A stretch of 64,000 bases of DNA. Origin: Dyella dinghuensis (lineage in GTDB: Bacteria; Pseudomonadota; Gammaproteobacteria; Xanthomonadales; Rhodanobacteraceae). Position 1 is the first letter of the stretch, and each line of letters starts with the position of its first letter. The position numbers and the translations under genes were made by a program. Location of the stretch: NCBI RefSeq assembly GCF_003977615.1, contig NZ_RYZR01000007.1, positions 496,001 to 560,000 of the forward strand, in the 5' to 3' direction. A model generated the notes under the pieces. That model ran no database searches. It saw only the letters and a list, made by a program, of their open reading frames with translations, and was not told the DNA's origin. This document shows, in pieces, positions 1 through 64,000 of this stretch.

Positions 1-92
1 TCCTGCGCAGCAGCAGCCCGGATACCGATGGCACGGCCGTCAAGGGCACCCGCATCGGTATGTACTCCGTCCAGGCCGAATACCGCTTCTGA
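1..92 (+). CDS. C-terminal end of an outer-membrane beta-barrel protein (partial)
   Basis: The frame is open from the window edge and stops with TGA at 90-92. The visible tail is about 29 residues and ends SVQAEYRF. Alternating hydrophobic and polar residues with a terminal phenylalanine form the usual BAM-recognised last strand of an outer-membrane barrel. A strong terminator follows 30 bp later, which fits the end of a transcription unit. The family (porin or other barrel) cannot be settled from so short a piece. Confidence 0.55.
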   Translation, partial: LRSSSPDTDGTAVKGTRIGMYSVQAEYRF

Positions 93-121
93 TCCTCACG
101 TCCTCCGTGTCGATCGCCTCT

Positions 122-147
122 ACGGCCGCCTCGCGCGGCCGTTTTTT
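122..147 (+). terminator. Rho-independent terminator
   Basis: A perfect 8-bp stem (ACGGCCGC / GCGGCCGT) with a 5-nt loop is followed by a run of six T. It lies 30 bp after the stop of the barrel protein and separates it from fumarase. Confidence 0.9.
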
Positions 148-237
148 ATGGAGCGGCCCGATTGGGGCACAATAGAGGGGTTGTGCCCCGTGAGCGCAAG
201 GCTCGCGGGGCTCCCCTAGCCAGTCGAAGCCATCGCC

Positions 238-1752
238 ATGACCACCATCAAGCAAGACGATCTGATCCAGTCCGTTGCCGACGCGCTGCAGTACATCAGC
301 TACTACCACCCGGTCGACTACATCACTAATCTCGCCGCCGCTTATGAGCGCGAGGAGTCGGCCGCTGCGAAAGACGCGATGGCGCAGATCCTGATCAATT
401 CGCGCATGGCGGCGGAAGGCCATCGTCCGCTGTGCCAGGACACCGGCATCGTCACGGTGTTCCTCAAGGTGGGCATGAATGTGCGCTGGGATGCCACGAT
501 GTCGCTGGAAGACATGGTGAACGAAGGCGTGCGTCGCGCTTACAACGATCCGGACAACAAACTGCGCGCCAGTGTGCTCGCCGATCCGGCCGGCAAGCGC
601 AGCAATACCAAGGACAACACGCCCGCGGTGATCAACGTTTCGATCGTGCCGGGCGATACCGTCGATGTGATCGTCGCGGCGAAGGGCGGCGGTTCGGAAG
701 CGAAGTCCAAGTTCGTGATGCTGAACCCCTCCGATTCCATCGTGGACTGGGTGCTCAAGACGCTGCCCACCATGGGCGCGGGCTGGTGTCCGCCGGGCAT
801 GCTTGGCATCGGCATCGGCGGTACGGCCGAGAAGGCGATGCTGCTGGCGAAAGAAGCGTTGATGGAGCCGATCGATATCCAGGATCTGATCGCCCGCGGT
901 CCGTCGAATCGCGCCGAGGAATTGCGCATTGAGCTGTATGAGAAGGTCAACGCACTCGGTATCGGTGCGCAGGGTCTGGGTGGTTTGACCACCGTGCTCG
1001 ATATCAAGGTGAAGGATTATCCGACGCACGCGGCGAATCTGCCGGTTGCGCTGATTCCCAACTGCGCCGCGACGCGTCATGCGCACTTCACGCTCGACGG
1101 CTCCGGCCCCGTAATGCTCGATCCGCCGTCGCTCGAAGACTGGCCAACGCTCACCTACGACTCATCGAAGGGCCGTCGCGTGAATCTCGACACCGTCACG
1201 CGCGAAGAAGTCGCCAGCTGGAAACCCGGCGAAGTGCTGCTGCTCAACGGCAAGTTGCTGACGGGTCGCGATGCCGCTCACAAGCGCATGGTCGATATGT
1301 TGAACAAGGGCGAGCAGCTGCCAGTGGATTTCCACGGCCGCTTTATCTACTACGTCGGCCCGGTCGATCCGGTGCGCGATGAAGTCGTCGGTCCGGCGGG
1401 CCCGACCACGGCCACGCGCATGGACAAATTCACCGAGCAGGTGCTGGCGCAGACCGGGCTCCTCGGCATGGTCGGCAAGGCCGAGCGTGGCCCGGCGGCT
1501 ATCGACGCCATCAAGAAGCATCAGTCCGTTTATCTGATGGCGGTCGGTGGCGCGGCTTACCTTGTTTCCAAGGCGATCAAGGCTTCGCGCGTGGTGGGCT
1601 TTGCCGATCTGGGTATGGAGGCGATCTACGAATTTGATGTCAAAGATATGCCCGTCACTGTTGCGGTGGATTCCGCGGGCACGTCTGTGCACAAGACCGG
1701 GCCGCGCGAGTGGCAGGCACGTATCGGCAAGATTCCGGTTACCGTCGAATAA
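238..1752 (+). CDS. fumA: Fumarate hydratase, class I ([4Fe-4S])
   Basis: Catalyses the reversible hydration of fumarate to L-malate in the citric acid cycle (cytoplasm). The 504-residue length is normal for fused class I fumarases, with an N-terminal cluster-binding domain and a C-terminal Fe-S-type domain. The three expected cluster cysteines are visible: Cys66 in RPLCQDTG, Cys184 in GAGWCPPG and Cys276 in IPNCAATRH. The ATG at 238 begins the conserved sequence. The gene appears monocistronic: a terminator lies upstream and a palindromic repeat pair downstream. Class I enzymes are iron-dependent and oxygen-sensitive; no class II (fumC) copy is visible here. Confidence 0.95.
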   Translation: MTTIKQDDLIQSVADALQYISYYHPVDYITNLAAAYEREESAAAKDAMAQILINSRMAAEGHRPLCQDTGIVTVFLKVGMNVRWDATMSLEDMVNEGVRRAYNDPDNKLRASVLADPAGKRSNTKDNTPAVINVSIVPGDTVDVIVAAKGGGSEAKSKFVMLNPSDSIVDWVLKTLPTMGAGWCPPGMLGIGIGGTAEKAMLLAKEALMEPIDIQDLIARGPSNRAEELRIELYEKVNALGIGAQGLGGLTTVLDIKVKDYPTHAANLPVALIPNCAATRHAHFTLDGSGPVMLDPPSLEDWPTLTYDSSKGRRVNLDTVTREEVASWKPGEVLLLNGKLLTGRDAAHKRMVDMLNKGEQLPVDFHGRFIYYVGPVDPVRDEVVGPAGPTTATRMDKFTEQVLAQTGLLGMVGKAERGPAAIDAIKKHQSVYLMAVGGAAYLVSKAIKASRVVGFADLGMEAIYEFDVKDMPVTVAVDSAGTSVHKTGPREWQARIGKIPVTVE

Positions 1753-1769
1753 CGCGCCGCGCCCTTGCT

Positions 1770-1873
1770 CCCTCCCCTGCAAGCAGGGGAGGGCTGGGGT
1801 GGGGTCATTCAATCTCGCCGTGAGGCAAGCTCGTGCCACCCCCTCCCAACCTCCCCCTGCAAGCAGGGGGAGG
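1770..1873. repeat. Inverted pair of CCCTCCCCTGC hairpins (variant repeat family)
   Basis: Two near-identical hairpins, CCCTCCCCTGC-AA-GCAGGGGAGGG at 1770-1793 and CCTCCCCCTGC-AA-GCAGGGGGAGG at 1850-1873, face each other across about 56 bp. The inner arms are GGCTGGGGTGGGG and its approximate complement. The architecture resembles the CCCTCTCCCC pairs elsewhere in the window, but the stem and loop differ, so this is a related but distinct subfamily. It follows fumA and could also end transcription or stabilise the mRNA. Confidence 0.8.
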
Positions 1874-2010
1874 AGCAGATCTTCGAACTATCACCATTTT
1901 CCGTTTAGCCATCCAAATGGCCGTCCATAGTCCCAACCGACGGTTGCATTCCAGCTGATGCAGCGCAACACTGACAGGATTGTGTCCCCCGCAACCCTGA
2001 CAGAGACATC

Positions 2011-4623
2011 GTGACCTCAAATGCCTCCGCGCCGCTTTCCGCCGGCGCTCCCTGGATCGTGATGAAGTTTGGCGGCACCAGTGTCGCCACCCTGCCGCGC
2101 TGGCAGAACATCCGCGAACTCGTCGCCAGCCGCCGCGCCGAAGGTGCGCGCGTGGTGGTCGTCGTGTCCGCGCTGACCGGCATCACCGACGCACTCAAAC
2201 ATCTGTGCACCCAGGACGACAAAGGCAAACGTATCGAGGCTGCGAAGGCGATCGCGCAACGGCATTACGACTTGCTCGATCACATGCAGCTGGCGGTTCC
2301 CGATACGCTCGCATCGCGACTTTCGGAGCTGGCCAAGCTGGCGGAAGAAGGCCCGGCGTCGCTCGGCGAACTCGCCTGGTCTGCGCAGGTGCAGGCGCAA
2401 GGTGAGTTGATGTCCAGCTCGCTTGGCGCTGCATTCCTCACGCACAGCGGTTTGGCCACGCAGTGGGTGGACGCGCGCGATTGTCTTGCCGCCATCGCAC
2501 TGCCCAACCAGAACGAGCGCACCAAGCTGCTCTCGGCGATGGTCGAAGCGAAACCGGATCCATCACTCAATGCGCGTCTCGCAAGGTTGGGCGACGTGTT
2601 TATCACGCAGGGTTTTATCGCGCGCGAATCGAAAGGCCGTACGGTGTTGCTCGGTCGTGGTGGCTCGGACACCTCTGCGTCGTATTTCGGTGCGTTGTTG
2701 AAAGCGCAGCGCGTGGAAATCTGGACGGATGTGGCCGGCATGTTCACCGCCAATCCGCGTCAGGTGCCTGGCGCACGCCTGCTGCAGAAACTCGACTACG
2801 AAGAAGCACAGGAAATCGCATCGACCGGTGCAAAAGTGTTGCATCCGCGCTGCCTGTCGCCATTGCGCGAACCGCGCGTGCCGATGCTGATCAAGGACAC
2901 CAACCGGCCCGAGCTGGAAGGTACCGTCATCGGTCCGGAAGTGCGCGAGCATGCGCCAAGCGTCAAGGCGATCAGCGCACGCAAGGGCCTCACATTGGTG
3001 TCGATGGAATCGGTCGGCATGTGGCAGCAGGTCGGCTTTCTTGCCGATGTGTTTACACACTTCAAGCAACATGGTCTGTCGGTGGATTTGATCAGTTCGG
3101 CGGAAACGAACGTCACCGTGTCGCTCGATCCCACCGAAAATTTGCTCGATTCGGATGCGGTAGCCGCGCTTGCTAGCGATCTTGCCAAATCGTGCCGCGT
3201 CAAAGTCATCGCGCCGTGCGCCGCCATTACGCTGGTGGGCCGCGGCATGCGCTCGATGCTGCACACACTTTCCAGCGTGCTCGCAGAATTCGGCCAGTTG
3301 CGCGTGCACCTGATCTCGCAGTCGTCGAACAATCTCAACCTCACGTTCGTGGTTGATGAAAGCGTCGTCGACGAACTCGTGCCGCGCCTGCACGAAATGT
3401 TGATTACCGCCGGTGCATTGCGCACCGACGACAGCGCGTTGTTTGGATCGAGTTGGCAAAGTCTCTACGGAAGTGGTGAAACGGTCGTTGCTGCCGATGC
3501 ATGGTGGCGAACGGCATGCCGAGACGAACTGCTCGCACTCGGTGTGCAGGCGACGCCGCGATATGTCTACCATTTGCCGACGGTTCGACGTCAAGCGCGC
3601 GAACTGAAGTCGCTGGGTTCGGTGGATCGTCTGCATTACGCCGTGAAGGCGAACACGCATCCCGCGATTCTGCGCGCACTTGCCGAAGAGGGTTTTGGCT
3701 TCGAGTGCGTATCGCCCGGCGAACTCAAAGCGGTGATGGCTGCGGTTCCGGAATCAGCGCCGCTGTTGTTCACCCCCAACTTCGCGCCTCGCGAAGACTA
3801 CGCATGGGCCTTCACGACACGCGCGACCGTGTCACTCGATTCGCTCTACCCGCTCGAACATTGGGGCGACGTATTTCGCGGGCGCGAAATCGTATTGCGC
3901 ATCGACCTGGGGCGTGGCCTCGGCCATCACGAGAAAGTGCGAACAGGCGGCAGCGGCAGCAAGTTTGGTTTGCCCGTCGAACAGATTGACGCGTTCTTGC
4001 GACTCGCCGATACCTACAACGTCACCGTGCGCGGCCTGCATGCGCATCTAGGCTCCGGCATTCTCGATGCCAAGCATTGGGGCGAAGTCTATGGCCAACT
4101 CGCCAGCCTGGCCGAACGCATCGGCAGCGTGGATTTTCTGGATATTGGCGGCGGACTCGGCGTGCCTTCGCATCCAGGCGAGGCACGACTGGACATCGCC
4201 GCGCTGGACGAGGTGCTGCGCAAGGTCAAATCCGCGTATCCGCACTACAAGCTTTGGATGGAACCGGGCCGTTACCTGGTCGCCGATGCAGGCGTGCTGA
4301 TCACGCGCGTGACGCAGCAGAAAGGCAAGGGCAGCTGGCGCTATCTCGGCGTGGATACGGGCATGAATAGCCTGATTCGCCCCGCGCTGTACGATGCCTG
4401 GCACGAGATCGTGAACCTTACGCGCCTCGATGAGCCCGCCACGGCGCTGTATCAGGTCGTCGGCCCGATCTGCGAAAGCGGCGACGTGATCGGCTCCGAC
4501 CGCCGTCTGCCGGAGGCGAAAGAGGGCGACGTGATGCTGATCGCCCAGGCCGGCGCCTACGGCAAAGTGATGTCCTCCCCTTACAATCTGCGGGATGAGG
4601 CGGAAGAAATCATTCTTGAATGA
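2011..4623 (+). CDS. Bifunctional aspartate kinase / diaminopimelate decarboxylase
   Basis: A single 870-residue protein carries the first and last steps of lysine synthesis: ATP-dependent phosphorylation of L-aspartate, and PLP-dependent decarboxylation of meso-diaminopimelate to lysine. Residues about 15-310 are the amino-acid kinase domain (KFGGTSVA at 19-26), and about 320-460 are tandem ACT domains (SAETNVTVSLD). The fold-III decarboxylase follows, with the PLP lysine K546 in YAVKAN, the glycine-rich LDIGGGLG and the CESGD signature near the C-terminus. The start is GTG at 2011. The fusion is known in xanthomonads. The ACT domains suggest feedback control; which amino acid is the effector cannot be read from the sequence. 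Confidence 0.95.
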   Translation: MTSNASAPLSAGAPWIVMKFGGTSVATLPRWQNIRELVASRRAEGARVVVVVSALTGITDALKHLCTQDDKGKRIEAAKAIAQRHYDLLDHMQLAVPDTLASRLSELAKLAEEGPASLGELAWSAQVQAQGELMSSSLGAAFLTHSGLATQWVDARDCLAAIALPNQNERTKLLSAMVEAKPDPSLNARLARLGDVFITQGFIARESKGRTVLLGRGGSDTSASYFGALLKAQRVEIWTDVAGMFTANPRQVPGARLLQKLDYEEAQEIASTGAKVLHPRCLSPLREPRVPMLIKDTNRPELEGTVIGPEVREHAPSVKAISARKGLTLVSMESVGMWQQVGFLADVFTHFKQHGLSVDLISSAETNVTVSLDPTENLLDSDAVAALASDLAKSCRVKVIAPCAAITLVGRGMRSMLHTLSSVLAEFGQLRVHLISQSSNNLNLTFVVDESVVDELVPRLHEMLITAGALRTDDSALFGSSWQSLYGSGETVVAADAWWRTACRDELLALGVQATPRYVYHLPTVRRQARELKSLGSVDRLHYAVKANTHPAILRALAEEGFGFECVSPGELKAVMAAVPESAPLLFTPNFAPREDYAWAFTTRATVSLDSLYPLEHWGDVFRGREIVLRIDLGRGLGHHEKVRTGGSGSKFGLPVEQIDAFLRLADTYNVTVRGLHAHLGSGILDAKHWGEVYGQLASLAERIGSVDFLDIGGGLGVPSHPGEARLDIAALDEVLRKVKSAYPHYKLWMEPGRYLVADAGVLITRVTQQKGKGSWRYLGVDTGMNSLIRPALYDAWHEIVNLTRLDEPATALYQVVGPICESGDVIGSDRRLPEAKEGDVMLIAQAGAYGKVMSSPYNLRDEAEEIILE

Positions 4624-4638
4624 CCCTCGATGCTTTTC

Positions 4639-4768
4639 CCCTCTCCCCTGCGGGGAGAGGGCAGGGTGAGGGGCCGCTCTTGCGATGACGGAAAATTTAA
4701 TCGGGTTTGAAGGGGCCTCATCGCAAGAACGGCCCCTCATCCCGGCCTTCTCCCCGGAGGGGAGAAGG
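4639..4768. repeat. Palindromic repeat pair upstream of the DUF559 gene (forward-reverse)
   Basis: The left hairpin is CCCTCTCCCC-TGC-GGGGAGAGGG (4639-4661) and the right hairpin is CCTTCTCCCC-GGA-GGGGAGAAGG (4746-4768). The 20-bp inner arms at 4669-4688 and 4718-4737 are inverted copies with one mismatch. This is the standard forward-reverse arrangement seen at the other loci, with hairpins outside and GC-rich arms inside. It begins 15 bp after the AK-DAPDC stop and ends just before the likely DUF559 start. Confidence 0.9.
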
Positions 4769-4795
4769 GGCAGAGCAAGGGAGCTGCGTCTCAGG

Positions 4796-5176
4796 ATGAA
4801 ACGCTTGCATGTAGATCGCGCGCGGGGACTGCGCAGAAGCATGACCGACGCCGAGCATTTGCTATGGCTTCATTTGCGCAACCGGCATTTCTCCGGATGG
4901 AAGTTCCGCAGGCAGCACCAAATCGATCGCTACATTGTCGACTTCGTCTGTCCGAATGTTTTCCTGATTGTGGAATTGGACGGCGGACAACATGCAGAAA
5001 TGATGACGGCGGATGCTGATCGCACATGTCGACTTGAGGGAATGGGTTATCGTGTGCTGCGCTTCTGGAACAATGATGTGTTGATGAATACGGAAGTGGT
5101 GCTTGAGGTGATTTTGGAGGCCTTGGCTAGAGCGGCCCCTCACCCCAACCCTCTCCCCAAAGGGGAGAGGGAGTAA
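4796..5176 (+). CDS. DUF559 (Vsr-like, PD-(D/E)XK fold) endonuclease-related protein, repeat-embedded
   Basis: The 126-residue product from ATG 4796 starts MKRLHVDRARGLRRSMTDAE, the usual beginning of DUF559 proteins. An in-frame ATG at 4685 would add 37 residues encoded by repeat DNA and is less likely. Putative catalytic residues of the very-short-patch-repair-like fold are Asp49 (YIVDFVCP) and Glu60/Asp62 in IVELDGGQH. The C-terminal tail ARAAPHPNPLPKGERE (111-126) is translated from a palindromic repeat. The gene is flanked on both sides by repeat pairs. DUF559 proteins are generally annotated as possible endonucleases; the substrate is unproven. A role in repeat mobility is only a hypothesis. 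Confidence 0.85.
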   Translation: MKRLHVDRARGLRRSMTDAEHLLWLHLRNRHFSGWKFRRQHQIDRYIVDFVCPNVFLIVELDGGQHAEMMTADADRTCRLEGMGYRVLRFWNNDVLMNTEVVLEVILEALARAAPHPNPLPKGERE

Positions 5177-5218
5177 AGCGTGGCGTGACTCTACCCCCTC
5201 TCCCCTTTGGGGAGAGGG
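5149..5218. repeat. Palindromic repeat pair downstream of the DUF559 gene (reverse-forward)
   Basis: Hairpins CCCTCTCCCC-AAA-GGGGAGAGGG (5149-5171) and CCCTCTCCCC-TTT-GGGGAGAGGG (5196-5218) lie back to back, with the GGGGTGAGGGGC-type arms pointing outwards (about 5133-5148 and 5219-5232). This is the reverse of the arrangement at the other loci. The left unit overlaps the last codons and stop of the DUF559 gene. The right unit ends 40 bp before murL. Confidence 0.9.
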
Positions 5219-5273
5219 CTGGGGTGAGGGGCCACACTCGCGACAAGTTAGAAACAGATCCGGAGTATTTTGA

Positions 5274-6620
5274 GTGACCAACCCGATCCAACCGCGCCTG
5301 ACCCAGGTCTTCCGCTTCGTGCGTTGCAGCTATGCCGACGGTGTGGCCGAGCTGGTCTATCAGTTCGACCAGGGCGAGGAACTGATCGAGCGCGTGCGTT
5401 TTCCGGCAGCGCCGGCCATCGGCGCAGGCCACAAGCAGGCATTCGAAGCAGCACTCAAGATGCTGCACTTGATTGCAGGTGTGAGCTATTACAAAGCAGG
5501 CGTTCCGCCGAAGATAGAAGTGGCTGATGGCCCACTCGATGACACGACCGCTAGTTTGCTCGACGCGTTGTATCTGCACGGTTTGGCCGAGTTCGCGTAT
5601 CGCAATGGGCTGGATCTTCGCGGGCGCATCAATTTCCCGTGCATCGTATCAACGCACGCAAAAACCGCTCCTGCACTCCATCTACCAAAGCGCACGCTGG
5701 TGCCGATCGGCGGTGGCAAAGACTCACTCGTTGCGGTCGAAGCGATCAAGCAGATCGGCGGACAGGCGACAGCCGTATGGGTCGGCAACTCACCCTTGAT
5801 TGCATCGTGCGCAGAACGCACAGGCCTGCCGACGCTCAATATCCAGCGCGAACTCGCGCCGGGTTTGTTCGAACTCAACCGTCTCGGTGCATGGAACGGC
5901 CACATCCCCGTGACGGCGGTGAACTCGGCCATTCTCGCTGTCGCCGCGATTCTCTACGGATACGACAGCATCGCTTTCGCCAATGAACGTTCTGCTTCCG
6001 CCGCGACGCTGGAGTACGAAGGCCAGCAAGTGAATCATCAGTGGAGCAAAGGCTACGCGTTCGAGCAGATGTTCAGCGATTGGCTGCATACGCATGTCGC
6101 GGCCGATCTGGATTACTGCTCGCTATTGCGTCCGTATTCGGAACTGGCCATCACGCGCGCGTTTGCGAAACTCACGCCGTACTTCGATGTGTTCTCCAGC
6201 TGCAATCGCAATTTCAAGATTCTCGGTCCGAAACCTGCCGATCGCTGGTGCGGACAATGCCCGAAGTGTCACTTCGTGTTTCTCGCGCTGGCCCCGTTTC
6301 TGCCGAAGCCGCGATTGCTGGCCATCTTCGGTCGCAATTTGCTGGATGATGAATCACAAGCGGCAGGCTTCGACGCGTTGCTCGAATACCACGATCACAA
6401 ACCGTTCGAATGCGTCGGCGAGGGCGCGGAGGCACGCGCCGCGATGTATGCGCTGAGCCAGCGTCCAGAGTGGCAGGAGGATGCACTCGTCGCACGTTTC
6501 CGCAGCGAGATATTGCCGCAACTCGATGTCGCGGAACTTGCACTTGAGCCTTGGCTGACGCCGGCAGGCGATCATCGTGTGCCTGATCGTTTGCAAGCAG
6601 CGCTCGTGGCGATCGGCTAA
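5274..6620 (+). CDS. murL: UDP-N-acetylmuramoyl-L-alanyl-L-glutamate epimerase
   Basis: Epimerises the terminal L-Glu of UDP-MurNAc-L-Ala-L-Glu to D-Glu, so that no free D-glutamate is needed. The assignment rests on the 448-residue length, a PP-loop-like IGGGKDSLVAVEA near residues 145-157, the cysteine-rich CGQCPKCHF segment, and the immediate murD2 neighbour, as described for Xanthomonas MurL. The start is GTG 5274, supported by GGAG at 5262-5265 with 8-nt spacing. Only 1 bp separates its stop from the murD2 ATG, so the two are probably co-translated. A DUF559/repeat module sits directly upstream. Confidence 0.88.
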   Translation: MTNPIQPRLTQVFRFVRCSYADGVAELVYQFDQGEELIERVRFPAAPAIGAGHKQAFEAALKMLHLIAGVSYYKAGVPPKIEVADGPLDDTTASLLDALYLHGLAEFAYRNGLDLRGRINFPCIVSTHAKTAPALHLPKRTLVPIGGGKDSLVAVEAIKQIGGQATAVWVGNSPLIASCAERTGLPTLNIQRELAPGLFELNRLGAWNGHIPVTAVNSAILAVAAILYGYDSIAFANERSASAATLEYEGQQVNHQWSKGYAFEQMFSDWLHTHVAADLDYCSLLRPYSELAITRAFAKLTPYFDVFSSCNRNFKILGPKPADRWCGQCPKCHFVFLALAPFLPKPRLLAIFGRNLLDDESQAAGFDALLEYHDHKPFECVGEGAEARAAMYALSQRPEWQEDALVARFRSEILPQLDVAELALEPWLTPAGDHRVPDRLQAALVAIG

Positions 6621-6621
6621 C

Positions 6622-7980
6622 ATGCGCATCGAAGACCTTGCCGGACAACGCGTTGCGATCTGGGGATTCGGTCGCGAAGGCCGCGCGGCAATCCGCGCGT
6701 TGCGCCAGCGCCTTCCTGGGTTGACGCTTGCACTTTATTGTGCCGAAGCAGAACTCGCTGACGCGCAAGCATTCGACTCAGCGTTGCGTGTCTACGCAAA
6801 CGAACCGGATGCCGTGGCACTCAGCGCTTACGACCTGGTCGTGAAGTCGCCCGGTATTTCGGCTTACAAGCCGGCGATCATCACCGCTCAAGCGCAAGGC
6901 ACGCGCTTCACTTCTGGCACGGCGTTGTGGTTCGCGGAAAATCCGCAGGCACGCGTGGTTGCCGTAACAGGCACCAAAGGCAAAAGCACCACCACGGCCT
7001 TGCTGGCGCACCTTGCCCGTGCATTGGGTATCCGCACCGCGCTGGCAGGCAATATCGGATTGCCGCTGCTTGAGTTGCTTGATCAGCACGCGGATTTGTG
7101 GGCGATCGAGCTGTCCAGTTTTCAAACCGGCGAAGCTGGTGCGTTAGAGCTGGGTGTCATCACCAGCTTGTATGAAGAGCATCTCGACTGGCATGGTTCG
7201 CGCGAACGCTATGTCGCCGACAAACTCAAGCTTGCCGATGCGGCGCGTCAGTTGCTGGTGAATGCAGAGCAAGCCTCCTTGCTTGAAAAAACCGCAGCGC
7301 ATCCTCATCGCATCCTGTTCGGGCAGCGAGATGGATGGCATGTGGCGGAAGGATTCATTCGTCGCGGCGAAGCAGACGTATTCGCATTGAATCAATTACC
7401 CGTGCCTGGGCTGCACAACGCCTTGAATGCCTGCGCCGCGCTAGCAGCGTTGGAAGCTATGGGTTTCGATGCCGTTGCAGCGGCTCCGTCGTTGTCAGTT
7501 TTTCAACCGCTGCCGCATCGCTTGCAACCGCTGGGCGAAAGCGGCGGCCTGCAATGGATCAACGATTCCATCAGCACCACGCCGCAGGCAACGATTGCTG
7601 CGCTCGACAGCCTGCGCGATCGCGAAGTCACCGTCATCGTCGGTGGCCATGATCGCGGTCTGGACTGGTCGCCGTTCGTAAAGGATGTCGCTACACGTAA
7701 AGGGTTGCGCATCGTGACGCAAGGCGCCAACGGTCCGCGCATTGCATTCGCGTTGCGTGCGGCAAAATCTGAGATTCCGCTGGGCGATGTCGACAACCTC
7801 ACCGACGCCATCGACATGGCACGCATCATCACGCCAAGCGGCGGTGTCGTGCTGCTGTCCCCGGGTGCACCCAGTTTCGATCAATTCCACGATTACGCGG
7901 AGCGCGGCCAGCGCTTCGCCGAGATGGCCGGATTTGATGCCAAAACAATGACAGGCATCGGCGGATTGGGCATAGCCTGA
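6622..7980 (+). CDS. murD2: UDP-N-acetylmuramoyl-L-alanine--L-glutamate ligase
   Basis: A cytoplasmic Mur ligase that adds L-glutamate (instead of D-glutamate) to UDP-MurNAc-L-Ala; the partner MurL then inverts the residue. The product from ATG 6622 is 452 residues. Visible are an N-terminal Rossmann-like domain (VAIWGFGREGRAA), the ATP-binding loop VTGTKGKSTTTALLAHLAR, and the Mur-ligase C-terminal domain with GGHDRGLDW and LLSPGAPSFDQF. The latter phrase is typical of MurD-like enzymes. Its coupling with murL distinguishes it from ordinary murD, which would sit in the dcw cluster. Confidence 0.88.
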   Translation: MRIEDLAGQRVAIWGFGREGRAAIRALRQRLPGLTLALYCAEAELADAQAFDSALRVYANEPDAVALSAYDLVVKSPGISAYKPAIITAQAQGTRFTSGTALWFAENPQARVVAVTGTKGKSTTTALLAHLARALGIRTALAGNIGLPLLELLDQHADLWAIELSSFQTGEAGALELGVITSLYEEHLDWHGSRERYVADKLKLADAARQLLVNAEQASLLEKTAAHPHRILFGQRDGWHVAEGFIRRGEADVFALNQLPVPGLHNALNACAALAALEAMGFDAVAAAPSLSVFQPLPHRLQPLGESGGLQWINDSISTTPQATIAALDSLRDREVTVIVGGHDRGLDWSPFVKDVATRKGLRIVTQGANGPRIAFALRAAKSEIPLGDVDNLTDAIDMARIITPSGGVVLLSPGAPSFDQFHDYAERGQRFAEMAGFDAKTMTGIGGLGIA

Positions 7981-8054
7981 AGATCACCTCGGCGTTCCAT
8001 GGCAATAGGTGGCGGTAGCCTTGTCTAAGGTGCACGATACGCGCCGTGTCTTTT

Positions 8055-8073
8055 CACGTGTCGTTAACACGTG
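8055..8073. promoter_or_regulatory. Perfect inverted repeat upstream of autotransporter 1 (possible operator)
   Basis: CACGTGT-CGTTA-ACACGTG, a 7-bp perfect dyad with a 5-nt spacer, lies in the 250-bp gap between murD2 and the first autotransporter. It has the size and symmetry of a dimeric regulator site. The cognate factor is unknown, and no matching site was noticed before autotransporter 2. Confidence 0.4.
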
Positions 8074-8233
8074 CGCATGCGCAAAAAAATCTTTAGCGCG
8101 TAATATGCGCCCAGCATCGACCTGATTTCTTGCATTCGATAACCCGGCTTGCGCTTCAGGGAACGTCCATGACGGGCGTCCATGTCTCGGGGAAAAGGAA
8201 TTTTTGGGTTACAGCTTGAATGGAGTCTTTGGT

Positions 8234-11200
8234 ATGCAGAAAGAAGCGGATCTGTACCGCGGATGTTCTGCTGTCCGCGATGGCCTTGGATGTCCGCGCC
8301 AAATGACATTTGGCGCCCGGATATCTGATTTCCCGAATGACGGCGTTCGTCAATGCTTCTTTCTGGAGCGAACGCCTGGCGATCAAAGTTTGACAGCTAC
8401 GTATCGCAATCGACGTAAGCGTGCCGATTCGACGCTCCGGCTTTTTAACCTCTCATGCATTTATGCAGCGATTGCGTTCGGCATTTTTGGGCATTCGGCG
8501 CACGCGCAAACCGTGAGTGCGGTAGCCAGTGGCCAATCGAATGTTGGTACCACCTGGAGTAATGGGGCCGTGCCGAGTGCTGGCAACAACTACGTCATCG
8601 GCAGTGGGTTTGTGGTGAATACCCCGCCGGTTGGTAATGCGACAACGCTCAATTACACATTCGGCGGCGATTCGTTGACTGTTCAGTCGGGTGGCACGCT
8701 GCAATTGCGAAGCAGCAACGCCAGTACGACATCACACGGAAATTACACAATTTCAGGGTTGACGCTGCAGAGCGGTAGTAGCCTGACACTTAGCACGGGG
8801 GTCGGTTCGATTATTTACACACTGCAGACAGGGCTGAATTTAGCGAGCTCAGGCAGTGTGACCCTAGTGAACAACAACAACGCTGCTGGCTACGTCGTCG
8901 GCCTGGTTCTGGCACCCAACTCCGTGCTTAGCGGCGGAGCCAACATCAATCTGATCTTTCAAGCGAATGGTCAGAATGGCGTGCTTGAAAAATACATGAC
9001 GGTCAGCAGCGCCAACAATCCCTACACGGGTAATTGGAACGTAACGGCCGCCAATTCAAACGCCAATCGTGAGGCAGGCCTCGTCGCAAATGCGGTCAAC
9101 GCGCTAGGCACTGGTAGCGTCAGTCTTACCGGTTCGACGCTGGTCAACCAAGTAGCCGACGGTCTTGATTCGATCAGTGGCGTGAATGTGGGTGCCAATT
9201 CGTTCGTAGAGGTTAATGCAACATGGAACAATCCAGCGGCCACGTTGGCGCTGAATGCTGCATCTTCCAAAGTGACGATCAGTGGTGCAAACACCGCGAT
9301 GAACATCGGCAACCTGACTGGCGTGACCGGTTCGTCCATCACTGGCAACGCGTCGGGTGAGTCGTTCAGCGTTAACACCACTACCGATTCGCTTTATGCA
9401 GGCACCATCGCGGGCAGCATTGCTTTTACCCAAAGCGGTCCCGCTACGTTAACCCTGACCGGCAACAACACCTATACGGGCGGAACTACGGTAACTGGCG
9501 GCCTGATTAATTTTTCTTCCTTGTCCAATTTTGGCACCGGCAGCATCACGCTCAACGGTGGTGGCTTGCAATGGGCAACCGGTAATACGGCTGATGTCTC
9601 CGCGCAGCTGAATCCTTTGGGCGCGAACGGTGCGACGTTCGATACGAATGGCAATGATGTGACGCTTGCCGGTGCGCTCTCTGGTGCAGGCGGTGTGTTG
9701 ATCAAGCAAGGTGCGGGTACGTTGACGTTGACCGGTGCTAACACGTACGACGGCGGTACGCAGATCAATGCGGGCACAGTGCAGATCGGCGCTGGCGGTA
9801 CATCGGGGAGCATCGAGGGCAATGTCGCCGACAATGGCATGCTCGCTTTCAATCTCTCTAACGCAGCGACGTTTAATGGCTCGATTTCCGGTACCGGCGG
9901 CGTGTCGCAGTTAGGTTCGGGCACCACGATTTTAACGGCCGACAATACTTACACGGGTGAGACGACGATCAGTGCGGGCACCTTGCAATTAGGCAATGGC
10001 GGGAACAGCGGTAGCGTCGCCGGCAACGTCGTGGACAACGGTACGCTGAGTATCAACCGGTCCGACACCGTGACGTTGCCTGGGGTGATTTCCGGTACCG
10101 GCAACCTGGCGCAGATAGGCACCGGCAGCACCACTCTCACCAGCGACAACACGTATACCGGTGGCACGTCTATCAAGGCTGGAACGTTGCAGTTGGGCAA
10201 CGGCAACACCGCGGGAAGCGTGCTTGGCGACATTGCCGACAACGCCATCTTGGCGTTCAATCGCTCCGACACCGTGGTGTATTCCAACATCATCAGTGGT
10301 AGCGGTGGTCTCAATCAGATGGGCCCTGGCACGCTGCAACTGGATGGCGCGCAAACGTACACAGGTCCAACCAATGTCTTGAGTGGCGTGCTCGCTGTCG
10401 ACGGCTCGATTCAGTCGGACACGACAACGGTCGCATCGGGCGCCACATTGTCGGGTTTCGGCGACCTCCACGGTAATGTGATCAACCAAGGCACGGTGTG
10501 GCCGGGCAACGCGATCGTTGGCGATACGAACTATGGCACGCTGACCATCCACGGCAGCTACGTCGGGCAGGGCGGTTTGCTCGAACTCAACACCTACCTC
10601 GGCGGGGACGGCTCGCCCTCGGATGTGCTCGCGATCGATGGCGGTGCAGTCACCGGTAACACCGGCGTGATCGTTCACAACACCGCGAAGGGGAGTGGTG
10701 AAACCAGCGGCGACGGCATTCTGGTGGTATCGGCGATCAATGGCGCCACCACGACGGCCGGTGCTTTCAACCTGGTTTCCGAAACACGCAGCGGTGCGCT
10801 CGACTACCGTCTGTTCCGCGGCAGCGTGGATGGAACAAGTCCAGACAGCTGGTACTTGCGCAACGAATTCACCGTGCCGCCCGAACCACCAGAGCCGCCG
10901 GTACCGCCGGAACCTCCGCAGCCACCCGATCCGATTCTTCCGCCCGATCCGCCGCCAGAGCCGCTACCGCCCGGTGTATACCCGATCATCGGGCCTGACG
11001 TGGCAACGTACGGTGTCGTGCAACCCGTGGCGCGCGAGTTGGGCATCGTCACGCTGGGTACGATGGATCAACGCATCGGTGATAGTGCATGGTTGGCATC
11101 GTCGACAGGCGATACCGATCATGGTCCGTCAGCGTGGGGACGTTTGTTCGCCACCAATATCGATAACAGCTATCGCGCTTTCGCCGCGCCGCAGGCGAAC

Positions 11201-11995
11201 GGCAATCTGTATGGGTTCCAGACGGGCGTGGATGTCTGGCAAGGCCAGCTGTTCCCGGAAAGCATAGATCGCTTCGGTGGCTACGTGTCTTATGGTGAGG
11301 CGGACATCAATGTGCGCGGCCTGGTGACGAATGCAGAAGCGACCAATTACGCCATGCAGCACACCGGTACATTGACGCTGCGTGCAACCTCGGCTGGTGC
11401 CTACTGGACGCACTACGGCATCAGCGGCTGGTATCTCGATGGTGTTGTGCAAGCCAGCACTTACAACGGTGCTGCCACCACGCAAGACGCTCGCCTGAAC
11501 ACGAACGGTGTAGGTTTCGTCGGTTCGCTGGAATTCGGTTATCCCATCGCGCTGCCGCAGCTGGGTGCAAGCTTTGCGTTGGAGCCCCAAGTTCAGGCCA
11601 TCTGGCAACACACCTCGTTCAGTCCCAACAACGATGGCGTCGGAGATGTTGCATTGGGTAGCACCCACGGCAGCACAGGGCGAATCGGCGTACGCGGCAA
11701 ATGGCAACTGACAAATTCGAACGGACAGTTGTGGGAGCCGTATGCGGCTGTGAACTTCTGGCGCGATTGGGGCGGCCGTAGCACGACGGTGTTTGGTGAT
11801 TCATCGAGTAGCGCGAGCACTGCACCGCTCCTGCCACAAGCAAACCGAGCAGAACTCGCTGGCGGCGTCACAGGCAAGCTTTTAGCACGGCTAAGCGTAT
11901 ACAGCTCGTTGGGTTACGAGCACGAGTTGGGGACTTCGACGAATGCCCGGCGCGAAGGCTTCAACGCCGATGCGGGGCTGCGTTACACGTGGTAG
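8234..11995 (+). CDS. Autotransporter 1, beta-helix passenger with PATR-type repeats
   Basis: A type Va secreted protein of 1253 residues. The start ATG 8234 is preceded by GGAG at 8222-8225 (8-nt spacing); a TTG at 8204 is the alternative. The N-terminus is unusual: about 65 mainly polar residues precede the hydrophobic signal core, with cleavage expected after HSAHA at 91. The passenger holds passenger-associated repeats (TLTLTGNNTYTGGTTV), with four anchors at exact 204-bp spacing (9743, 9947, 10151, 10355). A proline-rich linker (about 881-914) leads into a C-terminal barrel (about 965-1253) ending GLRYTW. It is a paralog of the next gene. Adhesin or biofilm function is plausible but not shown. 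Confidence 0.9.
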   Translation: MQKEADLYRGCSAVRDGLGCPRQMTFGARISDFPNDGVRQCFFLERTPGDQSLTATYRNRRKRADSTLRLFNLSCIYAAIAFGIFGHSAHAQTVSAVASGQSNVGTTWSNGAVPSAGNNYVIGSGFVVNTPPVGNATTLNYTFGGDSLTVQSGGTLQLRSSNASTTSHGNYTISGLTLQSGSSLTLSTGVGSIIYTLQTGLNLASSGSVTLVNNNNAAGYVVGLVLAPNSVLSGGANINLIFQANGQNGVLEKYMTVSSANNPYTGNWNVTAANSNANREAGLVANAVNALGTGSVSLTGSTLVNQVADGLDSISGVNVGANSFVEVNATWNNPAATLALNAASSKVTISGANTAMNIGNLTGVTGSSITGNASGESFSVNTTTDSLYAGTIAGSIAFTQSGPATLTLTGNNTYTGGTTVTGGLINFSSLSNFGTGSITLNGGGLQWATGNTADVSAQLNPLGANGATFDTNGNDVTLAGALSGAGGVLIKQGAGTLTLTGANTYDGGTQINAGTVQIGAGGTSGSIEGNVADNGMLAFNLSNAATFNGSISGTGGVSQLGSGTTILTADNTYTGETTISAGTLQLGNGGNSGSVAGNVVDNGTLSINRSDTVTLPGVISGTGNLAQIGTGSTTLTSDNTYTGGTSIKAGTLQLGNGNTAGSVLGDIADNAILAFNRSDTVVYSNIISGSGGLNQMGPGTLQLDGAQTYTGPTNVLSGVLAVDGSIQSDTTTVASGATLSGFGDLHGNVINQGTVWPGNAIVGDTNYGTLTIHGSYVGQGGLLELNTYLGGDGSPSDVLAIDGGAVTGNTGVIVHNTAKGSGETSGDGILVVSAINGATTTAGAFNLVSETRSGALDYRLFRGSVDGTSPDSWYLRNEFTVPPEPPEPPVPPEPPQPPDPILPPDPPPEPLPPGVYPIIGPDVATYGVVQPVARELGIVTLGTMDQRIGDSAWLASSTGDTDHGPSAWGRLFATNIDNSYRAFAAPQANGNLYGFQTGVDVWQGQLFPESIDRFGGYVSYGEADINVRGLVTNAEATNYAMQHTGTLTLRATSAGAYWTHYGISGWYLDGVVQASTYNGAATTQDARLNTNGVGFVGSLEFGYPIALPQLGASFALEPQVQAIWQHTSFSPNNDGVGDVALGSTHGSTGRIGVRGKWQLTNSNGQLWEPYAAVNFWRDWGGRSTTVFGDSSSSASTAPLLPQANRAELAGGVTGKLLARLSVYSSLGYEHELGTSTNARREGFNADAGLRYTW
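9743..10356 (+). repeat. Three tandem 204-bp coding repeats in autotransporter 1
   Basis: The same anchor motif occurs at 9743, 9947, 10151 and 10355, spaced exactly 204 bp. These units are homologous to the seven in autotransporter 2. An earlier related motif at 9470 is offset by 273 bp, so it is outside the regular array. Confidence 0.88.
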
Positions 11996-12257
11996 CAAGA
12001 AGGCGACGCAAACGTGCTTTGTCCGAAACGGTCATGGAATAAACCGTAGCAAGTTGTGGTGTTTTTGTATGGTGATGGCGCACCTATTTTTAGGCCTAGT
12101 CCGATATTTAAGCGGTTAGGGTCGCCATAACCTAGAGGGTCTGCTTCCTACGCTTGCCCTCTTCGAGAGTCCTGGTTTGTGCCGTGTGCTTTCGCGTTGC
12201 CATTAGAGATGGCACGACAAGAAGGGTCGAACACTGCAACGAATTCGGAGATGTGCC

Positions 12258-15200
12258 ATGCAAAGAACCCGCAGCTGGATAAAAGCCACTCGTGAAGCGA
12301 GTGCGGCTAAGGCCAATAGCAACGTGAGTGCTGCTATCCATCATGGCAGCCTCCGTATGTTGCCACTGTGCGCAAGCTTGATGGCGCTCGGCTTCAGTGC
12401 AACGTTCGGTCAGGTGCATGCGCAAACCATTAGTCTAACGACTGCAAGCCCGAGCTATTCGCTCAGCGGAGATCAAACCGTTTCGGCAATTACCGTTGCC
12501 AACGGCGTGACTAACGGCACGATTACCGGTTCCGGTTACACGCTTACTAATTCGGGTGCAACGAGCAAATTTGCAATCGGAGGGACAGCGGTCAACCAAA
12601 CCCAGTCTCTGAATATGTCCGGCTTGACTAATTTTGTCTTCGACAACCCAACACAAGCATTCAGTGCTGGTGGACAGATAACCGGTGGCTCGGCGGGAAG
12701 CGCTACGGGTACGTTGACATTGGCCGCAGGTAGTAACGTCATCACAGCATCCTCGTTTGGTGTGGCGGACGTGACTCGAAGCGTCAGTGCATCTAATAGT
12801 AGGAATACAGGCACCCTTTACCTAGGGCAGAGCAATACCATCAATGCCGATACGATCATGATCGGTAATGACCAGAACACGGCAACGATGGCCTTCAACA
12901 CCGGCATCACGGGTGGAACATTGGTGGTTCGTGGCACTGATGGTACGAGCCCGGTGAGCAATTGGAATATCGGTACGAATCAGGCCAGCAATTACGTCGC
13001 GGCAACAAGCACTGTGGATCTCTCCGGAGGATCGCTCAATGCATTGGTGACGAATCTGCTTATTGGACAAGAAGGAGGTAATACTTCGACGGCGGGCACG
13101 GGCACGTTGATCATGTCGGCAGGCACGCTTGACGCCACTACGATCACCTTGGGCCAGCGCACTGGCACGAGCGGTGCGGGCCCTGCAAATGGCACGTTGA
13201 CGATAAATGGGGGCACTGTTAGTACGCAAACCATGATCATGGGTGACAACGTTGGTGGTAGTACTTCAAACAACGTGTTCAGTGCCGTGGTCAACTTGAA
13301 TAGCGGTGGTGCCTTGCTGGCGCAGACTATCCAATCGGGTGCGGGCACAAACGGTACGCGCGCGCTCAACTGGAACGGCGGTACGCTCGGCAACTATGCC
13401 AGCGGCGATGACATGACAGTGTCCATCCCAACGATCACTCTGGCAGGTGGTGGCGATCAGGCATTCGACGTCGAAGGCGTTGGCGCTACGGCCACCGTCA
13501 GTTCGGTGCTGGGTGGTGCAGGCGGGTTTACCAAGACCGGTGCGGGCATACTCGCGCTTACAGGCACCAACACGTATACCGGCGGCACGACGGCGACCGA
13601 CGGGTTGATCAACTTTTCTACTCTGTCCAATTTGAGTACAGGCAAAATCACGCTTAACGGCGGTGGTTTGCAGTGGGCCAGCGGCAACACGTCGGATATA
13701 TCTGCACAGTTGGCTCCTTTAGGTGTCAATGGCGCGATATTCGATACGAATGGCAACAACGTTACCTTCAACACAGCCTTGAGCGGTGGCGAGTTGATCA
13801 AGCAAGGTGTGGGCACGTTGACATTGGCCGCTGATAACACTTACACCGGTGGCACCATCATCAATGCGGGTACCTTGCAACTTGGTAATGGCGGCACGAC
13901 AGGCAGCATTGTCGGTGATGTCACTGACAACGCAGCACTGGTGGTCGACAACAGCGGTGCGGTGACCTTGCCCGGTGTGATCTCCGGCAGCGGTACGCTC
14001 ACGCAAATGGGTAGTGGCACCACCATTCTTACCGCCGACAATACCTATACCGGCGGCACCACGATTAGCGCGGGCACGTTGCAACTCGGCAACGGCGGTA
14101 CCACGGGCAGCATTGTCGGCGCTGTCACGGACAATGCGGCGCTTGCTATCGACAATAGCGGCATGGTGACGTTGCCTGGTGTGATCTCCGGCAGCGGTAC
14201 GCTCGCGCAGATAGGCAGCGGCACCACCATTCTCACTGCCAATGACACCTACACCGGAGGCACCAAAATCAGTGCCGGTACATTGCAGTTAGGCAATGGT
14301 GGCGCTAGCGGCAGCATCGTGGGCGATGTCACCGACAATGCGGCGTTGGCTATCGATAACAGTGGGACGGTGACTTTGCCTGGTGTGATTTCCGGCAGCG
14401 GTGCGCTCACGCAAATGGGCAGCGGCACCACTATTCTTGCCGCCGATAACACCTATGTCGGTGGAACCACGATTACTGCGGGCACGTTGCAGCTCGGCAA
14501 TGGTGGCACCAGTGGCAGCATCGTTGGTGATGTCACCGACAATGGCACGTTGGCGTTTGATCGCACGGATAATGTCACCTTCGCCGGTACCGTCTCGGGT
14601 ACTGGCGCACTTAGTCAGATTGGTAGCGGCACCACCATCCTCACCAGCGACAACACCTACAGCGGCGGCACAACGATCAGCACGGGTACGTTGCAGCTGG
14701 GCAACGGCGGCGCCACCGGCAGCATCGTTGGTCCTGTCGTCGACAACAGCTCGCTAGTGGTCGACAACAGCAGCACGGTGACCTTGCCCGGTGTGATCTC
14801 CGGTACCGGTGCACTGACTCAGATCGGTAGTGGCACGACCATCCTCACCGGCGACAACACCTACAGCGGCGGTACCACGGTCAGTGCGGGTGCGTTGCAA
14901 TTGGGTAACGGCGGAGCTACCGGCAGCATCGTCGGTCCTGTAGTAAACAATACATCGCTCGTAGTCGACAACAGCAGCACAGTGACCTTGCCTGGTGTGA
15001 TCTCCGGCAGTGGCGCACTGAGCCAGATCGGTAGCGGCACCACGATCCTCACCAGCGACAACACCTACAGCGGCGGCACGACCATCAGTGCGGGCACGCT
15101 GCAACTTGGCAATGGCAGTACCAGCGGCAGCATTGTCGGCAATGTCACCGACAACGGCACGCTGGTGTTCAATCGTTCCGACGACATCAGCTATAGCAAT

Positions 15201-16889
15201 ATCGTCAGCGGCAGCGGTGGTCTCACGCAACTCGGCCCGGGCACGCTGACACTGCAAAATGCACAGACCTACACGGGTCCTACTAACGTGTCGGGTGGTG
15301 TGTTGGAACTGGATGGTTCCATCCAATCGGCCAGTACCGTCGGCGCAAACGGTACGCTGTCCGGCTTCGGCGATGTCTACGGCAACGTCACCAATCAGGG
15401 CACGATCTGGCCCGGACACGCTATCGCGGGCGATACCAACTACGGTGCGTTGACCGTTCACGGGAATTACGTGGGTAACAACGGCGTGTTGGAACTCAAC
15501 ACGTTCTTGGGCGCCGATGGTTCGCCGTCAGATCAATTGGTGATCAATGGCGGCGCGGCGACAGGCAGCACGAGTGTGGTCGTGCACAACACCAACACCA
15601 GCGGCGGTGAAACCACCGGCAACGGCATTCTTGTCGTGTCGGCCGTCAATGGCGCCACCACAACGTCAAACGCGTTCCAGCTAGCGGGCGAAGATCGCGG
15701 TGGTGCGCTCGACTATGATCTGGCCCGCGGTGCGCAGGACGGTACCGATCCCAATAGCTGGTATCTGCGAAACGACTTCGTAGTGCCAGGCCCCGGCCCG
15801 ACGCCCAAACCGTTGCCGGGCGTGCCAGTGTTGCCGCCCGATCCCCCGCCGGCTTCGTTGCCGCCGGGTACGTATCCCATCATCGGACCCGAAGTCGCCA
15901 CCTATGGTTCGGTGCAACCTGTCGCCGTCAATCTAGGCTTGTTCACGCTCGGTACGATGGATCAGCGCATCGGTGACAGCGCGTTGATGGCATCGGCTGG
16001 TGCAGCGACCGATCCCGGTCCGTCCGCGTGGGCACGTGTGCTCGGCGGCAGCATGGACAACACCTACCGCGAATTCGCCGCGCCAAGCGTGCGAGGTGAA
16101 CTGTCCGGCATGCAGGTGGGTGCGGATATCTGGCAAGGTCAGGCCTTCCCGGGTTTGGCCGATCGCTTCGGCGGTTACGTGAGCTATAGCAACGCCGACA
16201 TGAGCGTGCGTGGTCTGATTGCCGATGTTGCCAACCTCGACTATGTGCGTGTGGCGACCGGTACGGTCGACATGCATGCCACCTCGGCTGGCGCGTACTT
16301 CACTCACTACGGCATCAGCGGTTGGTATCTGGATGCGGTAACGCAATTCACCAGCTACAACGGCCGCACCACTACGCAATACGACACGTTGTCGACCAAG
16401 GGCACCGGTGTCATCGGTTCGCTGGAATTCGGTTATCCCTTCGCGTTGCCGCAGCTGGGTTCGAGCTTTGTGCTGGAGCCGCAGGCGCAGGCGATCTGGC
16501 AGCACACCGACTTTGGTCCCACGCACGATAGCGCAGGCGAAATCCAGCTCGGTAGCACCTACGGTACGACCGGCCGTTTGGGGTTGCGCGGTAAATGGCA
16601 AATCACCACCGAAGGCGGACAAGTGTGGTCGCCGTATGTCACGACCAACTTCTGGCGTGATTGGGGCGGACGTAGCGCCACGGTGTTTGGTGCGACCGCG
16701 AACAACTTCGACACGGCGCCGTTGGTGCCGCAAGCCACGCGTGCCGAGTTGGAAGGTGGTGTCACGGCCAAGTTGCTGTCCAGGCTGATTGCCTACGGTT
16801 CGATCGGTTACGAGCACCAGCTTGGCAATGGCACCAATGCACAGCGCGAAGGGTTCAATGGGCAAGTAGGTCTGCGTTATACCTGGTGA
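12258..16889 (+). CDS. Autotransporter 2, large repeat-expanded passenger
   Basis: A 1543-residue type Va autotransporter. ATG 12258 has GGAG about 8 nt upstream. An extended basic N-region (MQRTRSWIKATREASAAKA) precedes the signal core, with cleavage expected after QVHA at 55. The middle of the passenger has eight anchors at exactly 204-bp spacing from 13839 to 15267, that is seven 68-residue units of the type NTYTGGTTISAGTLQLGNGG. A Pro-rich linker (about 1176-1204) and a barrel (about 1255-1543, ending GLRYTW) follow. Barrel and linker closely match autotransporter 1, indicating tandem duplication with a divergent passenger N-terminus. The exact tandem units make copy-number change by recombination likely. 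Confidence 0.92.
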   Translation: MQRTRSWIKATREASAAKANSNVSAAIHHGSLRMLPLCASLMALGFSATFGQVHAQTISLTTASPSYSLSGDQTVSAITVANGVTNGTITGSGYTLTNSGATSKFAIGGTAVNQTQSLNMSGLTNFVFDNPTQAFSAGGQITGGSAGSATGTLTLAAGSNVITASSFGVADVTRSVSASNSRNTGTLYLGQSNTINADTIMIGNDQNTATMAFNTGITGGTLVVRGTDGTSPVSNWNIGTNQASNYVAATSTVDLSGGSLNALVTNLLIGQEGGNTSTAGTGTLIMSAGTLDATTITLGQRTGTSGAGPANGTLTINGGTVSTQTMIMGDNVGGSTSNNVFSAVVNLNSGGALLAQTIQSGAGTNGTRALNWNGGTLGNYASGDDMTVSIPTITLAGGGDQAFDVEGVGATATVSSVLGGAGGFTKTGAGILALTGTNTYTGGTTATDGLINFSTLSNLSTGKITLNGGGLQWASGNTSDISAQLAPLGVNGAIFDTNGNNVTFNTALSGGELIKQGVGTLTLAADNTYTGGTIINAGTLQLGNGGTTGSIVGDVTDNAALVVDNSGAVTLPGVISGSGTLTQMGSGTTILTADNTYTGGTTISAGTLQLGNGGTTGSIVGAVTDNAALAIDNSGMVTLPGVISGSGTLAQIGSGTTILTANDTYTGGTKISAGTLQLGNGGASGSIVGDVTDNAALAIDNSGTVTLPGVISGSGALTQMGSGTTILAADNTYVGGTTITAGTLQLGNGGTSGSIVGDVTDNGTLAFDRTDNVTFAGTVSGTGALSQIGSGTTILTSDNTYSGGTTISTGTLQLGNGGATGSIVGPVVDNSSLVVDNSSTVTLPGVISGTGALTQIGSGTTILTGDNTYSGGTTVSAGALQLGNGGATGSIVGPVVNNTSLVVDNSSTVTLPGVISGSGALSQIGSGTTILTSDNTYSGGTTISAGTLQLGNGSTSGSIVGNVTDNGTLVFNRSDDISYSNIVSGSGGLTQLGPGTLTLQNAQTYTGPTNVSGGVLELDGSIQSASTVGANGTLSGFGDVYGNVTNQGTIWPGHAIAGDTNYGALTVHGNYVGNNGVLELNTFLGADGSPSDQLVINGGAATGSTSVVVHNTNTSGGETTGNGILVVSAVNGATTTSNAFQLAGEDRGGALDYDLARGAQDGTDPNSWYLRNDFVVPGPGPTPKPLPGVPVLPPDPPPASLPPGTYPIIGPEVATYGSVQPVAVNLGLFTLGTMDQRIGDSALMASAGAATDPGPSAWARVLGGSMDNTYREFAAPSVRGELSGMQVGADIWQGQAFPGLADRFGGYVSYSNADMSVRGLIADVANLDYVRVATGTVDMHATSAGAYFTHYGISGWYLDAVTQFTSYNGRTTTQYDTLSTKGTGVIGSLEFGYPFALPQLGSSFVLEPQAQAIWQHTDFGPTHDSAGEIQLGSTYGTTGRLGLRGKWQITTEGGQVWSPYVTTNFWRDWGGRSATVFGATANNFDTAPLVPQATRAELEGGVTAKLLSRLIAYGSIGYEHQLGNGTNAQREGFNGQVGLRYTW
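13839..15268 (+). repeat. Seven tandem 204-bp (68-codon) coding repeats in autotransporter 2
   Basis: The motif ACxTAyACCGGyGG recurs at 13839, 14043, 14247, 14451, 14655, 14859, 15063 and 15267, always 204 bp apart with no indel. Each unit encodes a beta-helix rung set with conserved LQLGNGG and VTLPGVISG segments. The last unit is the most diverged and corresponds to the last unit of autotransporter 1. Confidence 0.93.
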
Positions 16890-16930
16890 GCTAACGCGCA
16901 ACATTCCATTCCAATGCTTGAAATAAAAAA

Positions 16931-16962
16931 GGCCGCACTCGCAAGAGTGCGGCCTTCTTGTT
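16931..16962. terminator. Bidirectional terminator between autotransporter 2 and the M13 peptidase
   Basis: A perfect 10-bp stem GGCCGCACTC / GAGTGCGGCC with a GCAA tetraloop. TTCTTGTT follows on the plus strand, and six A precede it (six T on the minus strand). It lies between convergent genes and can serve both. Confidence 0.9.
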
Positions 16963-16977
16963 GCAATCGCTAAGCGC

Positions 16978-19059
16978 TTACCAGATCTTCACGCGATCAT
17001 CCGGCGCCAGATACAATTTCTCATCAGGCTTGACGCTGAACGCGTCATACCAGCCATCAAGATTGCGCACCGTCTGCGCGCGGAAGTTGGCCGGCGCGTG
17101 CACATCGACGGACAGTCGTTGACGAAGCGCTGCGTCGCGAATCTTGTAGCGCCACGCCTGACCGAACGCCAGGAAGAACCGCTGGTCGCCCGTGAGATTG
17201 TCGATAACCGGCGCCGGCTTGCCACCGAGTGACTTGTGATAAGCAGCGAAAGACACCGTGATGCCGGACAGATCGGCGATATTTTCGCCCAACGTCTGTT
17301 GGCCGTTCACATGCAGACCCGGTAGCGCTTCGTACTGGTTGTACTGCTGAACCAGCTTCTGCGTCGCCGCCTGGAAGTGCGCTGCATCCTGCGGTGTCCA
17401 CCAGTTTTCCAGCTTGCCTTGCGCATCGAAATCGGCGCCGGTGTTGTCGAAGCTATGGCTGATTTCGTGGCCGATTACCGCGCCAATAGCACCGTAGTTG
17501 GCGGCGTCATCTGCTTTTGGATCAAAGAAGGGCGGTTGCAAAATGGCGGCCGGGAAGTTCAACGCATTTTGCAGCGGCAGATTCACGGCATTCACCGTTT
17601 GCGGCGTCATCCACCACTCGCCGCGATCGACCGGCTGATGGAGCTTGGCGATCTGATGCTGATATTCCAGTCGCTCGGCACGCAGATGGTTGCCGAGCGG
17701 ATCATCCGCTTTCACGACCAACGTGCTGTAGTCACGCCACTTTTCCGGATAACCCACACCTACGCGCAAGGTGGCGATTTTTTCTTTTGCCTTGGCGCGC
17801 GTCGCCGGCGTCATCCATGCAAGCGTCGTCAGCCGTTCGTCAAAGGCGGCGAGGATGTTTTTCACCATCGTCTGCACACGAGCTTTTGCGGAAGCAGGGA
17901 AATACTGCTTGACGTAAAGCTGGCCGACGGCATCGCCGAGGTCTGCATTCGTCAACACAACGGCACGCTTCCAGCGCTCCTGCTGTTGCGGCGTTCCCTG
18001 CAGCGTGGTGCCGTAGAAGTTAAAATTGAGATCGACGTAGGCTTTCGGCAGCATCGGTGCTGCACCGTCGATGGCGTGATAACGCAAAAGCTGCTTCCAT
18101 GTTTCGACCGGCTCGCTCGCGACGAGGGCGGAGATCGCTGTAGTCGCTGATGGCTGCCATGCATCAATATGCTGCTGATCGCTCAGGCCTGCCGCCTTGA
18201 AATACGCCGTCCAATTGATGCCTGGCGCTTTCTGAGCGAAGTCGCTCATGCTCCACACGTTGTTGGCTTTGTGCACGTCCTGACTGTCGACGAGGCTTTC
18301 CTGCGCTTGCGCGATCTTCGTTTCCAGCGCGACGATGGACTTCGCCTGCGCATCGGCATCGGGTGTGCCGGCGAGTTTCAACAGCGATGCCACATAGGTT
18401 TGATACTTCGCGAGCGCCGCCACCATTTGCGGATCCTGCGACACGTAGTAGTCGCGGCTCGGCATGGCCAGGCCACCCTGCATCAGGTACACCATCGAAT
18501 GCGAGGTGTCTTCGAGACCCTGTGTCACGAACGCACCAAAAAGATTTTCGGTGTGGAAATTCGTCGAGTTGATGGGGTCCACATCGGCGCGCATCTGGCT
18601 GCCCAGTACGCGGGAGAGGTCATCGCGGGTCTTGATGGCGTCGATTTGATCGAGCTCGGCTTTCAGCGGTGCGAGCCCAAGCTTCTCAATGTTCGCTTCG
18701 TCCATGAAAGCGGCGTAATAGTCCGCAATCTTGCGAGAATTCGAACCGGCGGCCGCGTTGGACTTGGCGAGACTCTGGATAAGGTCGGACGTGCGCTTTT
18801 CGGCGATCTGATAGACGAGGAGAAAGCTGCCAGTACTGGAGCGGTCTGCCGGAATCTGCGCAGTCTTCAGCCAAGTGCCATTGGCGTAACCGAAGAAATC
18901 GTTGCCCGGGTGAATCGATTGATCGATGCCGGCAAGATCAATGCCGATGTTCGAGTTGCCGGCATTTGTCGCGGGGCTGGCCGCCATGGCGGGCATTGCC
19001 ATCAGAACCGTGGCACCGCTCAAAGCCGCCGCAGTAAAAATTGATCGAAATCGCTGCAT
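16978..19059 (-). CDS. M13-family zinc metallopeptidase (neprilysin/PepO-like)
   Basis: An exported endopeptidase of 693 residues. The signal peptide is MQRFRSIFTAAALSGATVLM followed by AMPAMAA. The zinc motif HEISH is at 531-535, with His531, Glu532 and His535, and the downstream ENIADLSG supplies Glu592 as third ligand and Asp596. The length and the conserved C-terminal tail (DDRVKIW) match bacterial PepO-type enzymes, which cleave short peptides. It is probably periplasmic. It lies downstream of the GH92 gene on the same strand, but a hairpin separates them, so cotranscription is doubtful. Confidence 0.93.
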   Translation of the reverse strand: MQRFRSIFTAAALSGATVLMAMPAMAASPATNAGNSNIGIDLAGIDQSIHPGNDFFGYANGTWLKTAQIPADRSSTGSFLLVYQIAEKRTSDLIQSLAKSNAAAGSNSRKIADYYAAFMDEANIEKLGLAPLKAELDQIDAIKTRDDLSRVLGSQMRADVDPINSTNFHTENLFGAFVTQGLEDTSHSMVYLMQGGLAMPSRDYYVSQDPQMVAALAKYQTYVASLLKLAGTPDADAQAKSIVALETKIAQAQESLVDSQDVHKANNVWSMSDFAQKAPGINWTAYFKAAGLSDQQHIDAWQPSATTAISALVASEPVETWKQLLRYHAIDGAAPMLPKAYVDLNFNFYGTTLQGTPQQQERWKRAVVLTNADLGDAVGQLYVKQYFPASAKARVQTMVKNILAAFDERLTTLAWMTPATRAKAKEKIATLRVGVGYPEKWRDYSTLVVKADDPLGNHLRAERLEYQHQIAKLHQPVDRGEWWMTPQTVNAVNLPLQNALNFPAAILQPPFFDPKADDAANYGAIGAVIGHEISHSFDNTGADFDAQGKLENWWTPQDAAHFQAATQKLVQQYNQYEALPGLHVNGQQTLGENIADLSGITVSFAAYHKSLGGKPAPVIDNLTGDQRFFLAFGQAWRYKIRDAALRQRLSVDVHAPANFRAQTVRNLDGWYDAFSVKPDEKLYLAPDDRVKIW

Positions 19060-19143
19060 GGCAATCCCCTTATCTGTGGAGTGAGTTCTCCAAGATAGTG
19101 CGCCATGACGCGCTTGTGTGCATGACTTTCGGGCTATGCGACT

Positions 19144-19175
19144 GCCTCGTCACCTTCACCAGGAAGTGACGAGGC
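19144..19175 (-). terminator. Hairpin after the GH92 gene (possible terminator)
   Basis: A perfect 10-bp stem GCCTCGTCAC / GTGACGAGGC around a 12-nt loop begins just after the mannosidase stop. No clear T tract follows on the minus strand, so it may act as an mRNA 3' end stabiliser instead of an intrinsic terminator. Confidence 0.5.
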
Positions 19176-19183
19176 GACGCCCC

Positions 19184-22100
19184 TTACTGTGTTGTCGGGC
19201 CGATCAGTTCGATCTCAGCCAGTGCTGCGTGTGCTGATGCAGCATCGTCGAAAGCGATCCGGTAGTAGGCGTGCTTTGCGGGCTGCCGGACGCCAAAGAC
19301 ACGCGTCTGGCGCGGCCACGGGAAGCGCTGGTGATCCCTGGCATCAAGTGTCGACCAGTGCTGACCATCGTCCGAGGCTTCGAGCTTCCAATTCGATGGC
19401 GCCGCCGCATGAATCGGCGAGGTGAGCGTATACATCGCAATGGCGTGAGGCTGCGAGAAGTGCCAGCTCACGATGGGATGCGCGCCTGGCAACTGTGCCT
19501 CGGTGTCGCTCGTATGATCGAACAGATTGGCGAGGTCGGGCATGGCTGGATCGCTGGCCGCTTGTCCGTCGTCTTTGCCCACGAGATCGCGCATGGGTGA
19601 TGGCTTGCCTTGCGTTGTCAGCGAAGGCGGTAATGCGTCCTCGCTGCTACCCCACTTTGATGGCGCTGGGCCCATGGTGAAGTCCAGCGTAGCGCCGTTT
19701 GCAAGCAAGGCATGCGGCAGTGTGACTTTGTTCCAGGGCTGACCATTCACACGCACGCTCTGGATGTAGCGATTGCTATCGCTCACATTCGGCGCATTGA
19801 CGACGATGTGTTTGCCGTTTTCCAACGTGATGTCCATATGTGGAAAGTACGGTGCGCCGATCACGTATTCCGGCGTGCCCATGCGCAAGGGATAAAACCC
19901 CGCCGCGCTGAACAGCCACCAGCCTGACATTTCGCCGTTGTCTTCATCGCCCACGTAGCCTTGGCCGATGGAACTGCCGACGGAAAGTCGTGCCAATACA
20001 TCGCGCACTTTGTCCTGTGCTTTCCACGGCTCACCGGTGTAGTCGTACATGTAGATGATGTGATGCGATGGCTGATTGCTATGGCCGTACTGCCCCATGC
20101 GCACAGCCTGTGCTTCACGCATTTCATGGATCGGCTTGCCGTAATTGCCAACGTGATAGATGCCTGGCGTGGCGAAGAACTGATCCAGCTTGGCGGCAAG
20201 CGCGTCGCGGCCACCATAAAGTGCCGCTAGCCCAGCGCCATCTTGCGGCGCGTGGAATGCCATATTCCATGCATCCGTCTCGGTGTAATCGTCGCCCCAC
20301 TGGAACGGATCGAAGTTCTGCTTGGTGTAGCGCCAGTTTCCTTGCGCATCGCGGCCAACGAAGAAGCCGATATCCGGGTTGAAAAGATTGACGTAATTCA
20401 GTGCGCGATTGTCGAAGTAGGTCGCATCTTCGGCATATTGCGACTGATAAGCGTCAGCTCCGGTGTGTTGCTCGCCAAGCGCGCGTGCAAGGTTGCCTAT
20501 GGCAAAATCGGCGATATAGCCGTCCATCGACCACGACAGACCTTCCTTGGTGTCCTTGTCGGTGTAGCCGTTGAAGATCGAGCGCTGCAAACCCTTACGG
20601 CCGGTGCCCATCAAGGGACTTACCACCGTGGCGTCTTTCAACGCAGCCTGGTAGAACGAGCGCACATCGAAGTTGTGCACGCCCTTGAGCCACGCGTCGG
20701 CAAAAGCGACATCTGCGCTGGTGCCTACCATCAAGTCGGCATAGCCCGGCGAGGACCAGCGCGCGATCCAGCCGCCATCGCGATATTCCTGCACGAAGCC
20801 ATCGATCATCGTGCCCGCCTGCTGCGGCATCAACAAGCTATAGGCCGGCCATGCAGTGCGGTAGGTATCCCAGAAACCATTGTTGACGAACACTTTGCCG
20901 TCGACGATGCGTGCGCCAGTTTGCGTTGGCGTGTCTTTGCCTACTTCGGCAGAGAACGGGCTTGCGTAGCGATAGACGGGTTTCGTCGCCGTACCCGTAT
21001 TCTCGTAGGCCGAGTTGGGATACATCGTCAAGCGATAAAGGCTCGAGTAAAGCGTGACAAGCTCGCCTTGGCTGGCGCCTTGCACATGGACGATGCCAAG
21101 CTGCTTGTCCCAAATCTTCTGCGCTGCGTTGCGCACATCGTCGAAGCTTTCGTTCGGACCGATTTCCAGCGCAAGGTTGTGCTTGGCCTGGTCCAGACTT
21201 ATCAGCGATGTGGCGATGTGCACATTTACCGTTTTTGTCTTCGACGTGTCGAAGCCAAACCATGCGGTAACGTTGTCGCGATTCTCGCCCGTCAACTTGC
21301 CGCTTTCGCTTACCGGCTGCTCCACCGTCGCGTAGAAGAAGAGGCGCGTGGCTCCCGTCGAAAGCACGCTCTTTACATCGGAGTAGCCGCTGAAGCTGCG
21401 ATGCGAAGGATCGAGCGTGATGCCAGCATCGTTCGTGACGTTGTCAAAAATCAGCTGTCCGCGATTGCCGGGAAAGGTGAAACGGAACGCTGCGGCGTGA
21501 TCGGTGGGCGTCATCTCGCCAACAATGCCGTTGTCGAACGTCACTTTGTAGTAATGCGCGTGGGCAACCTCGTTGTCATGAGTGAAGCTCAATGCACGTG
21601 CTTCGCGATTCGCATTCGGCGCGCCCGAGGCAACGGCCGCCGGCATCATCTGGAAGGTCTGACGGTCACCCATCCAGGGGCTGGGCTCGTGAGAGAGCGA
21701 AAAGGCTTCCAGGCGCGGGCGATTGTTGGCGTCGTTACGATCCTGATACTGGTACATCCAGTCGGAGCTCGCATCCGTCACCGGCGTCCAGAAATTGAAG
21801 CCGTGCGGTAACACCAGCGCAGGAAAGGTGTTTCCGCGCGAGAACACCATGTTGGAATTGGTGCCGCGACGCGTTTCCACCAGATCGCTGGGATGCTGAT
21901 CGGACACGCTTTCCGCTGCGGGGCCAACCCGCAGGTCGTCCAGGAATCCTTCGAAGTGTGCGGCGGGCCCGTTATGCACCAGCACGATGTGACGAATACG
22001 GCGCCCAGCTGCGACATGGCCCACATCGATCGCCAGCCTGTTCCACTGATTCACATACAGCGTGCGGCTTTCGCCTTGCGCGTGTGCATCCGCAGCGATG

Positions 22101-22561
22101 CGATGCTGATCTTGCGCAGCGTGTGCGGAAAAACGCGTGCCGTCGTCGAAGATCAGATCGACCGCGACATAGGTTGACGGGTCGTGCAGATCGTCAGCAA
22201 CGATGCAGGGAAACAACAGATATGAAAGCTGCGTGTTCGCGCTGACTGGCACGTCGACGTCGAAAATGGCGGCTTCCTGCTTGCCGCCAGCGTTGCCGAA
22301 GTAATGCAGCGAATGAAGTCCGGTGAATCCCATACCCGGTTTCGCGCTGTAAGCATCCTGCGCGGCGGGCCCACCAGCAACCTGCACACCGAATGCGGCA
22401 TTTGGCGGACTCGCGATAGGCGAGGGCTGGCCAGTTTCGAAGGAGCTGTAGAAAACGTCGTTGTTCGGACCGGCACATGCCAACGTCGTAAAAAATGCCA
22501 AAGCGAAAACCGCGAGCGATTGCCGACGACGTGTCACGAAAGATTCTGGCGCCTTGAGCAT
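19184..22561 (-). CDS. GH92-family exo-alpha-mannosidase with accessory sugar-binding domains
   Basis: A secreted or periplasmic 1125-residue glycoside hydrolase, expected to trim alpha-linked mannose from glycans with calcium dependence. A signal peptide precedes ACAGPNNDVF. The GH92 core spans roughly residues 225-960, with the family signatures GDDYTETDAWN, SNQPSHHIIYMYDY and GDEDNGEMSGWW followed by FSAAGFYP. The N-terminal region (about 30-210) resembles a beta-sandwich glycan-binding module. The last 150 residues resemble an F5/8-type (discoidin) domain. The linkage specificity cannot be read from the sequence. It is a lone polysaccharide gene here, with no SusC/D-like or transporter partner. 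Confidence 0.9.
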   Translation of the reverse strand: MLKAPESFVTRRRQSLAVFALAFFTTLACAGPNNDVFYSSFETGQPSPIASPPNAAFGVQVAGGPAAQDAYSAKPGMGFTGLHSLHYFGNAGGKQEAAIFDVDVPVSANTQLSYLLFPCIVADDLHDPSTYVAVDLIFDDGTRFSAHAAQDQHRIAADAHAQGESRTLYVNQWNRLAIDVGHVAAGRRIRHIVLVHNGPAAHFEGFLDDLRVGPAAESVSDQHPSDLVETRRGTNSNMVFSRGNTFPALVLPHGFNFWTPVTDASSDWMYQYQDRNDANNRPRLEAFSLSHEPSPWMGDRQTFQMMPAAVASGAPNANREARALSFTHDNEVAHAHYYKVTFDNGIVGEMTPTDHAAAFRFTFPGNRGQLIFDNVTNDAGITLDPSHRSFSGYSDVKSVLSTGATRLFFYATVEQPVSESGKLTGENRDNVTAWFGFDTSKTKTVNVHIATSLISLDQAKHNLALEIGPNESFDDVRNAAQKIWDKQLGIVHVQGASQGELVTLYSSLYRLTMYPNSAYENTGTATKPVYRYASPFSAEVGKDTPTQTGARIVDGKVFVNNGFWDTYRTAWPAYSLLMPQQAGTMIDGFVQEYRDGGWIARWSSPGYADLMVGTSADVAFADAWLKGVHNFDVRSFYQAALKDATVVSPLMGTGRKGLQRSIFNGYTDKDTKEGLSWSMDGYIADFAIGNLARALGEQHTGADAYQSQYAEDATYFDNRALNYVNLFNPDIGFFVGRDAQGNWRYTKQNFDPFQWGDDYTETDAWNMAFHAPQDGAGLAALYGGRDALAAKLDQFFATPGIYHVGNYGKPIHEMREAQAVRMGQYGHSNQPSHHIIYMYDYTGEPWKAQDKVRDVLARLSVGSSIGQGYVGDEDNGEMSGWWLFSAAGFYPLRMGTPEYVIGAPYFPHMDITLENGKHIVVNAPNVSDSNRYIQSVRVNGQPWNKVTLPHALLANGATLDFTMGPAPSKWGSSEDALPPSLTTQGKPSPMRDLVGKDDGQAASDPAMPDLANLFDHTSDTEAQLPGAHPIVSWHFSQPHAIAMYTLTSPIHAAAPSNWKLEASDDGQHWSTLDARDHQRFPWPRQTRVFGVRQPAKHAYYRIAFDDAASAHAALAEIELIGPTTQ

Positions 22562-23068
22562 CTGTCACCCCTATAAGGCCGTACGGAAACGCTCGGCCGG
22601 AACGCACTGAAGATCGGATTTAAATCGATCTAAATCGTGTGTGTCAAACCGCAGCGCAGCAACGCCGTCGCAGGGCGCTAACGCTGTATGGTCTATTGAT
22701 CTTTCCATAATTTTTGGCGCCGGCTTCATCCCTAGCGAAGATGGTCCGATGCCGCCGCAGATACTCCCTCTCCCCTTCGGGGAGAGGGTTGGGGTGAGGG
22801 GGCGCCGCTTGCACAGAGCACCATCTTTGCAAACAGATTCCGCGACGGATTTCCCTGCAACATGATGCCTTTGCGCAAGAATTGCCCCTCACCCCAGCCC
22901 TCTCCCCGGAGGGGAGAGGGGGCAAGCTCGCTTGTCGCATCTTATGGAAAGCTAAGTAGCATGACCGGAAGCACCCGGTTCAACATGTCGATTTCGGATC
23001 GACTCGTTCGACGCTGTTACAAAGGCAGCCGGCCGGGTTCGCGGCCGTAACAACTTTCAGGAGAAATC
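22562..23068. other. 507-bp gap between the GH92 gene and the MFS exporter
   Basis: This is the divergent promoter region for the two flanking genes. Its middle third is filled by a palindromic repeat pair (22766-22920). The rest shows no convincing ORF, RNA gene or divergent regulator gene. A ribosome-binding AGGAG lies just before 23069. Confidence 0.6.
22766..22920. repeat. Palindromic repeat pair (forward-reverse)
   Basis: Hairpins CCCTCTCCCC-TTC-GGGGAGAGGG (22766-22788) and CCCTCTCCCC-GGA-GGGGAGAGGG (22898-22920) enclose about 110 bp. The inner arms are GTTGGGGTGAGGGGGCG and its complement. Size and orientation are almost the same as those of the copy inside hrpA (155 versus 153 bp). 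Confidence 0.9.
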
Positions 23069-24535
23069 ATGACGGCATCTTCCACCGACTCAGCTTCACG
23101 CACGCCGGAACATTCGGATCGTCGCTGGTGGGCGTTAATGGTGCTATGCCTTGGCGTACTGATGATCGTGCTGGACACGACCATCGTGAACGTGGCACTG
23201 CCGTCGATCAAAACGGATCTGCTGTTTACCGATACGGCGCTGGCGTGGGTCGTGAATGCCTACATGCTGACGTATGGAGGTTTTCTTTTACTGGGTGGAC
23301 GGCTTGGCGATCTGTACGGCCATCGAAAACTGTTTTTGTACGGGATCGTGTTTTTTACCTTGGCATCGCTCGCATGCGGCCTCTCGACGACACAGCTCGA
23401 ACTGGTCGTTGCGCGCAGCGTGCAAGGACTCGGCGGCGCCGTCGTCAGCGCGGTCGGGTTGTCGTTAATCATGGACCTGTTTACGGAACCCGCCGATCGC
23501 GCGAAAGCGATGGGCATCTACGGTTTCGTGTGTGCCGGCGGTGGCAGCATTGGTGCGATGCTTGGCGGCGTGCTGACCAGTAGTTTGAGTTGGCACTGGA
23601 TATTCCTGGTAAATCTGCCCATCGGCATCATCGTCATGGCGCTGTCGTTACGCTTGTTGCCCGCAGCACATGGGACGTCGGGGTCGCGGCATCTGGATGT
23701 ATGGGGTGCGGTGACGGTGACGACGGCCATGCTATTGGCGGTATACGCCATCATCAACGGCAACCAGATGGGGTGGACATCGTCACGCACGCTAGGGCAA
23801 CTCGCTGTAGCGGTGCTGATACTGATGTTGTTTTTCTGGATCGAAACGCGCGTGCGTGTGCCGCTGATGCCGCTGCGTCTGTTCCGCCTGCGCAATCTGG
23901 CGGTTGCCAATATCACTGCCGTGTTGTGGGCGGCGTCGATGTTCGCGTGGTTTTTTCTCTCGGCTTTGTACATGCAGCTGGTGCTCGGATACAGCCCGAT
24001 GGAAGTCGGGCTCGCATTTTTGCCCGCCAACATCATCATGGCTGCGTTTTCGCTCGGCCTGTCGGCGAAGCTGGTGATGCGCTTTGGCATTCGCCGTCCC
24101 CTGGCATGGGGTCTTGTTTTCGCCGCATGCGGTTTGCTTTTGTTCTCGCATGCACCGGAAAACGGACATTTTCTGCCTGACATTTTTCCGGGCATGGTGA
24201 TGCTGGGACTTGGTGCAGGCATTGCGTTCAATCCGATGTTGCTGGCCGCGATGAATGATGTGGCCCCGAGCGAATCGGGCCTGGCGTCCGGAATGGTCAA
24301 CACCGCTTTCATGCTGGGCGGCCCACTTGGACTTGCCGTGCTCGCCAGTCTCGCCGCATCGCGATCCCAAGCGTTGCTTGCGGCAGGGCGTACGCAGACG
24401 TTTGCGCTGGCATCCGGTTATCAATCTGCATTTTTGGTGGGCGCGTGTTTTGCCGCGTTGGCAGCGCTGATCGGTGCGGCGTTGTTGCGCATCGCGCAGA
24501 CACCAGCCGGCGAACAACCGGTTGCGGCACATTGA
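23069..24535 (+). CDS. MFS drug exporter, DHA2 (EmrB/QacA) family
   Basis: A 488-residue inner-membrane proton antiporter with about 14 predicted helices. The DHA2 signature LDTTIVNVALPSI lies in the first helix. The MFS loop GGRLGDLYGHRK follows helix 2. A strong AGGAG sits before ATG 23069. There is no EmrA/HlyD adaptor or TolC-like gene nearby, so it probably acts alone in efflux to the periplasm. The substrate is unknown. The downstream DUF899 gene follows after 21 bp and is likely cotranscribed. Confidence 0.9.
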   Translation: MTASSTDSASRTPEHSDRRWWALMVLCLGVLMIVLDTTIVNVALPSIKTDLLFTDTALAWVVNAYMLTYGGFLLLGGRLGDLYGHRKLFLYGIVFFTLASLACGLSTTQLELVVARSVQGLGGAVVSAVGLSLIMDLFTEPADRAKAMGIYGFVCAGGGSIGAMLGGVLTSSLSWHWIFLVNLPIGIIVMALSLRLLPAAHGTSGSRHLDVWGAVTVTTAMLLAVYAIINGNQMGWTSSRTLGQLAVAVLILMLFFWIETRVRVPLMPLRLFRLRNLAVANITAVLWAASMFAWFFLSALYMQLVLGYSPMEVGLAFLPANIIMAAFSLGLSAKLVMRFGIRRPLAWGLVFAACGLLLFSHAPENGHFLPDIFPGMVMLGLGAGIAFNPMLLAAMNDVAPSESGLASGMVNTAFMLGGPLGLAVLASLAASRSQALLAAGRTQTFALASGYQSAFLVGACFAALAALIGAALLRIAQTPAGEQPVAAH

Positions 24536-24556
24536 AACGTTTCATCGGAGATCGTC

Positions 24557-25330
24557 ATGGAACATGAAGTCGTATCGCGTGAAGCATGGCTGGAAGCGCG
24601 CCGGGCTCTGGTGGCGAAGGAAAAGGCGCATATGCGGCTGAACGATCAGCTCAACGCCGAGCGGCGCGCGCTTCCGTGGCTCAAGATCGACAAGGATTAT
24701 CAGTTCGATAGTCCGACCGGAAAGCTGTCGCTATCGGATCTTTTTGACGGACGGAGCCAGCTCTTCGTCAAGCATTACATGCTCGGTCCAGGGCAGCAGC
24801 ATCATTGCGTGGGCTGCGCGCTGGAAGTCGATCACGTGGAGGGCACGTTGGTGCATCTTCAGAATCACGATCTTTCCTATGTCGCGATCGCGCGTGCACC
24901 TATCGAAGAAATCGAAGCGCTGCGCAAGCGAATGGGCTGGCGTTTTCCATTTGTGTCTTCGTATCACAGCGATTTCAATTACGACTTCAACGTGTCGTAC
25001 ACGCCGGAACAGGTTCAGGCAAAGAAGGCATCGTATAACTTCCGCGACATCGATCCGCCGATGGAAGATCTATCGGGTGACAGTGTTTTCTACAAGAACG
25101 AGAAGGGCGAGATTTTTCTCACCTACGCTGCCTTCGGGCGCGGGTGCGAACTATTTCTGGGAATCTATCCGTTCCTGGATGTCAGTCCCAAGGGCAGGGC
25201 GGAACACGGCCCGCACCACGCATTGGGCGACTGGGTCCGGCCGCACGACAAATACGGCAAGCAGGGCACCGTGGAACCTACCGGGCGTTATCACGACGAG
25301 GGCTGCGGCTGTTCCATGCACAAGCGGTAA
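24557..25330 (+). CDS. DUF899 family (thioredoxin-like fold) protein
   Basis: A 257-residue cytosolic protein of the DUF899 family, recognised by REAWLEARRALVAKEKA at the N-terminus, the central HCVGCALEVDH and the C-terminal WVRPHDKYG. The family adopts a thioredoxin-like fold. The biochemical role is not established. Cys-x-x-Cys in HCVGC could be redox-active. It follows the MFS exporter closely (GGAG before ATG 24557). Its stop lies only 10 bp from the convergent tamB stop, with no obvious terminator between them. Confidence 0.85.
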   Translation: MEHEVVSREAWLEARRALVAKEKAHMRLNDQLNAERRALPWLKIDKDYQFDSPTGKLSLSDLFDGRSQLFVKHYMLGPGQQHHCVGCALEVDHVEGTLVHLQNHDLSYVAIARAPIEEIEALRKRMGWRFPFVSSYHSDFNYDFNVSYTPEQVQAKKASYNFRDIDPPMEDLSGDSVFYKNEKGEIFLTYAAFGRGCELFLGIYPFLDVSPKGRAEHGPHHALGDWVRPHDKYGKQGTVEPTGRYHDEGCGCSMHKR

Positions 25331-25340
25331 CGCTGCGCGG

Positions 25341-28300
25341 TTATTTCTCGATGCGATAGTTGAGGCTGGCGCGGTTAAAGTCGGTAGCGTTCTGCGCCTC
25401 GAAACTCCAGCGCTTGCTCAGGCGATAACGCAGCGTGATCACCTGTCCGGGCTCGAAAAGGCCGATGCCGTAGCTGAGATACAGCCGCGGCGAAAGGTAT
25501 TTGCCGACGGTGAATGCCGAGCTGCCGTTCAATGCATCGCTGCTCGATACGCCAATGTCGCTGATGCCGAGTTTGCTGCCGACACTCTTTGCCAGGTAAT
25601 TGCCGGTCGCCGATCCTAGCGCCTGTGCCGCCGTCGTCACCATGTTGCCTTCGCCGCCTTTCACCTGCGAAATCGGCTTGCCCGTCACCAGATAGGACAG
25701 CGCGTCGGATTGATCCATCGCCGGGTTGGAAAACACGGTGACGACTGGCCGCTGCGCCGTGCCAGAGATGAGCAGCCCGACTTGCTGACCTTCATCGATC
25801 GTGGCATTCGGCGTAAGGCTGCGCATGGCCCGGATATTGAGGCCGGGATTGCTGATCGGCGAGCTGGCGAACAACAGCAAGCCATGCTGGATTTGCAGGT
25901 TCTGGCCGTAGGCTTTGTAGGTACCGTCGACGCTCACTTGGCCTTGACCGGTGGTTTCACGGCCGGGCCGTTCGTTCACCGTGATCACGCCGCTCAATCG
26001 GCCGTCCAGACCCATGCCGACAAGATGCGCGTGCTGTCCAAGATCGACCTTGATCGACGCATTGATAGGCATGCCGCCTTCGTTGGCCGGTTGCTGCGGT
26101 TGATCGACGATCACGATGTCCGATGACGCCTTGTTCACGCCATTGCCCGGCAACTTGTCGAGATTCACGTCAGCGCTGTCCATCGACACGCTGCCGGTGG
26201 CGTTGATGCCTTGCGTATCGCGTCGCACGAGTACATCTGGCGAGACGACGACTTTCGCGGCAGGAATATCGACTGCCGTGAACTGGGTGCCCTTGAAGGT
26301 GATCGTGGTCGGTGTTTGCGCATCGAGCCCCGCGATACCTTCAATCGCCAGCGATCCTTTACCGGATTGCACCGTACCGTTGATGCGCAACTGATGTGTG
26401 TCGGCGGCACTGACTGTCAATCGGCCGTTTGTGAGTTTCAATCCTGCATCGGGAACTTCGGCGGCGAAGCTGTCGACGCTGGCCAGCCCGGTGATGTCGG
26501 GTTCGTTCAACGTGCCGCCGAGTTTGAAGTTGCCGTCAAGCTTGCCTTTGACGTTCGCCAGTGAATCGGTGAACAGATCAATGACGTCGAGCTTGTCCAG
26601 ATGCATGCCGATCTGGCCGTTCAGCACCTGCTGCGCACCGGTGATGGATGCCTGTCCATTCACATAGCCGCTGCCATCGACCACGGCATGAAGTGTCGCC
26701 TGCTGGTTTCCAGGCGCGAGCGTGGCGTTGAGCGATAGGTTGTTGTACGTGAGCGCAGGTTGATCGGGGTGTTCGTTATAGAAGACGCGGCCTTGCGATG
26801 AGGTAATGCTTGCATTGCCCGTCAGACTGCCTGCGGCATTGCGATGGATTTTTCCGTTGCCCTCGAGCACGCCTTCGGCGCTGACTGGCATATTTGCGCT
26901 ACCCAACGCATCCATCACCAGTGTGAGTGGCACGGCGTGCAGGCGATAACTGGCGTCGAGATTGCCGCTCTTGTCGTAATTGCCGTTGACGCACAGCGAC
27001 GGCTCGCCTGCAGTCAGGCAAAGATCACCGACATTCGCGCTGCCGTTATTCCATGCAAGCCGCGTCGGCTGCTGTAGATGCCAGCGTGGCAACCCAGGCA
27101 CATCGAGCGTGAGCGCAGAAAGCGTGCCGTTCCAGTTCGGGCCTTTCAGCGAACCATTGAGTGTCAGCGCGGTGGAAAGCTGCTGGCCTTGCGCATTCAA
27201 CGTCAGCTGATGCTGCGCGGACGTGCCATGACCATTTACATCGATCTGGTGGAAAGCGAGGCCGCCGATGTCGGCGCCGTAGGCGTCAATGGCAAGTTTG
27301 CCACCGGGATTGCTGATATCGGGAATATCAGCCTGCAAATTCAGACGCTGAATGGTTTGCTGTTCCCATGCGATGGCTTGCCCTTGCAGCGTACCGTTGA
27401 TGGCCAGCTTCGGAAGCTTTCCACGCACATGAAACTGGCCATTCAATTGACCGCCGGATTGCGGCAACCAATCGTTCAACGATGCGATGGCAAGCGTCAC
27501 ATCCGCGTTGTTCGTATCACCCGGTCGCGCTAGCACTTTCACGGTGCTGTTGCCGGAGGCGAGTTCCAAGGTGCCGTCGAGCACATCATTGGGCGACAGA
27601 TGCAGATGGCCCACACCATGCAAACGGCGTTGCCGCAGGGTGCCCTCGAGTTTGCGCAAATCGAGCGTGACGTTGGGGCTATTCTTGATGAGCGTGCCTT
27701 GCGTACCGAAGTCGGCATCGAGCGAACCGGGCCAGTCGACGAACAACTGACCTGGATCGAATTTGCTCGCAGTCGCCTGGAATTGCCACGCGAGATCCGG
27801 CTGCAGAGTGAGCGTGCCGTTGGCGGTTAGCTGACCTTGCGGCTGCAACAAGCTGAGCGTGTGCAGCTGGATCTGCTTCGGTGTGCCGTCAAGATTCAAC
27901 GCGAGCTTCGCCGGTTTGCCCGGCGGACCGATGGTGACATCGCCTTCGGCGTGATACTGATCGACGCTTCCTTTTGCGGTGATCTGGCCCTGACTATCCA
28001 GCACCTGGCCAACCAGATCGGCGGGTAATTCCAGGTTTTTCCAGCCGACAGCGAGATCGGCGCTTACGGGGTGCGCGTCGAGCTGAATGGTACCGCTGGC
28101 GGTCACCTGACCTTTTATCTGCGGCGAAGCGAGCTGAAGTTGTTTCAGCGTGAGCGTCTTGAAGTCCTCGTCGAACTGGCCCTCAAGCGGTTGCAGCAAC
28201 AGGTGATAGTCGTTGAGATCGACGGCGCCGGTGATGGTGCCGCCGTACTGATCGCCGCTGCCTTGCAGGTTTGCCGCGAGACGCGAAATCGAACTGTCGC

Positions 28301-29120
28301 CGATCAATGGTTTCGGATCGAACGCGGGAAGGTCGAGTTTGCCCGTCCACGCATTGTTCTTGCGCTGATCCATCTCAAGCTGCAGTTGCGCGAGCATGGG
28401 TTGCGTCAGGGCGACTTGCAGTTGCGCCTTGCGTCCATTGCCTTGCGCATCAATGGTGCCGGCATATTCGTTGTCGCCGATCTTCCACGACGCCACGGCG
28501 TGGCCTTTTCCTCGATAACGCTTGCCGATACCGAGCTGGCCATCCACATGGACGTTGCCTTCGGGTGCACGCAGTGCCAAGCGATCGACACTGATGCCGT
28601 CGTTCGTCCAGCGGCCGGCCAGATCGAGCTGGTCGGAGGCGAATACTGGTTTGCTGTCCTGCGTGATGTTCACCGGGCCGACGTGCGCGCGATCCAGCAC
28701 CATCTCGATGGGAGGTTTCAACGAAAAGCTATTGGAAGAAGATTCTTCCTTGGACTTAGGTAGTGCAACGTCTACACGGTCGACGTTGAGGCTGATGACG
28801 TGCAGACGTTTGTAGAGTAGGGCTGCGATGTGCCAGTCGATGTCCGCGTTCGTCACCGTGACATGCGTTCCTTCGCCATCGTCATAGCGCACGCTGCCTA
28901 CTTGCAGCGGGCCAATCAGGCGCCCCTGCGCGTTCTGCACCTGCAGCGCGCCGTTCGTGAAACCTTGCGCACGTTCCAGTGCAAAGCGCAGGCCAGACGC
29001 CGTGCACAACAACCAGCCGATGCTGCTCGTCAGCACGATGACGACAAGCAACACAGTGATGCCGAATAAACGAAGCCAGCGACGGCGCGGACGGGGAGTG
29101 GGCTGGGATGCGGTATTCAC
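25341..29120 (-). CDS. tamB: Translocation and assembly module subunit TamB
   Basis: A 1259-residue AsmA-like protein with an N-terminal inner-membrane anchor (residues about 17-38) and a long periplasmic beta-taco/groove rich in alternating beta strands. The C-terminal DUF490/TamB domain (about 900-1259) ends LNYRIEK. TamB bridges the membranes, pairs with TamA, and is implicated in autotransporter assembly and phospholipid transport. The start is GTG 29120; a nearby ATG at 29125 runs into an immediate stop. Nine bp separate it from the tamA stop, indicating an operon. Two autotransporters are encoded about 9-17 kb away, a plausible client set. Confidence 0.93.
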   Translation of the reverse strand: MNTASQPTPRPRRRWLRLFGITVLLVVIVLTSSIGWLLCTASGLRFALERAQGFTNGALQVQNAQGRLIGPLQVGSVRYDDGEGTHVTVTNADIDWHIAALLYKRLHVISLNVDRVDVALPKSKEESSSNSFSLKPPIEMVLDRAHVGPVNITQDSKPVFASDQLDLAGRWTNDGISVDRLALRAPEGNVHVDGQLGIGKRYRGKGHAVASWKIGDNEYAGTIDAQGNGRKAQLQVALTQPMLAQLQLEMDQRKNNAWTGKLDLPAFDPKPLIGDSSISRLAANLQGSGDQYGGTITGAVDLNDYHLLLQPLEGQFDEDFKTLTLKQLQLASPQIKGQVTASGTIQLDAHPVSADLAVGWKNLELPADLVGQVLDSQGQITAKGSVDQYHAEGDVTIGPPGKPAKLALNLDGTPKQIQLHTLSLLQPQGQLTANGTLTLQPDLAWQFQATASKFDPGQLFVDWPGSLDADFGTQGTLIKNSPNVTLDLRKLEGTLRQRRLHGVGHLHLSPNDVLDGTLELASGNSTVKVLARPGDTNNADVTLAIASLNDWLPQSGGQLNGQFHVRGKLPKLAINGTLQGQAIAWEQQTIQRLNLQADIPDISNPGGKLAIDAYGADIGGLAFHQIDVNGHGTSAQHQLTLNAQGQQLSTALTLNGSLKGPNWNGTLSALTLDVPGLPRWHLQQPTRLAWNNGSANVGDLCLTAGEPSLCVNGNYDKSGNLDASYRLHAVPLTLVMDALGSANMPVSAEGVLEGNGKIHRNAAGSLTGNASITSSQGRVFYNEHPDQPALTYNNLSLNATLAPGNQQATLHAVVDGSGYVNGQASITGAQQVLNGQIGMHLDKLDVIDLFTDSLANVKGKLDGNFKLGGTLNEPDITGLASVDSFAAEVPDAGLKLTNGRLTVSAADTHQLRINGTVQSGKGSLAIEGIAGLDAQTPTTITFKGTQFTAVDIPAAKVVVSPDVLVRRDTQGINATGSVSMDSADVNLDKLPGNGVNKASSDIVIVDQPQQPANEGGMPINASIKVDLGQHAHLVGMGLDGRLSGVITVNERPGRETTGQGQVSVDGTYKAYGQNLQIQHGLLLFASSPISNPGLNIRAMRSLTPNATIDEGQQVGLLISGTAQRPVVTVFSNPAMDQSDALSYLVTGKPISQVKGGEGNMVTTAAQALGSATGNYLAKSVGSKLGISDIGVSSSDALNGSSAFTVGKYLSPRLYLSYGIGLFEPGQVITLRYRLSKRWSFEAQNATDFNRASLNYRIEK

Positions 29121-29129
29121 GTCATGGCC

Positions 29130-30893
29130 TCACAGATCCGGCCCGATGACCAGGTGCAACTCGACACCATGGCGTTGTGCATCGTTGATCGGCGTGCCGA
29201 CGTCGAGCCGGATCATGCCAACCGGTGAGCGCCAGCGTACACCGACGCCGGTACCGATTTTTGCTTGCACACTGGTGCCGTCGAAAGCGTTACCGGCATC
29301 AACGAAGGTCGCGATGCCCCAACGCGGCGTGAAGTAGTGCTCCACGGTGGCGCTGGCAATGGCCAGGTTGTGGCCGCCGATCACACGGCCAAAGCTGTTT
29401 TCAGGGCCGATCGCCTGGAACGGATAGCCGCGAATGGATTGATCGCCACCCGCGAAGAAACGCAACTGCGGCGGCAGCGCGTCGAAATCGTCGGTCCAGG
29501 TGTGTCCGATCGTGCCGCGCAGAATCAGCCGGTTGTTGCGCCAGAACGCGCGTATCCATTTTCCATCGACGGTAATCTGGCTGAAGCTCGCGGACGAAAG
29601 GAGGTCGCCAGCGGTGCTCTTTGCATCGATGCTGACGGACCAGCCGCGACGAACGAAATCGAAGTTATCGGCCTGTTTGCGCGCAAGCGAACCCTCGGCA
29701 TAAACGAGCGTGCTGCTGCCATGTTCCACGCCTGGTGTGCTTTCGGGTTCGTCGGGTGTCTTGCCGACGTCGAATGTGCCGGTGAGTGCGTGCACGCCTA
29801 CCGTGCGCACCCAGTCATGCCAAAGCTCGCTTTCGTTCGCGATCAGTTCGAGCGTGCGCGATTGCGACGTCACGGTGTCGGAATCGCGATACGTGGCGCC
29901 GAAGTTCAGGCTGCGCTGGTTATCACCCGGCAGCGGAATGGTGTATTGCGTCGACACCATCTTCAGACGTTGTGCCAGGACAACATCGTTCTTCCATTTG
30001 TGGCCGTACTTGTTTACCCAGCGCTGTTCGACACCGCCGCGCACACCAATACCAGTATCGGTACCGACGAACAGGCCCGCGGTGTAAATGGTGCGTTTGG
30101 CGGGTGAGAGTTCCACGTCGACATCGACGATGCCATTCTTGGCGGTATCGATTTGCGGAACCACGTTGACGACGGAGAAATAGTCGGCGCCACTCAATGT
30201 CTGCTGCAGCTTCAGCAGTTGCGCCTGATCGAAATAATCGTCCGGCTTGAATGGCACATAGCGATCGAGAAACCCTTCCTGGAATTGCGAACCTTCGAAG
30301 TGGATGTGTCCGTAGCGGTAGCGGCGGCCGACTTCCCAAGCCAGATGAATGGTGGCGCTGTGCTCGCTGCGATTCACTTCCACGCGATGCACGGTCATGC
30401 GTGCATCGAGATAGCCATTCGCGGTGAGCGCGCCGCTCAATCCGTCGCGCGCCGAGTCGTAGGCTGCATCGTCGAGACGTTCACCCTTGAGCTTGTCGAT
30501 CGCGCGACGCGCCGAACGAATGGGCGCGAGTTTTGCGGCGGAGGCGTCGAGCTTGATATCGACCGACGTCACGTTGACCGGATCGCCCGGCACTACGTGC
30601 AAAGTCACCTTCCAGTCCTTGCCGGATTGTTCGAGCTTTCCGGTTGCATGCGCGTCGTAGTAACCATACGGTTGCAGCGCGGTGGCGACTTGAGCGTCGG
30701 CCTTTTCGTAGAGGCGATGCACCTGGGCCTCGCTCACATCGCGATTGGCGTATTGGGAAAGGCTGACGCCGGCGATGACGGCGGCTTTCAGCGGATCGTC
30801 CACGCCGTCCACAATCAGTTGCACCCCGGCATGACTCAATCCCGGAATCAGCAACAGCAGAAGCAGAATGTGGCGGCGTCGAATCCGGCGCAT
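29130..30893 (-). CDS. tamA: Translocation and assembly module subunit TamA (Omp85 family)
   Basis: A 587-residue outer-membrane protein. The signal peptide is MRRIRRRHILLLLLLIPGLS followed by HAG. POTRA domains occupy about residues 25-265 (YGYYDAHATGKLE and related repeats), followed by the 16-strand Omp85 barrel. The barrel contains the lid-loop-like GGDQSIRGYPFQ motif near residue 480, which corresponds to the conserved [V/I]RG[Y/F] signature. It is cotranscribed with tamB, as in most proteobacteria. The last residues (VIGPDL) lack the usual aromatic end, which is often seen in this family. Confidence 0.93.
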   Translation of the reverse strand: MRRIRRRHILLLLLLIPGLSHAGVQLIVDGVDDPLKAAVIAGVSLSQYANRDVSEAQVHRLYEKADAQVATALQPYGYYDAHATGKLEQSGKDWKVTLHVVPGDPVNVTSVDIKLDASAAKLAPIRSARRAIDKLKGERLDDAAYDSARDGLSGALTANGYLDARMTVHRVEVNRSEHSATIHLAWEVGRRYRYGHIHFEGSQFQEGFLDRYVPFKPDDYFDQAQLLKLQQTLSGADYFSVVNVVPQIDTAKNGIVDVDVELSPAKRTIYTAGLFVGTDTGIGVRGGVEQRWVNKYGHKWKNDVVLAQRLKMVSTQYTIPLPGDNQRSLNFGATYRDSDTVTSQSRTLELIANESELWHDWVRTVGVHALTGTFDVGKTPDEPESTPGVEHGSSTLVYAEGSLARKQADNFDFVRRGWSVSIDAKSTAGDLLSSASFSQITVDGKWIRAFWRNNRLILRGTIGHTWTDDFDALPPQLRFFAGGDQSIRGYPFQAIGPENSFGRVIGGHNLAIASATVEHYFTPRWGIATFVDAGNAFDGTSVQAKIGTGVGVRWRSPVGMIRLDVGTPINDAQRHGVELHLVIGPDL

Positions 30894-31004
30894 GCCTCAG
30901 GGTTCCATCCTTGTCACAGCATCGCAAGTGGCAGCTTAGCCAGTTGCAGATGGATCGCGCATTAAGCCAATTCTTATTTAATAGCGCGCCTTTTGCCCTC
31001 GCTT

Positions 31005-31113
31005 CCTCTCCCCTTCGGGGAGAGGATTGAGGTGAGGGGCGGCTCTTGTGGTGAAGCTGACCTCCTCGCGAGAGTGGCCCCTCACTCCGGCCCTCTCCCC
31101 AGAGGGGAGAGGG
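31005..31113. repeat. Palindromic repeat pair (forward-reverse)
   Basis: Hairpins CCTCTCCCC-TTC-GGGGAGAGG (31005-31025) and CCCTCTCCCC-AGA-GGGGAGAGGG (31091-31113) enclose inner arms GAGGTGAGGGGCGGCTCT and the approximate complement AGAGTGGCCCCTCACTC. The pair fills most of the 244-bp gap upstream of tamA and downstream of the beta-glucan synthase. Confidence 0.9.
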
Positions 31114-31137
31114 AGCGAGCTGTGGCAATTGTTGGCA

Positions 31138-33813
31138 TCAGCCGGCCTTGTCACCCGCGCTGTGAGCAATCCATGCGCCGATCAATGCAGAGATGTACGG
31201 AATCGCCTGCGCAGACAGGATGAAGATCCACAATCTGCCTTCCGTGTAATGCGAGATGGTACTCATCGACATGCCGATGACGCACAGTGCCAGCGCGCAG
31301 AGCATCAGCATTTCCTCGCGTACCGGTGCGAACGCCGCAAAGTTGCTGCCACCTAGGCGCCGGCTCTTGGCGGTCACCACGAAGGATGTCTTTTCGCGCG
31401 TCAGACCATGAAGAATGCCGCGCGCAATCGCATGGCTCAGACCCATGCTGGCGAGCGATGCCATGAAGGTGTCATACCAGCCGCATGGCACGCGGGCGCG
31501 GTACAGCACGAAGCCGAACAGCGCCTTGGCGAAGAAGAAGCCGATGACGGGAATCAGGAACAGCTGCATCGGCAGGCTGAATATCTGCGGCAGCCCGACC
31601 ATGCCCGCCGTCCAGAAGATCGCCATCAGCGTGAAGATCAAATGCAGCGCGTCGGCGAACCAGCTGAACCAGCCGGTGAGGAAGTGGAAGCGCTGGCCGC
31701 CGGTGAGCGGACCTTTCTTCGTCATCCAGCTCCAGCGGCCCTTGAGAATCTGCATGGCGCCGAACGCCCAGCGATAACGCTGGCTCTTGTAGGCCTTGAA
31801 GTCGGCGGGCGTGAGGCCCTTGCCCATCAGTTCGTCGACATAGACGAGTTCGTAGCCGGCGTGCATCAGCCGCAGGCCCAGTTCGGCGTCTTCGCAGATC
31901 GTCCATTCCGACCAGCCGCCGGTGCCTTCCAGTGCGGATCGGCGCACCATCGTCATCGTGCCGTGCTGGATGATCGCGTTGCGTTCATTGCGATGATGCA
32001 TGCCGATGCGGAAGAAGCCGTCGTATTCCCACGCGGTCATGCGGCGGAAGCGGTTGTGCTCAAAATCGCGATGCGCCTGCGGGCATTGCACGACCGCGAC
32101 CTTCGGATCGTGGAAGTAGCCGGTGAGCGCGGCCAGCCAATCGGCACGCACGACATAGTCGGCGTCGATCACCGCGACCACATCCGCCTTGGGACTGGTT
32201 TCCTTCAGGCCAAAGTTCAGCGCGCCGGCCTTGAAGCCCGGCCACGGTTCCAGATGGAAGAAGCGGAAGCGCGAACCGAGCTTCTCGCAATATTCCTGCA
32301 CCGGCTGCCAGATCGCCGGATCTTTGGTGTTGTTGTCGATCACCAGCACTTCGTAATTCTGGTAATCGAGTGCCGCCAGCGAATCGAGCGTGACGAAGAC
32401 CATCTCCGGCGGCTCGTTGTAGCAAGCCAAGTGGATGGACACGAACGGCTGTTTCTCGACCGGATCAGGCGGCAGCAAACCGGCGTGGCGAATCCACTTG
32501 CGCCGCCAAAGCACTTCGGTGAACTCGAAACCGTTGATCAGCAGGATCGCCAGGATGGCGACCTGCGCGGGGAACAGAAGCACCAGCATGCTCCAGTCGA
32601 CCCAGTCCAGATAGAAATTGAAAGGCAGCGTGACCGACCAGACGATCAGGCCGCAGGCGAGCTGGATCAGAACGTCGAAGAACAGCCGGCCGGTGAGCTT
32701 GAAACGGTTGTAGCGATAGCTGAACCAGATCATCGGGAGGATGGCCAGCAAGCTCGCCGCCAAGGCTTTCCACGGCCAGCCGGTGTCTTCCGTCACCGGT
32801 CCGGTGAACGGGAATTTCGGCTGACGATCGGCATTGAAGATGCCCCAGTAGGCGCCCGTGCGGCCTTCGCCGAGGTTTTCCTTCCAGGGTTGGTCGAAAG
32901 CTTCGAACAGGAAGTAGTCGACGTTGTTCTTTTTCGCCCAGAGCAGCCACTCGCGATCGAAGATTGCTTCGTTGGAAATCGACGGGTAGGCGCGCTCGCG
33001 GCGATCGCCGTTGGAAGGCCAGCCGATCTCGCCGACCACAATGTGTTTGTTGGGGAAGCGCTCTTGAAGCGTTCGATAGGCGCCTTGCGCAGCCAGGAAC
33101 GCGCTGGACTTCGCCGGATCGCTCGATACGGGGATGCCATTCCAGAATGGGAACAGGTGGATCGTGATGAAATCCACGTGATCGGCCAGCTCCGGGTACT
33201 TCAGCCAGATGTAGTCCGGTTCGGCGATCGATACCGGCTGGCGGATATGCGCCCTGGCCCGATCCAGGTACGTGATCATCTTGTCCAGGCTGATGTCGTT
33301 GCGGAACAGCACTTCGTTGCCGACGATCACCCGCTCGATGGTGTTCGGATAGCGCTGGGAGAGAGCGATCAGCGCATCCAGCTCCTTCTCGTTATTGTCC
33401 AGACGGGTGTCGATCTGGGCGCCGGCCATCACTTTCAGCCCCTCTTTCTGGGCCAGGCGATAGACCTGCGGGGTCTCGGTAGTCGCGTAGGTGCGGATCC
33501 GGGGGGTGTACTGACGCAGCAGCTTCAGGTCGCTGTCGACCTGGTCGTCGGTCGGGTAATCCTGCTTGAAGGGGTTCTGGTAGCGCTGGAACAGCGATAC
33601 GGAGATGCCGTTGATCTGGCCATGCCAGTCTTCCGGGCCGTGCGGCCGGTTGGCCCACCACCACAGGCCGATATTCAACGCGGCTACCACCAGCGCCAGC
33701 AGAACGGCCGTGAAGAACGATAGTCCGGATTGTGATTGGTTGGGTCTGGCGCTCAAGAAAATCCCCGTGGGTGCCTCTTTTCGAGGCGCATGAAGCCCGG
33801 GGAGCTTAACCAA
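31138..33813 (-). CDS. GH17-GT2 fusion, beta-glucan synthase (NdvB-like)
   Basis: An 891-residue inner-membrane protein. After one N-terminal helix (about 32-52), a periplasmic GH17 domain (about 60-340) carries the expected acid Glu167 (VGNEV) and nucleophile Glu262 (VGEIGWPS). Several helices follow, then a GT2 processive glycosyltransferase (about 455-760) with DAD 550-552, ED 641-642 and QRYRW 678-682, and C-terminal helices. It probably makes a beta-1,3/1,6-glucan from UDP-glucose, remodelled by the GH17 transglycosylase domain as in Pseudomonas NdvB. The TTG at 33813 may not be the true start. A TTG at 33756 with an upstream GGGGA would give 872 residues. Confidence 0.88.
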   Translation of the reverse strand: MVKLPGLHAPRKEAPTGIFLSARPNQSQSGLSFFTAVLLALVVAALNIGLWWWANRPHGPEDWHGQINGISVSLFQRYQNPFKQDYPTDDQVDSDLKLLRQYTPRIRTYATTETPQVYRLAQKEGLKVMAGAQIDTRLDNNEKELDALIALSQRYPNTIERVIVGNEVLFRNDISLDKMITYLDRARAHIRQPVSIAEPDYIWLKYPELADHVDFITIHLFPFWNGIPVSSDPAKSSAFLAAQGAYRTLQERFPNKHIVVGEIGWPSNGDRRERAYPSISNEAIFDREWLLWAKKNNVDYFLFEAFDQPWKENLGEGRTGAYWGIFNADRQPKFPFTGPVTEDTGWPWKALAASLLAILPMIWFSYRYNRFKLTGRLFFDVLIQLACGLIVWSVTLPFNFYLDWVDWSMLVLLFPAQVAILAILLINGFEFTEVLWRRKWIRHAGLLPPDPVEKQPFVSIHLACYNEPPEMVFVTLDSLAALDYQNYEVLVIDNNTKDPAIWQPVQEYCEKLGSRFRFFHLEPWPGFKAGALNFGLKETSPKADVVAVIDADYVVRADWLAALTGYFHDPKVAVVQCPQAHRDFEHNRFRRMTAWEYDGFFRIGMHHRNERNAIIQHGTMTMVRRSALEGTGGWSEWTICEDAELGLRLMHAGYELVYVDELMGKGLTPADFKAYKSQRYRWAFGAMQILKGRWSWMTKKGPLTGGQRFHFLTGWFSWFADALHLIFTLMAIFWTAGMVGLPQIFSLPMQLFLIPVIGFFFAKALFGFVLYRARVPCGWYDTFMASLASMGLSHAIARGILHGLTREKTSFVVTAKSRRLGGSNFAAFAPVREEMLMLCALALCVIGMSMSTISHYTEGRLWIFILSAQAIPYISALIGAWIAHSAGDKAG
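33773..33787 (-). promoter_or_regulatory. Small hairpin just upstream of the alternative start of the GH17-GT2 gene
   Basis: GCCTC-TTTTC-GAGGC (on the plus strand) is a perfect 5-bp stem. On the minus strand it lies directly before GGGGA and the alternative TTG start at 33756. If that start is used, the hairpin sits in the 5' leader next to the ribosome-binding site. Confidence 0.3.
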
Positions 33814-34066
33814 TTGACGGCGGTTGGCTCAATAAATTGCGTCAAAAGCGGTCAGCCCAAGGTCAGGCCTGCCCGGGACCCAACGAATGGGTCTAACGGG
33901 CTGTGGGCCTAATTTACGTGAAAGCGGGCCATCGCGTGTGCGTCGAATCGTCCTGCCTGCGCGCGGCCCTTCGCCCGAACAACGCCCACGCGACATACGC
34001 CTGGCTGTCGATTTGTTTTCGTCTTGTTCGTCGTACTGATGTGGTGTCACAAACCAACGTCGACAG

Positions 34067-34115
34067 TGATAACGGGATTATCAAAACAATCACTAAAAAA
34101 GCGATAACGCTTTTT
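34067..34115. promoter_or_regulatory. Two adjacent inverted repeats upstream of the TonB receptor
   Basis: TGATAA-CGGGA-TTATCA (34067-34083) is a perfect 6-bp dyad. AAAAAGCG-ATAA-CGCTTTTT (34096-34115) is a perfect 8-bp dyad ending in a T run. The first resembles a repressor or activator operator. The second could be an operator or a weak intrinsic terminator that makes an attenuated leader. Both contain GATAA. Confidence 0.45.
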
Positions 34116-34145
34116 CGTGCGATTTTGTTTTTTACCAAGGGCTAC

Positions 34146-34167
34146 GTATGCAATCAGTTATGCATAC
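34146..34167. promoter_or_regulatory. Third inverted repeat in the TonB receptor leader
   Basis: GTATGCA-ATCAGTTA-TGCATAC is a perfect 7-bp dyad with an 8-nt centre, about 210 bp before the receptor ATG. It could be an operator or an RNA hairpin. No known regulator motif is recognised. Confidence 0.35.
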
Positions 34168-34373
34168 TTATTCCATTACATTTTTTTATTGCGTTTTTTC
34201 ATCACAAGCAGATGAGCGCATGCATCAAATTTTTATCAATTGGCACTACACGCCATTAGCAGTTGTCGCTATCTTCAAAAAACAGGGGAACGTGTTTTTC
34301 TCTCTGCATTCGAGAGGAATCGAATACACGCAGGCGTTAATTAATTCTTGCGTGAAACTTACGAGGGGAGTTA

Positions 34374-37300
34374 ATGATGAAGATCCAGCGGAAAAAGCTG
34401 TTGTGTGTATTAATTTGCGGCACGTTTGCAGGGGTGATGGGAAGCGCCTATGCGCAGACCACCACAAGCGTCGCGCAGCAAACAGGACCGTCGCCACAAC
34501 CGGCAACACCTGCACAGACTAGTCAGACAACTACCGCGGCACCCGCGCCAGCGCCGGCTCCCAAAGTTCTGCAAACAGTGACCGTCACCGGCTCGCTGAT
34601 TCGCAGTGTGGATGTGGAAATGGCCCAGCCCGTCGTCACCATTACCTCCCAGGACATTCAGAAGCAGGGCTTCGCTACTGTCGGCCAGCTTCTGCAGAAC
34701 CTCACGTCCGCATCGACACCTGACATCAGCAAATCCGATCCTGACGAAGCCGGTCCGGACGTCGGCGGTTCGTATATCGACCTGCGTAACCTGGGCGCGC
34801 AGCGCTCGCTGGTACTGCTCGACGGCAAGCGCGTGGGCACATCGTTCGACGGGTTCACCAATCTCGACACGATTCCGGTCTCGATCATCGATCACATCGA
34901 TGTGTTGGCCGACGGTGCCTCCGCCATTTATGGTTCCGATGCGATTGCCGGTGTGGTGAACATTGTTACAAAAAAGGATTTCAACGGCGCCGAAGTTGAC
35001 GTCTATAACGGCAAGTACCTGCCGCATGGCGATGGCGATCAGGGCCAATACAGTGTTCTGTTCGGCAAGAAATACAACAACGGCGAGATCGAGTTGGCCG
35101 CGCAGTACCAGAAGCAGGATTCGATCAGCGCAGGGGATCGCCCCTACAGCGCTTATCCGGAGACGAACAACTATCCGCTCAACGGCTGGAGTTCGCTGGG
35201 GCCGCAGGGCCAGTATTTCGATTCAGCCGGAAATATCTGGGTTCTGAATAACGGTGGCAATTCGCGCAACATCAACGACTACCACCTGTTCCAGCAGCCT
35301 ACGTATGCCAATAACGGCCTCGTCACCAACACGGGCGATTACTACAACGTCAATCCTTACAACACCCTGCTCAGTTCGACGAACATGAAAAACCTGTTCG
35401 CGCAGGGACATTACGACATCAATAAGAATCTCACCGCCAACTTCACGGCCAGCTATAACGAGCAGGGCAGCACCAATGAGCTGGCGGGCTTTCCGCTTTC
35501 CACCTACGCCTTGTTCTCGCAGCAGTTTCCGCAGTACGACGATATGGAGCTCTCCTCGCAGAGCTATTACAACCCGACCAATGCGCCAGGGCAGACACCC
35601 ACGGATCTGGCGTTTCAACGTTACGTGCAGGAATTACCGCGCCTGTCGTCGAACAAGGTCGAAAACGTACGCTTCAGCCTCGGCCTGGAAGGCAATTTCG
35701 GTATCGGCGAGCATCTGTTCAACTGGGATGCCTATTACTACGACACCCGTTACGAAGGCACCATTCTGGAAACCGGCAATTTCTCATTGCCCAATCTCGC
35801 CAATGCGCTGGGGCCGTCGTTCCAGGCATCCAACGGCAGCATCGAGTGCGGTACGCCAGGTAATGTGATTGCCGGTTGCGTGCCGCTCGACGCGTTGGGC
35901 CGCTACACCACGGCGATGCTCAATTACGTCGCCGTCAACGGTTACGAGCATTACGGCAGCTACGAAAAAGGACCGCAGGTCGATTTCAGCGGCGATCTCT
36001 ACGCATTGCCTGCCGGTGATCTGACCTTTGCGGTGGGCGCGTCGCATCGCAACGTCAGCGGCTACGACACGCCGGACGTACCGTCCGCGGAAGGCTTGAC
36101 CACCAATCTCGCTGGCGCAGCGACCGCTGGCGGATACAACGTCAGCGAAACGTGGCTCGAGGTGAATGTCCCGCTGCTCAAGGATTTGCCGATGGCGCAA
36201 TCGTTGAGCCTGGACGTTGCCGACCGTTTTTCTCACTACAGCAACTTCGGCGGCACGAATAACAGTCAATACAAATTGACATGGAAGCCGATCGACGACG
36301 TGATGATTCGCGGCAGCTACGGCACCGGCTTCCGTGCGCCGACAGTGGGTGATTTGTTCGGCGGTGTCTCGACGACGTATCCGGGTTACAACGATCCCTG
36401 CGACGTCGTTTATGGTCTCGCCCGCTACAACTCTACGGTGGCCAGAAACTGCTCCAACGGTGTCGGCGGCCAGCCAGCGTTGAATCAGAACGCATTGAAC
36501 GCCGCAGGCCTGGGTAACGAGTTCCCCAACGGCTTCCAGCAGGAACAAGCGCCGGGTATTCCCGTCACGGCACCGGGCGGCGCGCCGGTGTATGCACCAT
36601 TCACCGAAGGCGGCAATCCGCACCTGCGGCCGGAGACCTCGAAAAGTTCGCAGATTGGTATCGTCTATAGCCCGAGCTATATCACTGGCTTCAACGCGAC
36701 GCTCGATCACTTCCATTACATCGTGCGCAACGTGATCTCGAGTATCAGCCCGAACGAAGTGCTCAACAATTGCTATCAGCTAGGTATCGCGGCTGATTGC
36801 GCTCTGTTCCAGCGCACGGCGGCGGATGACTATCAGGTCAGTAGCCTTTTCTCCAGCGAGGAAAATCAGGGCTTCCTGGATGTCGCCGGTTATGACGTGG
36901 ATCTGTCGTACGCCATACCGAAGTTCTCCTTCGGTCAGTTCACTCTGGACTCGAAGTCCACGTACTACACGCACAACAACACCGAGCAATACGAAGGTGT
37001 GCCCGTTACGTACAACAACGGCTTCAGTTCCTATTGGCGCGTGCGTTCCAACTTCACCATTGGCTGGGACTACAAGAACTTCGACGTCCAGTGGACGCTG
37101 CGTTACTACTCGCCGCTGAAGGAAGGTTGCTACAACCCGGCGTATTCGGCGTTCCCCTGCACCTTGCCGAATTACTATCTGCCGGGCGCTGGCGTAACTC
37201 CCGTTACGCAGATCCCATCGGTGACTTTCAACGACGTGCAGGTGTCTTGGAAGACGCCGTGGAACGGGACGATTTCGCTGGGCGCCAATAACGTGTTCAA

Positions 37301-37433
37301 CCGCGTGGCGCCGTATTTCTACGGTGGATTCGAAGTAGGCAGCAGCATCAACACCGATACGCTGTATGCGTACAACCCGTCCTACGACTACGGACGGTTC
37401 GTCTATCTGCGCTACAGCCAGAAGTTCGATTGA
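34374..37433 (+). CDS. TonB-dependent outer-membrane receptor (Oar-like)
   Basis: A 1019-residue ligand-gated porin. A signal peptide ends at GSAYAQ (about residue 28). A low-complexity Ala/Pro/Thr linker follows, then a TonB-box-like LQTVTVTGSLI segment, the plug domain (about 80-210; LRNLGAQRSLVLLDGKRV, IYGSDAIAGVVNIVTKKDF) and a 22-strand barrel ending VYLRYSQKFD. Barrels of this type are common and numerous in xanthomonads and often take up oligosaccharides or peptides. The ligand here is unknown. ATG 34374 is preceded by GGGGAG; the next codon is also ATG. A perfect terminator follows. Confidence 0.93.
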   Translation: MMKIQRKKLLCVLICGTFAGVMGSAYAQTTTSVAQQTGPSPQPATPAQTSQTTTAAPAPAPAPKVLQTVTVTGSLIRSVDVEMAQPVVTITSQDIQKQGFATVGQLLQNLTSASTPDISKSDPDEAGPDVGGSYIDLRNLGAQRSLVLLDGKRVGTSFDGFTNLDTIPVSIIDHIDVLADGASAIYGSDAIAGVVNIVTKKDFNGAEVDVYNGKYLPHGDGDQGQYSVLFGKKYNNGEIELAAQYQKQDSISAGDRPYSAYPETNNYPLNGWSSLGPQGQYFDSAGNIWVLNNGGNSRNINDYHLFQQPTYANNGLVTNTGDYYNVNPYNTLLSSTNMKNLFAQGHYDINKNLTANFTASYNEQGSTNELAGFPLSTYALFSQQFPQYDDMELSSQSYYNPTNAPGQTPTDLAFQRYVQELPRLSSNKVENVRFSLGLEGNFGIGEHLFNWDAYYYDTRYEGTILETGNFSLPNLANALGPSFQASNGSIECGTPGNVIAGCVPLDALGRYTTAMLNYVAVNGYEHYGSYEKGPQVDFSGDLYALPAGDLTFAVGASHRNVSGYDTPDVPSAEGLTTNLAGAATAGGYNVSETWLEVNVPLLKDLPMAQSLSLDVADRFSHYSNFGGTNNSQYKLTWKPIDDVMIRGSYGTGFRAPTVGDLFGGVSTTYPGYNDPCDVVYGLARYNSTVARNCSNGVGGQPALNQNALNAAGLGNEFPNGFQQEQAPGIPVTAPGGAPVYAPFTEGGNPHLRPETSKSSQIGIVYSPSYITGFNATLDHFHYIVRNVISSISPNEVLNNCYQLGIAADCALFQRTAADDYQVSSLFSSEENQGFLDVAGYDVDLSYAIPKFSFGQFTLDSKSTYYTHNNTEQYEGVPVTYNNGFSSYWRVRSNFTIGWDYKNFDVQWTLRYYSPLKEGCYNPAYSAFPCTLPNYYLPGAGVTPVTQIPSVTFNDVQVSWKTPWNGTISLGANNVFNRVAPYFYGGFEVGSSINTDTLYAYNPSYDYGRFVYLRYSQKFD

Positions 37434-37442
37434 TCAGGGCAA

Positions 37443-37474
37443 AACGCCCTCCCCATCGAGGGGAGGGCGTTTTT
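37443..37474 (+). terminator. Rho-independent terminator after the TonB receptor
   Basis: A perfect 12-bp stem AACGCCCTCCCC / GGGGAGGGCGTT with a 5-nt loop is followed by a T run. It ends the receptor transcript before hrpA. Confidence 0.92.
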
Positions 37475-37576
37475 CGCTCGATTATTTGAGTGGCAAGCAC
37501 TTATCCATGTGAAGCACGCCGGTGAGCCGGGGTGTGGAGGTGCGGGCGACAGTCAGAAGTTATCATGTACGCCTGC

Positions 37577-40500
37577 ATGAGCGATACGACACCCAACACC
37601 CCCTCCGTCTCTCCGGAAGCCCGCCTGCGCTCGTTGCGCAAATTGCTGGATTCGGTCTCCAGCCGCGATTTCGGACGGCTGCTGGGCCGCTGGCGCGGCT
37701 TGTCGCGCCGACCGGACGAGAAAAAGCTGCAGGCGCTTGCCGCCGACATCGCCGCTTCGGCTGCGCGGAGGCAGCTGCGTGCGCAAAACAAACCGCCGAT
37801 TCGCCTGGACGAGTCGTTGCCCATCACTGCGCGCGCGGATGAGATCGTCAAACTGATCCGCGAGCACCAGGTCGTGGTGATTGCCGGCGAGACCGGTTCG
37901 GGCAAGACCACGCAGCTGCCCAAGTTGTGCCTTGCCGCCGGCCGCGGCGAAGCGGGCATGATCGGTTGCACGCAGCCGCGTCGCCTGGCGGCGCGCTCGG
38001 TGGCGCGTCGCGTCGCGGAAGAACTGGGTACGCAGCTGGGCGACAAGGTCGGTTTTCAGGTGCGCTTTACCGATCAGGTTTCCGAGCAAAGCCTGATCAA
38101 ATTCATGACCGACGGCATTCTGTTGGCGGAGACGCAAGGCGACCCGTGGTTGTCGGCCTACGACACGATCATCATCGACGAAGCGCACGAGCGCAGTCTC
38201 AACATCGATTTTCTGCTCGGTTATCTCAAGCGTCTGGCGGTAAAGCGACCGGAGCTGAAGATTATCGTCACCTCCGCCACGATCGATACCGCGCGTTTCG
38301 CGGAACATTTTGGCGGCGCGCCAGTGGTGTCCGTCGAAGGCCGTGCGTATCCGGTGGAGGTGCGGTGGCGTTCCACCGATGAGGTCGCTGCGCGTCGCAA
38401 TCAGCGAGCCTCGGACATGCAGCAAGGGAGCGCCGAGCACATTGCCGCGGTGCTCGATGAAATTACGCACGACGATCCGCGCGGCGATGTACTGATCTTC
38501 ATGCCTGGTGAGCGCGAAATCCGCGATACGCATCTGATGTTGTCGCGCCGTCAGTATCGGGAGACGGAAATCCTGCCGCTGTATGCGCGGCTATCGGCGA
38601 CCGATCAGGATCGCGTTTTCAAGCCGGGGCCGAAGCGGCACATTGTGCTGGCCACGAATGTGGCGGAGACGTCACTCACGGTGCCGCGCATTCGCTACGT
38701 GATCGATACCGGTACGGCACGCGTGAAGCGTTACAGCCAGCGCAGTCAGCTCGAACGTCTGCACGTCGAGCCGATATCGCAAGCCGCAGCCGATCAGCGC
38801 AAAGGCCGATGCGGGCGAGTAGGCCCAGGCATCTGCTATCGCCTGTACGACGAAGCCGATTATGCAGCGCGGCCGGCATACACCGACCCGGAGTTGCTCC
38901 GCTCCTCGCTCGCGAACGTCATCCTGCGCATGCTCTCGCTGCAGTTGGGCGAAGTGGATGAGTTTCCGTTCTTGGAATCGCCTGATACACGCGTCGTGGC
39001 GGATGGCTATCGCCGACTGGCGGAAATCGGCGCCATCGACGAGAAACGGCAGCTCAGCGTTATCGGCCGCACGCTGGCGCGTTTGCCGATCGACGTGCAG
39101 CTCGCGCGCATGCTGGTGGAAGCCAACACGCTTGGAAGCTTGCGCGAATTGCTGACCGTCGTGGCCTTCCTGAGCATTCAGGACCCACGTGAGCGTCCTG
39201 CCGATGCGCGGCAGCAGGCAGATGCGGCGCACGCCGTGTTTGCCGATCCGAAATCCGACATCGTTGGCGTGTTGAACCTCTGGCGCGACTACGACAGCGC
39301 GCATGAGGAGCTGACGCAATCGAAGTTGCGTGACTGGTGCTCACGTCACTTCCTGAGTTTCCTGCGCATGCGCGAGTGGCGTGAGCTGCATCGACAATTG
39401 TTGTTGGTGACGCAGGAGCTTGGCTGGCGTTTCACTTCCACCCTCGCCGAAAATACCCCCTCTCCCCCTCGGGGAGAGGGTCGGGGTGAGGGGGCAGTCT
39501 CGCGAGGCGTCTCAGGTGCTCAAGCAAAAGAATCAATTAAGAGCCGCGCTGATAAACATTCGCGCAAGTCCGAACCCCTCACCCCAACCCTCTCCCCGGA
39601 GGGGAGAGGGGGCGATGGCGAAGCTGAGCGTTTGTACGAAGCAGTGCACCGCAGCCTGCTCGCTGGGTTGCCCACACAGGTCGGACACAAAGACGAAAAG
39701 GGCATTTACCGTGGCACGCGCGAACGCCGCTTCCAGGTCTTTCTCGGCTCAGCGTTAGCCAAGACGCCACCCAACTGGGTGTTTGCCGCGCAGATTCTGG
39801 ATATCGGCGGACGCGTGTGGGGCATGATGTGTGCACGCATCGAACCGCTATGGATCGAGCAGCAAGCCGCGCATCTGTTGCGTGGGACGTGCCGAGATGC
39901 GCATTGGTCGCGCAAACGCGGCACCGTCGTGGCGTATGAACAAATCAGCCTCTTCGGCCTGACATTGGTCGAGCGTCGGCCCGTGACGTTCCAGCAACAG
40001 GATCCGGCGCTGGCTCACGACATCTTCCTGCGTGAAGCCCTGGCACGCTGCGATATCGACACGCGCGCTGATTTCGTCCGCGTCAACCAGCGCGTGCTGG
40101 AGGATGCGCAAGGTATCGAAGCGCGGCAACGTCGCGAAGGTCTGATTCGCCACGAAGACGATCTGGTCGATTTCTTCCGTGGAAAATTGCCGCAAGACAT
40201 CGCCAGTTCGCGCGCGCTGGACGCGTGGTATCGCAATGCGCGCCCTGCCGAGCAGGCCGCTTTGCGCTGGTCGATCGACGATGTGATGGTCGGCGGTTCG
40301 GGTCTGGACCCTAAAGCCTTTCCTGCCTCGCTGGATGTTCCGCCGCAACGCTATCGGCTGGAATACCGGTTTGTTCCTGGTGATGATGCCGATGGCGTCA
40401 CGCTTCATCTGCCGCTGGCCATGCTCAATGCATTGCCCGCTGCACGCTGCGAGTGGTTGGTGCCGGGTTTGCTGGGCGAGAAAGTCGCCGAATTGATTCG

Positions 40501-41650
40501 CGGGTTGCCGAAGGTGCTTCGCCGCAACTTTGTCCCTGCGCCGGATTTTGCGCGCGCCTTTGTCGAAGCGGAAACGCCGCGCGACGAGTCGCTGGTCAAA
40601 GTGCTGGTGTCATTCCTGAAACGCACGACTGGCGTCGACGTGAGCGCGGATGATTTCGCTGGCATCCAGTTGTCGCCGCATTTCTCCATGCGTTATCGCC
40701 TGCACGATGAAAAGGGTCGCACGCTAGCCAGCGGCCGCGACCTTGCCGCGTTGCGCGGCCAGTGGGAAGGGCAGGCGCGCGAGGCTTTCTCGCGCAAGAC
40801 CGATATTGAACTCACCCGCGAAGACGTCACCAGCTGGGACTTCGAAGAAATTCCAGAGCAAGTTCGATCCGACGGCGGATTGCTGGCGTTCCCCGCGTTG
40901 GTCGATCTCCGTGAAGCCGTCGCGCTGCGCGTCTTCGAACGTCGTGATGAGGCGCTGGCAGCACATCTGAAGGGCGTGGAACGTTTGCTGCGCAATGCGC
41001 TGGCCAGCGATGTGAAACAGGCGCGCCGGCGTCTGCCAATTGCCAATGCGCTGTCGCTGAAATACGCGCCACTCGGCAGCATCGACGGTTTGCGCGACGA
41101 TCTCGTCGAGGGCGGGTTTACCGATCTGCTCGAAACCCAGCACCTCAATGTGCGCAGCGCCGCTGCGTTCGAAGCGCTTCGCACCCACAGCGCACGGGAA
41201 TTGTTCGGTTCGGCGATTGAACGGTTGAAGTTGGCCGAACCCATTATCGAGGCCCAGGCCGAACTGAAACCGTGGTTGCAGCCGCCACTGCTCGGATTTG
41301 CGCGCGCCAGTTATGACGATCTGGAAGAACAACTTGACGTATTGCTTGCGCCGGGCATTCTCCGGGAGCTGTCGACCGCACGGTTGGCGCACTTCCCGCG
41401 TTACCTGAAAGCGATGCGCCTGCGCGCTGAACGCCTTCGTCAGGATCCCACGCGCGACCAGCAACGCATGCTGCAGGTGCTGCCTTACTGGCGCGAATAT
41501 CTCAATCATCGCGCTGCAGGTGATACGGGTCTGGATGAGTTGCGCTGGCTGATCGAAGAGTGGCGCGTGTCGCTGTTCGCCCAGGAACTGAAAACGCCTG
41601 AACCGGTGTCCGCCAAGCGTCTCGCGAAAGCCTTGGAATCCATCCGTTAG
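37577..41650 (+). CDS. hrpA: ATP-dependent RNA helicase HrpA with an in-frame repeat insertion
   Basis: A DEAH-box helicase acting on RNA and ribosomes. From ATG 37577 it has 1357 residues (an ATG at 37565 is possible; E. coli HrpA has about 1300). Walker A is GETGSGKT with Lys110, and the DEAH box is at 201-204 (IIDEAHERS). Helicase-C, HA2, OB and the DUF3418 C-terminal domain follow. Residues about 627-678 (SPPRGEGRGEG through LTPTLSPEGRGG) are translated from a complete palindromic repeat pair. They separate the region ending GWRFTSTLAEN from the conserved YEAVHRSLLAGL, so the insertion lengthens a loop without breaking the frame. Confidence 0.93.
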   Translation: MSDTTPNTPSVSPEARLRSLRKLLDSVSSRDFGRLLGRWRGLSRRPDEKKLQALAADIAASAARRQLRAQNKPPIRLDESLPITARADEIVKLIREHQVVVIAGETGSGKTTQLPKLCLAAGRGEAGMIGCTQPRRLAARSVARRVAEELGTQLGDKVGFQVRFTDQVSEQSLIKFMTDGILLAETQGDPWLSAYDTIIIDEAHERSLNIDFLLGYLKRLAVKRPELKIIVTSATIDTARFAEHFGGAPVVSVEGRAYPVEVRWRSTDEVAARRNQRASDMQQGSAEHIAAVLDEITHDDPRGDVLIFMPGEREIRDTHLMLSRRQYRETEILPLYARLSATDQDRVFKPGPKRHIVLATNVAETSLTVPRIRYVIDTGTARVKRYSQRSQLERLHVEPISQAAADQRKGRCGRVGPGICYRLYDEADYAARPAYTDPELLRSSLANVILRMLSLQLGEVDEFPFLESPDTRVVADGYRRLAEIGAIDEKRQLSVIGRTLARLPIDVQLARMLVEANTLGSLRELLTVVAFLSIQDPRERPADARQQADAAHAVFADPKSDIVGVLNLWRDYDSAHEELTQSKLRDWCSRHFLSFLRMREWRELHRQLLLVTQELGWRFTSTLAENTPSPPRGEGRGEGAVSRGVSGAQAKESIKSRADKHSRKSEPLTPTLSPEGRGGDGEAERLYEAVHRSLLAGLPTQVGHKDEKGIYRGTRERRFQVFLGSALAKTPPNWVFAAQILDIGGRVWGMMCARIEPLWIEQQAAHLLRGTCRDAHWSRKRGTVVAYEQISLFGLTLVERRPVTFQQQDPALAHDIFLREALARCDIDTRADFVRVNQRVLEDAQGIEARQRREGLIRHEDDLVDFFRGKLPQDIASSRALDAWYRNARPAEQAALRWSIDDVMVGGSGLDPKAFPASLDVPPQRYRLEYRFVPGDDADGVTLHLPLAMLNALPAARCEWLVPGLLGEKVAELIRGLPKVLRRNFVPAPDFARAFVEAETPRDESLVKVLVSFLKRTTGVDVSADDFAGIQLSPHFSMRYRLHDEKGRTLASGRDLAALRGQWEGQAREAFSRKTDIELTREDVTSWDFEEIPEQVRSDGGLLAFPALVDLREAVALRVFERRDEALAAHLKGVERLLRNALASDVKQARRRLPIANALSLKYAPLGSIDGLRDDLVEGGFTDLLETQHLNVRSAAAFEALRTHSARELFGSAIERLKLAEPIIEAQAELKPWLQPPLLGFARASYDDLEEQLDVLLAPGILRELSTARLAHFPRYLKAMRLRAERLRQDPTRDQQRMLQVLPYWREYLNHRAAGDTGLDELRWLIEEWRVSLFAQELKTPEPVSAKRLAKALESIR
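39458..39610. repeat. Palindromic repeat pair inside hrpA (forward-reverse), read in frame
   Basis: Hairpins CCCTCTCCCC-CTC-GGGGAGAGGG (39458-39480) and CCCTCTCCCC-GGA-GGGGAGAGGG (39588-39610) flank inner arms GTCGGGGTGAGGGGGCAGT and AACCCCTCACCCCAACC. The pair is 153 bp, exactly 51 codons, and has no stop in the helicase frame. Confidence 0.93.
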
Positions 41651-41690
41651 ACCTATCCCCGCGCGGCGCGGCTGGCGTTATGCTGACCCC

Positions 41691-41717
41691 TCACGCGGCA
41701 TGATCCGCATGCCGTGA
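41691..41717 (+). promoter_or_regulatory. Inverted repeat overlapping the relA start region
   Basis: CGGCATG-ATCCG-CATGCCG (41696-41714) is a perfect 7-bp dyad that can be extended with TCA/TGA around a CG bulge. It ends at the first base of the GTG candidate start (41714) and lies 24 bp before the ATG candidate (41738). A hairpin here could modulate relA translation. Confidence 0.35.
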
Positions 41718-43864
41718 CGCATGGGAACAACGCAACGATGGTGCACGCCACGACCACTGCTGCCGGACACCTTGCGGCGTGGCAGGCTCGTGCCGGCACG
41801 CTGCCATCGGTGCTATCCGACGTACTGGCAGTCTGCGCGCAGAATGGCGTCAACGAGCGCGAATGCGGCGATGTGCTCGATCTGCTGGCGATGCTCGGAT
41901 GCGATGCGCAGACGCAGGCAGCGGCGTTGTGGTTCGAGATCGCGCGGCATCACCCGCTAGTGTGGGAGCAGCAGGCGTCTTTGCTGAAAGAGGATGTGCA
42001 GCGTCTCGTCGCGGGTCAGATGGCGGCAGAGCGCGTATGGGCACTGCATGCACAGCGTCCGCCCGAAGGCGGTTCCGAAGGCTTGCGGCGACTGCTGCTG
42101 GCCATCATCCGCGACCTGCGCGTGGTCTTCATTCTGCTCGCGCGTCAGCTGGCGCGGATGCGTGCGGCAAGCATCCTGCCGGAGACGGAGCGACAGGAGT
42201 TGGCTCGACTCACCCGCGATATCCATTCGCCGCTCGCCAATCGGCTCGGTATCTGGCAACTGAAGTGGGAGCTGGAAGACCTGGCGTTCCGCTATCTGCA
42301 ACCGGACGTCTACAAGCGCATTGCCAAGTTGCTCGACGAACGTCGTGGCGACCGCGAAGTGTTTATCCGCGAAACGCTCACGGAACTGGGCGATGCGCTC
42401 AAAGCCGCGGATATTCGCGCGGATCTGGCGGGACGCCCCAAGCACATCTTCTCCATCTGGAAAAAGATGCAACGCAAGGCGGTCGAGTTTTCCGATCTTT
42501 ACGACATTCGCGCGGTGCGCGTGCTGGTCGATAATGTGGCCGACTGTTACGGCGCGCTGGGCATCGTCCATGCGTTGTGGCCGCATTTGCCGGGCGAATT
42601 CGACGACTACGTGGCACGGCCCAAAAGCAACGGTTATCGTTCATTGCACACGGCGGTGATCGGTCCGCATAGCAAGACACTGGAAGTGCAGATTCGCACG
42701 CACGAAATGCATCGCGCCAACGAGCTGGGTGTGGCGGCGCATTGGCGTTACAAGGAAGGCGGCGGTGGCGACGCCGACTTCGAGGCGAAGATCGCCTGGA
42801 TGCGCAAGTTGCTGGAGCCGCGCAATGATGATGGCGAACTCGCCGCGGACTTGCAGACGGAGCTGCTGGAAGATCGCGTTTACGTCCTCACGCCTAAAGG
42901 CGAGGTGTTCGATCTTCCGCATGGCGCGACGGTGCTCGATTTCGCATATCACGTGCACACCGAGGTGGGGCATCGTTGTCGCGGTGCCAAGGTCAATGGC
43001 CGTATCGTGCCGTTGACGCATCAGCCGCACAGCGGCGATCGCATTGAAATTCTCACTGCAAAGATTGCCGAACCCAGCCGCGATTGGCTATCGGTGCATC
43101 ATGGTTATCTCAACACCAGTCGTGCGCGCGACAAGGTGCGTGCATGGTTTCGCCGCAGTGCGCATGAGGCCAATCTTGCGGCTGGCCGTGCATTGTTTGA
43201 ACGCGAACTCAAGCGGCTGGCGATGCCGGAAGCCGATCTGATCAAGCTGCCCGCTTTGTTCAATCTGCAAACGCATGATGAGTTGTTGATTGCGCTTGCG
43301 CTGGGCGAAATCAGTCCTGGGCAGGTGTCGCGCGTGATGCAGGAGGCGATGGAGCCGCCTGAGCCGGAGACTGCGCCGGTTACCGCGCGGCCGACGGTGT
43401 TCGATCACAGTGCCATCAGCATCGAAGGCGTTGGCAACTTGCTGACGGTGCTGGCGCGTTGCTGTCAGCCTTTGCCAGGCGATCCGGTGCGTGGGTTTAT
43501 TACGCGTACACGCGGTGTGTCGGTGCACCGCGCCAATTGCGTGAGTCTTGCACGGTTGGCGCGGCGCGATCCGGATCGGGTGATCGAGGTGAGTTGGGGG
43601 CAGGCGGCGGCGCAGGCGTATGAGGTGAATGTTCAGCTCAATGGGTATGACCGCAAGGGATTGCAGAAGGATGTAGTGGGTGTGATCAGCAACGCGAATA
43701 TCGGGATTATTGCGTCGTCCAGCCGGTTGTTTGCGGCGACTGGAGAGGTGGAGATGCGCTATACGTTGCGGGTTCGGGATTTTGAGCAGTTGTCGGCGTT
43801 GTTGGATCGGTTGGCGGCGTTGCCGAATGTGGTGGAGGCTAGGCGCATCGGGGCTGGTAATTAG
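41714..43864 (+). CDS. relA: GTP pyrophosphokinase RelA (ppGpp synthetase, monofunctional)
   Basis: A 716-residue RelA/SpoT homolog that makes (p)ppGpp on stalled ribosomes. The N-terminal hydrolase-like domain lacks the HDxxED metal motif (WFEIARHHPLVWEQ stands in its place). The synthetase domain carries EFDDYVARPKSNGYRSLHT, and its acidic ExDD signature is typical of synthetase-only RelA, in contrast to the RxKD of bifunctional enzymes. A TGS domain (VLTPKGEVFDLPHGATVLDF) and a C-terminal ACT domain complete it. The start is GTG 41714 or, nine codons in, ATG 41738. It follows hrpA after 63 bp. Confidence 0.93.
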   Translation: MTHGNNATMVHATTTAAGHLAAWQARAGTLPSVLSDVLAVCAQNGVNERECGDVLDLLAMLGCDAQTQAAALWFEIARHHPLVWEQQASLLKEDVQRLVAGQMAAERVWALHAQRPPEGGSEGLRRLLLAIIRDLRVVFILLARQLARMRAASILPETERQELARLTRDIHSPLANRLGIWQLKWELEDLAFRYLQPDVYKRIAKLLDERRGDREVFIRETLTELGDALKAADIRADLAGRPKHIFSIWKKMQRKAVEFSDLYDIRAVRVLVDNVADCYGALGIVHALWPHLPGEFDDYVARPKSNGYRSLHTAVIGPHSKTLEVQIRTHEMHRANELGVAAHWRYKEGGGGDADFEAKIAWMRKLLEPRNDDGELAADLQTELLEDRVYVLTPKGEVFDLPHGATVLDFAYHVHTEVGHRCRGAKVNGRIVPLTHQPHSGDRIEILTAKIAEPSRDWLSVHHGYLNTSRARDKVRAWFRRSAHEANLAAGRALFERELKRLAMPEADLIKLPALFNLQTHDELLIALALGEISPGQVSRVMQEAMEPPEPETAPVTARPTVFDHSAISIEGVGNLLTVLARCCQPLPGDPVRGFITRTRGVSVHRANCVSLARLARRDPDRVIEVSWGQAAAQAYEVNVQLNGYDRKGLQKDVVGVISNANIGIIASSSRLFAATGEVEMRYTLRVRDFEQLSALLDRLAALPNVVEARRIGAGN

Positions 43865-44452
43865 TTTTGCGTAGTGTTTTCAGCTTACGACTGCGTTTAT
43901 CTCGTCATCCCGCGTCACTGCTATCCCAGCAGGCCCTCATCGCCATTGCAGTTCCTCACCGTCATCCCAGCGAAGGCTGGGATCCAGTGTCGTTATCGTT
44001 TAGTCGTGCGCTATCGCTAGGTTGCTCGCCTTCGCGGCGGGCGTTTCGTCCGTCTGCCGACGGCCGAGTCACTTTTCTTTGCGTGACCAAAGAAAAGTAA
44101 CCCAAAGAAAGGGCACCCCGTATTCGGTGCTCTACGGGCTTCGCCCTTCGAGACCGTGAGAGGTGGCCGGGCTTTTCGACAGGGCTTCCTGCCCTGGCGA
44201 AAAGGAATCGGCATCCTTGCCGATTCCCCTGCGGGCCTTTTCGTCCCCCTCTCACTCACCGCATAAGGGGACCCGTGCGCGCTTCGCGCACTTTTTTAGA
44301 GCCAAATGCTTTAGAGCGAGAGCGTTTGTGGAGGTTAACGGTTATTTGACCGTCTTTACGGCTTGCCGCCAGTTGAACGCAACTTTATGCCGCCCCCTTG
44401 ATTGTGCGGCGCAATGTTAAGCTGGGCGTGTTGACTTGCCAGCTCACGAGCT
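43865..44452. repeat. Composite non-coding repeat block between relA and the membrane repeat protein
   Basis: This 588-bp gap has no convincing gene but is full of inverted repeats. ATCCCAGC-GAAG-GCTGGGAT lies at 43964-43983 (the widespread GTCATCCCAGCGAAGGCTGG type). ACTTTTCTTTG-CGTGAC-CAAAGAAAAGT lies at 44071-44098, followed by AACCCAAAGAAAGGGCACCCC. A 10-bp dyad GGAATCGGCA-TCCT-TGCCGATTCC lies near 44205-44230. Short ORFs here read repeat sequence and are not credible. The last 100 bp should hold the promoter of the next gene. Confidence 0.75.
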
Positions 44453-46156
44453 ATGAGCGGAAACCGCGACCCAAACGACACCGGATTTTCAGGCCGTACC
44501 GAACCGAAACTAGGTGATCTGGATCATCTGGATAAGCCGCGTGCGGCTGCGGAGCCGAATGACGGTTTGCCGCGGATGAATATCGAGCCGGGTTATCGTC
44601 GCAGTGGGCCGCCCAGCAAGAACAGAAACAAGAACAAGCGTGGTGGTCCCGGTAGGTGGGTGCCGCTGCTGGTTATTTTGGTTGCGGTGGCGGCAGGCGG
44701 CCTCTGGTTCTATCAGAACAATTTGCGCGGGTTGGTGCCGCGCACCGATTACGACGATGTTTTGCATCGCGCGCAGGTCGCCTTGCAGCAAGGCCATCTG
44801 GATGGTACGGATGGCACGAGCGCGCGCGAGTTGTTTGAAGCGGCGCGTGCGCTTGAACCGGACAACGACAGTGCGCGGCAAGGTCTCAACGATGTAGGCC
44901 GGGCGGAGATTGCGCGTGCCGATGCGGCGTTGCAGGCCGGTCATCTGGATGAAGCGCAGCAGGCGCTGACGAATGCGCGTGAGCTGCTTGGTGGCGGTAG
45001 CGATGTCGATCGCCTCACGCAGGCGATTGCGAAAGCACAGGTTTCGTCGGGTCAAACCACGACGTTGATCGAGCAGGCGCAAGATGCGTTGACCAACGGC
45101 AAGATCGATGGTCCGGATGGTGCCGGTGCGTTGTATCAGCGCGCATTGGCGGCCGATCCGGACAACGCGGTAGCGCGGCATGGCCTCGATCAAGTGGGTG
45201 ATGCACTGGCGGCGCAAATTCAGAAATCATTGGATGCGAGCGATGTCGCTGCAGCCTCGGCTGGCATCGATCATCTGTCGTCGTTGCTGCCCAATTATTC
45301 GCAACTGCCCACGCTGCGTGCGTCGTTGTCGGCATTGCAGACGCAGGCCAGCGGCGCGCTCACCGATGCGATCAATCAGGGCAACGATGCCTTGCGTGCC
45401 GGACGTATCGCGGGTGATGGCAATGACACGGCGCTGGCGCACTACAAGGCGGCGCTCGCCATCGATCCGAACAACGCCGAAGCGAAGGCCGGATTGGCAC
45501 AGGTCGCCGAAGCGCTGATCGTGCAAGCGAACGCTGCCATCGATAGCGGCGATACGGATCAGGCCAAGCAACTGTTGGCTGCTGCTGCGGATTTGACGCC
45601 GAAGTCGGCCGATCTGGTTGCAGCGCGTGCGCGGCTGGGTGGTCAATCCGCGAATGCCGGTGCGGACGATGCGGGCAACGACAACGCAGCGCCAACTGTT
45701 TCCAATCTGACGCCGCAGCAACAGGTGCAAGTGGCCAATATGGTGCAGCGAGCACAGGTCGCGGCGGCGCGCGGCAACATCATGTCGCCGCCGGGTGATT
45801 GCGCTTACGATCTTTATCGCGGCGCACTGTCGATCGATGGCAACAATCAGTCCGCGCTGACGGGTTTGCAAGGGTTACCGGGTCTGGTGCAGCAGCAATT
45901 CAATCAGGCGGTCAGCAGCGGCAATTTGAACAAGGCCGCAAGTCTGCTGGACGCGCTCGATAATCTTTCGCCGGGCGATACGAGTCTTCTGCAATCGCGT
46001 CAGCGCCTGGCGGATGCGTGGTTCGATCAGGCCGAGCAGCAGCTCGACAGCGGCGATCGCGGTAACGCGGTGATGTCGTTGCAGCAGGGCATGAAGCTGA
46101 TGCCTAACGATCAACGCGCGCAACAACTCCACGCACGCTTGCAGGGCGGTGGATGA
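44453..46156 (+). CDS. Membrane-anchored TPR-like repeat protein
   Basis: A 567-residue protein with a charged, disordered N-terminus (about 1-66), one transmembrane helix (WVPLLVILVAVAAGGLWFY, about 68-86) and a long periplasmic helical region. At least four related units of roughly 90-110 residues recur, each with a segment like ALALDPxNxxAxxGL (ARALEPDNDSARQGL, LAADPDNAVARHGL, LAIDPNNAEAKAGL, LSIDGNNQSALTGL). They look like TPR/Sel1-type solenoid repeats, suggesting a scaffold for protein interaction. No specific function is recognised. It overlaps the next gene by 4 bp (ATGA) and precedes PBP1B, so an envelope role is plausible. Confidence 0.75.
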   Translation: MSGNRDPNDTGFSGRTEPKLGDLDHLDKPRAAAEPNDGLPRMNIEPGYRRSGPPSKNRNKNKRGGPGRWVPLLVILVAVAAGGLWFYQNNLRGLVPRTDYDDVLHRAQVALQQGHLDGTDGTSARELFEAARALEPDNDSARQGLNDVGRAEIARADAALQAGHLDEAQQALTNARELLGGGSDVDRLTQAIAKAQVSSGQTTTLIEQAQDALTNGKIDGPDGAGALYQRALAADPDNAVARHGLDQVGDALAAQIQKSLDASDVAAASAGIDHLSSLLPNYSQLPTLRASLSALQTQASGALTDAINQGNDALRAGRIAGDGNDTALAHYKAALAIDPNNAEAKAGLAQVAEALIVQANAAIDSGDTDQAKQLLAAAADLTPKSADLVAARARLGGQSANAGADDAGNDNAAPTVSNLTPQQQVQVANMVQRAQVAAARGNIMSPPGDCAYDLYRGALSIDGNNQSALTGLQGLPGLVQQQFNQAVSSGNLNKAASLLDALDNLSPGDTSLLQSRQRLADAWFDQAEQQLDSGDRGNAVMSLQQGMKLMPNDQRAQQLHARLQGGG

Positions 46157-46992
46157 CCGTACTGGTCTTCGGCGCCAGCAGTCAGGTAGGGCACTTTTTG
46201 CTGCCGATGCTGGGCACGCGCGGTGAAAACGTCGTCGCCATAAGCCGTTCTGCGCGTTCGCCCCAGGAAAACGCGACGTGGATGACGGGTCACCTGCCCG
46301 ACAATATGCCGCGTGTGGACGGCATTTCCGCCATTTTCTGTTTTGGTCCGCTGCAATCGCTGGCGGCATGGTTGAACAGTGTTGCATTGCCGCTGGCGCC
46401 GCGTGTCATCGTGACCAGTTCCATGAGCGCCGAAACGAAACGCGAATCGGAAGTGCCTGCGGAGCGGGCGATGTCGCAGCTATTGCGCGACAGCGAACAA
46501 GCCTTCGCGGACGCGTGCGCGCGTCATGGCAGCGAGTGGACGGTGCTTCGTCCTACGCTGGTCTACGGCATTGGTCTCGATAAGAGCCTGACGCCGATCG
46601 CACAACGCGCGATGCGTTTGCGCGTCTTTCCGCTTCCGAATGGTCGTGGCGTGAGACAGCCCGTGCATGCACAGGATCTGGCCAGCGCTGCCCTTGCTGC
46701 GCTGGAAACACCTGCATCGAGCGGAAAGATTCTTCCCATCGGCGGCGGCGAGCGATTGCCGGTGGGCGAGATGTTTGCGCGAGTGCGCCGCAGTTTGCCG
46801 GTGGATACGCTGCCGATACCGCTGCCCGCTTGGTCGCTCCGCGTGGCGCGCCATGGCGTTGCGCGGCTGCGCGGACCGCTGAGCCGGCTCGATGCGGATC
46901 TCATCGCCGATAATACGCAGGTGACCCAACTGCTCGGCGTTCACCCAAGACCTTTTCGCCCCGATGCCGAATGCTGGCGCGCGCCGGTGTGA
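46153..46992 (+). CDS. NAD(P)-binding Rossmann (SDR/epimerase-like) protein
   Basis: A 279-residue protein with an N-terminal dinucleotide-binding motif VLVFGASSQVGHFLLP (glycine pattern GxSSxxG). A VTSSMSAETK strand, a LRPTLVYG segment typical of NAD-dependent epimerases and PVHAQDLASA follow. The canonical YxxxK is not evident, so catalysis may be lost or atypical; such proteins can act as NmrA/YwnB-like sensors or reductases. It is translationally coupled to the upstream repeat protein by an ATGA overlap. The substrate is unknown. Confidence 0.75.
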   Translation: MTVLVFGASSQVGHFLLPMLGTRGENVVAISRSARSPQENATWMTGHLPDNMPRVDGISAIFCFGPLQSLAAWLNSVALPLAPRVIVTSSMSAETKRESEVPAERAMSQLLRDSEQAFADACARHGSEWTVLRPTLVYGIGLDKSLTPIAQRAMRLRVFPLPNGRGVRQPVHAQDLASAALAALETPASSGKILPIGGGERLPVGEMFARVRRSLPVDTLPIPLPAWSLRVARHGVARLRGPLSRLDADLIADNTQVTQLLGVHPRPFRPDAECWRAPV

Positions 46993-47111
46993 TTTGCCCG
47001 CGCAAATGCTGCAAGATGCCCGCCCCATGCCATCTCTAATGGCGTGCGTTCATCCGGCCGCCGGGTTCCGCCCCCTATGATCCAGCAACTTCGTCACGGG
47101 ATACCCTCGCG

Positions 47112-49445
47112 TTGGACTTCCTGACCCGACTTCGATCGATCGCAAGCGCATGCTGGCCTTGGGTGCGCATTCCATTCTGGATCTGCATGGGGTTGTTGTT
47201 CGGCTTCGTGCTGCCGTACACGCTGATCCTCAACAAGCGAGTGCAGGATCGTTTCAACGATCTCGTGTTTGCGGTGCCCACGCGCGTTTACTCCCAGCCT
47301 ACGCATCTGGCACCGGGTGTGCCGATGAATGCGGCGACGCTGGAGGTGGAGTTGACCTTCGCCGGCTACATCGCCGATGGCCATGGGCAAGTGCCGGGCA
47401 GTTGGGCGAAGCAGGGAAGCGGCACGTATTACATCTCCTCGCGCGGTTATGCAGGTCCTGATGGTGGCGAGCTTCCCAAGCGCATTCGCGTCACGCTCGG
47501 TTCGGGTGTCGTCGCCTCGGTGACGGATCTTGGTACCGACACGGCGTTGCGCGATACGCATCTCGATCCAGCGCGCATCGCCACGGTGTACGGTCCGAAG
47601 CAGGAAGATCGAAGCATCGTGCAATTGAACGATGTGCCGCCGCTGCTCGTGGGCGGTTTGCAGGCGGTAGAAGATCGCGATTTCAAACATCACATCGGCA
47701 TCGACTTCACCGCGATCCTTCGCGCTGCGTTTGCGGATATGCGTGCCGGTCATACAGTGCAAGGTGCATCGACGATCACACAGCAGCTGATACGCAACCT
47801 GTTTCTTAGCCGCGATCAGAACATGGGCCGCAAGTTGAACGAAGCGCTGATGTCCGTGTTGCTGGAGATGCATTACAGCAAGACGCGCATTCTCGAGGCG
47901 TACATCAACGAAGTGTTCCTCGGTCAGCAAGGCAATCAGGCGGTGCGCGGTTTTGCGGCGGCATCGGAGTTCTATTTCGGCCGTCGACTTGAATATCTGC
48001 GCCCGCAGGAAGTTGCCTTGCTGGTGGGTCTGGTGAAGGGGCCGAGCCAGTTCGATCCGCGCCGTTATCCGGATCGGGCGCTGGCTCGCCGCAATCTGGT
48101 GCTTGATCAATTCTCGCAAACAGGCTTGTTGACGCCCGATCAGGCCAAAGCAGCGCAAGCGACACCGCTGGGTGTGATCGCCGATGGTCAGTTGCCGCAC
48201 GATCGTTTTCCGGCCTTCATGCAGCTTGTTCGCGCACAGATCACCAACGATTTCGATGAAGAGACGTTGCAGCAAGGCAACATGTCGATCTTCACCACGC
48301 TCGATCCTGCCACGCAGTTGTATACCGAGCAGGCGATCGATACGGCCATCAAGGGATTGGGCAAGCGTGGCGACGACACACAATCGGCGGCCGTCATCAC
48401 CGATTCCAAGACGGGCAGCGTGCTCGCAATTGTCGGCAGCAAGGTGCCCGGCGACCAGGGTTTCAATCGCGCACTCGACGCGCAACGACCGATTGGTTCG
48501 ACGATCAAACCGTTCGTCTATCTCGTCGCCTTGACACAGCCGGGACGCTGGAATCTCGCCACGGAACTGGACGATTCGCCGATCAGCATGCGTCAGCCCG
48601 ATGGCACGCCGTGGACGCCGCATAACGACGATAACCAAAGCCACGGCATGGTGCCGATGGTGGACGCGCTGGCGTATTCGTGGAATCTCGCGACCATCCA
48701 TCTTGGGCTCGATGTCGGTGTGCCGCGCATCAAGTCCTTCCTCGATTCGTTCGGACTGGCAAAGGTGCAACCGGGGCCGTCGCTGTTGATTGGTGCGATC
48801 GACCTCGCGCCGATCCAGGTCGCACAGATGTATGAGTATCTGGCGTCGGACGGTCATGCGCTGCCGTTGCTCGCCGTGAGCGGCGTGGTCGACGGCAATG
48901 GCCGCACCATCAAGCGATATGAGGTGCAAAGCGGGCAGGGTGAATATCAACCTGCCGTGCGTCTGGTTACGTGGGCCATGCAACAAGTAGCGATTTACGG
49001 CACGGCGCATTCGCTGGCCGATTCCAGCCTGGCGTGGTTGCACACCGCGGGCAAGACCGGCACCAGTAACGATCTTCGCGACAGCTGGTTCGCCGGGTTC
49101 ACGGGCGATCGTCTTGGCGTGTTCTGGATGGGACGCGACGACAACAAGCCCAGCCATCTGTTCGGTGCGACCGGCGCGCTGCGCGGCTGGCAGGAATTGT
49201 TCCGCAAGCTTCCCACCACGCCACTCTCGCCCGCACCGGGCGAAGGGCTGGAAATGGCCTGGATCAATCCTACCGATGGCAAGCGCAGCGACCCTGCTTG
49301 CGAGGGCGCCAAGCAGGTTCCAGTGATTGCCGGATCGCTGCCGGCCGATTCAGAGGGGTGTTTTTGGCAAAAGGTAGGTAATCTGTTCGGCTCCGGCAAT
49401 AGTGCGCCGTCCTCCACAACTCCAACTCCACAGCCACTTCCCTGA
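47112..49445 (+). CDS. mrcB: Penicillin-binding protein 1B (glycosyltransferase/transpeptidase)
   Basis: A 777-residue bifunctional class A PBP that polymerises lipid II and crosslinks glycan strands. One N-terminal membrane anchor (about 18-38) precedes a UB2H-like region, then GT51 with catalytic Glu187 (EDRDFKHHIGID) and GASTITQQLIRNLF. The transpeptidase domain has SxxK at Ser463-Lys466 (GSTIK), SWNLA for SxN and KTGTSN with Lys648. The start is TTG 47112; the next in-frame ATG (47190) would remove part of the membrane anchor. The lipoprotein gene downstream could belong to the same unit. Confidence 0.94.
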   Translation: MDFLTRLRSIASACWPWVRIPFWICMGLLFGFVLPYTLILNKRVQDRFNDLVFAVPTRVYSQPTHLAPGVPMNAATLEVELTFAGYIADGHGQVPGSWAKQGSGTYYISSRGYAGPDGGELPKRIRVTLGSGVVASVTDLGTDTALRDTHLDPARIATVYGPKQEDRSIVQLNDVPPLLVGGLQAVEDRDFKHHIGIDFTAILRAAFADMRAGHTVQGASTITQQLIRNLFLSRDQNMGRKLNEALMSVLLEMHYSKTRILEAYINEVFLGQQGNQAVRGFAAASEFYFGRRLEYLRPQEVALLVGLVKGPSQFDPRRYPDRALARRNLVLDQFSQTGLLTPDQAKAAQATPLGVIADGQLPHDRFPAFMQLVRAQITNDFDEETLQQGNMSIFTTLDPATQLYTEQAIDTAIKGLGKRGDDTQSAAVITDSKTGSVLAIVGSKVPGDQGFNRALDAQRPIGSTIKPFVYLVALTQPGRWNLATELDDSPISMRQPDGTPWTPHNDDNQSHGMVPMVDALAYSWNLATIHLGLDVGVPRIKSFLDSFGLAKVQPGPSLLIGAIDLAPIQVAQMYEYLASDGHALPLLAVSGVVDGNGRTIKRYEVQSGQGEYQPAVRLVTWAMQQVAIYGTAHSLADSSLAWLHTAGKTGTSNDLRDSWFAGFTGDRLGVFWMGRDDNKPSHLFGATGALRGWQELFRKLPTTPLSPAPGEGLEMAWINPTDGKRSDPACEGAKQVPVIAGSLPADSEGCFWQKVGNLFGSGNSAPSSTTPTPQPLP

Positions 49446-49453
49446 CGTTGAGA

Positions 49454-49993
49454 ATGATCATGCAGTTTCGCTCGCTACGTGCATTTCATCCTTTCGTGCC
49501 TGCCATTGCCGCAGGCGTTCTGCTCGCCGCATGCGCACAGCCGGCGCCTGAAGCGCCCAAGACACCGTCGAAATCCAACGCGGCGATGGTGGCCGAGATT
49601 CAGGCCGCGGGCGATCGCGACAAATCGGTGATCAACGTGGCGCCGCTGGTCGATCCCGGTGTGACCGCTCTGCAGTCGGCAGCGCGCAACTTCGAACGCT
49701 ACGGCCAATACGATGCCGCGGCGGCGAAGCTGGAACAAGCGTTGCAGCAAAGCCACAATTCGCCGGATGTGCTGCAGGATCGCGCCGAACTGGCGATCTA
49801 TATGAGCGACTACGCCATGGCCGAGAAGCTCGCACAGCAATCGTGGTCGCTCGGTTCCAAACAAGGACCGTTGTGCGCGCGCAATTGGCAGACGATTGTC
49901 GAACTTCGCCAGCGTGCGAACGACACGGCAGGTGCCGAAGCCGCCAGCAAATCCGTTGCAGCCTGCAACGAAGCAGGTATTCAGCGTTTCTGA
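49454..49993 (+). CDS. Tetratricopeptide-like lipoprotein
   Basis: About 179 residues from ATG 49454 (ATG 49460 and TTG 49448 are alternatives). A short signal sequence ends in the lipobox LLAAC, so the mature N-terminal Cys would be lipidated. The rest is helical, with TPR-like NFERYGQYDAAAAKLEQAL and LAIYMSDYAMAEKLAQQSW. It starts 8 bp after the PBP1B stop, suggesting cotranscription. By analogy to LpoB-type outer-membrane activators of PBP1B, a regulatory role is conceivable, but there is no visible LpoB similarity. Confidence 0.75.
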   Translation: MIMQFRSLRAFHPFVPAIAAGVLLAACAQPAPEAPKTPSKSNAAMVAEIQAAGDRDKSVINVAPLVDPGVTALQSAARNFERYGQYDAAAAKLEQALQQSHNSPDVLQDRAELAIYMSDYAMAEKLAQQSWSLGSKQGPLCARNWQTIVELRQRANDTAGAEAASKSVAACNEAGIQRF

Positions 49994-50014
49994 AACGCTG
50001 AATACCTCAGTGCA

Positions 50015-50404
50015 TCAAAACAGTGGCGTAAGCAGCATCACGATGCCGACGATGCTCGCTGTCCAAATCAACGTGCGCAAATAGGGAACGCCAAGCGCGT
50101 AGACGGGCAGGTAAATCAGGCGTGCCCAGAAATAGATTTGCGCGCCGAGCACCGTCGTTGCGGTGTGACGCTGCAGCACGTATCCAGCGAGCACCAGCGC
50201 AGCGAAGAAAACAAAGGTTGCAAGAAAGTTGGTATTGGCGCGATCCAGCCGTCCTGTCATGCCCGTGAGAACTTTAGGCGTGCCATCGCGTGGGCTAGCC
50301 ATCCAGCTCAACCCGGTTTGTCCGAGAGTGGCCGTCGTGGCAATGAGGAGCTGTACCAGCCCCAACGTTACACTCCATACGAGCATCTGCATTTCGACAG
50401 TCAT
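50015..50404 (-). CDS. MAPEG family membrane protein
   Basis: A 129-residue protein with four predicted transmembrane helices. The start at 50404 (MTVEMQMLVWS) has GGGGAG 7 nt upstream; a longer frame to 50536 would run into the promoter of the divergent helicase. MAPEG signatures include RLDRANTNFLATFVFFAAL and ARLIYLPVYALGVPYLRT. The superfamily contains glutathione transferases and peroxidases and eicosanoid enzymes; bacterial members of this short type have no firmly known substrate. Confidence 0.85.
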   Translation of the reverse strand: MTVEMQMLVWSVTLGLVQLLIATTATLGQTGLSWMASPRDGTPKVLTGMTGRLDRANTNFLATFVFFAALVLAGYVLQRHTATTVLGAQIYFWARLIYLPVYALGVPYLRTLIWTASIVGIVMLLTPLF

Positions 50405-50516
50405 CGCGTTTCTCCCCGTGGTGATGGTCTGATGGTGAACCTCTGTGGTTCTTCGCGCCAGCGCCGCCAATGTTACGCAGGTTCCCCCGTTGCCCTGGCT
50501 GCGCGATACTGGATCA

Positions 50517-52496
50517 ATGACCGACCCCGATGACATCGGCGCGCTGCTCGGCGCCGAAGGCCCATTTGCCCGCGAATTGCCGAACTTTGCGCCGCGCCCT
50601 GCACAACAGGAGATGGCGCGCGCGGTTCAACATGCTATTGCCGAATGCGAAACGCTGATCGCGGAAGCCGGCACCGGTACGGGTAAAACGTACGCCTACC
50701 TCGTGCCAGCGATGCTTTCCGGCCAGCGCGTGATCATTTCCACCGGCACGAAGGCACTACAGGATCAGCTGTTTTTCCGCGATCTGCCGAAAGTGCGTTC
50801 GGTACTCGGCGCTCGATTGAAAACCGCGTTGCTGAAAGGCCGTGCCAATTACCTGTGCCTGTATCGGCTCGACCAGACCGTACGCGAAGGTGCCAGTTTC
50901 GATCGCCATCAGGCCGGGCAACTGGCTGCGATCCGCGCTTGGTCGGCACGTACACGGCGCGGCGATCGTATGGAACTGGCCGAAGTGCCGGAGGATTCAC
51001 CACTGTGGCTGCGCGTAACGTCCACGCCGGAGAATTGCCTAGGCGTCGAGTGCCCGTTCTACGACGATTGTCATGTCGTCAAGGCGCGGCGCGAAGCACA
51101 GGAGGCCGATCTGGTGGTGGTCAATCACCATCTGTTGTTTGCCGATCTTGCGTTGAAGCAGGAGGGCTTCGGCGAGATTCTTCCTGGCGCGCAGGCATTT
51201 ATTCTGGACGAAGCCCATCAGATTCCAGAGCTTGCCGGGCAATTCTTTTCGCAGAGCATCAGTGCGCGGCAGCTCACGGAGCTGGCGCAGGATGCGCTTG
51301 CCGAATGCAATGGGGTTACCGGTGCGATAGGGCTGATGCTGGAGCCGATCGAGGCCTTGCAGGACGCCGTGCGAAAACTGCGCCTCGCGCTGGATCCGTT
51401 ACCCACACGCGGAGCATTTCACGAACTGCTGCAGCGTGAAGGTGTGCCAACCTCGCTGCGCGATCTCGGTGAATTGCTCTCCGCGCTGACCGATGTGCTT
51501 GCATCGCAGGCGGAGCGCTCGCGCGGGCTGATGAATGTGCATGAGCGCGCCGCCAGTTTGATGGAGCGTCTGGATCGCATCATCGAGGGACATTCAGAAC
51601 ACGACGTGCGCTGGTACGAGCTGTTTCCGCGCGGTTTCTCGTTGCATGCCACGCCGCTGGATCTCGCCGCACCGCTTCGTGCCATGCGGGAACGAACCTT
51701 TGCAGCGTGGATTCACACCTCCGCGACGTTATCCGTTGCTGGGCGCTTCGATCACTTTGCACGCCAGCTTGGACTGGACGATCCACAAACACTGAGCCTG
51801 GAAAGTCCGTTTGATTACGCGCGTCAGGCACTGTGTTACATCCCCGATGGTTTGCCCGATCCTGCTGCACGCGATTACACGGAACGTGTGATCGATGCCG
51901 CGTTGCCGGTGCTTCAAGCTTCCAGCGGGCGCGCGTTCTTGCTATTCACCTCGCATCGCGCGTTGCGCCGCGCCGCCGAGCTGTTGGCTGATCGCGTGCC
52001 GTGGCCGTTGTTCGTGCAGGGCAGTGCGCCACGACATCAATTGCTGGAAGAATTTCGTGCCAGCGGACATGGCGTGTTGCTCGGCGCAGCCAGTTTCTGG
52101 GAAGGCGTCGATGTCGCCGGCGAGGCGCTATCGGTCGTGGTGATCGACAAGCTTCCATTTGCCGCGCCCGACGATCCGGTATTGCAGGCACGACTGGAAG
52201 CGCTGGAGCAATCGGGTATCAATCCCTTTATGGGCTGGCAGGTACCTGCAGCCGTGATTGCCCTGAAGCAGGGCGCGGGGCGATTGATCCGCGACGTGCA
52301 TGACCGCGGTGTGCTGGTGCTATGCGATCCGCGCTTGATGACAAAAGGCTACGGGAAATTGTTCCTCAAAAGCCTGCCGTCCATGCCGCGTACGCACGAA
52401 CTTAGCCAAGTGCAGGCGTTCTTCGCACCGATAGCGAATGAAAGTGGTGAGCCACGCGCCGTCATGCATGATAGTTTCTCCGACACGGCCCCCTGA
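50517..52496 (+). CDS. ATP-dependent DNA helicase, YoaA/DinG (XPD-like) family
   Basis: A 659-residue superfamily 2, 5'-3' Fe-S helicase. ATG 50517 (MTDPDDIGALLG) gives the normal length; the open frame extends 24 codons further upstream. Walker A is GTGTGKT with Lys57 and the DEAH box starts at Asp231 (ILDEAHQIPE). Between them, cysteines in NYLCLYRL and in ECPFYDDCHVV form the XPD-type [4Fe-4S] site. Motif VI-like QGAGRLIRD is near the C-terminus. It is closer to YoaA, which helps repair replication-blocking lesions, than to DinG, judging by length. Exact orthology needs a tree. Confidence 0.9.
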   Translation: MTDPDDIGALLGAEGPFARELPNFAPRPAQQEMARAVQHAIAECETLIAEAGTGTGKTYAYLVPAMLSGQRVIISTGTKALQDQLFFRDLPKVRSVLGARLKTALLKGRANYLCLYRLDQTVREGASFDRHQAGQLAAIRAWSARTRRGDRMELAEVPEDSPLWLRVTSTPENCLGVECPFYDDCHVVKARREAQEADLVVVNHHLLFADLALKQEGFGEILPGAQAFILDEAHQIPELAGQFFSQSISARQLTELAQDALAECNGVTGAIGLMLEPIEALQDAVRKLRLALDPLPTRGAFHELLQREGVPTSLRDLGELLSALTDVLASQAERSRGLMNVHERAASLMERLDRIIEGHSEHDVRWYELFPRGFSLHATPLDLAAPLRAMRERTFAAWIHTSATLSVAGRFDHFARQLGLDDPQTLSLESPFDYARQALCYIPDGLPDPAARDYTERVIDAALPVLQASSGRAFLLFTSHRALRRAAELLADRVPWPLFVQGSAPRHQLLEEFRASGHGVLLGAASFWEGVDVAGEALSVVVIDKLPFAAPDDPVLQARLEALEQSGINPFMGWQVPAAVIALKQGAGRLIRDVHDRGVLVLCDPRLMTKGYGKLFLKSLPSMPRTHELSQVQAFFAPIANESGEPRAVMHDSFSDTAP

Positions 52497-52587
52497 CCGG
52501 CTGCATACGTATTCAGGCGGACAAGCTTGGGAGTGGCACGCAGAATCGGCCACTACGTGAAACCATCATGCGGGGAGCATGATCGAC

Positions 52588-54024
52588 ATGAATCTCAATC
52601 CAAGTAAAAGCACGGGCACGGCAAAAGAGGAGGAAGGTCACGCGACCGCGAAAGTTGTATTTATCGCGGCAGCGGCGGCCATCGGCGGGTTTCTGTTCGG
52701 CTTCGATACCGCGGTCATCAACGGCGCGGTTGATGCAGTGCGTCACGGTTTTGGTCTGGATGCTGCACGCACCGGTTTCGCGGTTTCTTGCGCACTGATC
52801 GGTTCGGCCGTCGGTGCGTGGTACGCCGGGCCGCTGGCCGATCGGCTTGGACGCGTGCGCACCATGCAGGTCGCCGCGCTTTTTCTCTTGATGAGTGCGA
52901 TCGGTTCGGGGCTCGTGCACGGTATCTGGGATCTGGTGTGCTGGCGTCTTGTTGGCGGTATCGGCGTGGGTGTGGCGTCGGTGATCGCGCCGGCTTACAT
53001 CGCCGAGGTATCGCCTGCGAATGTGCGCGGGCGATTGGGTTCGATGCAGCAGCTCGCGATCGTGCTCGGCATTTTCGTTGCGTTGCTTAGTGACGCATGG
53101 CTGGCGAATACGGCTGGCGGTGCGTCCAACATGTTGTGGGCGCATCTGGAAGCGTGGCGCTGGATGTTCCTCGTGGCGAGCGTGCCGGCGCTGATGTACG
53201 GCGTGCTGGTGACGAGCGTCCCCGAATCGCCGCGCTATCTTGTGGCGCGCGGTCGTCTTCCGGAGGCGCGCAAGGTGCTCGCCGAAGTGCTCGATATGCA
53301 CAACGATGCCGCGCTGGATGCGAAGGTCAACGACATCGCGCATAGCCTCAATGCCGAGGTTCGGCCCAAGCTGAGCGACTTGCGTGGTCCACGCGCCGGT
53401 CTTTTGCCGATCGTCTGGACCGGCATTTTTCTTTCGGTGTTCCAGCAGTTCGTCGGTATCAACGTGATCTTCTACTACTCATCGACGCTGTGGCACTCGG
53501 TGGGTTTCAGCGAGAAGGATGCGTTCTCGATCACGGTGGCAACGTCGGTCGTCAACGTCTTGGTGACGCTGGTGGCCATCGCGCTGGTCGACAGGATCGG
53601 ACGCAAGCCCTTGCTGATTATCGGTTCGGTCGGCATGACGGTGACGCTGGGCTTGATGGCCTGGTGTTTCTCACAAGCCAGCGGGAGCGGTGCATCGCTG
53701 GTGTTGCCGGCGCCATGGGGTATGGTCGCACTCGTTGCCGCCAACGCTTACGTCGTGTGTTTTGGTCTGAGCTGGGGCCCGATGGTGTGGGTGTTGCTCG
53801 GCGAAATGTTCCCCAACAACATCCGTGCGATTGCTTTGGCTGTCGCGGCCGCGGCGCAATGGTTGGCGAACTTTGCGATTACCAGTACCTTTCCATGGTT
53901 GTCGCAGATCGGCCTCTCGTTTGCATACGGGTTGTATGCCTTTTTCGCCTTCCTCTCATTGATTTTCGTGATGCGCGCCGTTCGCGAAACGCGCGGTATC
54001 GAGCTGGAAGACATGCACGCCTGA
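52588..54024 (+). CDS. Sugar:proton symporter, MFS sugar porter family
   Basis: A 478-residue, 12-helix importer related to XylE/GalP. Family signatures include GGFLFGFDTAVINGA, the loop GPLADRLGRVRTM, PESPRYLVARGRLPEA between helices 6 and 7, VDRIGRKPLL, and the QQFVGINVIFYYS of helix 7 that contacts sugar. ATG 52588 sits 10 nt after GGGGAG; ATG 52579 is nearly on top of that site and less likely. There is no neighbouring sugar catabolism gene, so the substrate (xylose, glucose or another) is open. Confidence 0.9.
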   Translation: MNLNPSKSTGTAKEEEGHATAKVVFIAAAAAIGGFLFGFDTAVINGAVDAVRHGFGLDAARTGFAVSCALIGSAVGAWYAGPLADRLGRVRTMQVAALFLLMSAIGSGLVHGIWDLVCWRLVGGIGVGVASVIAPAYIAEVSPANVRGRLGSMQQLAIVLGIFVALLSDAWLANTAGGASNMLWAHLEAWRWMFLVASVPALMYGVLVTSVPESPRYLVARGRLPEARKVLAEVLDMHNDAALDAKVNDIAHSLNAEVRPKLSDLRGPRAGLLPIVWTGIFLSVFQQFVGINVIFYYSSTLWHSVGFSEKDAFSITVATSVVNVLVTLVAIALVDRIGRKPLLIIGSVGMTVTLGLMAWCFSQASGSGASLVLPAPWGMVALVAANAYVVCFGLSWGPMVWVLLGEMFPNNIRAIALAVAAAAQWLANFAITSTFPWLSQIGLSFAYGLYAFFAFLSLIFVMRAVRETRGIELEDMHA

Positions 54025-54081
54025 TAGCGCCGCACACATCAAGCGTGGGCATTTTTCTCACCTTGATGTGACGCGGGTAAG

Positions 54082-54117
54082 GGTCCAGTGACACTTGTGC
54101 GTCACTGGACCTTGGTT
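54082..54117. terminator. Hairpin terminator between convergent sugar porter and hemE
   Basis: A perfect 11-bp stem GGTCCAGTGAC / GTCACTGGACC with an 8-nt loop is followed by TTGGTTT. It lies in the gap between convergent genes. The weak T tract makes it a moderate candidate. Confidence 0.65.
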
Positions 54118-54149
54118 TAACTGCGACGAGTGATAGAAGTGACCGCTTA

Positions 54150-55229
54150 TTAAGCGGACGCTTTGGCGCCACGAAGCACACGGCTATAAGCGTGCACTTC
54201 ATCGACCAACACTTTTACGTGTTCGGGATCGACCTCTGGCGTGATGCCATGCCCGAGATTGAAGACGTGACCGGGATGATTGCCAAAACTATCGAGCACG
54301 GCACGCACTTCGCGGCGGATGATCTCTGGACTTGCGCGCAGCACTGCCGGATCGAGATTGCCTTGCAACGCGACTTTGCCTTGTACGGCATGGCGTGCAT
54401 CGGCGAGATCAATCGTCCAATCCACACCCAGCGCTGCGCAACCCGTGTTGGCCATCTCGGCTAGATGCGCGCCGGCTCCTTTGGAAAACAGGATTACCGG
54501 CAAATCGCGTGTGTGTGCATCCGATTTCAATGCATCGACGATTTGCGCCATGTAACGCAGCGAAAATTCGCGGAACGAGGATGGATTGAGCAGGCCGCCC
54601 CAGGTGTCGAAGATCATCAACGCCTGCGCGCCTGCTGCAGCCTGGGCAATGAGGTACGCAGCGACCGACCTGGCGAGCGTATCCAGCAGCGTGTGCGCCA
54701 AAGCGGGCTCTTTCCAGCAGAGGGCTTTTGGTGTCGCGAAATCGCGCGAGCCGTGACCTTCCACCATGTAGCACGCCAGCGTCCAGGGGCTACCTGAAAA
54801 ACCAATCAACGGAACACGGCCATCCAATTCGCGGCGAATCAGACGCACTGCATCCATCACGTAACGCAATTCGCCGTCCATGTCCGGCACGGCAAGCTTT
54901 TCGATATCGGCGCGGCTGCGCACCGGGTGCGCGAACTGCGGGCCTTCGCCCTCGGCGAACGACAAACCCAGACCCATCGCATCGGGAATAGTGAGGATGT
55001 CGGAGAACAGGATCGCTGCATCGAGATCGAAGCGTGCCAGCGGCTGCAACGTGACTTCGCAGGCCAGTTCCGGGTTCTGCGCCAGGTCCATGAAGCTTCC
55101 GGCCTTCGCACGCGTAGCGCGGTATTCCGGCAGGTAGCGGCCAGCCTGGCGCATGACCCAGACGGGCGTGGTGTCGACAGGCTCGCGGCGCAGGGCGCGC
55201 AGCAAGCGGTCGTTTTTCAGCTGTGTCAT
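54150..55229 (-). CDS. hemE: Uroporphyrinogen decarboxylase
   Basis: Converts uroporphyrinogen III to coproporphyrinogen III in heme synthesis (cytosol, cofactor-free). The 359-residue length is standard. The N-terminal signature [18 protein letters not shown] contains the conserved arginine loop. The second signature [16 protein letters not shown] and the C-terminal [15 protein letters not shown] are present. Its ATG follows the stop of the WGR gene directly (TAA-ATG), implying cotranscription. Confidence 0.96.
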
Positions 55230-55493
55230 TTATCGGCGTCCGTAGGGGCCTTCGAGCCCCTGGGCAAACATCACGCGGAAACCGCGCTTGAGTTGGGCAT
55301 CGCGCATTTTTTCGAACGCGGCGATAGCTTCGTCGCGTTCCAGGTATTGATCGCGCTTGAGCGTCGCGCGGCCGCCCTGTGTGCCCGATTCGCGGTAAAG
55401 CGTCCAGCCGCCAAGCAGATCCTGCTCCAGCACGATCTGAACGTAGCGCGGTGCCTCGGCCGAGGCAGGCATGGTTTGCAGATAGAGGCGCAT
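55230..55493 (-). CDS. WGR domain protein
   Basis: An 87-residue protein that is essentially one WGR domain: MRLYLQTMPAS, then RYVQIVLEQDLLGGWTLYRE, GRATLKRDQYLERDEAIAAF and a C-terminal GFRVMF. WGR domains bind nucleic acid in PARPs and occur as stand-alone bacterial proteins of unknown role. The start at 55493 begins the domain; the frame is open 16 codons further upstream. It is directly upstream of hemE in the same unit, a recurring pairing whose meaning is not clear. Confidence 0.8.
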   Translation of the reverse strand: MRLYLQTMPASAEAPRYVQIVLEQDLLGGWTLYRESGTQGGRATLKRDQYLERDEAIAAFEKMRDAQLKRGFRVMFAQGLEGPYGRR

Positions 55494-55602
55494 GGCGTCC
55501 GTGGTTGAACAAGTGCGGCTGTCATGCCGCAGACACACCATTCTAGAGGGACGGCCGGTGACTGGCGAGCGTGGCTCCTAAATTACGCAGGCCCGATCTC
55601 GC

Positions 55603-56706
55603 TCAGCCTTCCTCCCAGGCCGCCTCTCGCAGTACGGCTGAGACCTCGTCTTCGTCCACGCCGGTGACGATTTCGGCGTGGCCGATACCACGCCAGAGGA
55701 TCAAGCGCAGGGTGCCGGCGACGTTCTTTTTGTCCAGGCGCATCAGGGCGAGCAGTTTGTCCGGATCGGAGCCGTCGGGCAGTGCTGCAGGCAGGCCGAC
55801 CGCTTTCAGAAGTTGTTCGAGGCGTTCCGTGTCGGCCTGGTTGCTCATCGTCAGCCGCTCGGAAAGTTTTGCGGCCATCACCATGCCGATGGCGACGGCT
55901 TCGCCGTGCAGCAGAGTGGTGTAACGCCCCGCGGTTTCGAGCGCATGGCCAAATGTGTGCCCGAGATTGAGCAGGGCACGTTCGCCTTGTTCGGTTTCAT
56001 CACGCGCAACCACACCGGCCTTGTAACGGACCTTGGTCGCGATGGCGTGCATCAGCGTGGCTTCATCGCGCGCGGCCAGCGCTTCGGCGTTTGTTTCCAG
56101 CCATGCGAAGAACGGCGCGTCGCCAATGGCGGCACCTTTGATGATTTCCGCAAGCCCTGCGCGGTATTCGCGATCGGGCAACGTGCTCAGTGTTTCGATA
56201 TCCGCAACGACCGCACGCGGCTGATGAAACGCACCGACAAGATTCTTGCCAGCAGGCAAATTCACTCCGGTCTTGCCGCCGACCGAAGAATCGACCATCG
56301 CCAGCAATGTGGTGGGCATCTGGATGAAGTCGATCCCGCGCATCCAGCACGCCGCGGTAAAGCCAGCCAGATCGCCGACGACACCACCGCCGAGCGCAAT
56401 GATGCAGGCGTCGCGCGTAGCGCCCAGTGCGGCCAACGCGTCGAGTGCGTGTGCGACGTTGGCGAAGCTCTTGTGTGTTTCGCCATCGTCAAGCAGAAAA
56501 GCCGACCAGTGCAGGTCGTGCAGACCTTTTGCCACGCGGTCCATATACAGCGGCGCGACGGTACGGTTGCTGATCACCAGCGCGTGCCTGCCGCGTAATG
56601 CCTCGCGCCAGCGTTCGTTGTCGTCGAGCAGGCCGCGGCCGAGCCACACTGGGTAGCTGCGTTGGCCAAGTGCGACATCGATGGTTTGGATGTTTTCGTT
56701 GCTCAT
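55603..56706 (-). CDS. aroB: 3-dehydroquinate synthase
   Basis: Second step of the shikimate pathway: DAHP to 3-dehydroquinate, NAD+ and divalent-metal dependent. 367 residues from ATG 56706, whose last base is shared with the aroK stop (TGATG overlap). Landmarks are LLDDGETHKSFANV, the NAD-binding IALGGGVVGDLAGF, PTTLLAMVDSSVGGKTGVN, and the metal-ligand region LNLGHTFGHALE with His-rich context. The C-terminal segment has the typical MRLDKKNVAGTLRLILW. Confidence 0.96.
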   Translation of the reverse strand: MSNENIQTIDVALGQRSYPVWLGRGLLDDNERWREALRGRHALVISNRTVAPLYMDRVAKGLHDLHWSAFLLDDGETHKSFANVAHALDALAALGATRDACIIALGGGVVGDLAGFTAACWMRGIDFIQMPTTLLAMVDSSVGGKTGVNLPAGKNLVGAFHQPRAVVADIETLSTLPDREYRAGLAEIIKGAAIGDAPFFAWLETNAEALAARDEATLMHAIATKVRYKAGVVARDETEQGERALLNLGHTFGHALETAGRYTTLLHGEAVAIGMVMAAKLSERLTMSNQADTERLEQLLKAVGLPAALPDGSDPDKLLALMRLDKKNVAGTLRLILWRGIGHAEIVTGVDEDEVSAVLREAAWEEG

Positions 56707-57248
56707 CATGCGACTTGCCGGTTCCAGTGTTGATCGATCAGGGCGATGCAACGCTCGCTCGCCGCTATGACGCCTTCGTATTCGCCACTGTGTGGAACGA
56801 TCAGATCGGCGATTTCAGCATAAAAGGGCGTGCGCATCGTGGCCATGGATTCGAGCTTGCGATGGCGGTCGTTGTCGGCCAGCAGCGGGCGACTGGTGTC
56901 ATGCGCCAGGCGTTGCAGTTGCTGGGGCACGGTGACCTGAAGCCATACGACATAACCACGCTCGGCCAAATGGCGGCGGTTCGCACTATTCAAGACTGCG
57001 CCCGCGCCGCTGGCCAGCAAGACATCGTGACGGCGGCTACACTCGTCCAGCATGGCGGCCTCGCGCCGGCGGAAGCCTTCCTCGCCTTCGATGTCGAAGA
57101 TGGTGCTTACGGGCACGCCGGTGTGGCGTTCGATCTCCTGATCCACATCGATAAAAGACAGGTTGTAGCGTGCCGCCAGCTGCCGACCGATCGAGGTTTT
57201 GCCGGCTCCCGTCGGACCGATCAGGAACAAGTTGCACGAAGGATTCAT
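56706..57248 (-). CDS. aroK: Shikimate kinase
   Basis: Phosphorylates shikimate at O3 using ATP. 180 residues. The P-loop is LIGPTGAGKTSIGRQLA (Walker A GPTGAGKT), followed by FIDVDQEIE (substrate/metal Asp) and FRRREAAMLDE. The usual GGG of the shikimate site is replaced by SGAGA (LLASGAGAVLN). The lid is near RPLLADNDRHRKLE. It is translationally coupled to aroB. Its start is only 28 bp from the divergent SDR gene. Confidence 0.94.
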   Translation of the reverse strand: MNPSCNLFLIGPTGAGKTSIGRQLAARYNLSFIDVDQEIERHTGVPVSTIFDIEGEEGFRRREAAMLDECSRRHDVLLASGAGAVLNSANRRHLAERGYVVWLQVTVPQQLQRLAHDTSRPLLADNDRHRKLESMATMRTPFYAEIADLIVPHSGEYEGVIAASERCIALIDQHWNRQVA

Positions 57249-57276
57249 GGGCCAAGTTTAGCAAGCGGGTGGATAG

Positions 57277-58101
57277 ATGTCCGAACGGGTTCTTATCGCA
57301 GGATGTGGCGATTTGGGGCAACGCGTTGCCAGCCGCCTGCTGGCGCGCGGTGATGAGGTTTATGCACTGCGCCGCCACCCCTCGGCAACGGACGATCCGG
57401 CCGTGCATTGGCTTTACGCGGACCTCGTTGACGCACGCAGTCTTCGTAAACTTCCTGTTGGCATCACGCAACTGGTTTATTCACCGACGCCGGATGCCCG
57501 CGACGAGGCAGCGTATCGCCGCATTTTTATAGATGGTTTGCGGTACCTGCTCGAGGCGCTGGATCAGCACTCATTGCAGCGCGTGCTGTTTGTGTCATCC
57601 AGCGCGGTCTATGGCGAGCATGGCGAGGCGTGGGTCGACGAAGACACGCCTCCAGCGCCGCCTGGATTCAATGGCAACGTGTTACTGGAAGCGGAAGCCT
57701 GGTTATCGAGCCAGCCGATTCAATCCACGGTGCTGCGTCTTGCCGGTTTGTATGGGCCAGGACGTACGCATGTAATCGATCAATTGCGTGCCGGAACGGC
57801 GCGCGTACCACGTAAGGTGCGGCATTGGGCCAATCGCATCCACGTTGAAGATGCAGCCGGCGCCATCGTCCATTTGCTTGGCATCGACCAGCCGCAGAGT
57901 TTGTATCTGGGCGTCGATGACACGCCCATGCCTTTGGATGTGCTTTACGACGATCTCGCCGCGTTGATCCACGCGCCAGCCGCGGCAGAAGGTCCGTCGC
58001 CTGCTGGCGTTGGCAGCAAACGTCTGAGCAATGCGCGGTTGCGTGCCAGCGGCTTTCGCTTTCAATGGCCCGATTCACGCGCGGGTTATGCGGAACCTTG
58101 A
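57277..58101 (+). CDS. NAD(P)-dependent epimerase/dehydratase-like protein (YeeZ-type SDR)
   Basis: A 274-residue extended-SDR-like protein. The N-terminal VLIAGCGDLGQRVASRLL has the GxGxxG pattern of a dinucleotide fold, followed by VLFVSSSAVYGEHG, LRLAGLYGPGR and a C-terminal SKRLSNARLRASGFRFQWP, characteristic of the YeeZ/ActC group. Tyr of AVYGE lacks the following YxxxK lysine, so classical SDR catalysis is uncertain. It stands alone between aroK (divergent) and the response regulator (convergent). Confidence 0.8.
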   Translation: MSERVLIAGCGDLGQRVASRLLARGDEVYALRRHPSATDDPAVHWLYADLVDARSLRKLPVGITQLVYSPTPDARDEAAYRRIFIDGLRYLLEALDQHSLQRVLFVSSSAVYGEHGEAWVDEDTPPAPPGFNGNVLLEAEAWLSSQPIQSTVLRLAGLYGPGRTHVIDQLRAGTARVPRKVRHWANRIHVEDAAGAIVHLLGIDQPQSLYLGVDDTPMPLDVLYDDLAALIHAPAAAEGPSPAGVGSKRLSNARLRASGFRFQWPDSRAGYAEP

Positions 58102-58103
58102 AG

Positions 58104-58119
58104 TCGCGCTGAAGCGCGA
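58104..58119. terminator. Short hairpin between convergent SDR and response-regulator genes
   Basis: TCGCGCT-GA-AGCGCGA is a perfect 7-bp stem immediately after the SDR stop and before the response-regulator stop. There is no T tract, so terminator function is tentative. Confidence 0.35.
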
Positions 58120-58122
58120 AGA

Positions 58123-58857
58123 TCAGCGCTCGTTATCGGATGTGGTGCTGTTGGCTTTCGCTTCCGTGCTCAGTGTCGTGAGATTGGCATCGATACCGTA
58201 AATGATCAGGTCGGTATCGCGCTTGATGCCGAGGCGACGCATCGCATTCATTTTCTGCGTGCTGATCGTTTGCTTGCTGCGATGAAGACGCGTGGCGATT
58301 TCGCTAACTGTTAGCCCAGAGACAAACAGTCGCACAACTTCCAGCTCGCGCGGCGATAGCTTCTTGGTAAGCGAGGTGTTTGCACCGTCGTCGATGCCAT
58401 GCATTTTCATGATCGCATCGACCGTCGGCGAGAGAAAGCGGCGATTGGCGAGCGCCGCATGAAGCGCATCGACGATATAAACGAGAGAATCGGCCTTGCT
58501 CAGAATGCAGCGGACACCGTGGGAGAGGAGCGAGCGAATGACGTTCGGATTGCTCATCATCGTCAAGGCGATGAGTTGCGTGTTCGGAAATCGCTGCCGG
58601 ATGAAACCGAAGAGCGCAAGGCCATCGCCGTGCGTGCCACCGGGCATCGTGTAATCGGAAATCACCACGTCGACGGCACGTTCGCTGAGGAGCTCGATCA
58701 GCTCCGTCGAGTTTTGCGCTTTCCCGACGACGATAAAGCCGGAAAGTTGCGATAGCTCGCAAGCCAGTCCCGTGAGCAGCAACGGATGATCGTCCGCTAT
58801 CGCTACGCGAATCGATTGCCCTTGCATAGGGGAGGGCTGGAAATAAGACGCGTTCAT
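58123..58857 (-). CDS. Response regulator, RcsB-like (REC + LuxR HTH)
   Basis: A 244-residue regulator. The receiver domain (about 15-135) has acidic Asp22/Asp23, phosphoacceptor Asp68 (VVISDYTMPGG) and Lys122. The LuxR/FixJ helix-turn-helix (about 163-220) is LSPRELEVVRLFVSGLTVSE followed by IATRLHRSKQTIS. The overall pattern and YTMPGGTHGDGL are those of RcsB-type regulators, which control envelope stress, capsule or motility genes. There is no histidine kinase gene adjacent, so it is an orphan in this window. It may start at ATG 58827 (MQGQSIRV). Confidence 0.88.
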   Translation of the reverse strand: MNASYFQPSPMQGQSIRVAIADDHPLLLTGLACELSQLSGFIVVGKAQNSTELIELLSERAVDVVISDYTMPGGTHGDGLALFGFIRQRFPNTQLIALTMMSNPNVIRSLLSHGVRCILSKADSLVYIVDALHAALANRRFLSPTVDAIMKMHGIDDGANTSLTKKLSPRELEVVRLFVSGLTVSEIATRLHRSKQTISTQKMNAMRRLGIKRDTDLIIYGIDANLTTLSTEAKANSTTSDNER

Positions 58858-59188
58858 AATCGGGCTGCTTAGGGCTGAATAAATCTCATGGAAGACGCAC
58901 AGCAGGGCACCGCAAATATCCGCGCACGCTGTGCATCGGCTTGGGTGACCTGATGAGGTCAGGTTTGTCGCGCCGTGTGAGCGGGGGAAAGGCTCGTGGG
59001 CTTGCGACGGAATAAAGGCTGAAAACTCATAGGAGCGCGTCCAGTGACGGACATCCGCGCCTGTGAGGTGCTTTCACAATGGGCCAATTATGGGATTCTC
59101 GAAGCGGGCGGCCTATCGTTCTATTCCTAAAAGCACGGCGATAACGGAGATGGTTACGCGTTCATGCGGCGGAATACGGCGTTAGAGA
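58858..59188. other. 331-bp gap between the glycerate-kinase-like gene and the response regulator
   Basis: This should hold the promoter of the minus-strand response regulator and the 3' end of the minus-strand kinase gene. A small dyad CCTGATGAGGTCAGG lies near 58950. No RNA gene, repeat or credible ORF was recognised. Confidence 0.5.
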
Positions 59189-60046
59189 TCAGCTGTGGCT
59201 AAGACCGGTGACGTGGTGGTCCGTGTCGTATTCCACACAGCTGTCGGCCAGAACGGGTAGCGTCGCCAAGGCATGCCGGCTAAGCCGCTCGAAATGCGAA
59301 AGGAAGCGGGCCATCGCTTTGGCATCCATCGCCAGGGGCGCGTGGCGCGCCAGCAATTCCTTTTCCGTGTCGCCACGCCAGCGACGTACGACTTCCCAAT
59401 TGGGCGCTTGCAGTACGACCAGTGCATCCAGTTTGCGCCACAGCGGTTGATATCCGCGCAATTGCTTGTTGACCCAATGACGCCAACGACCGTCTTCGTC
59501 TTCCGTGCGTTCGAGTTCGTTGATCGGATGCTCGAGCGCGCTTTCCAGTTGCGGACGCAAACCCAGCGCCCATCCTTCCACGATCACCAGCCGCGGCGGG
59601 CGGGTTACGCGCGGCCATCGTGACGGTGGCATGCGCGTATCGCGCCCCTTGTCGAATCGTGGCCACGTCACGGGAAGTTTGTCGGAGGCGTTTGGCAGCG
59701 CAGCGAGCACCGACAGCAGCAATTCGATTTCGTGTGTGCCCGGTACGCCGCGGGTGCGCAGCAGCGGGTGTATCTGGTGGGCGAGCGTTTCACGTTCGCT
59801 TCGCGAATAGTAGAAGTCGTCCAGAGAAAGGATTTCCGTGGGCCAGTCGCGTTGCTCCGCTTGCATTTTGATCACGCGGGACAACGTACTCTTGCCGCTA
59901 CCTTGCAGCCCGGAGAGGCCGAGCACATAAGGCCGGTGTGTCCGCGCGACGCGGCCAGCGTAATGGTCCAACAGGTGCCCAGCGAGCGCCTGATTTTGCG
60001 TGCTAGCATCCTCTTTCATGTGCGCATAATGACGTGCGCGGGCCAC
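59189..60046 (-). CDS. P-loop kinase, D-glycerate 3-kinase-like
   Basis: A 285-residue cytosolic kinase (276 if it begins at the ATG 60019, MKEDAST). Walker A is GLQGSGKSTLSRVIK, followed by SLDDFYYSRSERETLA and HPLLRTRGVPGTHE, the signature of the GLYK/YggC/TDA10 group related to phosphoribulokinase and uridine kinase. Further motifs are VIVEGWALGLRP and WRKLDALVVLQAPNW. The group includes plant D-glycerate 3-kinase; substrate identity in bacteria is unproven. Its start lies 13-40 bp from the divergent pdxH start. Confidence 0.82.
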   Translation of the reverse strand: MARARHYAHMKEDASTQNQALAGHLLDHYAGRVARTHRPYVLGLSGLQGSGKSTLSRVIKMQAEQRDWPTEILSLDDFYYSRSERETLAHQIHPLLRTRGVPGTHEIELLLSVLAALPNASDKLPVTWPRFDKGRDTRMPPSRWPRVTRPPRLVIVEGWALGLRPQLESALEHPINELERTEDEDGRWRHWVNKQLRGYQPLWRKLDALVVLQAPNWEVVRRWRGDTEKELLARHAPLAMDAKAMARFLSHFERLSRHALATLPVLADSCVEYDTDHHVTGLSHS

Positions 60047-60059
60047 GATTCAAGACCTT

Positions 60060-60647
60060 ATGCTGAAACCCGAGATTCTTGACACCTTCAACACCCTGTT
60101 GGACCAGGCCGTGGTAAGCGGCGACCCGGAGCCGACGGCCATGAACCTGTCCAGCGTCGATGCGGCCGGACGGGTCAGTTCCCGCATCGTCTTGCTGAAA
60201 GGGGCCGACCAGCGCGGCTTCCGTTTCTTCACAAACTACGACAGCGACAAGGGCGTCCAGGTCGACAAACACGCGCAGGTTGCGCTGTGTTTCCACTGGA
60301 AGCGCCTGCGTGAAGGTGTGCAGGTCCGTGTGGAAGGCCTGGTGCGCAAGCTGCCGGCAGAAGAGTCCGATGCCTATTTTGCGAGCCGCGCCCGAGGCAG
60401 CCAGATTGGCGCATGGGCCTCGCTGCAATCACAAACATTGCCGAATCGTGACGTGTTCGAACAGCGCGTGGCGCACTTTGAGAAGGAATACGAAGGCCGC
60501 GATGTCCCGCGTCCGCCGCACTGGGGCGGCTACGTCGTCGAGCCCGACATGGTGGAATTCTGGTACGGCGCCAACTTCCGCTTGCACGAACGCGTACGCT
60601 GGGATCGCCACGGCCAGACGTGGACCAGCCGTTTGCTCTACCCCTGA
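60060..60647 (+). CDS. pdxH: Pyridoxamine/pyridoxine 5'-phosphate oxidase
   Basis: FMN-dependent oxidation of PNP and PMP to pyridoxal 5'-phosphate. 195 residues, slightly short but complete. FMN/PLP-binding signatures are AMNLSSVDAAGRVSSRIVLL, GFRFFTNYDSDKG, FHWKRLREGVQVRVEG and FASRARGSQIGAWAS. The C-terminal VEFWYGANFRLHERVRW with RLLYP is the family hallmark. PLP made here supports, among others, the diaminopimelate decarboxylase domain encoded earlier. Confidence 0.95.
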   Translation: MLKPEILDTFNTLLDQAVVSGDPEPTAMNLSSVDAAGRVSSRIVLLKGADQRGFRFFTNYDSDKGVQVDKHAQVALCFHWKRLREGVQVRVEGLVRKLPAEESDAYFASRARGSQIGAWASLQSQTLPNRDVFEQRVAHFEKEYEGRDVPRPPHWGGYVVEPDMVEFWYGANFRLHERVRWDRHGQTWTSRLLYP

Positions 60648-60660
60648 TCGCAGGCTTGCC

Positions 60661-61101
60661 ATGAACCGAGCCGCACCCGCAGGACATGTCGCGCAGAACA
60701 ATTTCACTGTGCACACGCGTGGGCGCGGTTTCAGCGAGATCACCAGCAAGGTCGCCGAACTTGTTTCGGCGAGCGGCGTGCAGACTGGCATCGCTCACAT
60801 CTTCACATCGCATACCAGTTGCTCGCTATTGATCAGCGAAAACGCCGACCCGGCGGTGCGCACGGATCTGGAGCGCTGGTTCGCGCGTGCGGTTCCCGAT
60901 GGTGATCGCATTTTCGAACATGATGCCGAAGGACCCGACGACATGCCCGCGCATGTCCGTGCGATCCTGACTGGTGTCAGCCTTACGATTCCTGTTCATG
61001 GCGGCAAACCGCAGTTGGGAACATGGCAGGGTATCTATCTTTGGGAACACCGTGTCGATCCCCATCAACGCAAGGTCACGGTGACCGTCTTCGGGCACTA
61101 G
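60661..61101 (+). CDS. YjbQ family protein (secondary thiamine-phosphate synthase-like)
   Basis: 146 residues from ATG 60661, 13 bp after pdxH; the frame is open upstream into pdxH but only this portion is homologous. Family motifs are HIFTSHTSCSLLISENADP with conserved His and Ser, and GKPQLGTWQGIYLWEHR near the end. UPF0047/YjbQ proteins form trimers; some have weak thiamine-phosphate synthase activity, but the physiological role is unknown. It is likely cotranscribed with pdxH and the following gene. Confidence 0.87.
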   Translation: MNRAAPAGHVAQNNFTVHTRGRGFSEITSKVAELVSASGVQTGIAHIFTSHTSCSLLISENADPAVRTDLERWFARAVPDGDRIFEHDAEGPDDMPAHVRAILTGVSLTIPVHGGKPQLGTWQGIYLWEHRVDPHQRKVTVTVFGH

Positions 61102-61120
61102 CGCCCTTACTGATTTCACG

Positions 61121-61939
61121 ATGACAAGCTCTTCTATCAGCGACCCCTTTCCTCAACGCATTGTTTGTCTCACCGAAGAGCCGACCGAAGTGCTTTACGC
61201 ACTGGGCGAAGAGCATCGTATCGTCGGCATTTCAGGCTTTACGGTGCGTCCGCCGCGTGCGCGGAAAGAAAAGCCCAAAGTTTCTGCGTTCACCAGCGCG
61301 AAGGTCGGCGAGATCCTTGCGCTGAAGCCGGATCTGGTCATCGGCTTTTCGGATATCCAGGCCGATATCGCGCGTGAGTTGATTCACGCGGGCATCGAAG
61401 TGTGGATTAGCAACCATCGCAGTGTCGAAGGTATCGTCGCGTACATTCGCCGCCTTGGCGCGATGGTCGGTGCGTATGAGAAAGCCGAGCACTACGCGCA
61501 GCGGGCCGAGGCGCATCTGGCCCAAGTGCGCGCCGCCGCGGCGCAATTGTCGCGGCGGCCGAAAGTCTATTTCGAAGAATGGGACGAGCCGATCATCACG
61601 GGTATTCGCTGGGTCGCCGAGTTGATCGGCATTGCCGGTGGCGATGATGCGTTTCCCGAACTGGCTCGCGAGCCGCTCGCCAAGCAACGCATTCTTGCCA
61701 ACGGCGATGCGGTGGTGCAGCGGCAGCCCGACATCATTCTCGGTTCGTGGTGCGGCAAGCGTTTTCGTCCTGAGCGCGTTGCGGCACGACCGGGTTGGGA
61801 TGCCATTCCGGCGGTGCGCACCAGCGATATTTACGAAATCAAATCGCCCATCATTCTTCAGCCGGGGCCGGCAGCCTTGTTCGACGGCCTGGATGCCATG
61901 CACGCATTGATTGTGGATTGGGCGAAACGTCAGGGTTGA
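61121..61939 (+). CDS. Cobalamin-binding (BtuF-like) periplasmic-binding-fold protein without signal peptide
   Basis: A 272-residue type III substrate-binding fold: RIVCLTEEPTEVLYALGEE, VGEILALKPDLVIGFSDIQ, then FEEWDEPIITGIRWVAELI and a C-terminal IKSPIILQPGPAALFDGLDA. These are the signatures of BtuF/cobalamin-binding proteins of ABC importers. The mature-like sequence begins within 10 residues of ATG 61121, and no signal peptide or lipobox is seen. No permease or ATPase is adjacent. It may be cytosolic and orphaned, or be expressed from an alternative start. The ligand assignment is by family resemblance only. Confidence 0.75.
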   Translation: MTSSSISDPFPQRIVCLTEEPTEVLYALGEEHRIVGISGFTVRPPRARKEKPKVSAFTSAKVGEILALKPDLVIGFSDIQADIARELIHAGIEVWISNHRSVEGIVAYIRRLGAMVGAYEKAEHYAQRAEAHLAQVRAAAAQLSRRPKVYFEEWDEPIITGIRWVAELIGIAGGDDAFPELAREPLAKQRILANGDAVVQRQPDIILGSWCGKRFRPERVAARPGWDAIPAVRTSDIYEIKSPIILQPGPAALFDGLDAMHALIVDWAKRQG

Positions 61940-61940
61940 A

Positions 61941-62495
61941 TCAGCGGCGTCGCGCGCGAGGCAGGCACGGCGATGCGATGCGCTTCAATGTGCTGATTTG
62001 CGCTGCATCCAGCGCAAAGTGCGCAATCATCGGTGGTGTTTGAAAGTTGTTGCTCTGCTGTACCCAGTCGAGTGAGGCACCCGGTTTGCTCAGTGCAGCC
62101 GCCACCTGATTGATGGCTTCAGAGCTGCCGGGCTTCGACGCGATGCCGAAGACGAACGCACCGGGCATGTCACCGCTGTACCAGCCGGCGACGGCTGACG
62201 AGGCGAACGACTGATCGCCAACCTTCAACGTCGCGCTAGGCTGAAACGATGCGGGCGCGCGCGGTCCTTCGAAGGCATCAAACGGAAAATCGGGTGCACT
62301 CTCTGCAACAAGCATGAGCTGCGCGGAAAGTGCGCCGCCTGTGCCTTGCGTGCACATCAAGGTGAACCATGCGGGGTGATCGCCACTGCTGGTGGTGACC
62401 GTGCCGTGCACCACGACCTGTGGCGGTGACGCGGATGGTGCCGATGCCCATCCAGACATCAGCAACAAACTCAGCAGTAGCGCAGGCGTTTTCAT
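61941..62495 (-). CDS. Hypothetical exported protein
   Basis: 184 residues with a clear signal peptide (MKTPALLLSLLLMSGWASA, cleavage near residue 19-23). The mature part is a small domain rich in beta strands with one Cys (FTLMCTQGT), and a polybasic tail (CLPRARRR). It is not recognised as a named family. Its stop lies next to the convergent cobalamin-binding-like gene. It starts 9 bp after the yggT stop, so it is probably last in a proC-yggT unit. Confidence 0.65.
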   Translation of the reverse strand: MKTPALLLSLLLMSGWASAPSASPPQVVVHGTVTTSSGDHPAWFTLMCTQGTGGALSAQLMLVAESAPDFPFDAFEGPRAPASFQPSATLKVGDQSFASSAVAGWYSGDMPGAFVFGIASKPGSSEAINQVAAALSKPGASLDWVQQSNNFQTPPMIAHFALDAAQISTLKRIASPCLPRARRR

Positions 62496-62504
62496 GAACG
62501 CGGA

Positions 62505-63080
62505 TCAGCCACCCTGCGCCAGCCGGGCGCCGAGGTCGAAGAGCGGCTGGGCTATCAGCACACGCGCCAACAGCAGAACGATCACGACGACCGTCGGCGA
62601 AAAATCGATATTGCCGACCACCATCTTTCCACGTAGCGGCCGCATCACCGGCTGCACGATGGTGCCGGCAAGACGAATCACTGGCTGATGCGGATCGGCC
62701 GACAGCATCGTCGCCAGCGACCAGCCGAAAATCACCACGATGTAGAACAGCAGCACGAAGTCGAGTACGTCGGCGATCGAAAGCACCAGCAGCCCGGCTA
62801 GGTGCGGCATGAGGCCCGCTAAAGCAAACACCGCCAAGCGCTCGATCAGCATCGTCAACCACAGGACCAGCAACGCTGCAAAGTTGATACGCCGCCAGTT
62901 CGGTAACACACGTCGAATCGGTGCCAACACGGGATTGGTGTAGCGATAGACGAACTGGCTGAGCGGGTTGTGAAAGTCGGCGCGGCACGCTTCAGCCAGG
63001 AAACGCACCAGAAATAGCGTTGCGATGGCGCCAAAGACGACCTGTATAAGCAAGATCAGCGCACTGAGCAGATAAGTCAT
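62505..63080 (-). CDS. yggT: YggT family integral membrane protein
   Basis: 191 residues with two YGGT repeats, each a pair of membrane helices (FLVRFLAEACRADFHNPLSQ and VYRYTNPVLAPIRRVLP in the first, GTIVQPVMRPLRGKM in the second). The location directly downstream of proC is the common proteobacterial arrangement. The function is unsettled; roles in osmotic tolerance and membrane homeostasis have been suggested. It is separated by 8 bp from proC. Confidence 0.9.
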   Translation of the reverse strand: MTYLLSALILLIQVVFGAIATLFLVRFLAEACRADFHNPLSQFVYRYTNPVLAPIRRVLPNWRRINFAALLVLWLTMLIERLAVFALAGLMPHLAGLLVLSIADVLDFVLLFYIVVIFGWSLATMLSADPHQPVIRLAGTIVQPVMRPLRGKMVVGNIDFSPTVVVIVLLLARVLIAQPLFDLGARLAQGG

Positions 63081-63088
63081 GGTCCCGA

Positions 63089-63907
63089 TTATTCCTTGTC
63101 CAAAGCGGCAGCCAATTCCTGGCCGCGACGGGTGGCTGCTGCCACCGCATGGGCGACGATTTTGGGTAGTTGATCGGCGCTGAAACTTTCCAGGGCAGCT
63201 TGGGTGGTGCCGTTAGGTGAGGTTACGCGTTGCCGCAGCACGGCAGGCGATTCGTTGCTTTCCACCAGCATGCGTCCCGCACCCAGGCACGTTTGCGAAG
63301 CGAGTATGCGTGCGGCATCGCGTGGCATGCCTTGCGCCACTGCGGCGTCTTCCAACGCTTCCACTAGGGCAAAAAAGTAGGCGGGACCCGAGCCGGAGAT
63401 CGCTGTCACGGTGTCCATCTGCGCTTCATCGGCAATCCAGCGCGTCAGCCCGACGGCATCCAGGATGTGCTGGGCCTGTTCGCGTTGCTGCGGTGTCACA
63501 CGCAGGTTGGCGCAGAGACCAGTGGCGCCCGCGCCAATCAAAGCAGGCGTGTTGGGCATGCAGCGGACGATCGGTAGCACCCCGAACCACCGTTCAAGCT
63601 GATCAAGGCGTACCCCGGCGGCAATCGAAATCAGCAGCGGGCGATTGCGCTGTAGGGTGTCGCGCAGTTCGTTGTAGATGGCCGGCATCACCTGCGGTTT
63701 CACCGCCAGGACGATGACATCGGCATCGGCCACGGCAAGCCGGTTGTCGGTATAGGTGGCGACACGGAAGTCGCGCCCCAGCGCCTCGCGTGCCTGCGGC
63801 TGGGGTTCGGCCACGCTGAGGTTGCTGGTGGGCACACCTGTCTTGAGCAGGCCGCCAATCAAGCTGCGCGCCATGTTGCCGCCGCCGATGAATGCAATTC
63901 GTGTCAT
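63089..63907 (-). CDS. proC: Pyrroline-5-carboxylate reductase
   Basis: The last step of proline synthesis: NADPH-dependent reduction of P5C to L-proline. 272 residues. The N-terminal Rossmann motif is RIAFIGGGNMARSLIGGLL. VKPQVMP follows, then VRCMPNTPALIGAGATGL and the C-terminal signature GSGPAYFFALVEALEDAAV with QRVTSPNGTTQAAL. ATG 63907 overlaps a 24-codon ORF upstream by ATGA. It heads a unit with yggT and probably the exported hypothetical. Confidence 0.96.
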   Translation of the reverse strand: MTRIAFIGGGNMARSLIGGLLKTGVPTSNLSVAEPQPQAREALGRDFRVATYTDNRLAVADADVIVLAVKPQVMPAIYNELRDTLQRNRPLLISIAAGVRLDQLERWFGVLPIVRCMPNTPALIGAGATGLCANLRVTPQQREQAQHILDAVGLTRWIADEAQMDTVTAISGSGPAYFFALVEALEDAAVAQGMPRDAARILASQTCLGAGRMLVESNESPAVLRQRVTSPNGTTQAALESFSADQLPKIVAHAVAAATRRGQELAAALDKE

Positions 63908-63978
63908 GTTGCCTTGATCCAGACGATGTTCTGAGCGCCATACATTACCGGAGCCAGCGCGAGACCGGCCAAAGCCAT
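63904..63978 (-). other. 24-codon ORF overlapping the proC start (possible leader peptide)
   Basis: An ATG at 63978 opens a short frame (MALAGLALAPVMYGAQNIVW ending IKAT) whose TGA overlaps the proC ATG as ATGA. A TAA lies in frame two codons upstream, so it is not the tail of a larger gene. The ATGA junction could couple translation to proC. It may equally be chance, because the usual upstream neighbour lies beyond the window. Confidence 0.25.
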
Positions 63979-64000
63979 GGGTTAGGTGACCAAATCGGCA

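Follow-up and report, generated by a model that had tools for sequence, protein, structure and literature searches.

Why is a small nuclease gene enclosed by short palindromic repeats, one of which supplies the end of its reading frame? This arrangement is found in the window, by which we mean the whole 64,000-nucleotide stretch of Dyella dinghuensis DNA that was analysed, between two genes that we take to be lysA and murL. The locus contains the following features:

4639..4673, + strand: unit 1, forward; hairpin at 4639-4661 followed by a G-rich mirror tail; left inverted end of the gene-bearing element
4733..4768, - strand: unit 2, reverse; C-rich tail, then hairpin at 4746-4768
4796..5176, + strand: DUF559 (PF04480) nuclease gene, 126 residues; identified by profile match, with the start taken from ATGAA(A/G)CG in relatives
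5136..5171, - strand: unit 3, reverse; C-rich tail, then hairpin at 5149-5171; right inverted end, overlapping the 3' end of the gene
5196..5231, + strand: unit 4, forward; hairpin at 5196-5218 followed by a tail

The order forward-reverse, gene, reverse-forward described in the first-pass annotation is thus present. Units 1 and 2 together resemble a gene-less pair, and the segment that holds them (4636-4772) has a folding z of -10.3 as single-stranded DNA. The annotation was also right that the C-terminal codons are repeat sequence: the last ~16 codons of the gene lie within the right-hand repeat, through which the reading frame runs to the stop codon at 5174-5176. The odd C-terminal end of the window protein is explained as translated repeat, as are the C-terminal ends in relatives that have the right-hand hairpin within a few bases of the domain end, a spacing seen in many of the tabulated family and phylum loci. 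An upstream start at ATG 4685, suggested earlier, is unlikely because ATGAA(A/G)CG is kept at the start in relatives; it is found (at 4796 in the window) in all 16 lysA-murL loci for which the gene start is shown, the window locus being one of the 16.

The earlier assignment of the embedded gene to DUF559 is confirmed by its PF04480 match (E 1.6e-40; 137.8 bits against a curated cut-off of 20.6). Candidate catalytic residues are E20, D49, E60, D62 and H66. Three of these, Asp49, Glu60 and Asp62, had been proposed as active-site residues from the window alone, correctly so: D49 and E60 are each conserved in 119 of 120 family proteins, D62 in 120 of 120, and the residues are intact in 29 of 29 others from the phylum, so that the family consensus is not that of a dead enzyme. 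A fold search with the structure model (mean pLDDT 81) ranks 3hrl, the structure of NGO0050, first (a separate comparison also matches it to the window protein, at E 7.7e-27), followed by the catalytic domain of the homing endonuclease I-Bth0305I (3r3p; TM-score 0.63 by query length) and, more weakly, Vsr (1vsr, E only 0.019). Judged by the modelled core fold and the acidic active site, the window protein is, in agreement with the annotation, a Vsr-like PD-(D/E)XK nuclease and not a Y1 HUH transposase; no RAYT family is among the matches. The YcjD/DUF559 family has been predicted to belong to the PD-(D/E)XK nucleases and to be related to Vsr (PMC1189080). A DUF559 protein of Caulobacter, VsrA, is reported to drive the SOS response in cells without cytosine methyltransferase and has been proposed to be a mismatch-repair enzyme (PMC12907096); at least one family member therefore acts on DNA in vivo. 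YcjD, VsrA and NGO0050 are of the same protein family as the window protein but, in the available text of these two papers, are mentioned without a repeat partner. We rejected a role as a defence gene, the PADLOC matches being weak and to parts of long profiles.

The repeat unit consists of a palindrome and, after it, a purine tail mirroring the purine arm, a relation that lay beyond the observations of the first-pass annotation. Scored over 322 units, the tail mirrors its own arm with 0.852, compared with 0.776 for tails of other loci (p 1.9e-25) and 0.645 for shuffled tails; one pyrimidine-armed hairpin was used per side, and the named loci in this test are 53 of 80, chosen after the hairpin survey (mainly loci with hairpins, outside the window's relatives). 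We rejected a direct repeat as the source of the tail, as the mirror fits better in 136 of the 322 units and worse in 5; among the 96 units with asymmetric arms it is better in 58 and worse in 3. Because the tail mirrors the hairpin arm, the units can be assigned to the known triplex motifs TM/PIT: by its layout of a hairpin plus a mirror third strand, the Dyella repeat is an intrastrand-triplex motif. A search for an RNA family returned Rfam matches to microRNA models only, all under the gathering scores, and this candidate was dropped.

TM/PIT motifs are known from E. coli, with 23 copies of TM in K-12, and from more than 260 genomes (Holder 2015, PMC4666352; Hoyne and Maher cited there). 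They share with the Dyella repeat the unit itself (hairpin CCCTCTCCC..GGGAGAGGG plus GGGTGAGGG tail), the intergenic location, the occurrence of some copies as inverted pairs and deletions that leave a hairpin (PMC4666352). According to the same paper, stable triplexes form from E. coli single strands, with none reported in duplex DNA or in vivo, and instability is higher at TM loci. Its authors saw no link of the motif to transposons, phages or plasmids, and its main text does not contain the word "endonuclease". What differs here is the DUF559 partner, which is the addition of the present analysis. In an alignment of 101 subtype-A units, in which hairpin and tail are fixed by the search pattern and only the bases outside are informative, strong conservation outside the hairpin is limited to a C two bases upstream of it (91 of 101 units), with T or C next; the counts for positions -4 to -1 are T 61, G 45, C 91 and T 59. 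Beyond the tail of these units, conservation is weak for ~15 bases and then absent.

Allowing up to 3 mismatches, we find the core CCCTCTCCCCNNNGGGGAGAGGG 10 times in the window (100 shuffles: mean 0.00, largest 0). As had been noted at first reading, the same hairpin pairs are scattered over the window without the gene. All four are arranged forward-reverse with their tails inward:

1770..1873: gene-less pair (1770/1850), subtype B, which is that of the L001 paralogue; forward-reverse
22766..22920: gene-less pair (22766/22898), subtype A, forward-reverse; no such unit at the matching site in the three relatives compared, which have diverged flanks
31004..31113: gene-less pair (31004/31091), subtype A, forward-reverse; a single hybrid hairpin in the relative G466
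39458..39610: gene-less pair (39458/39588), subtype A, forward-reverse; intact pair at the matching site in 4 of 9 relatives compared

At the site of the 31004..31113 pair, genomes G463 and G066 (loci L308 and L307) have another inverted repeat, GCTGGGAT..ATCCCAGC, and not a triplex pair. Away from DUF559, adjacent oriented units in the window and 60 ten-kb loci are forward-reverse in 13 cases, reverse-reverse in 5, reverse-forward in 3 and forward-forward in 2; 19 of 59 units are unpaired. A broader three-subtype pattern matches 133 sites in the 4.2 Mb Dyella genome, and the reversed control pattern matches none. This genome has three DUF559 genes, all among such units and each with another subtype:

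Subtype A, stem CCCTCTCCCC: DUF559 gene of the window
Subtype B, CCCTCCCCTGC: DUF559 gene of L001
Subtype C, CCCCTCTCCC: DUF559 gene of L003

The enclosing units face inward at L003 and in the window; the unit preceding the L001 gene is degenerate and was judged by eye.

The enrichment of repeats beside DUF559 genes in relatives, which the annotation had proposed as a check, was borne out. The density of perfect hairpins (stem of at least 10; repeat sequence unused) within 100 bp of DUF559 is 6.77 per kb, compared with 0.19 per kb at a distance of 3-5 kb, a ratio of ~35, in 57 of 60 loci, the other three having been dropped for partial domains. A hairpin lies within 250 bp of the gene on at least one side in 49 of the 57 loci and on both sides in 29. 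For other genes of the same loci, the density within 100 bp is 0.67 per kb, with a hairpin on one side in 26 of 193 and on both sides in 0 of 193. In the family, a classified hairpin stands beside 107 of 125 DUF559 genes, with none classified for the remaining 18, and the gene is flanked by a forward unit on the left and a reverse unit on the right in 40 of 89 loci, against 4 of 89 with the opposite order. The corresponding numbers for the phylum are 5 and 2 of 29 loci, and only for the family can the orientation rule be called firm.

In named genomes, the best 80 of at least 573 loci, a sample biased to window-like proteins, include Desulfobacterales, Nitrospirae, Planctomycetota and Chloroflexi. 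An adjacent hairpin is present in 70 of these 80 loci, on both sides in 52, and the densities are 6.42 and 0.16 per kb. Compared as reverse complements, the right flank of the same locus fits the left flank better than do 8 others in 43 of 74 named-genome loci (expected, 8.2). Nine further named loci include Azospirillum and one Deinococcus with a hairpin on one side, and Sphingomonas, Sinorhizobium and another Deinococcus with hairpins on both. The Neisseria gonorrhoeae locus has a hairpin only from 166 bases downstream, Picosynechococcus has one G-rich hairpin 110 bases downstream, and the perfect-hairpin scan found none in Pseudanabaena. Beyond Pseudomonadota the loci are few and the picture is mixed, with no hairpin in Pseudanabaena and the order reversed in Deinococcus.

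Chance hairpins are rejected by the density contrast, the other-gene control and the shuffles. The repeats might still be terminators or spacers that happen to border a small gene, with repeats and gene alike frequent in some GC-rich lineages. Intrinsic terminators also form hairpins, and shared ancestry inflates correlations between genomes when, as in our counts, no tree correction is made. Against such a coincidence stand the other genes of the same loci, none of which is flanked on both sides, and the hairpin density of 0.67 per kb beside them against 6.77 per kb beside DUF559. Plain terminators are further disfavoured by the two-sided flanks, the orientation and the subtype match. The genome-level data described next add that RAYT presence is uncorrelated with these repeats, and that the correlation with DUF559 holds within genera and for the cognate subtype. 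We regard the absence of any functional link as extremely improbable.

Across 117 genomes of the family, repeat number tracks standalone DUF559 (at least 55 bits) with a rho of 0.71, as the annotation had suggested it might; family and phylum repeat counts were made with exact patterns and are not corrected for the species tree. Far from being equally abundant without the gene, repeats have a median of 57 in the 73 genomes with DUF559 and of 1 in the 44 without, and at least 10 repeats are found in 63 of 73 and 9 of 44, respectively. Among 349 genomes of the phylum, at least 10 repeats are present in 64 of 88 with a strong DUF559 match (best E <1e-20) and in 14 of 261 without, the latter group including 34 genomes with weaker matches. 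Within genera that have both kinds of genome, the median is higher with DUF559 in 12 of 13 (p 7e-4). RAYT shows no correlation with these repeats in the same 117 family genomes (rho 0.07) and was rejected as their true driver.

There are exceptions in both directions. DUF559 occurs with fewer than 10 repeats in 10 of 73 family and 24 of 88 phylum genomes. G127 has the gene and 0 GC-rich repeats; an AT-rich hairpin beside its gene is present in 16 copies in its 2.0 Mb, 8 of them clustered beside the gene, and in 0 copies in G000, G305 and G420. G226, from the same family as G127, has 14 copies of this AT-rich triplex hairpin and no DUF559 match, which can be read either as recent loss of the gene or as the work of another partner. 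The phylum sample contains up to 10 DUF559 matches per genome. Phage or plasmid cargo was rejected: DUF559 matches 3 of 50,697 phage records and 44 of 72,556 plasmid records, and among the 25 plasmid records listed there are some with the size of a chromosome.

The pairing of nuclease clades with repeat subtypes likewise went beyond the first-pass annotation. Left and right hairpins have the same subtype in 64 of 69 two-sided family loci (10,000 shuffles: mean 17, maximum 29). On a tree of 120 proteins, 106 of them labelled with one of 8 subtypes, we count 11 subtype changes against 49 genus changes; 8 states require a minimum of 7, and the count of 11 stands without a shuffled control. The labels come from regular expressions and are in part mistaken: the CCTTCTCCCC form of A, for one, is labelled H. 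Such errors probably add to the 11 changes. Linkage alone could explain the agreement of flank subtype with the protein tree. It cannot explain the genome-wide counts of dispersed copies, the only counts to escape linkage, since these also follow the cognate clade. The median number of A repeats is 39 in genomes with an A-clade gene and 0 in other DUF559 genomes; for B repeats and B-clade genes the medians are 22 and 0. The AUC is 0.92 and 0.94 for the cognate combinations (A and B clades) and 0.68 and 0.69 for the crossed ones. At least 5 A repeats are nevertheless found in 8 of 38 DUF559 genomes without an A-clade gene, and at least 5 B repeats in 7 of 56 without a B-clade gene. Paralogue-specific repeats are also a property of RAYT systems.

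These data are best read as a partnership of DUF559 and TM that resembles REP/RAYT but has a Vsr-fold nuclease where RAYT systems have an HUH transposase. We put the probability that gene and hairpin-tail repeats are two halves of one intragenomic system, working as follows, at roughly 0.6. Two inward-facing units would be the ends of an element, autonomous with DUF559 inside and, without it, a miniature non-autonomous pair. During replication or repair, while the DNA is in single-stranded form, the nuclease would recognise the folded unit cognate to it and cut near the CT that usually lies just outside the hairpin. The cut would lead to the pair being copied or inserted elsewhere, or to the conversion of older copies. 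Divergence of paralogues would have fitted each of them to a repeat subtype of its own. Of this picture, the comparisons establish the anatomy, the association of gene and repeats, their orientation, the pairing of subtypes, the link of repeat number to the cognate clade and the repeated losses; recognition, the place of the cut, the single-stranded substrate and dispersal are inferred.

The history of the element can be followed at matching sites. The murL gene is present in 58 of 59 genomes, and 30 lysA-murL loci were compared. The element is present in 14 of these, from 7 genera; G005 has a broken gene, G009, G023 and G046 have decayed remains, G051, G002 and G028 have one hairpin, and in 9 of the 30 loci there is no visible trace of the element. 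At the gene-less site of G466, the single hairpin has a left arm like that of the forward unit and a right arm like that of the reverse unit. Which pair occupies the fum-lysA slot varies with the species: its subtype is A, B or C, or the pair is mixed, as with the B/A pair in G054; in G106 this intergenic region (L115) contains six forward units in tandem. The annotation had called for empty sites in relatives. We saw no clean one; lysA-murL and fum-lysA show loss, decay and subtype replacement. Neither target duplication nor a clean insertion junction was seen at the sites compared, which differ between species. What the compared sites record is loss by pair collapse, recurrently leaving one hairpin, together with replacement; a datable insertion was not among the events seen there.

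The mixed and replaced pairs at fum-lysA are what gene conversion would give, and conversion is central to a different explanation, in which the gene is a homing-type parasite: the nuclease would cut gene-less pairs, repair would copy the gene-bearing element in, and the repeats would be its target and not its derivative. The second rank of the I-Bth0305I catalytic domain in the fold search speaks for this. Unlike a homing gene in an intron or intein, however, the Dyella gene is intergenic between triplex hairpins. It lies within a repeat pair, and genomes without the gene are mostly without repeats, which implies that the repeats do not thrive alone. DUF559 also stays at 1-5 strong matches per family genome amid tens to hundreds of repeats, and one conserved site, lysA-murL, is occupied in 7 genera among the 30 loci. 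We therefore consider a homing parasite unlikely.

The Vsr-like fold and active site, and the SOS effect and proposed mismatch-repair role of Caulobacter VsrA (PMC12907096), are also compatible with a caretaker. The repeats would then arise by other means, and triplex-rich genomes would keep a nuclease that processes stalled or mismatched structures, in the manner of Vsr repair. This leaves unexplained why the gene sits inside repeats of its own subtype with a preferred orientation and spacing, and why gene-less genomes mostly lack repeats; we think it quite unlikely.

How far the preferred reading, a nuclease that disperses or maintains its own repeats, resembles known systems can be stated in some detail. 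The parallel to REP/RAYT drawn in the annotation stands for behaviour and fails for membership, because there is no HUH protein. RAYT genes are small, vertically kept and located beside short palindromes, with dispersed intergenic inverted pairs, a conserved motif beside the palindrome, more repeats where the gene is present, and absence from plasmids (PMC8266576, PMC8049555). DUF559 is likewise a small, vertically kept gene beside palindromes; its repeats form dispersed intergenic inverted pairs with a motif beside the palindrome, their number depends on the gene, and DUF559 is rare on plasmids. The differences lie in the enzyme, a Vsr-fold PD-(D/E)XK nuclease in place of an HUH tyrosine transposase, and in the motif, a purine mirror tail in place of the conserved tetranucleotide, mostly GTAG, that precedes the REP palindrome; the 101 subtype-A units have no GTAG-type tetranucleotide at this position. 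Like MITEs, the gene-less copies are short non-autonomous inverted pairs resembling the gene-bearing element minus its gene, but there is no transposase of a known family and no target duplication at the compared sites. A search of the accessible open-licence literature found no report of a link between DUF559 and repeats. By enzyme class and DNA fold the system is not RAYT, yet it is RAYT-like in behaviour, with a mechanism that we infer.

Laboratory E. coli is possibly among the bacteria with this partnership. K-12 has an annotated DUF559 gene, ycjD (b1289), and TM number 9 (1,351,204-1,351,239; position from Holder's table, PMC4666352) lies 168 bases from its 3' end. As in the window, the 3' end of the gene runs into a decayed CCCTCTCCC unit; a different hairpin lies upstream, and TM-like sequence is present on one side only. 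The E. coli locus in the nine-locus hairpin scan shows another hairpin, its imperfect TM escaping a scan for perfect ones. At least 80% of the ycjD region is present in 3,362 of 5,426 E. coli genomes. In 6 of 6 inspected loci without ycjD (fabI-sapF region, L324-L329) an efflux operon stands beside fabI (see also PMC12817139).

Counts of triplex repeats exist for hundreds of bacterial genomes, and the repeats have been linked to genome instability, but without an agent that makes or moves them. In many bacteria DUF559 probably fills this gap, as the partner by which the repeats are spread or maintained. The odds seem to us about even for the wider proposition that DUF559 proteins are the dispersal enzymes of triplex repeats across Pseudomonadota and beyond, a convergent REP-like class in which a Vsr-fold nuclease reads a three-stranded fold, with triplex sequences specific to each clade and a testable relic in K-12 (ycjD and the 23 TM). 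With a cognate nuclease named, the question becomes open to experiment in laboratory E. coli K-12. A function can be suggested for a domain that had none assigned, and there are signs that the REP/RAYT life style was arrived at a second time, independently.

Three minor observations may be added. The hairpin loop of several units, at L294, L158, L160 and L077 (repeat sites of G051, G054, G022 and G038, respectively), contains an additional palindrome, GGCCATGGATGGCC..GAGGAGCGAGGA or a variant of it, which may be another small element inserted within the first. At G029:C3:275814-277118 (L132), three tandem DUF559 genes that are close on the protein tree are accompanied by subtype E units, probably the product of recent local amplification. 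Finally, positions 8204-11995 of the window contain a long open reading frame with repeated T-G-A-N-like motifs, which looks autotransporter-like by eye.
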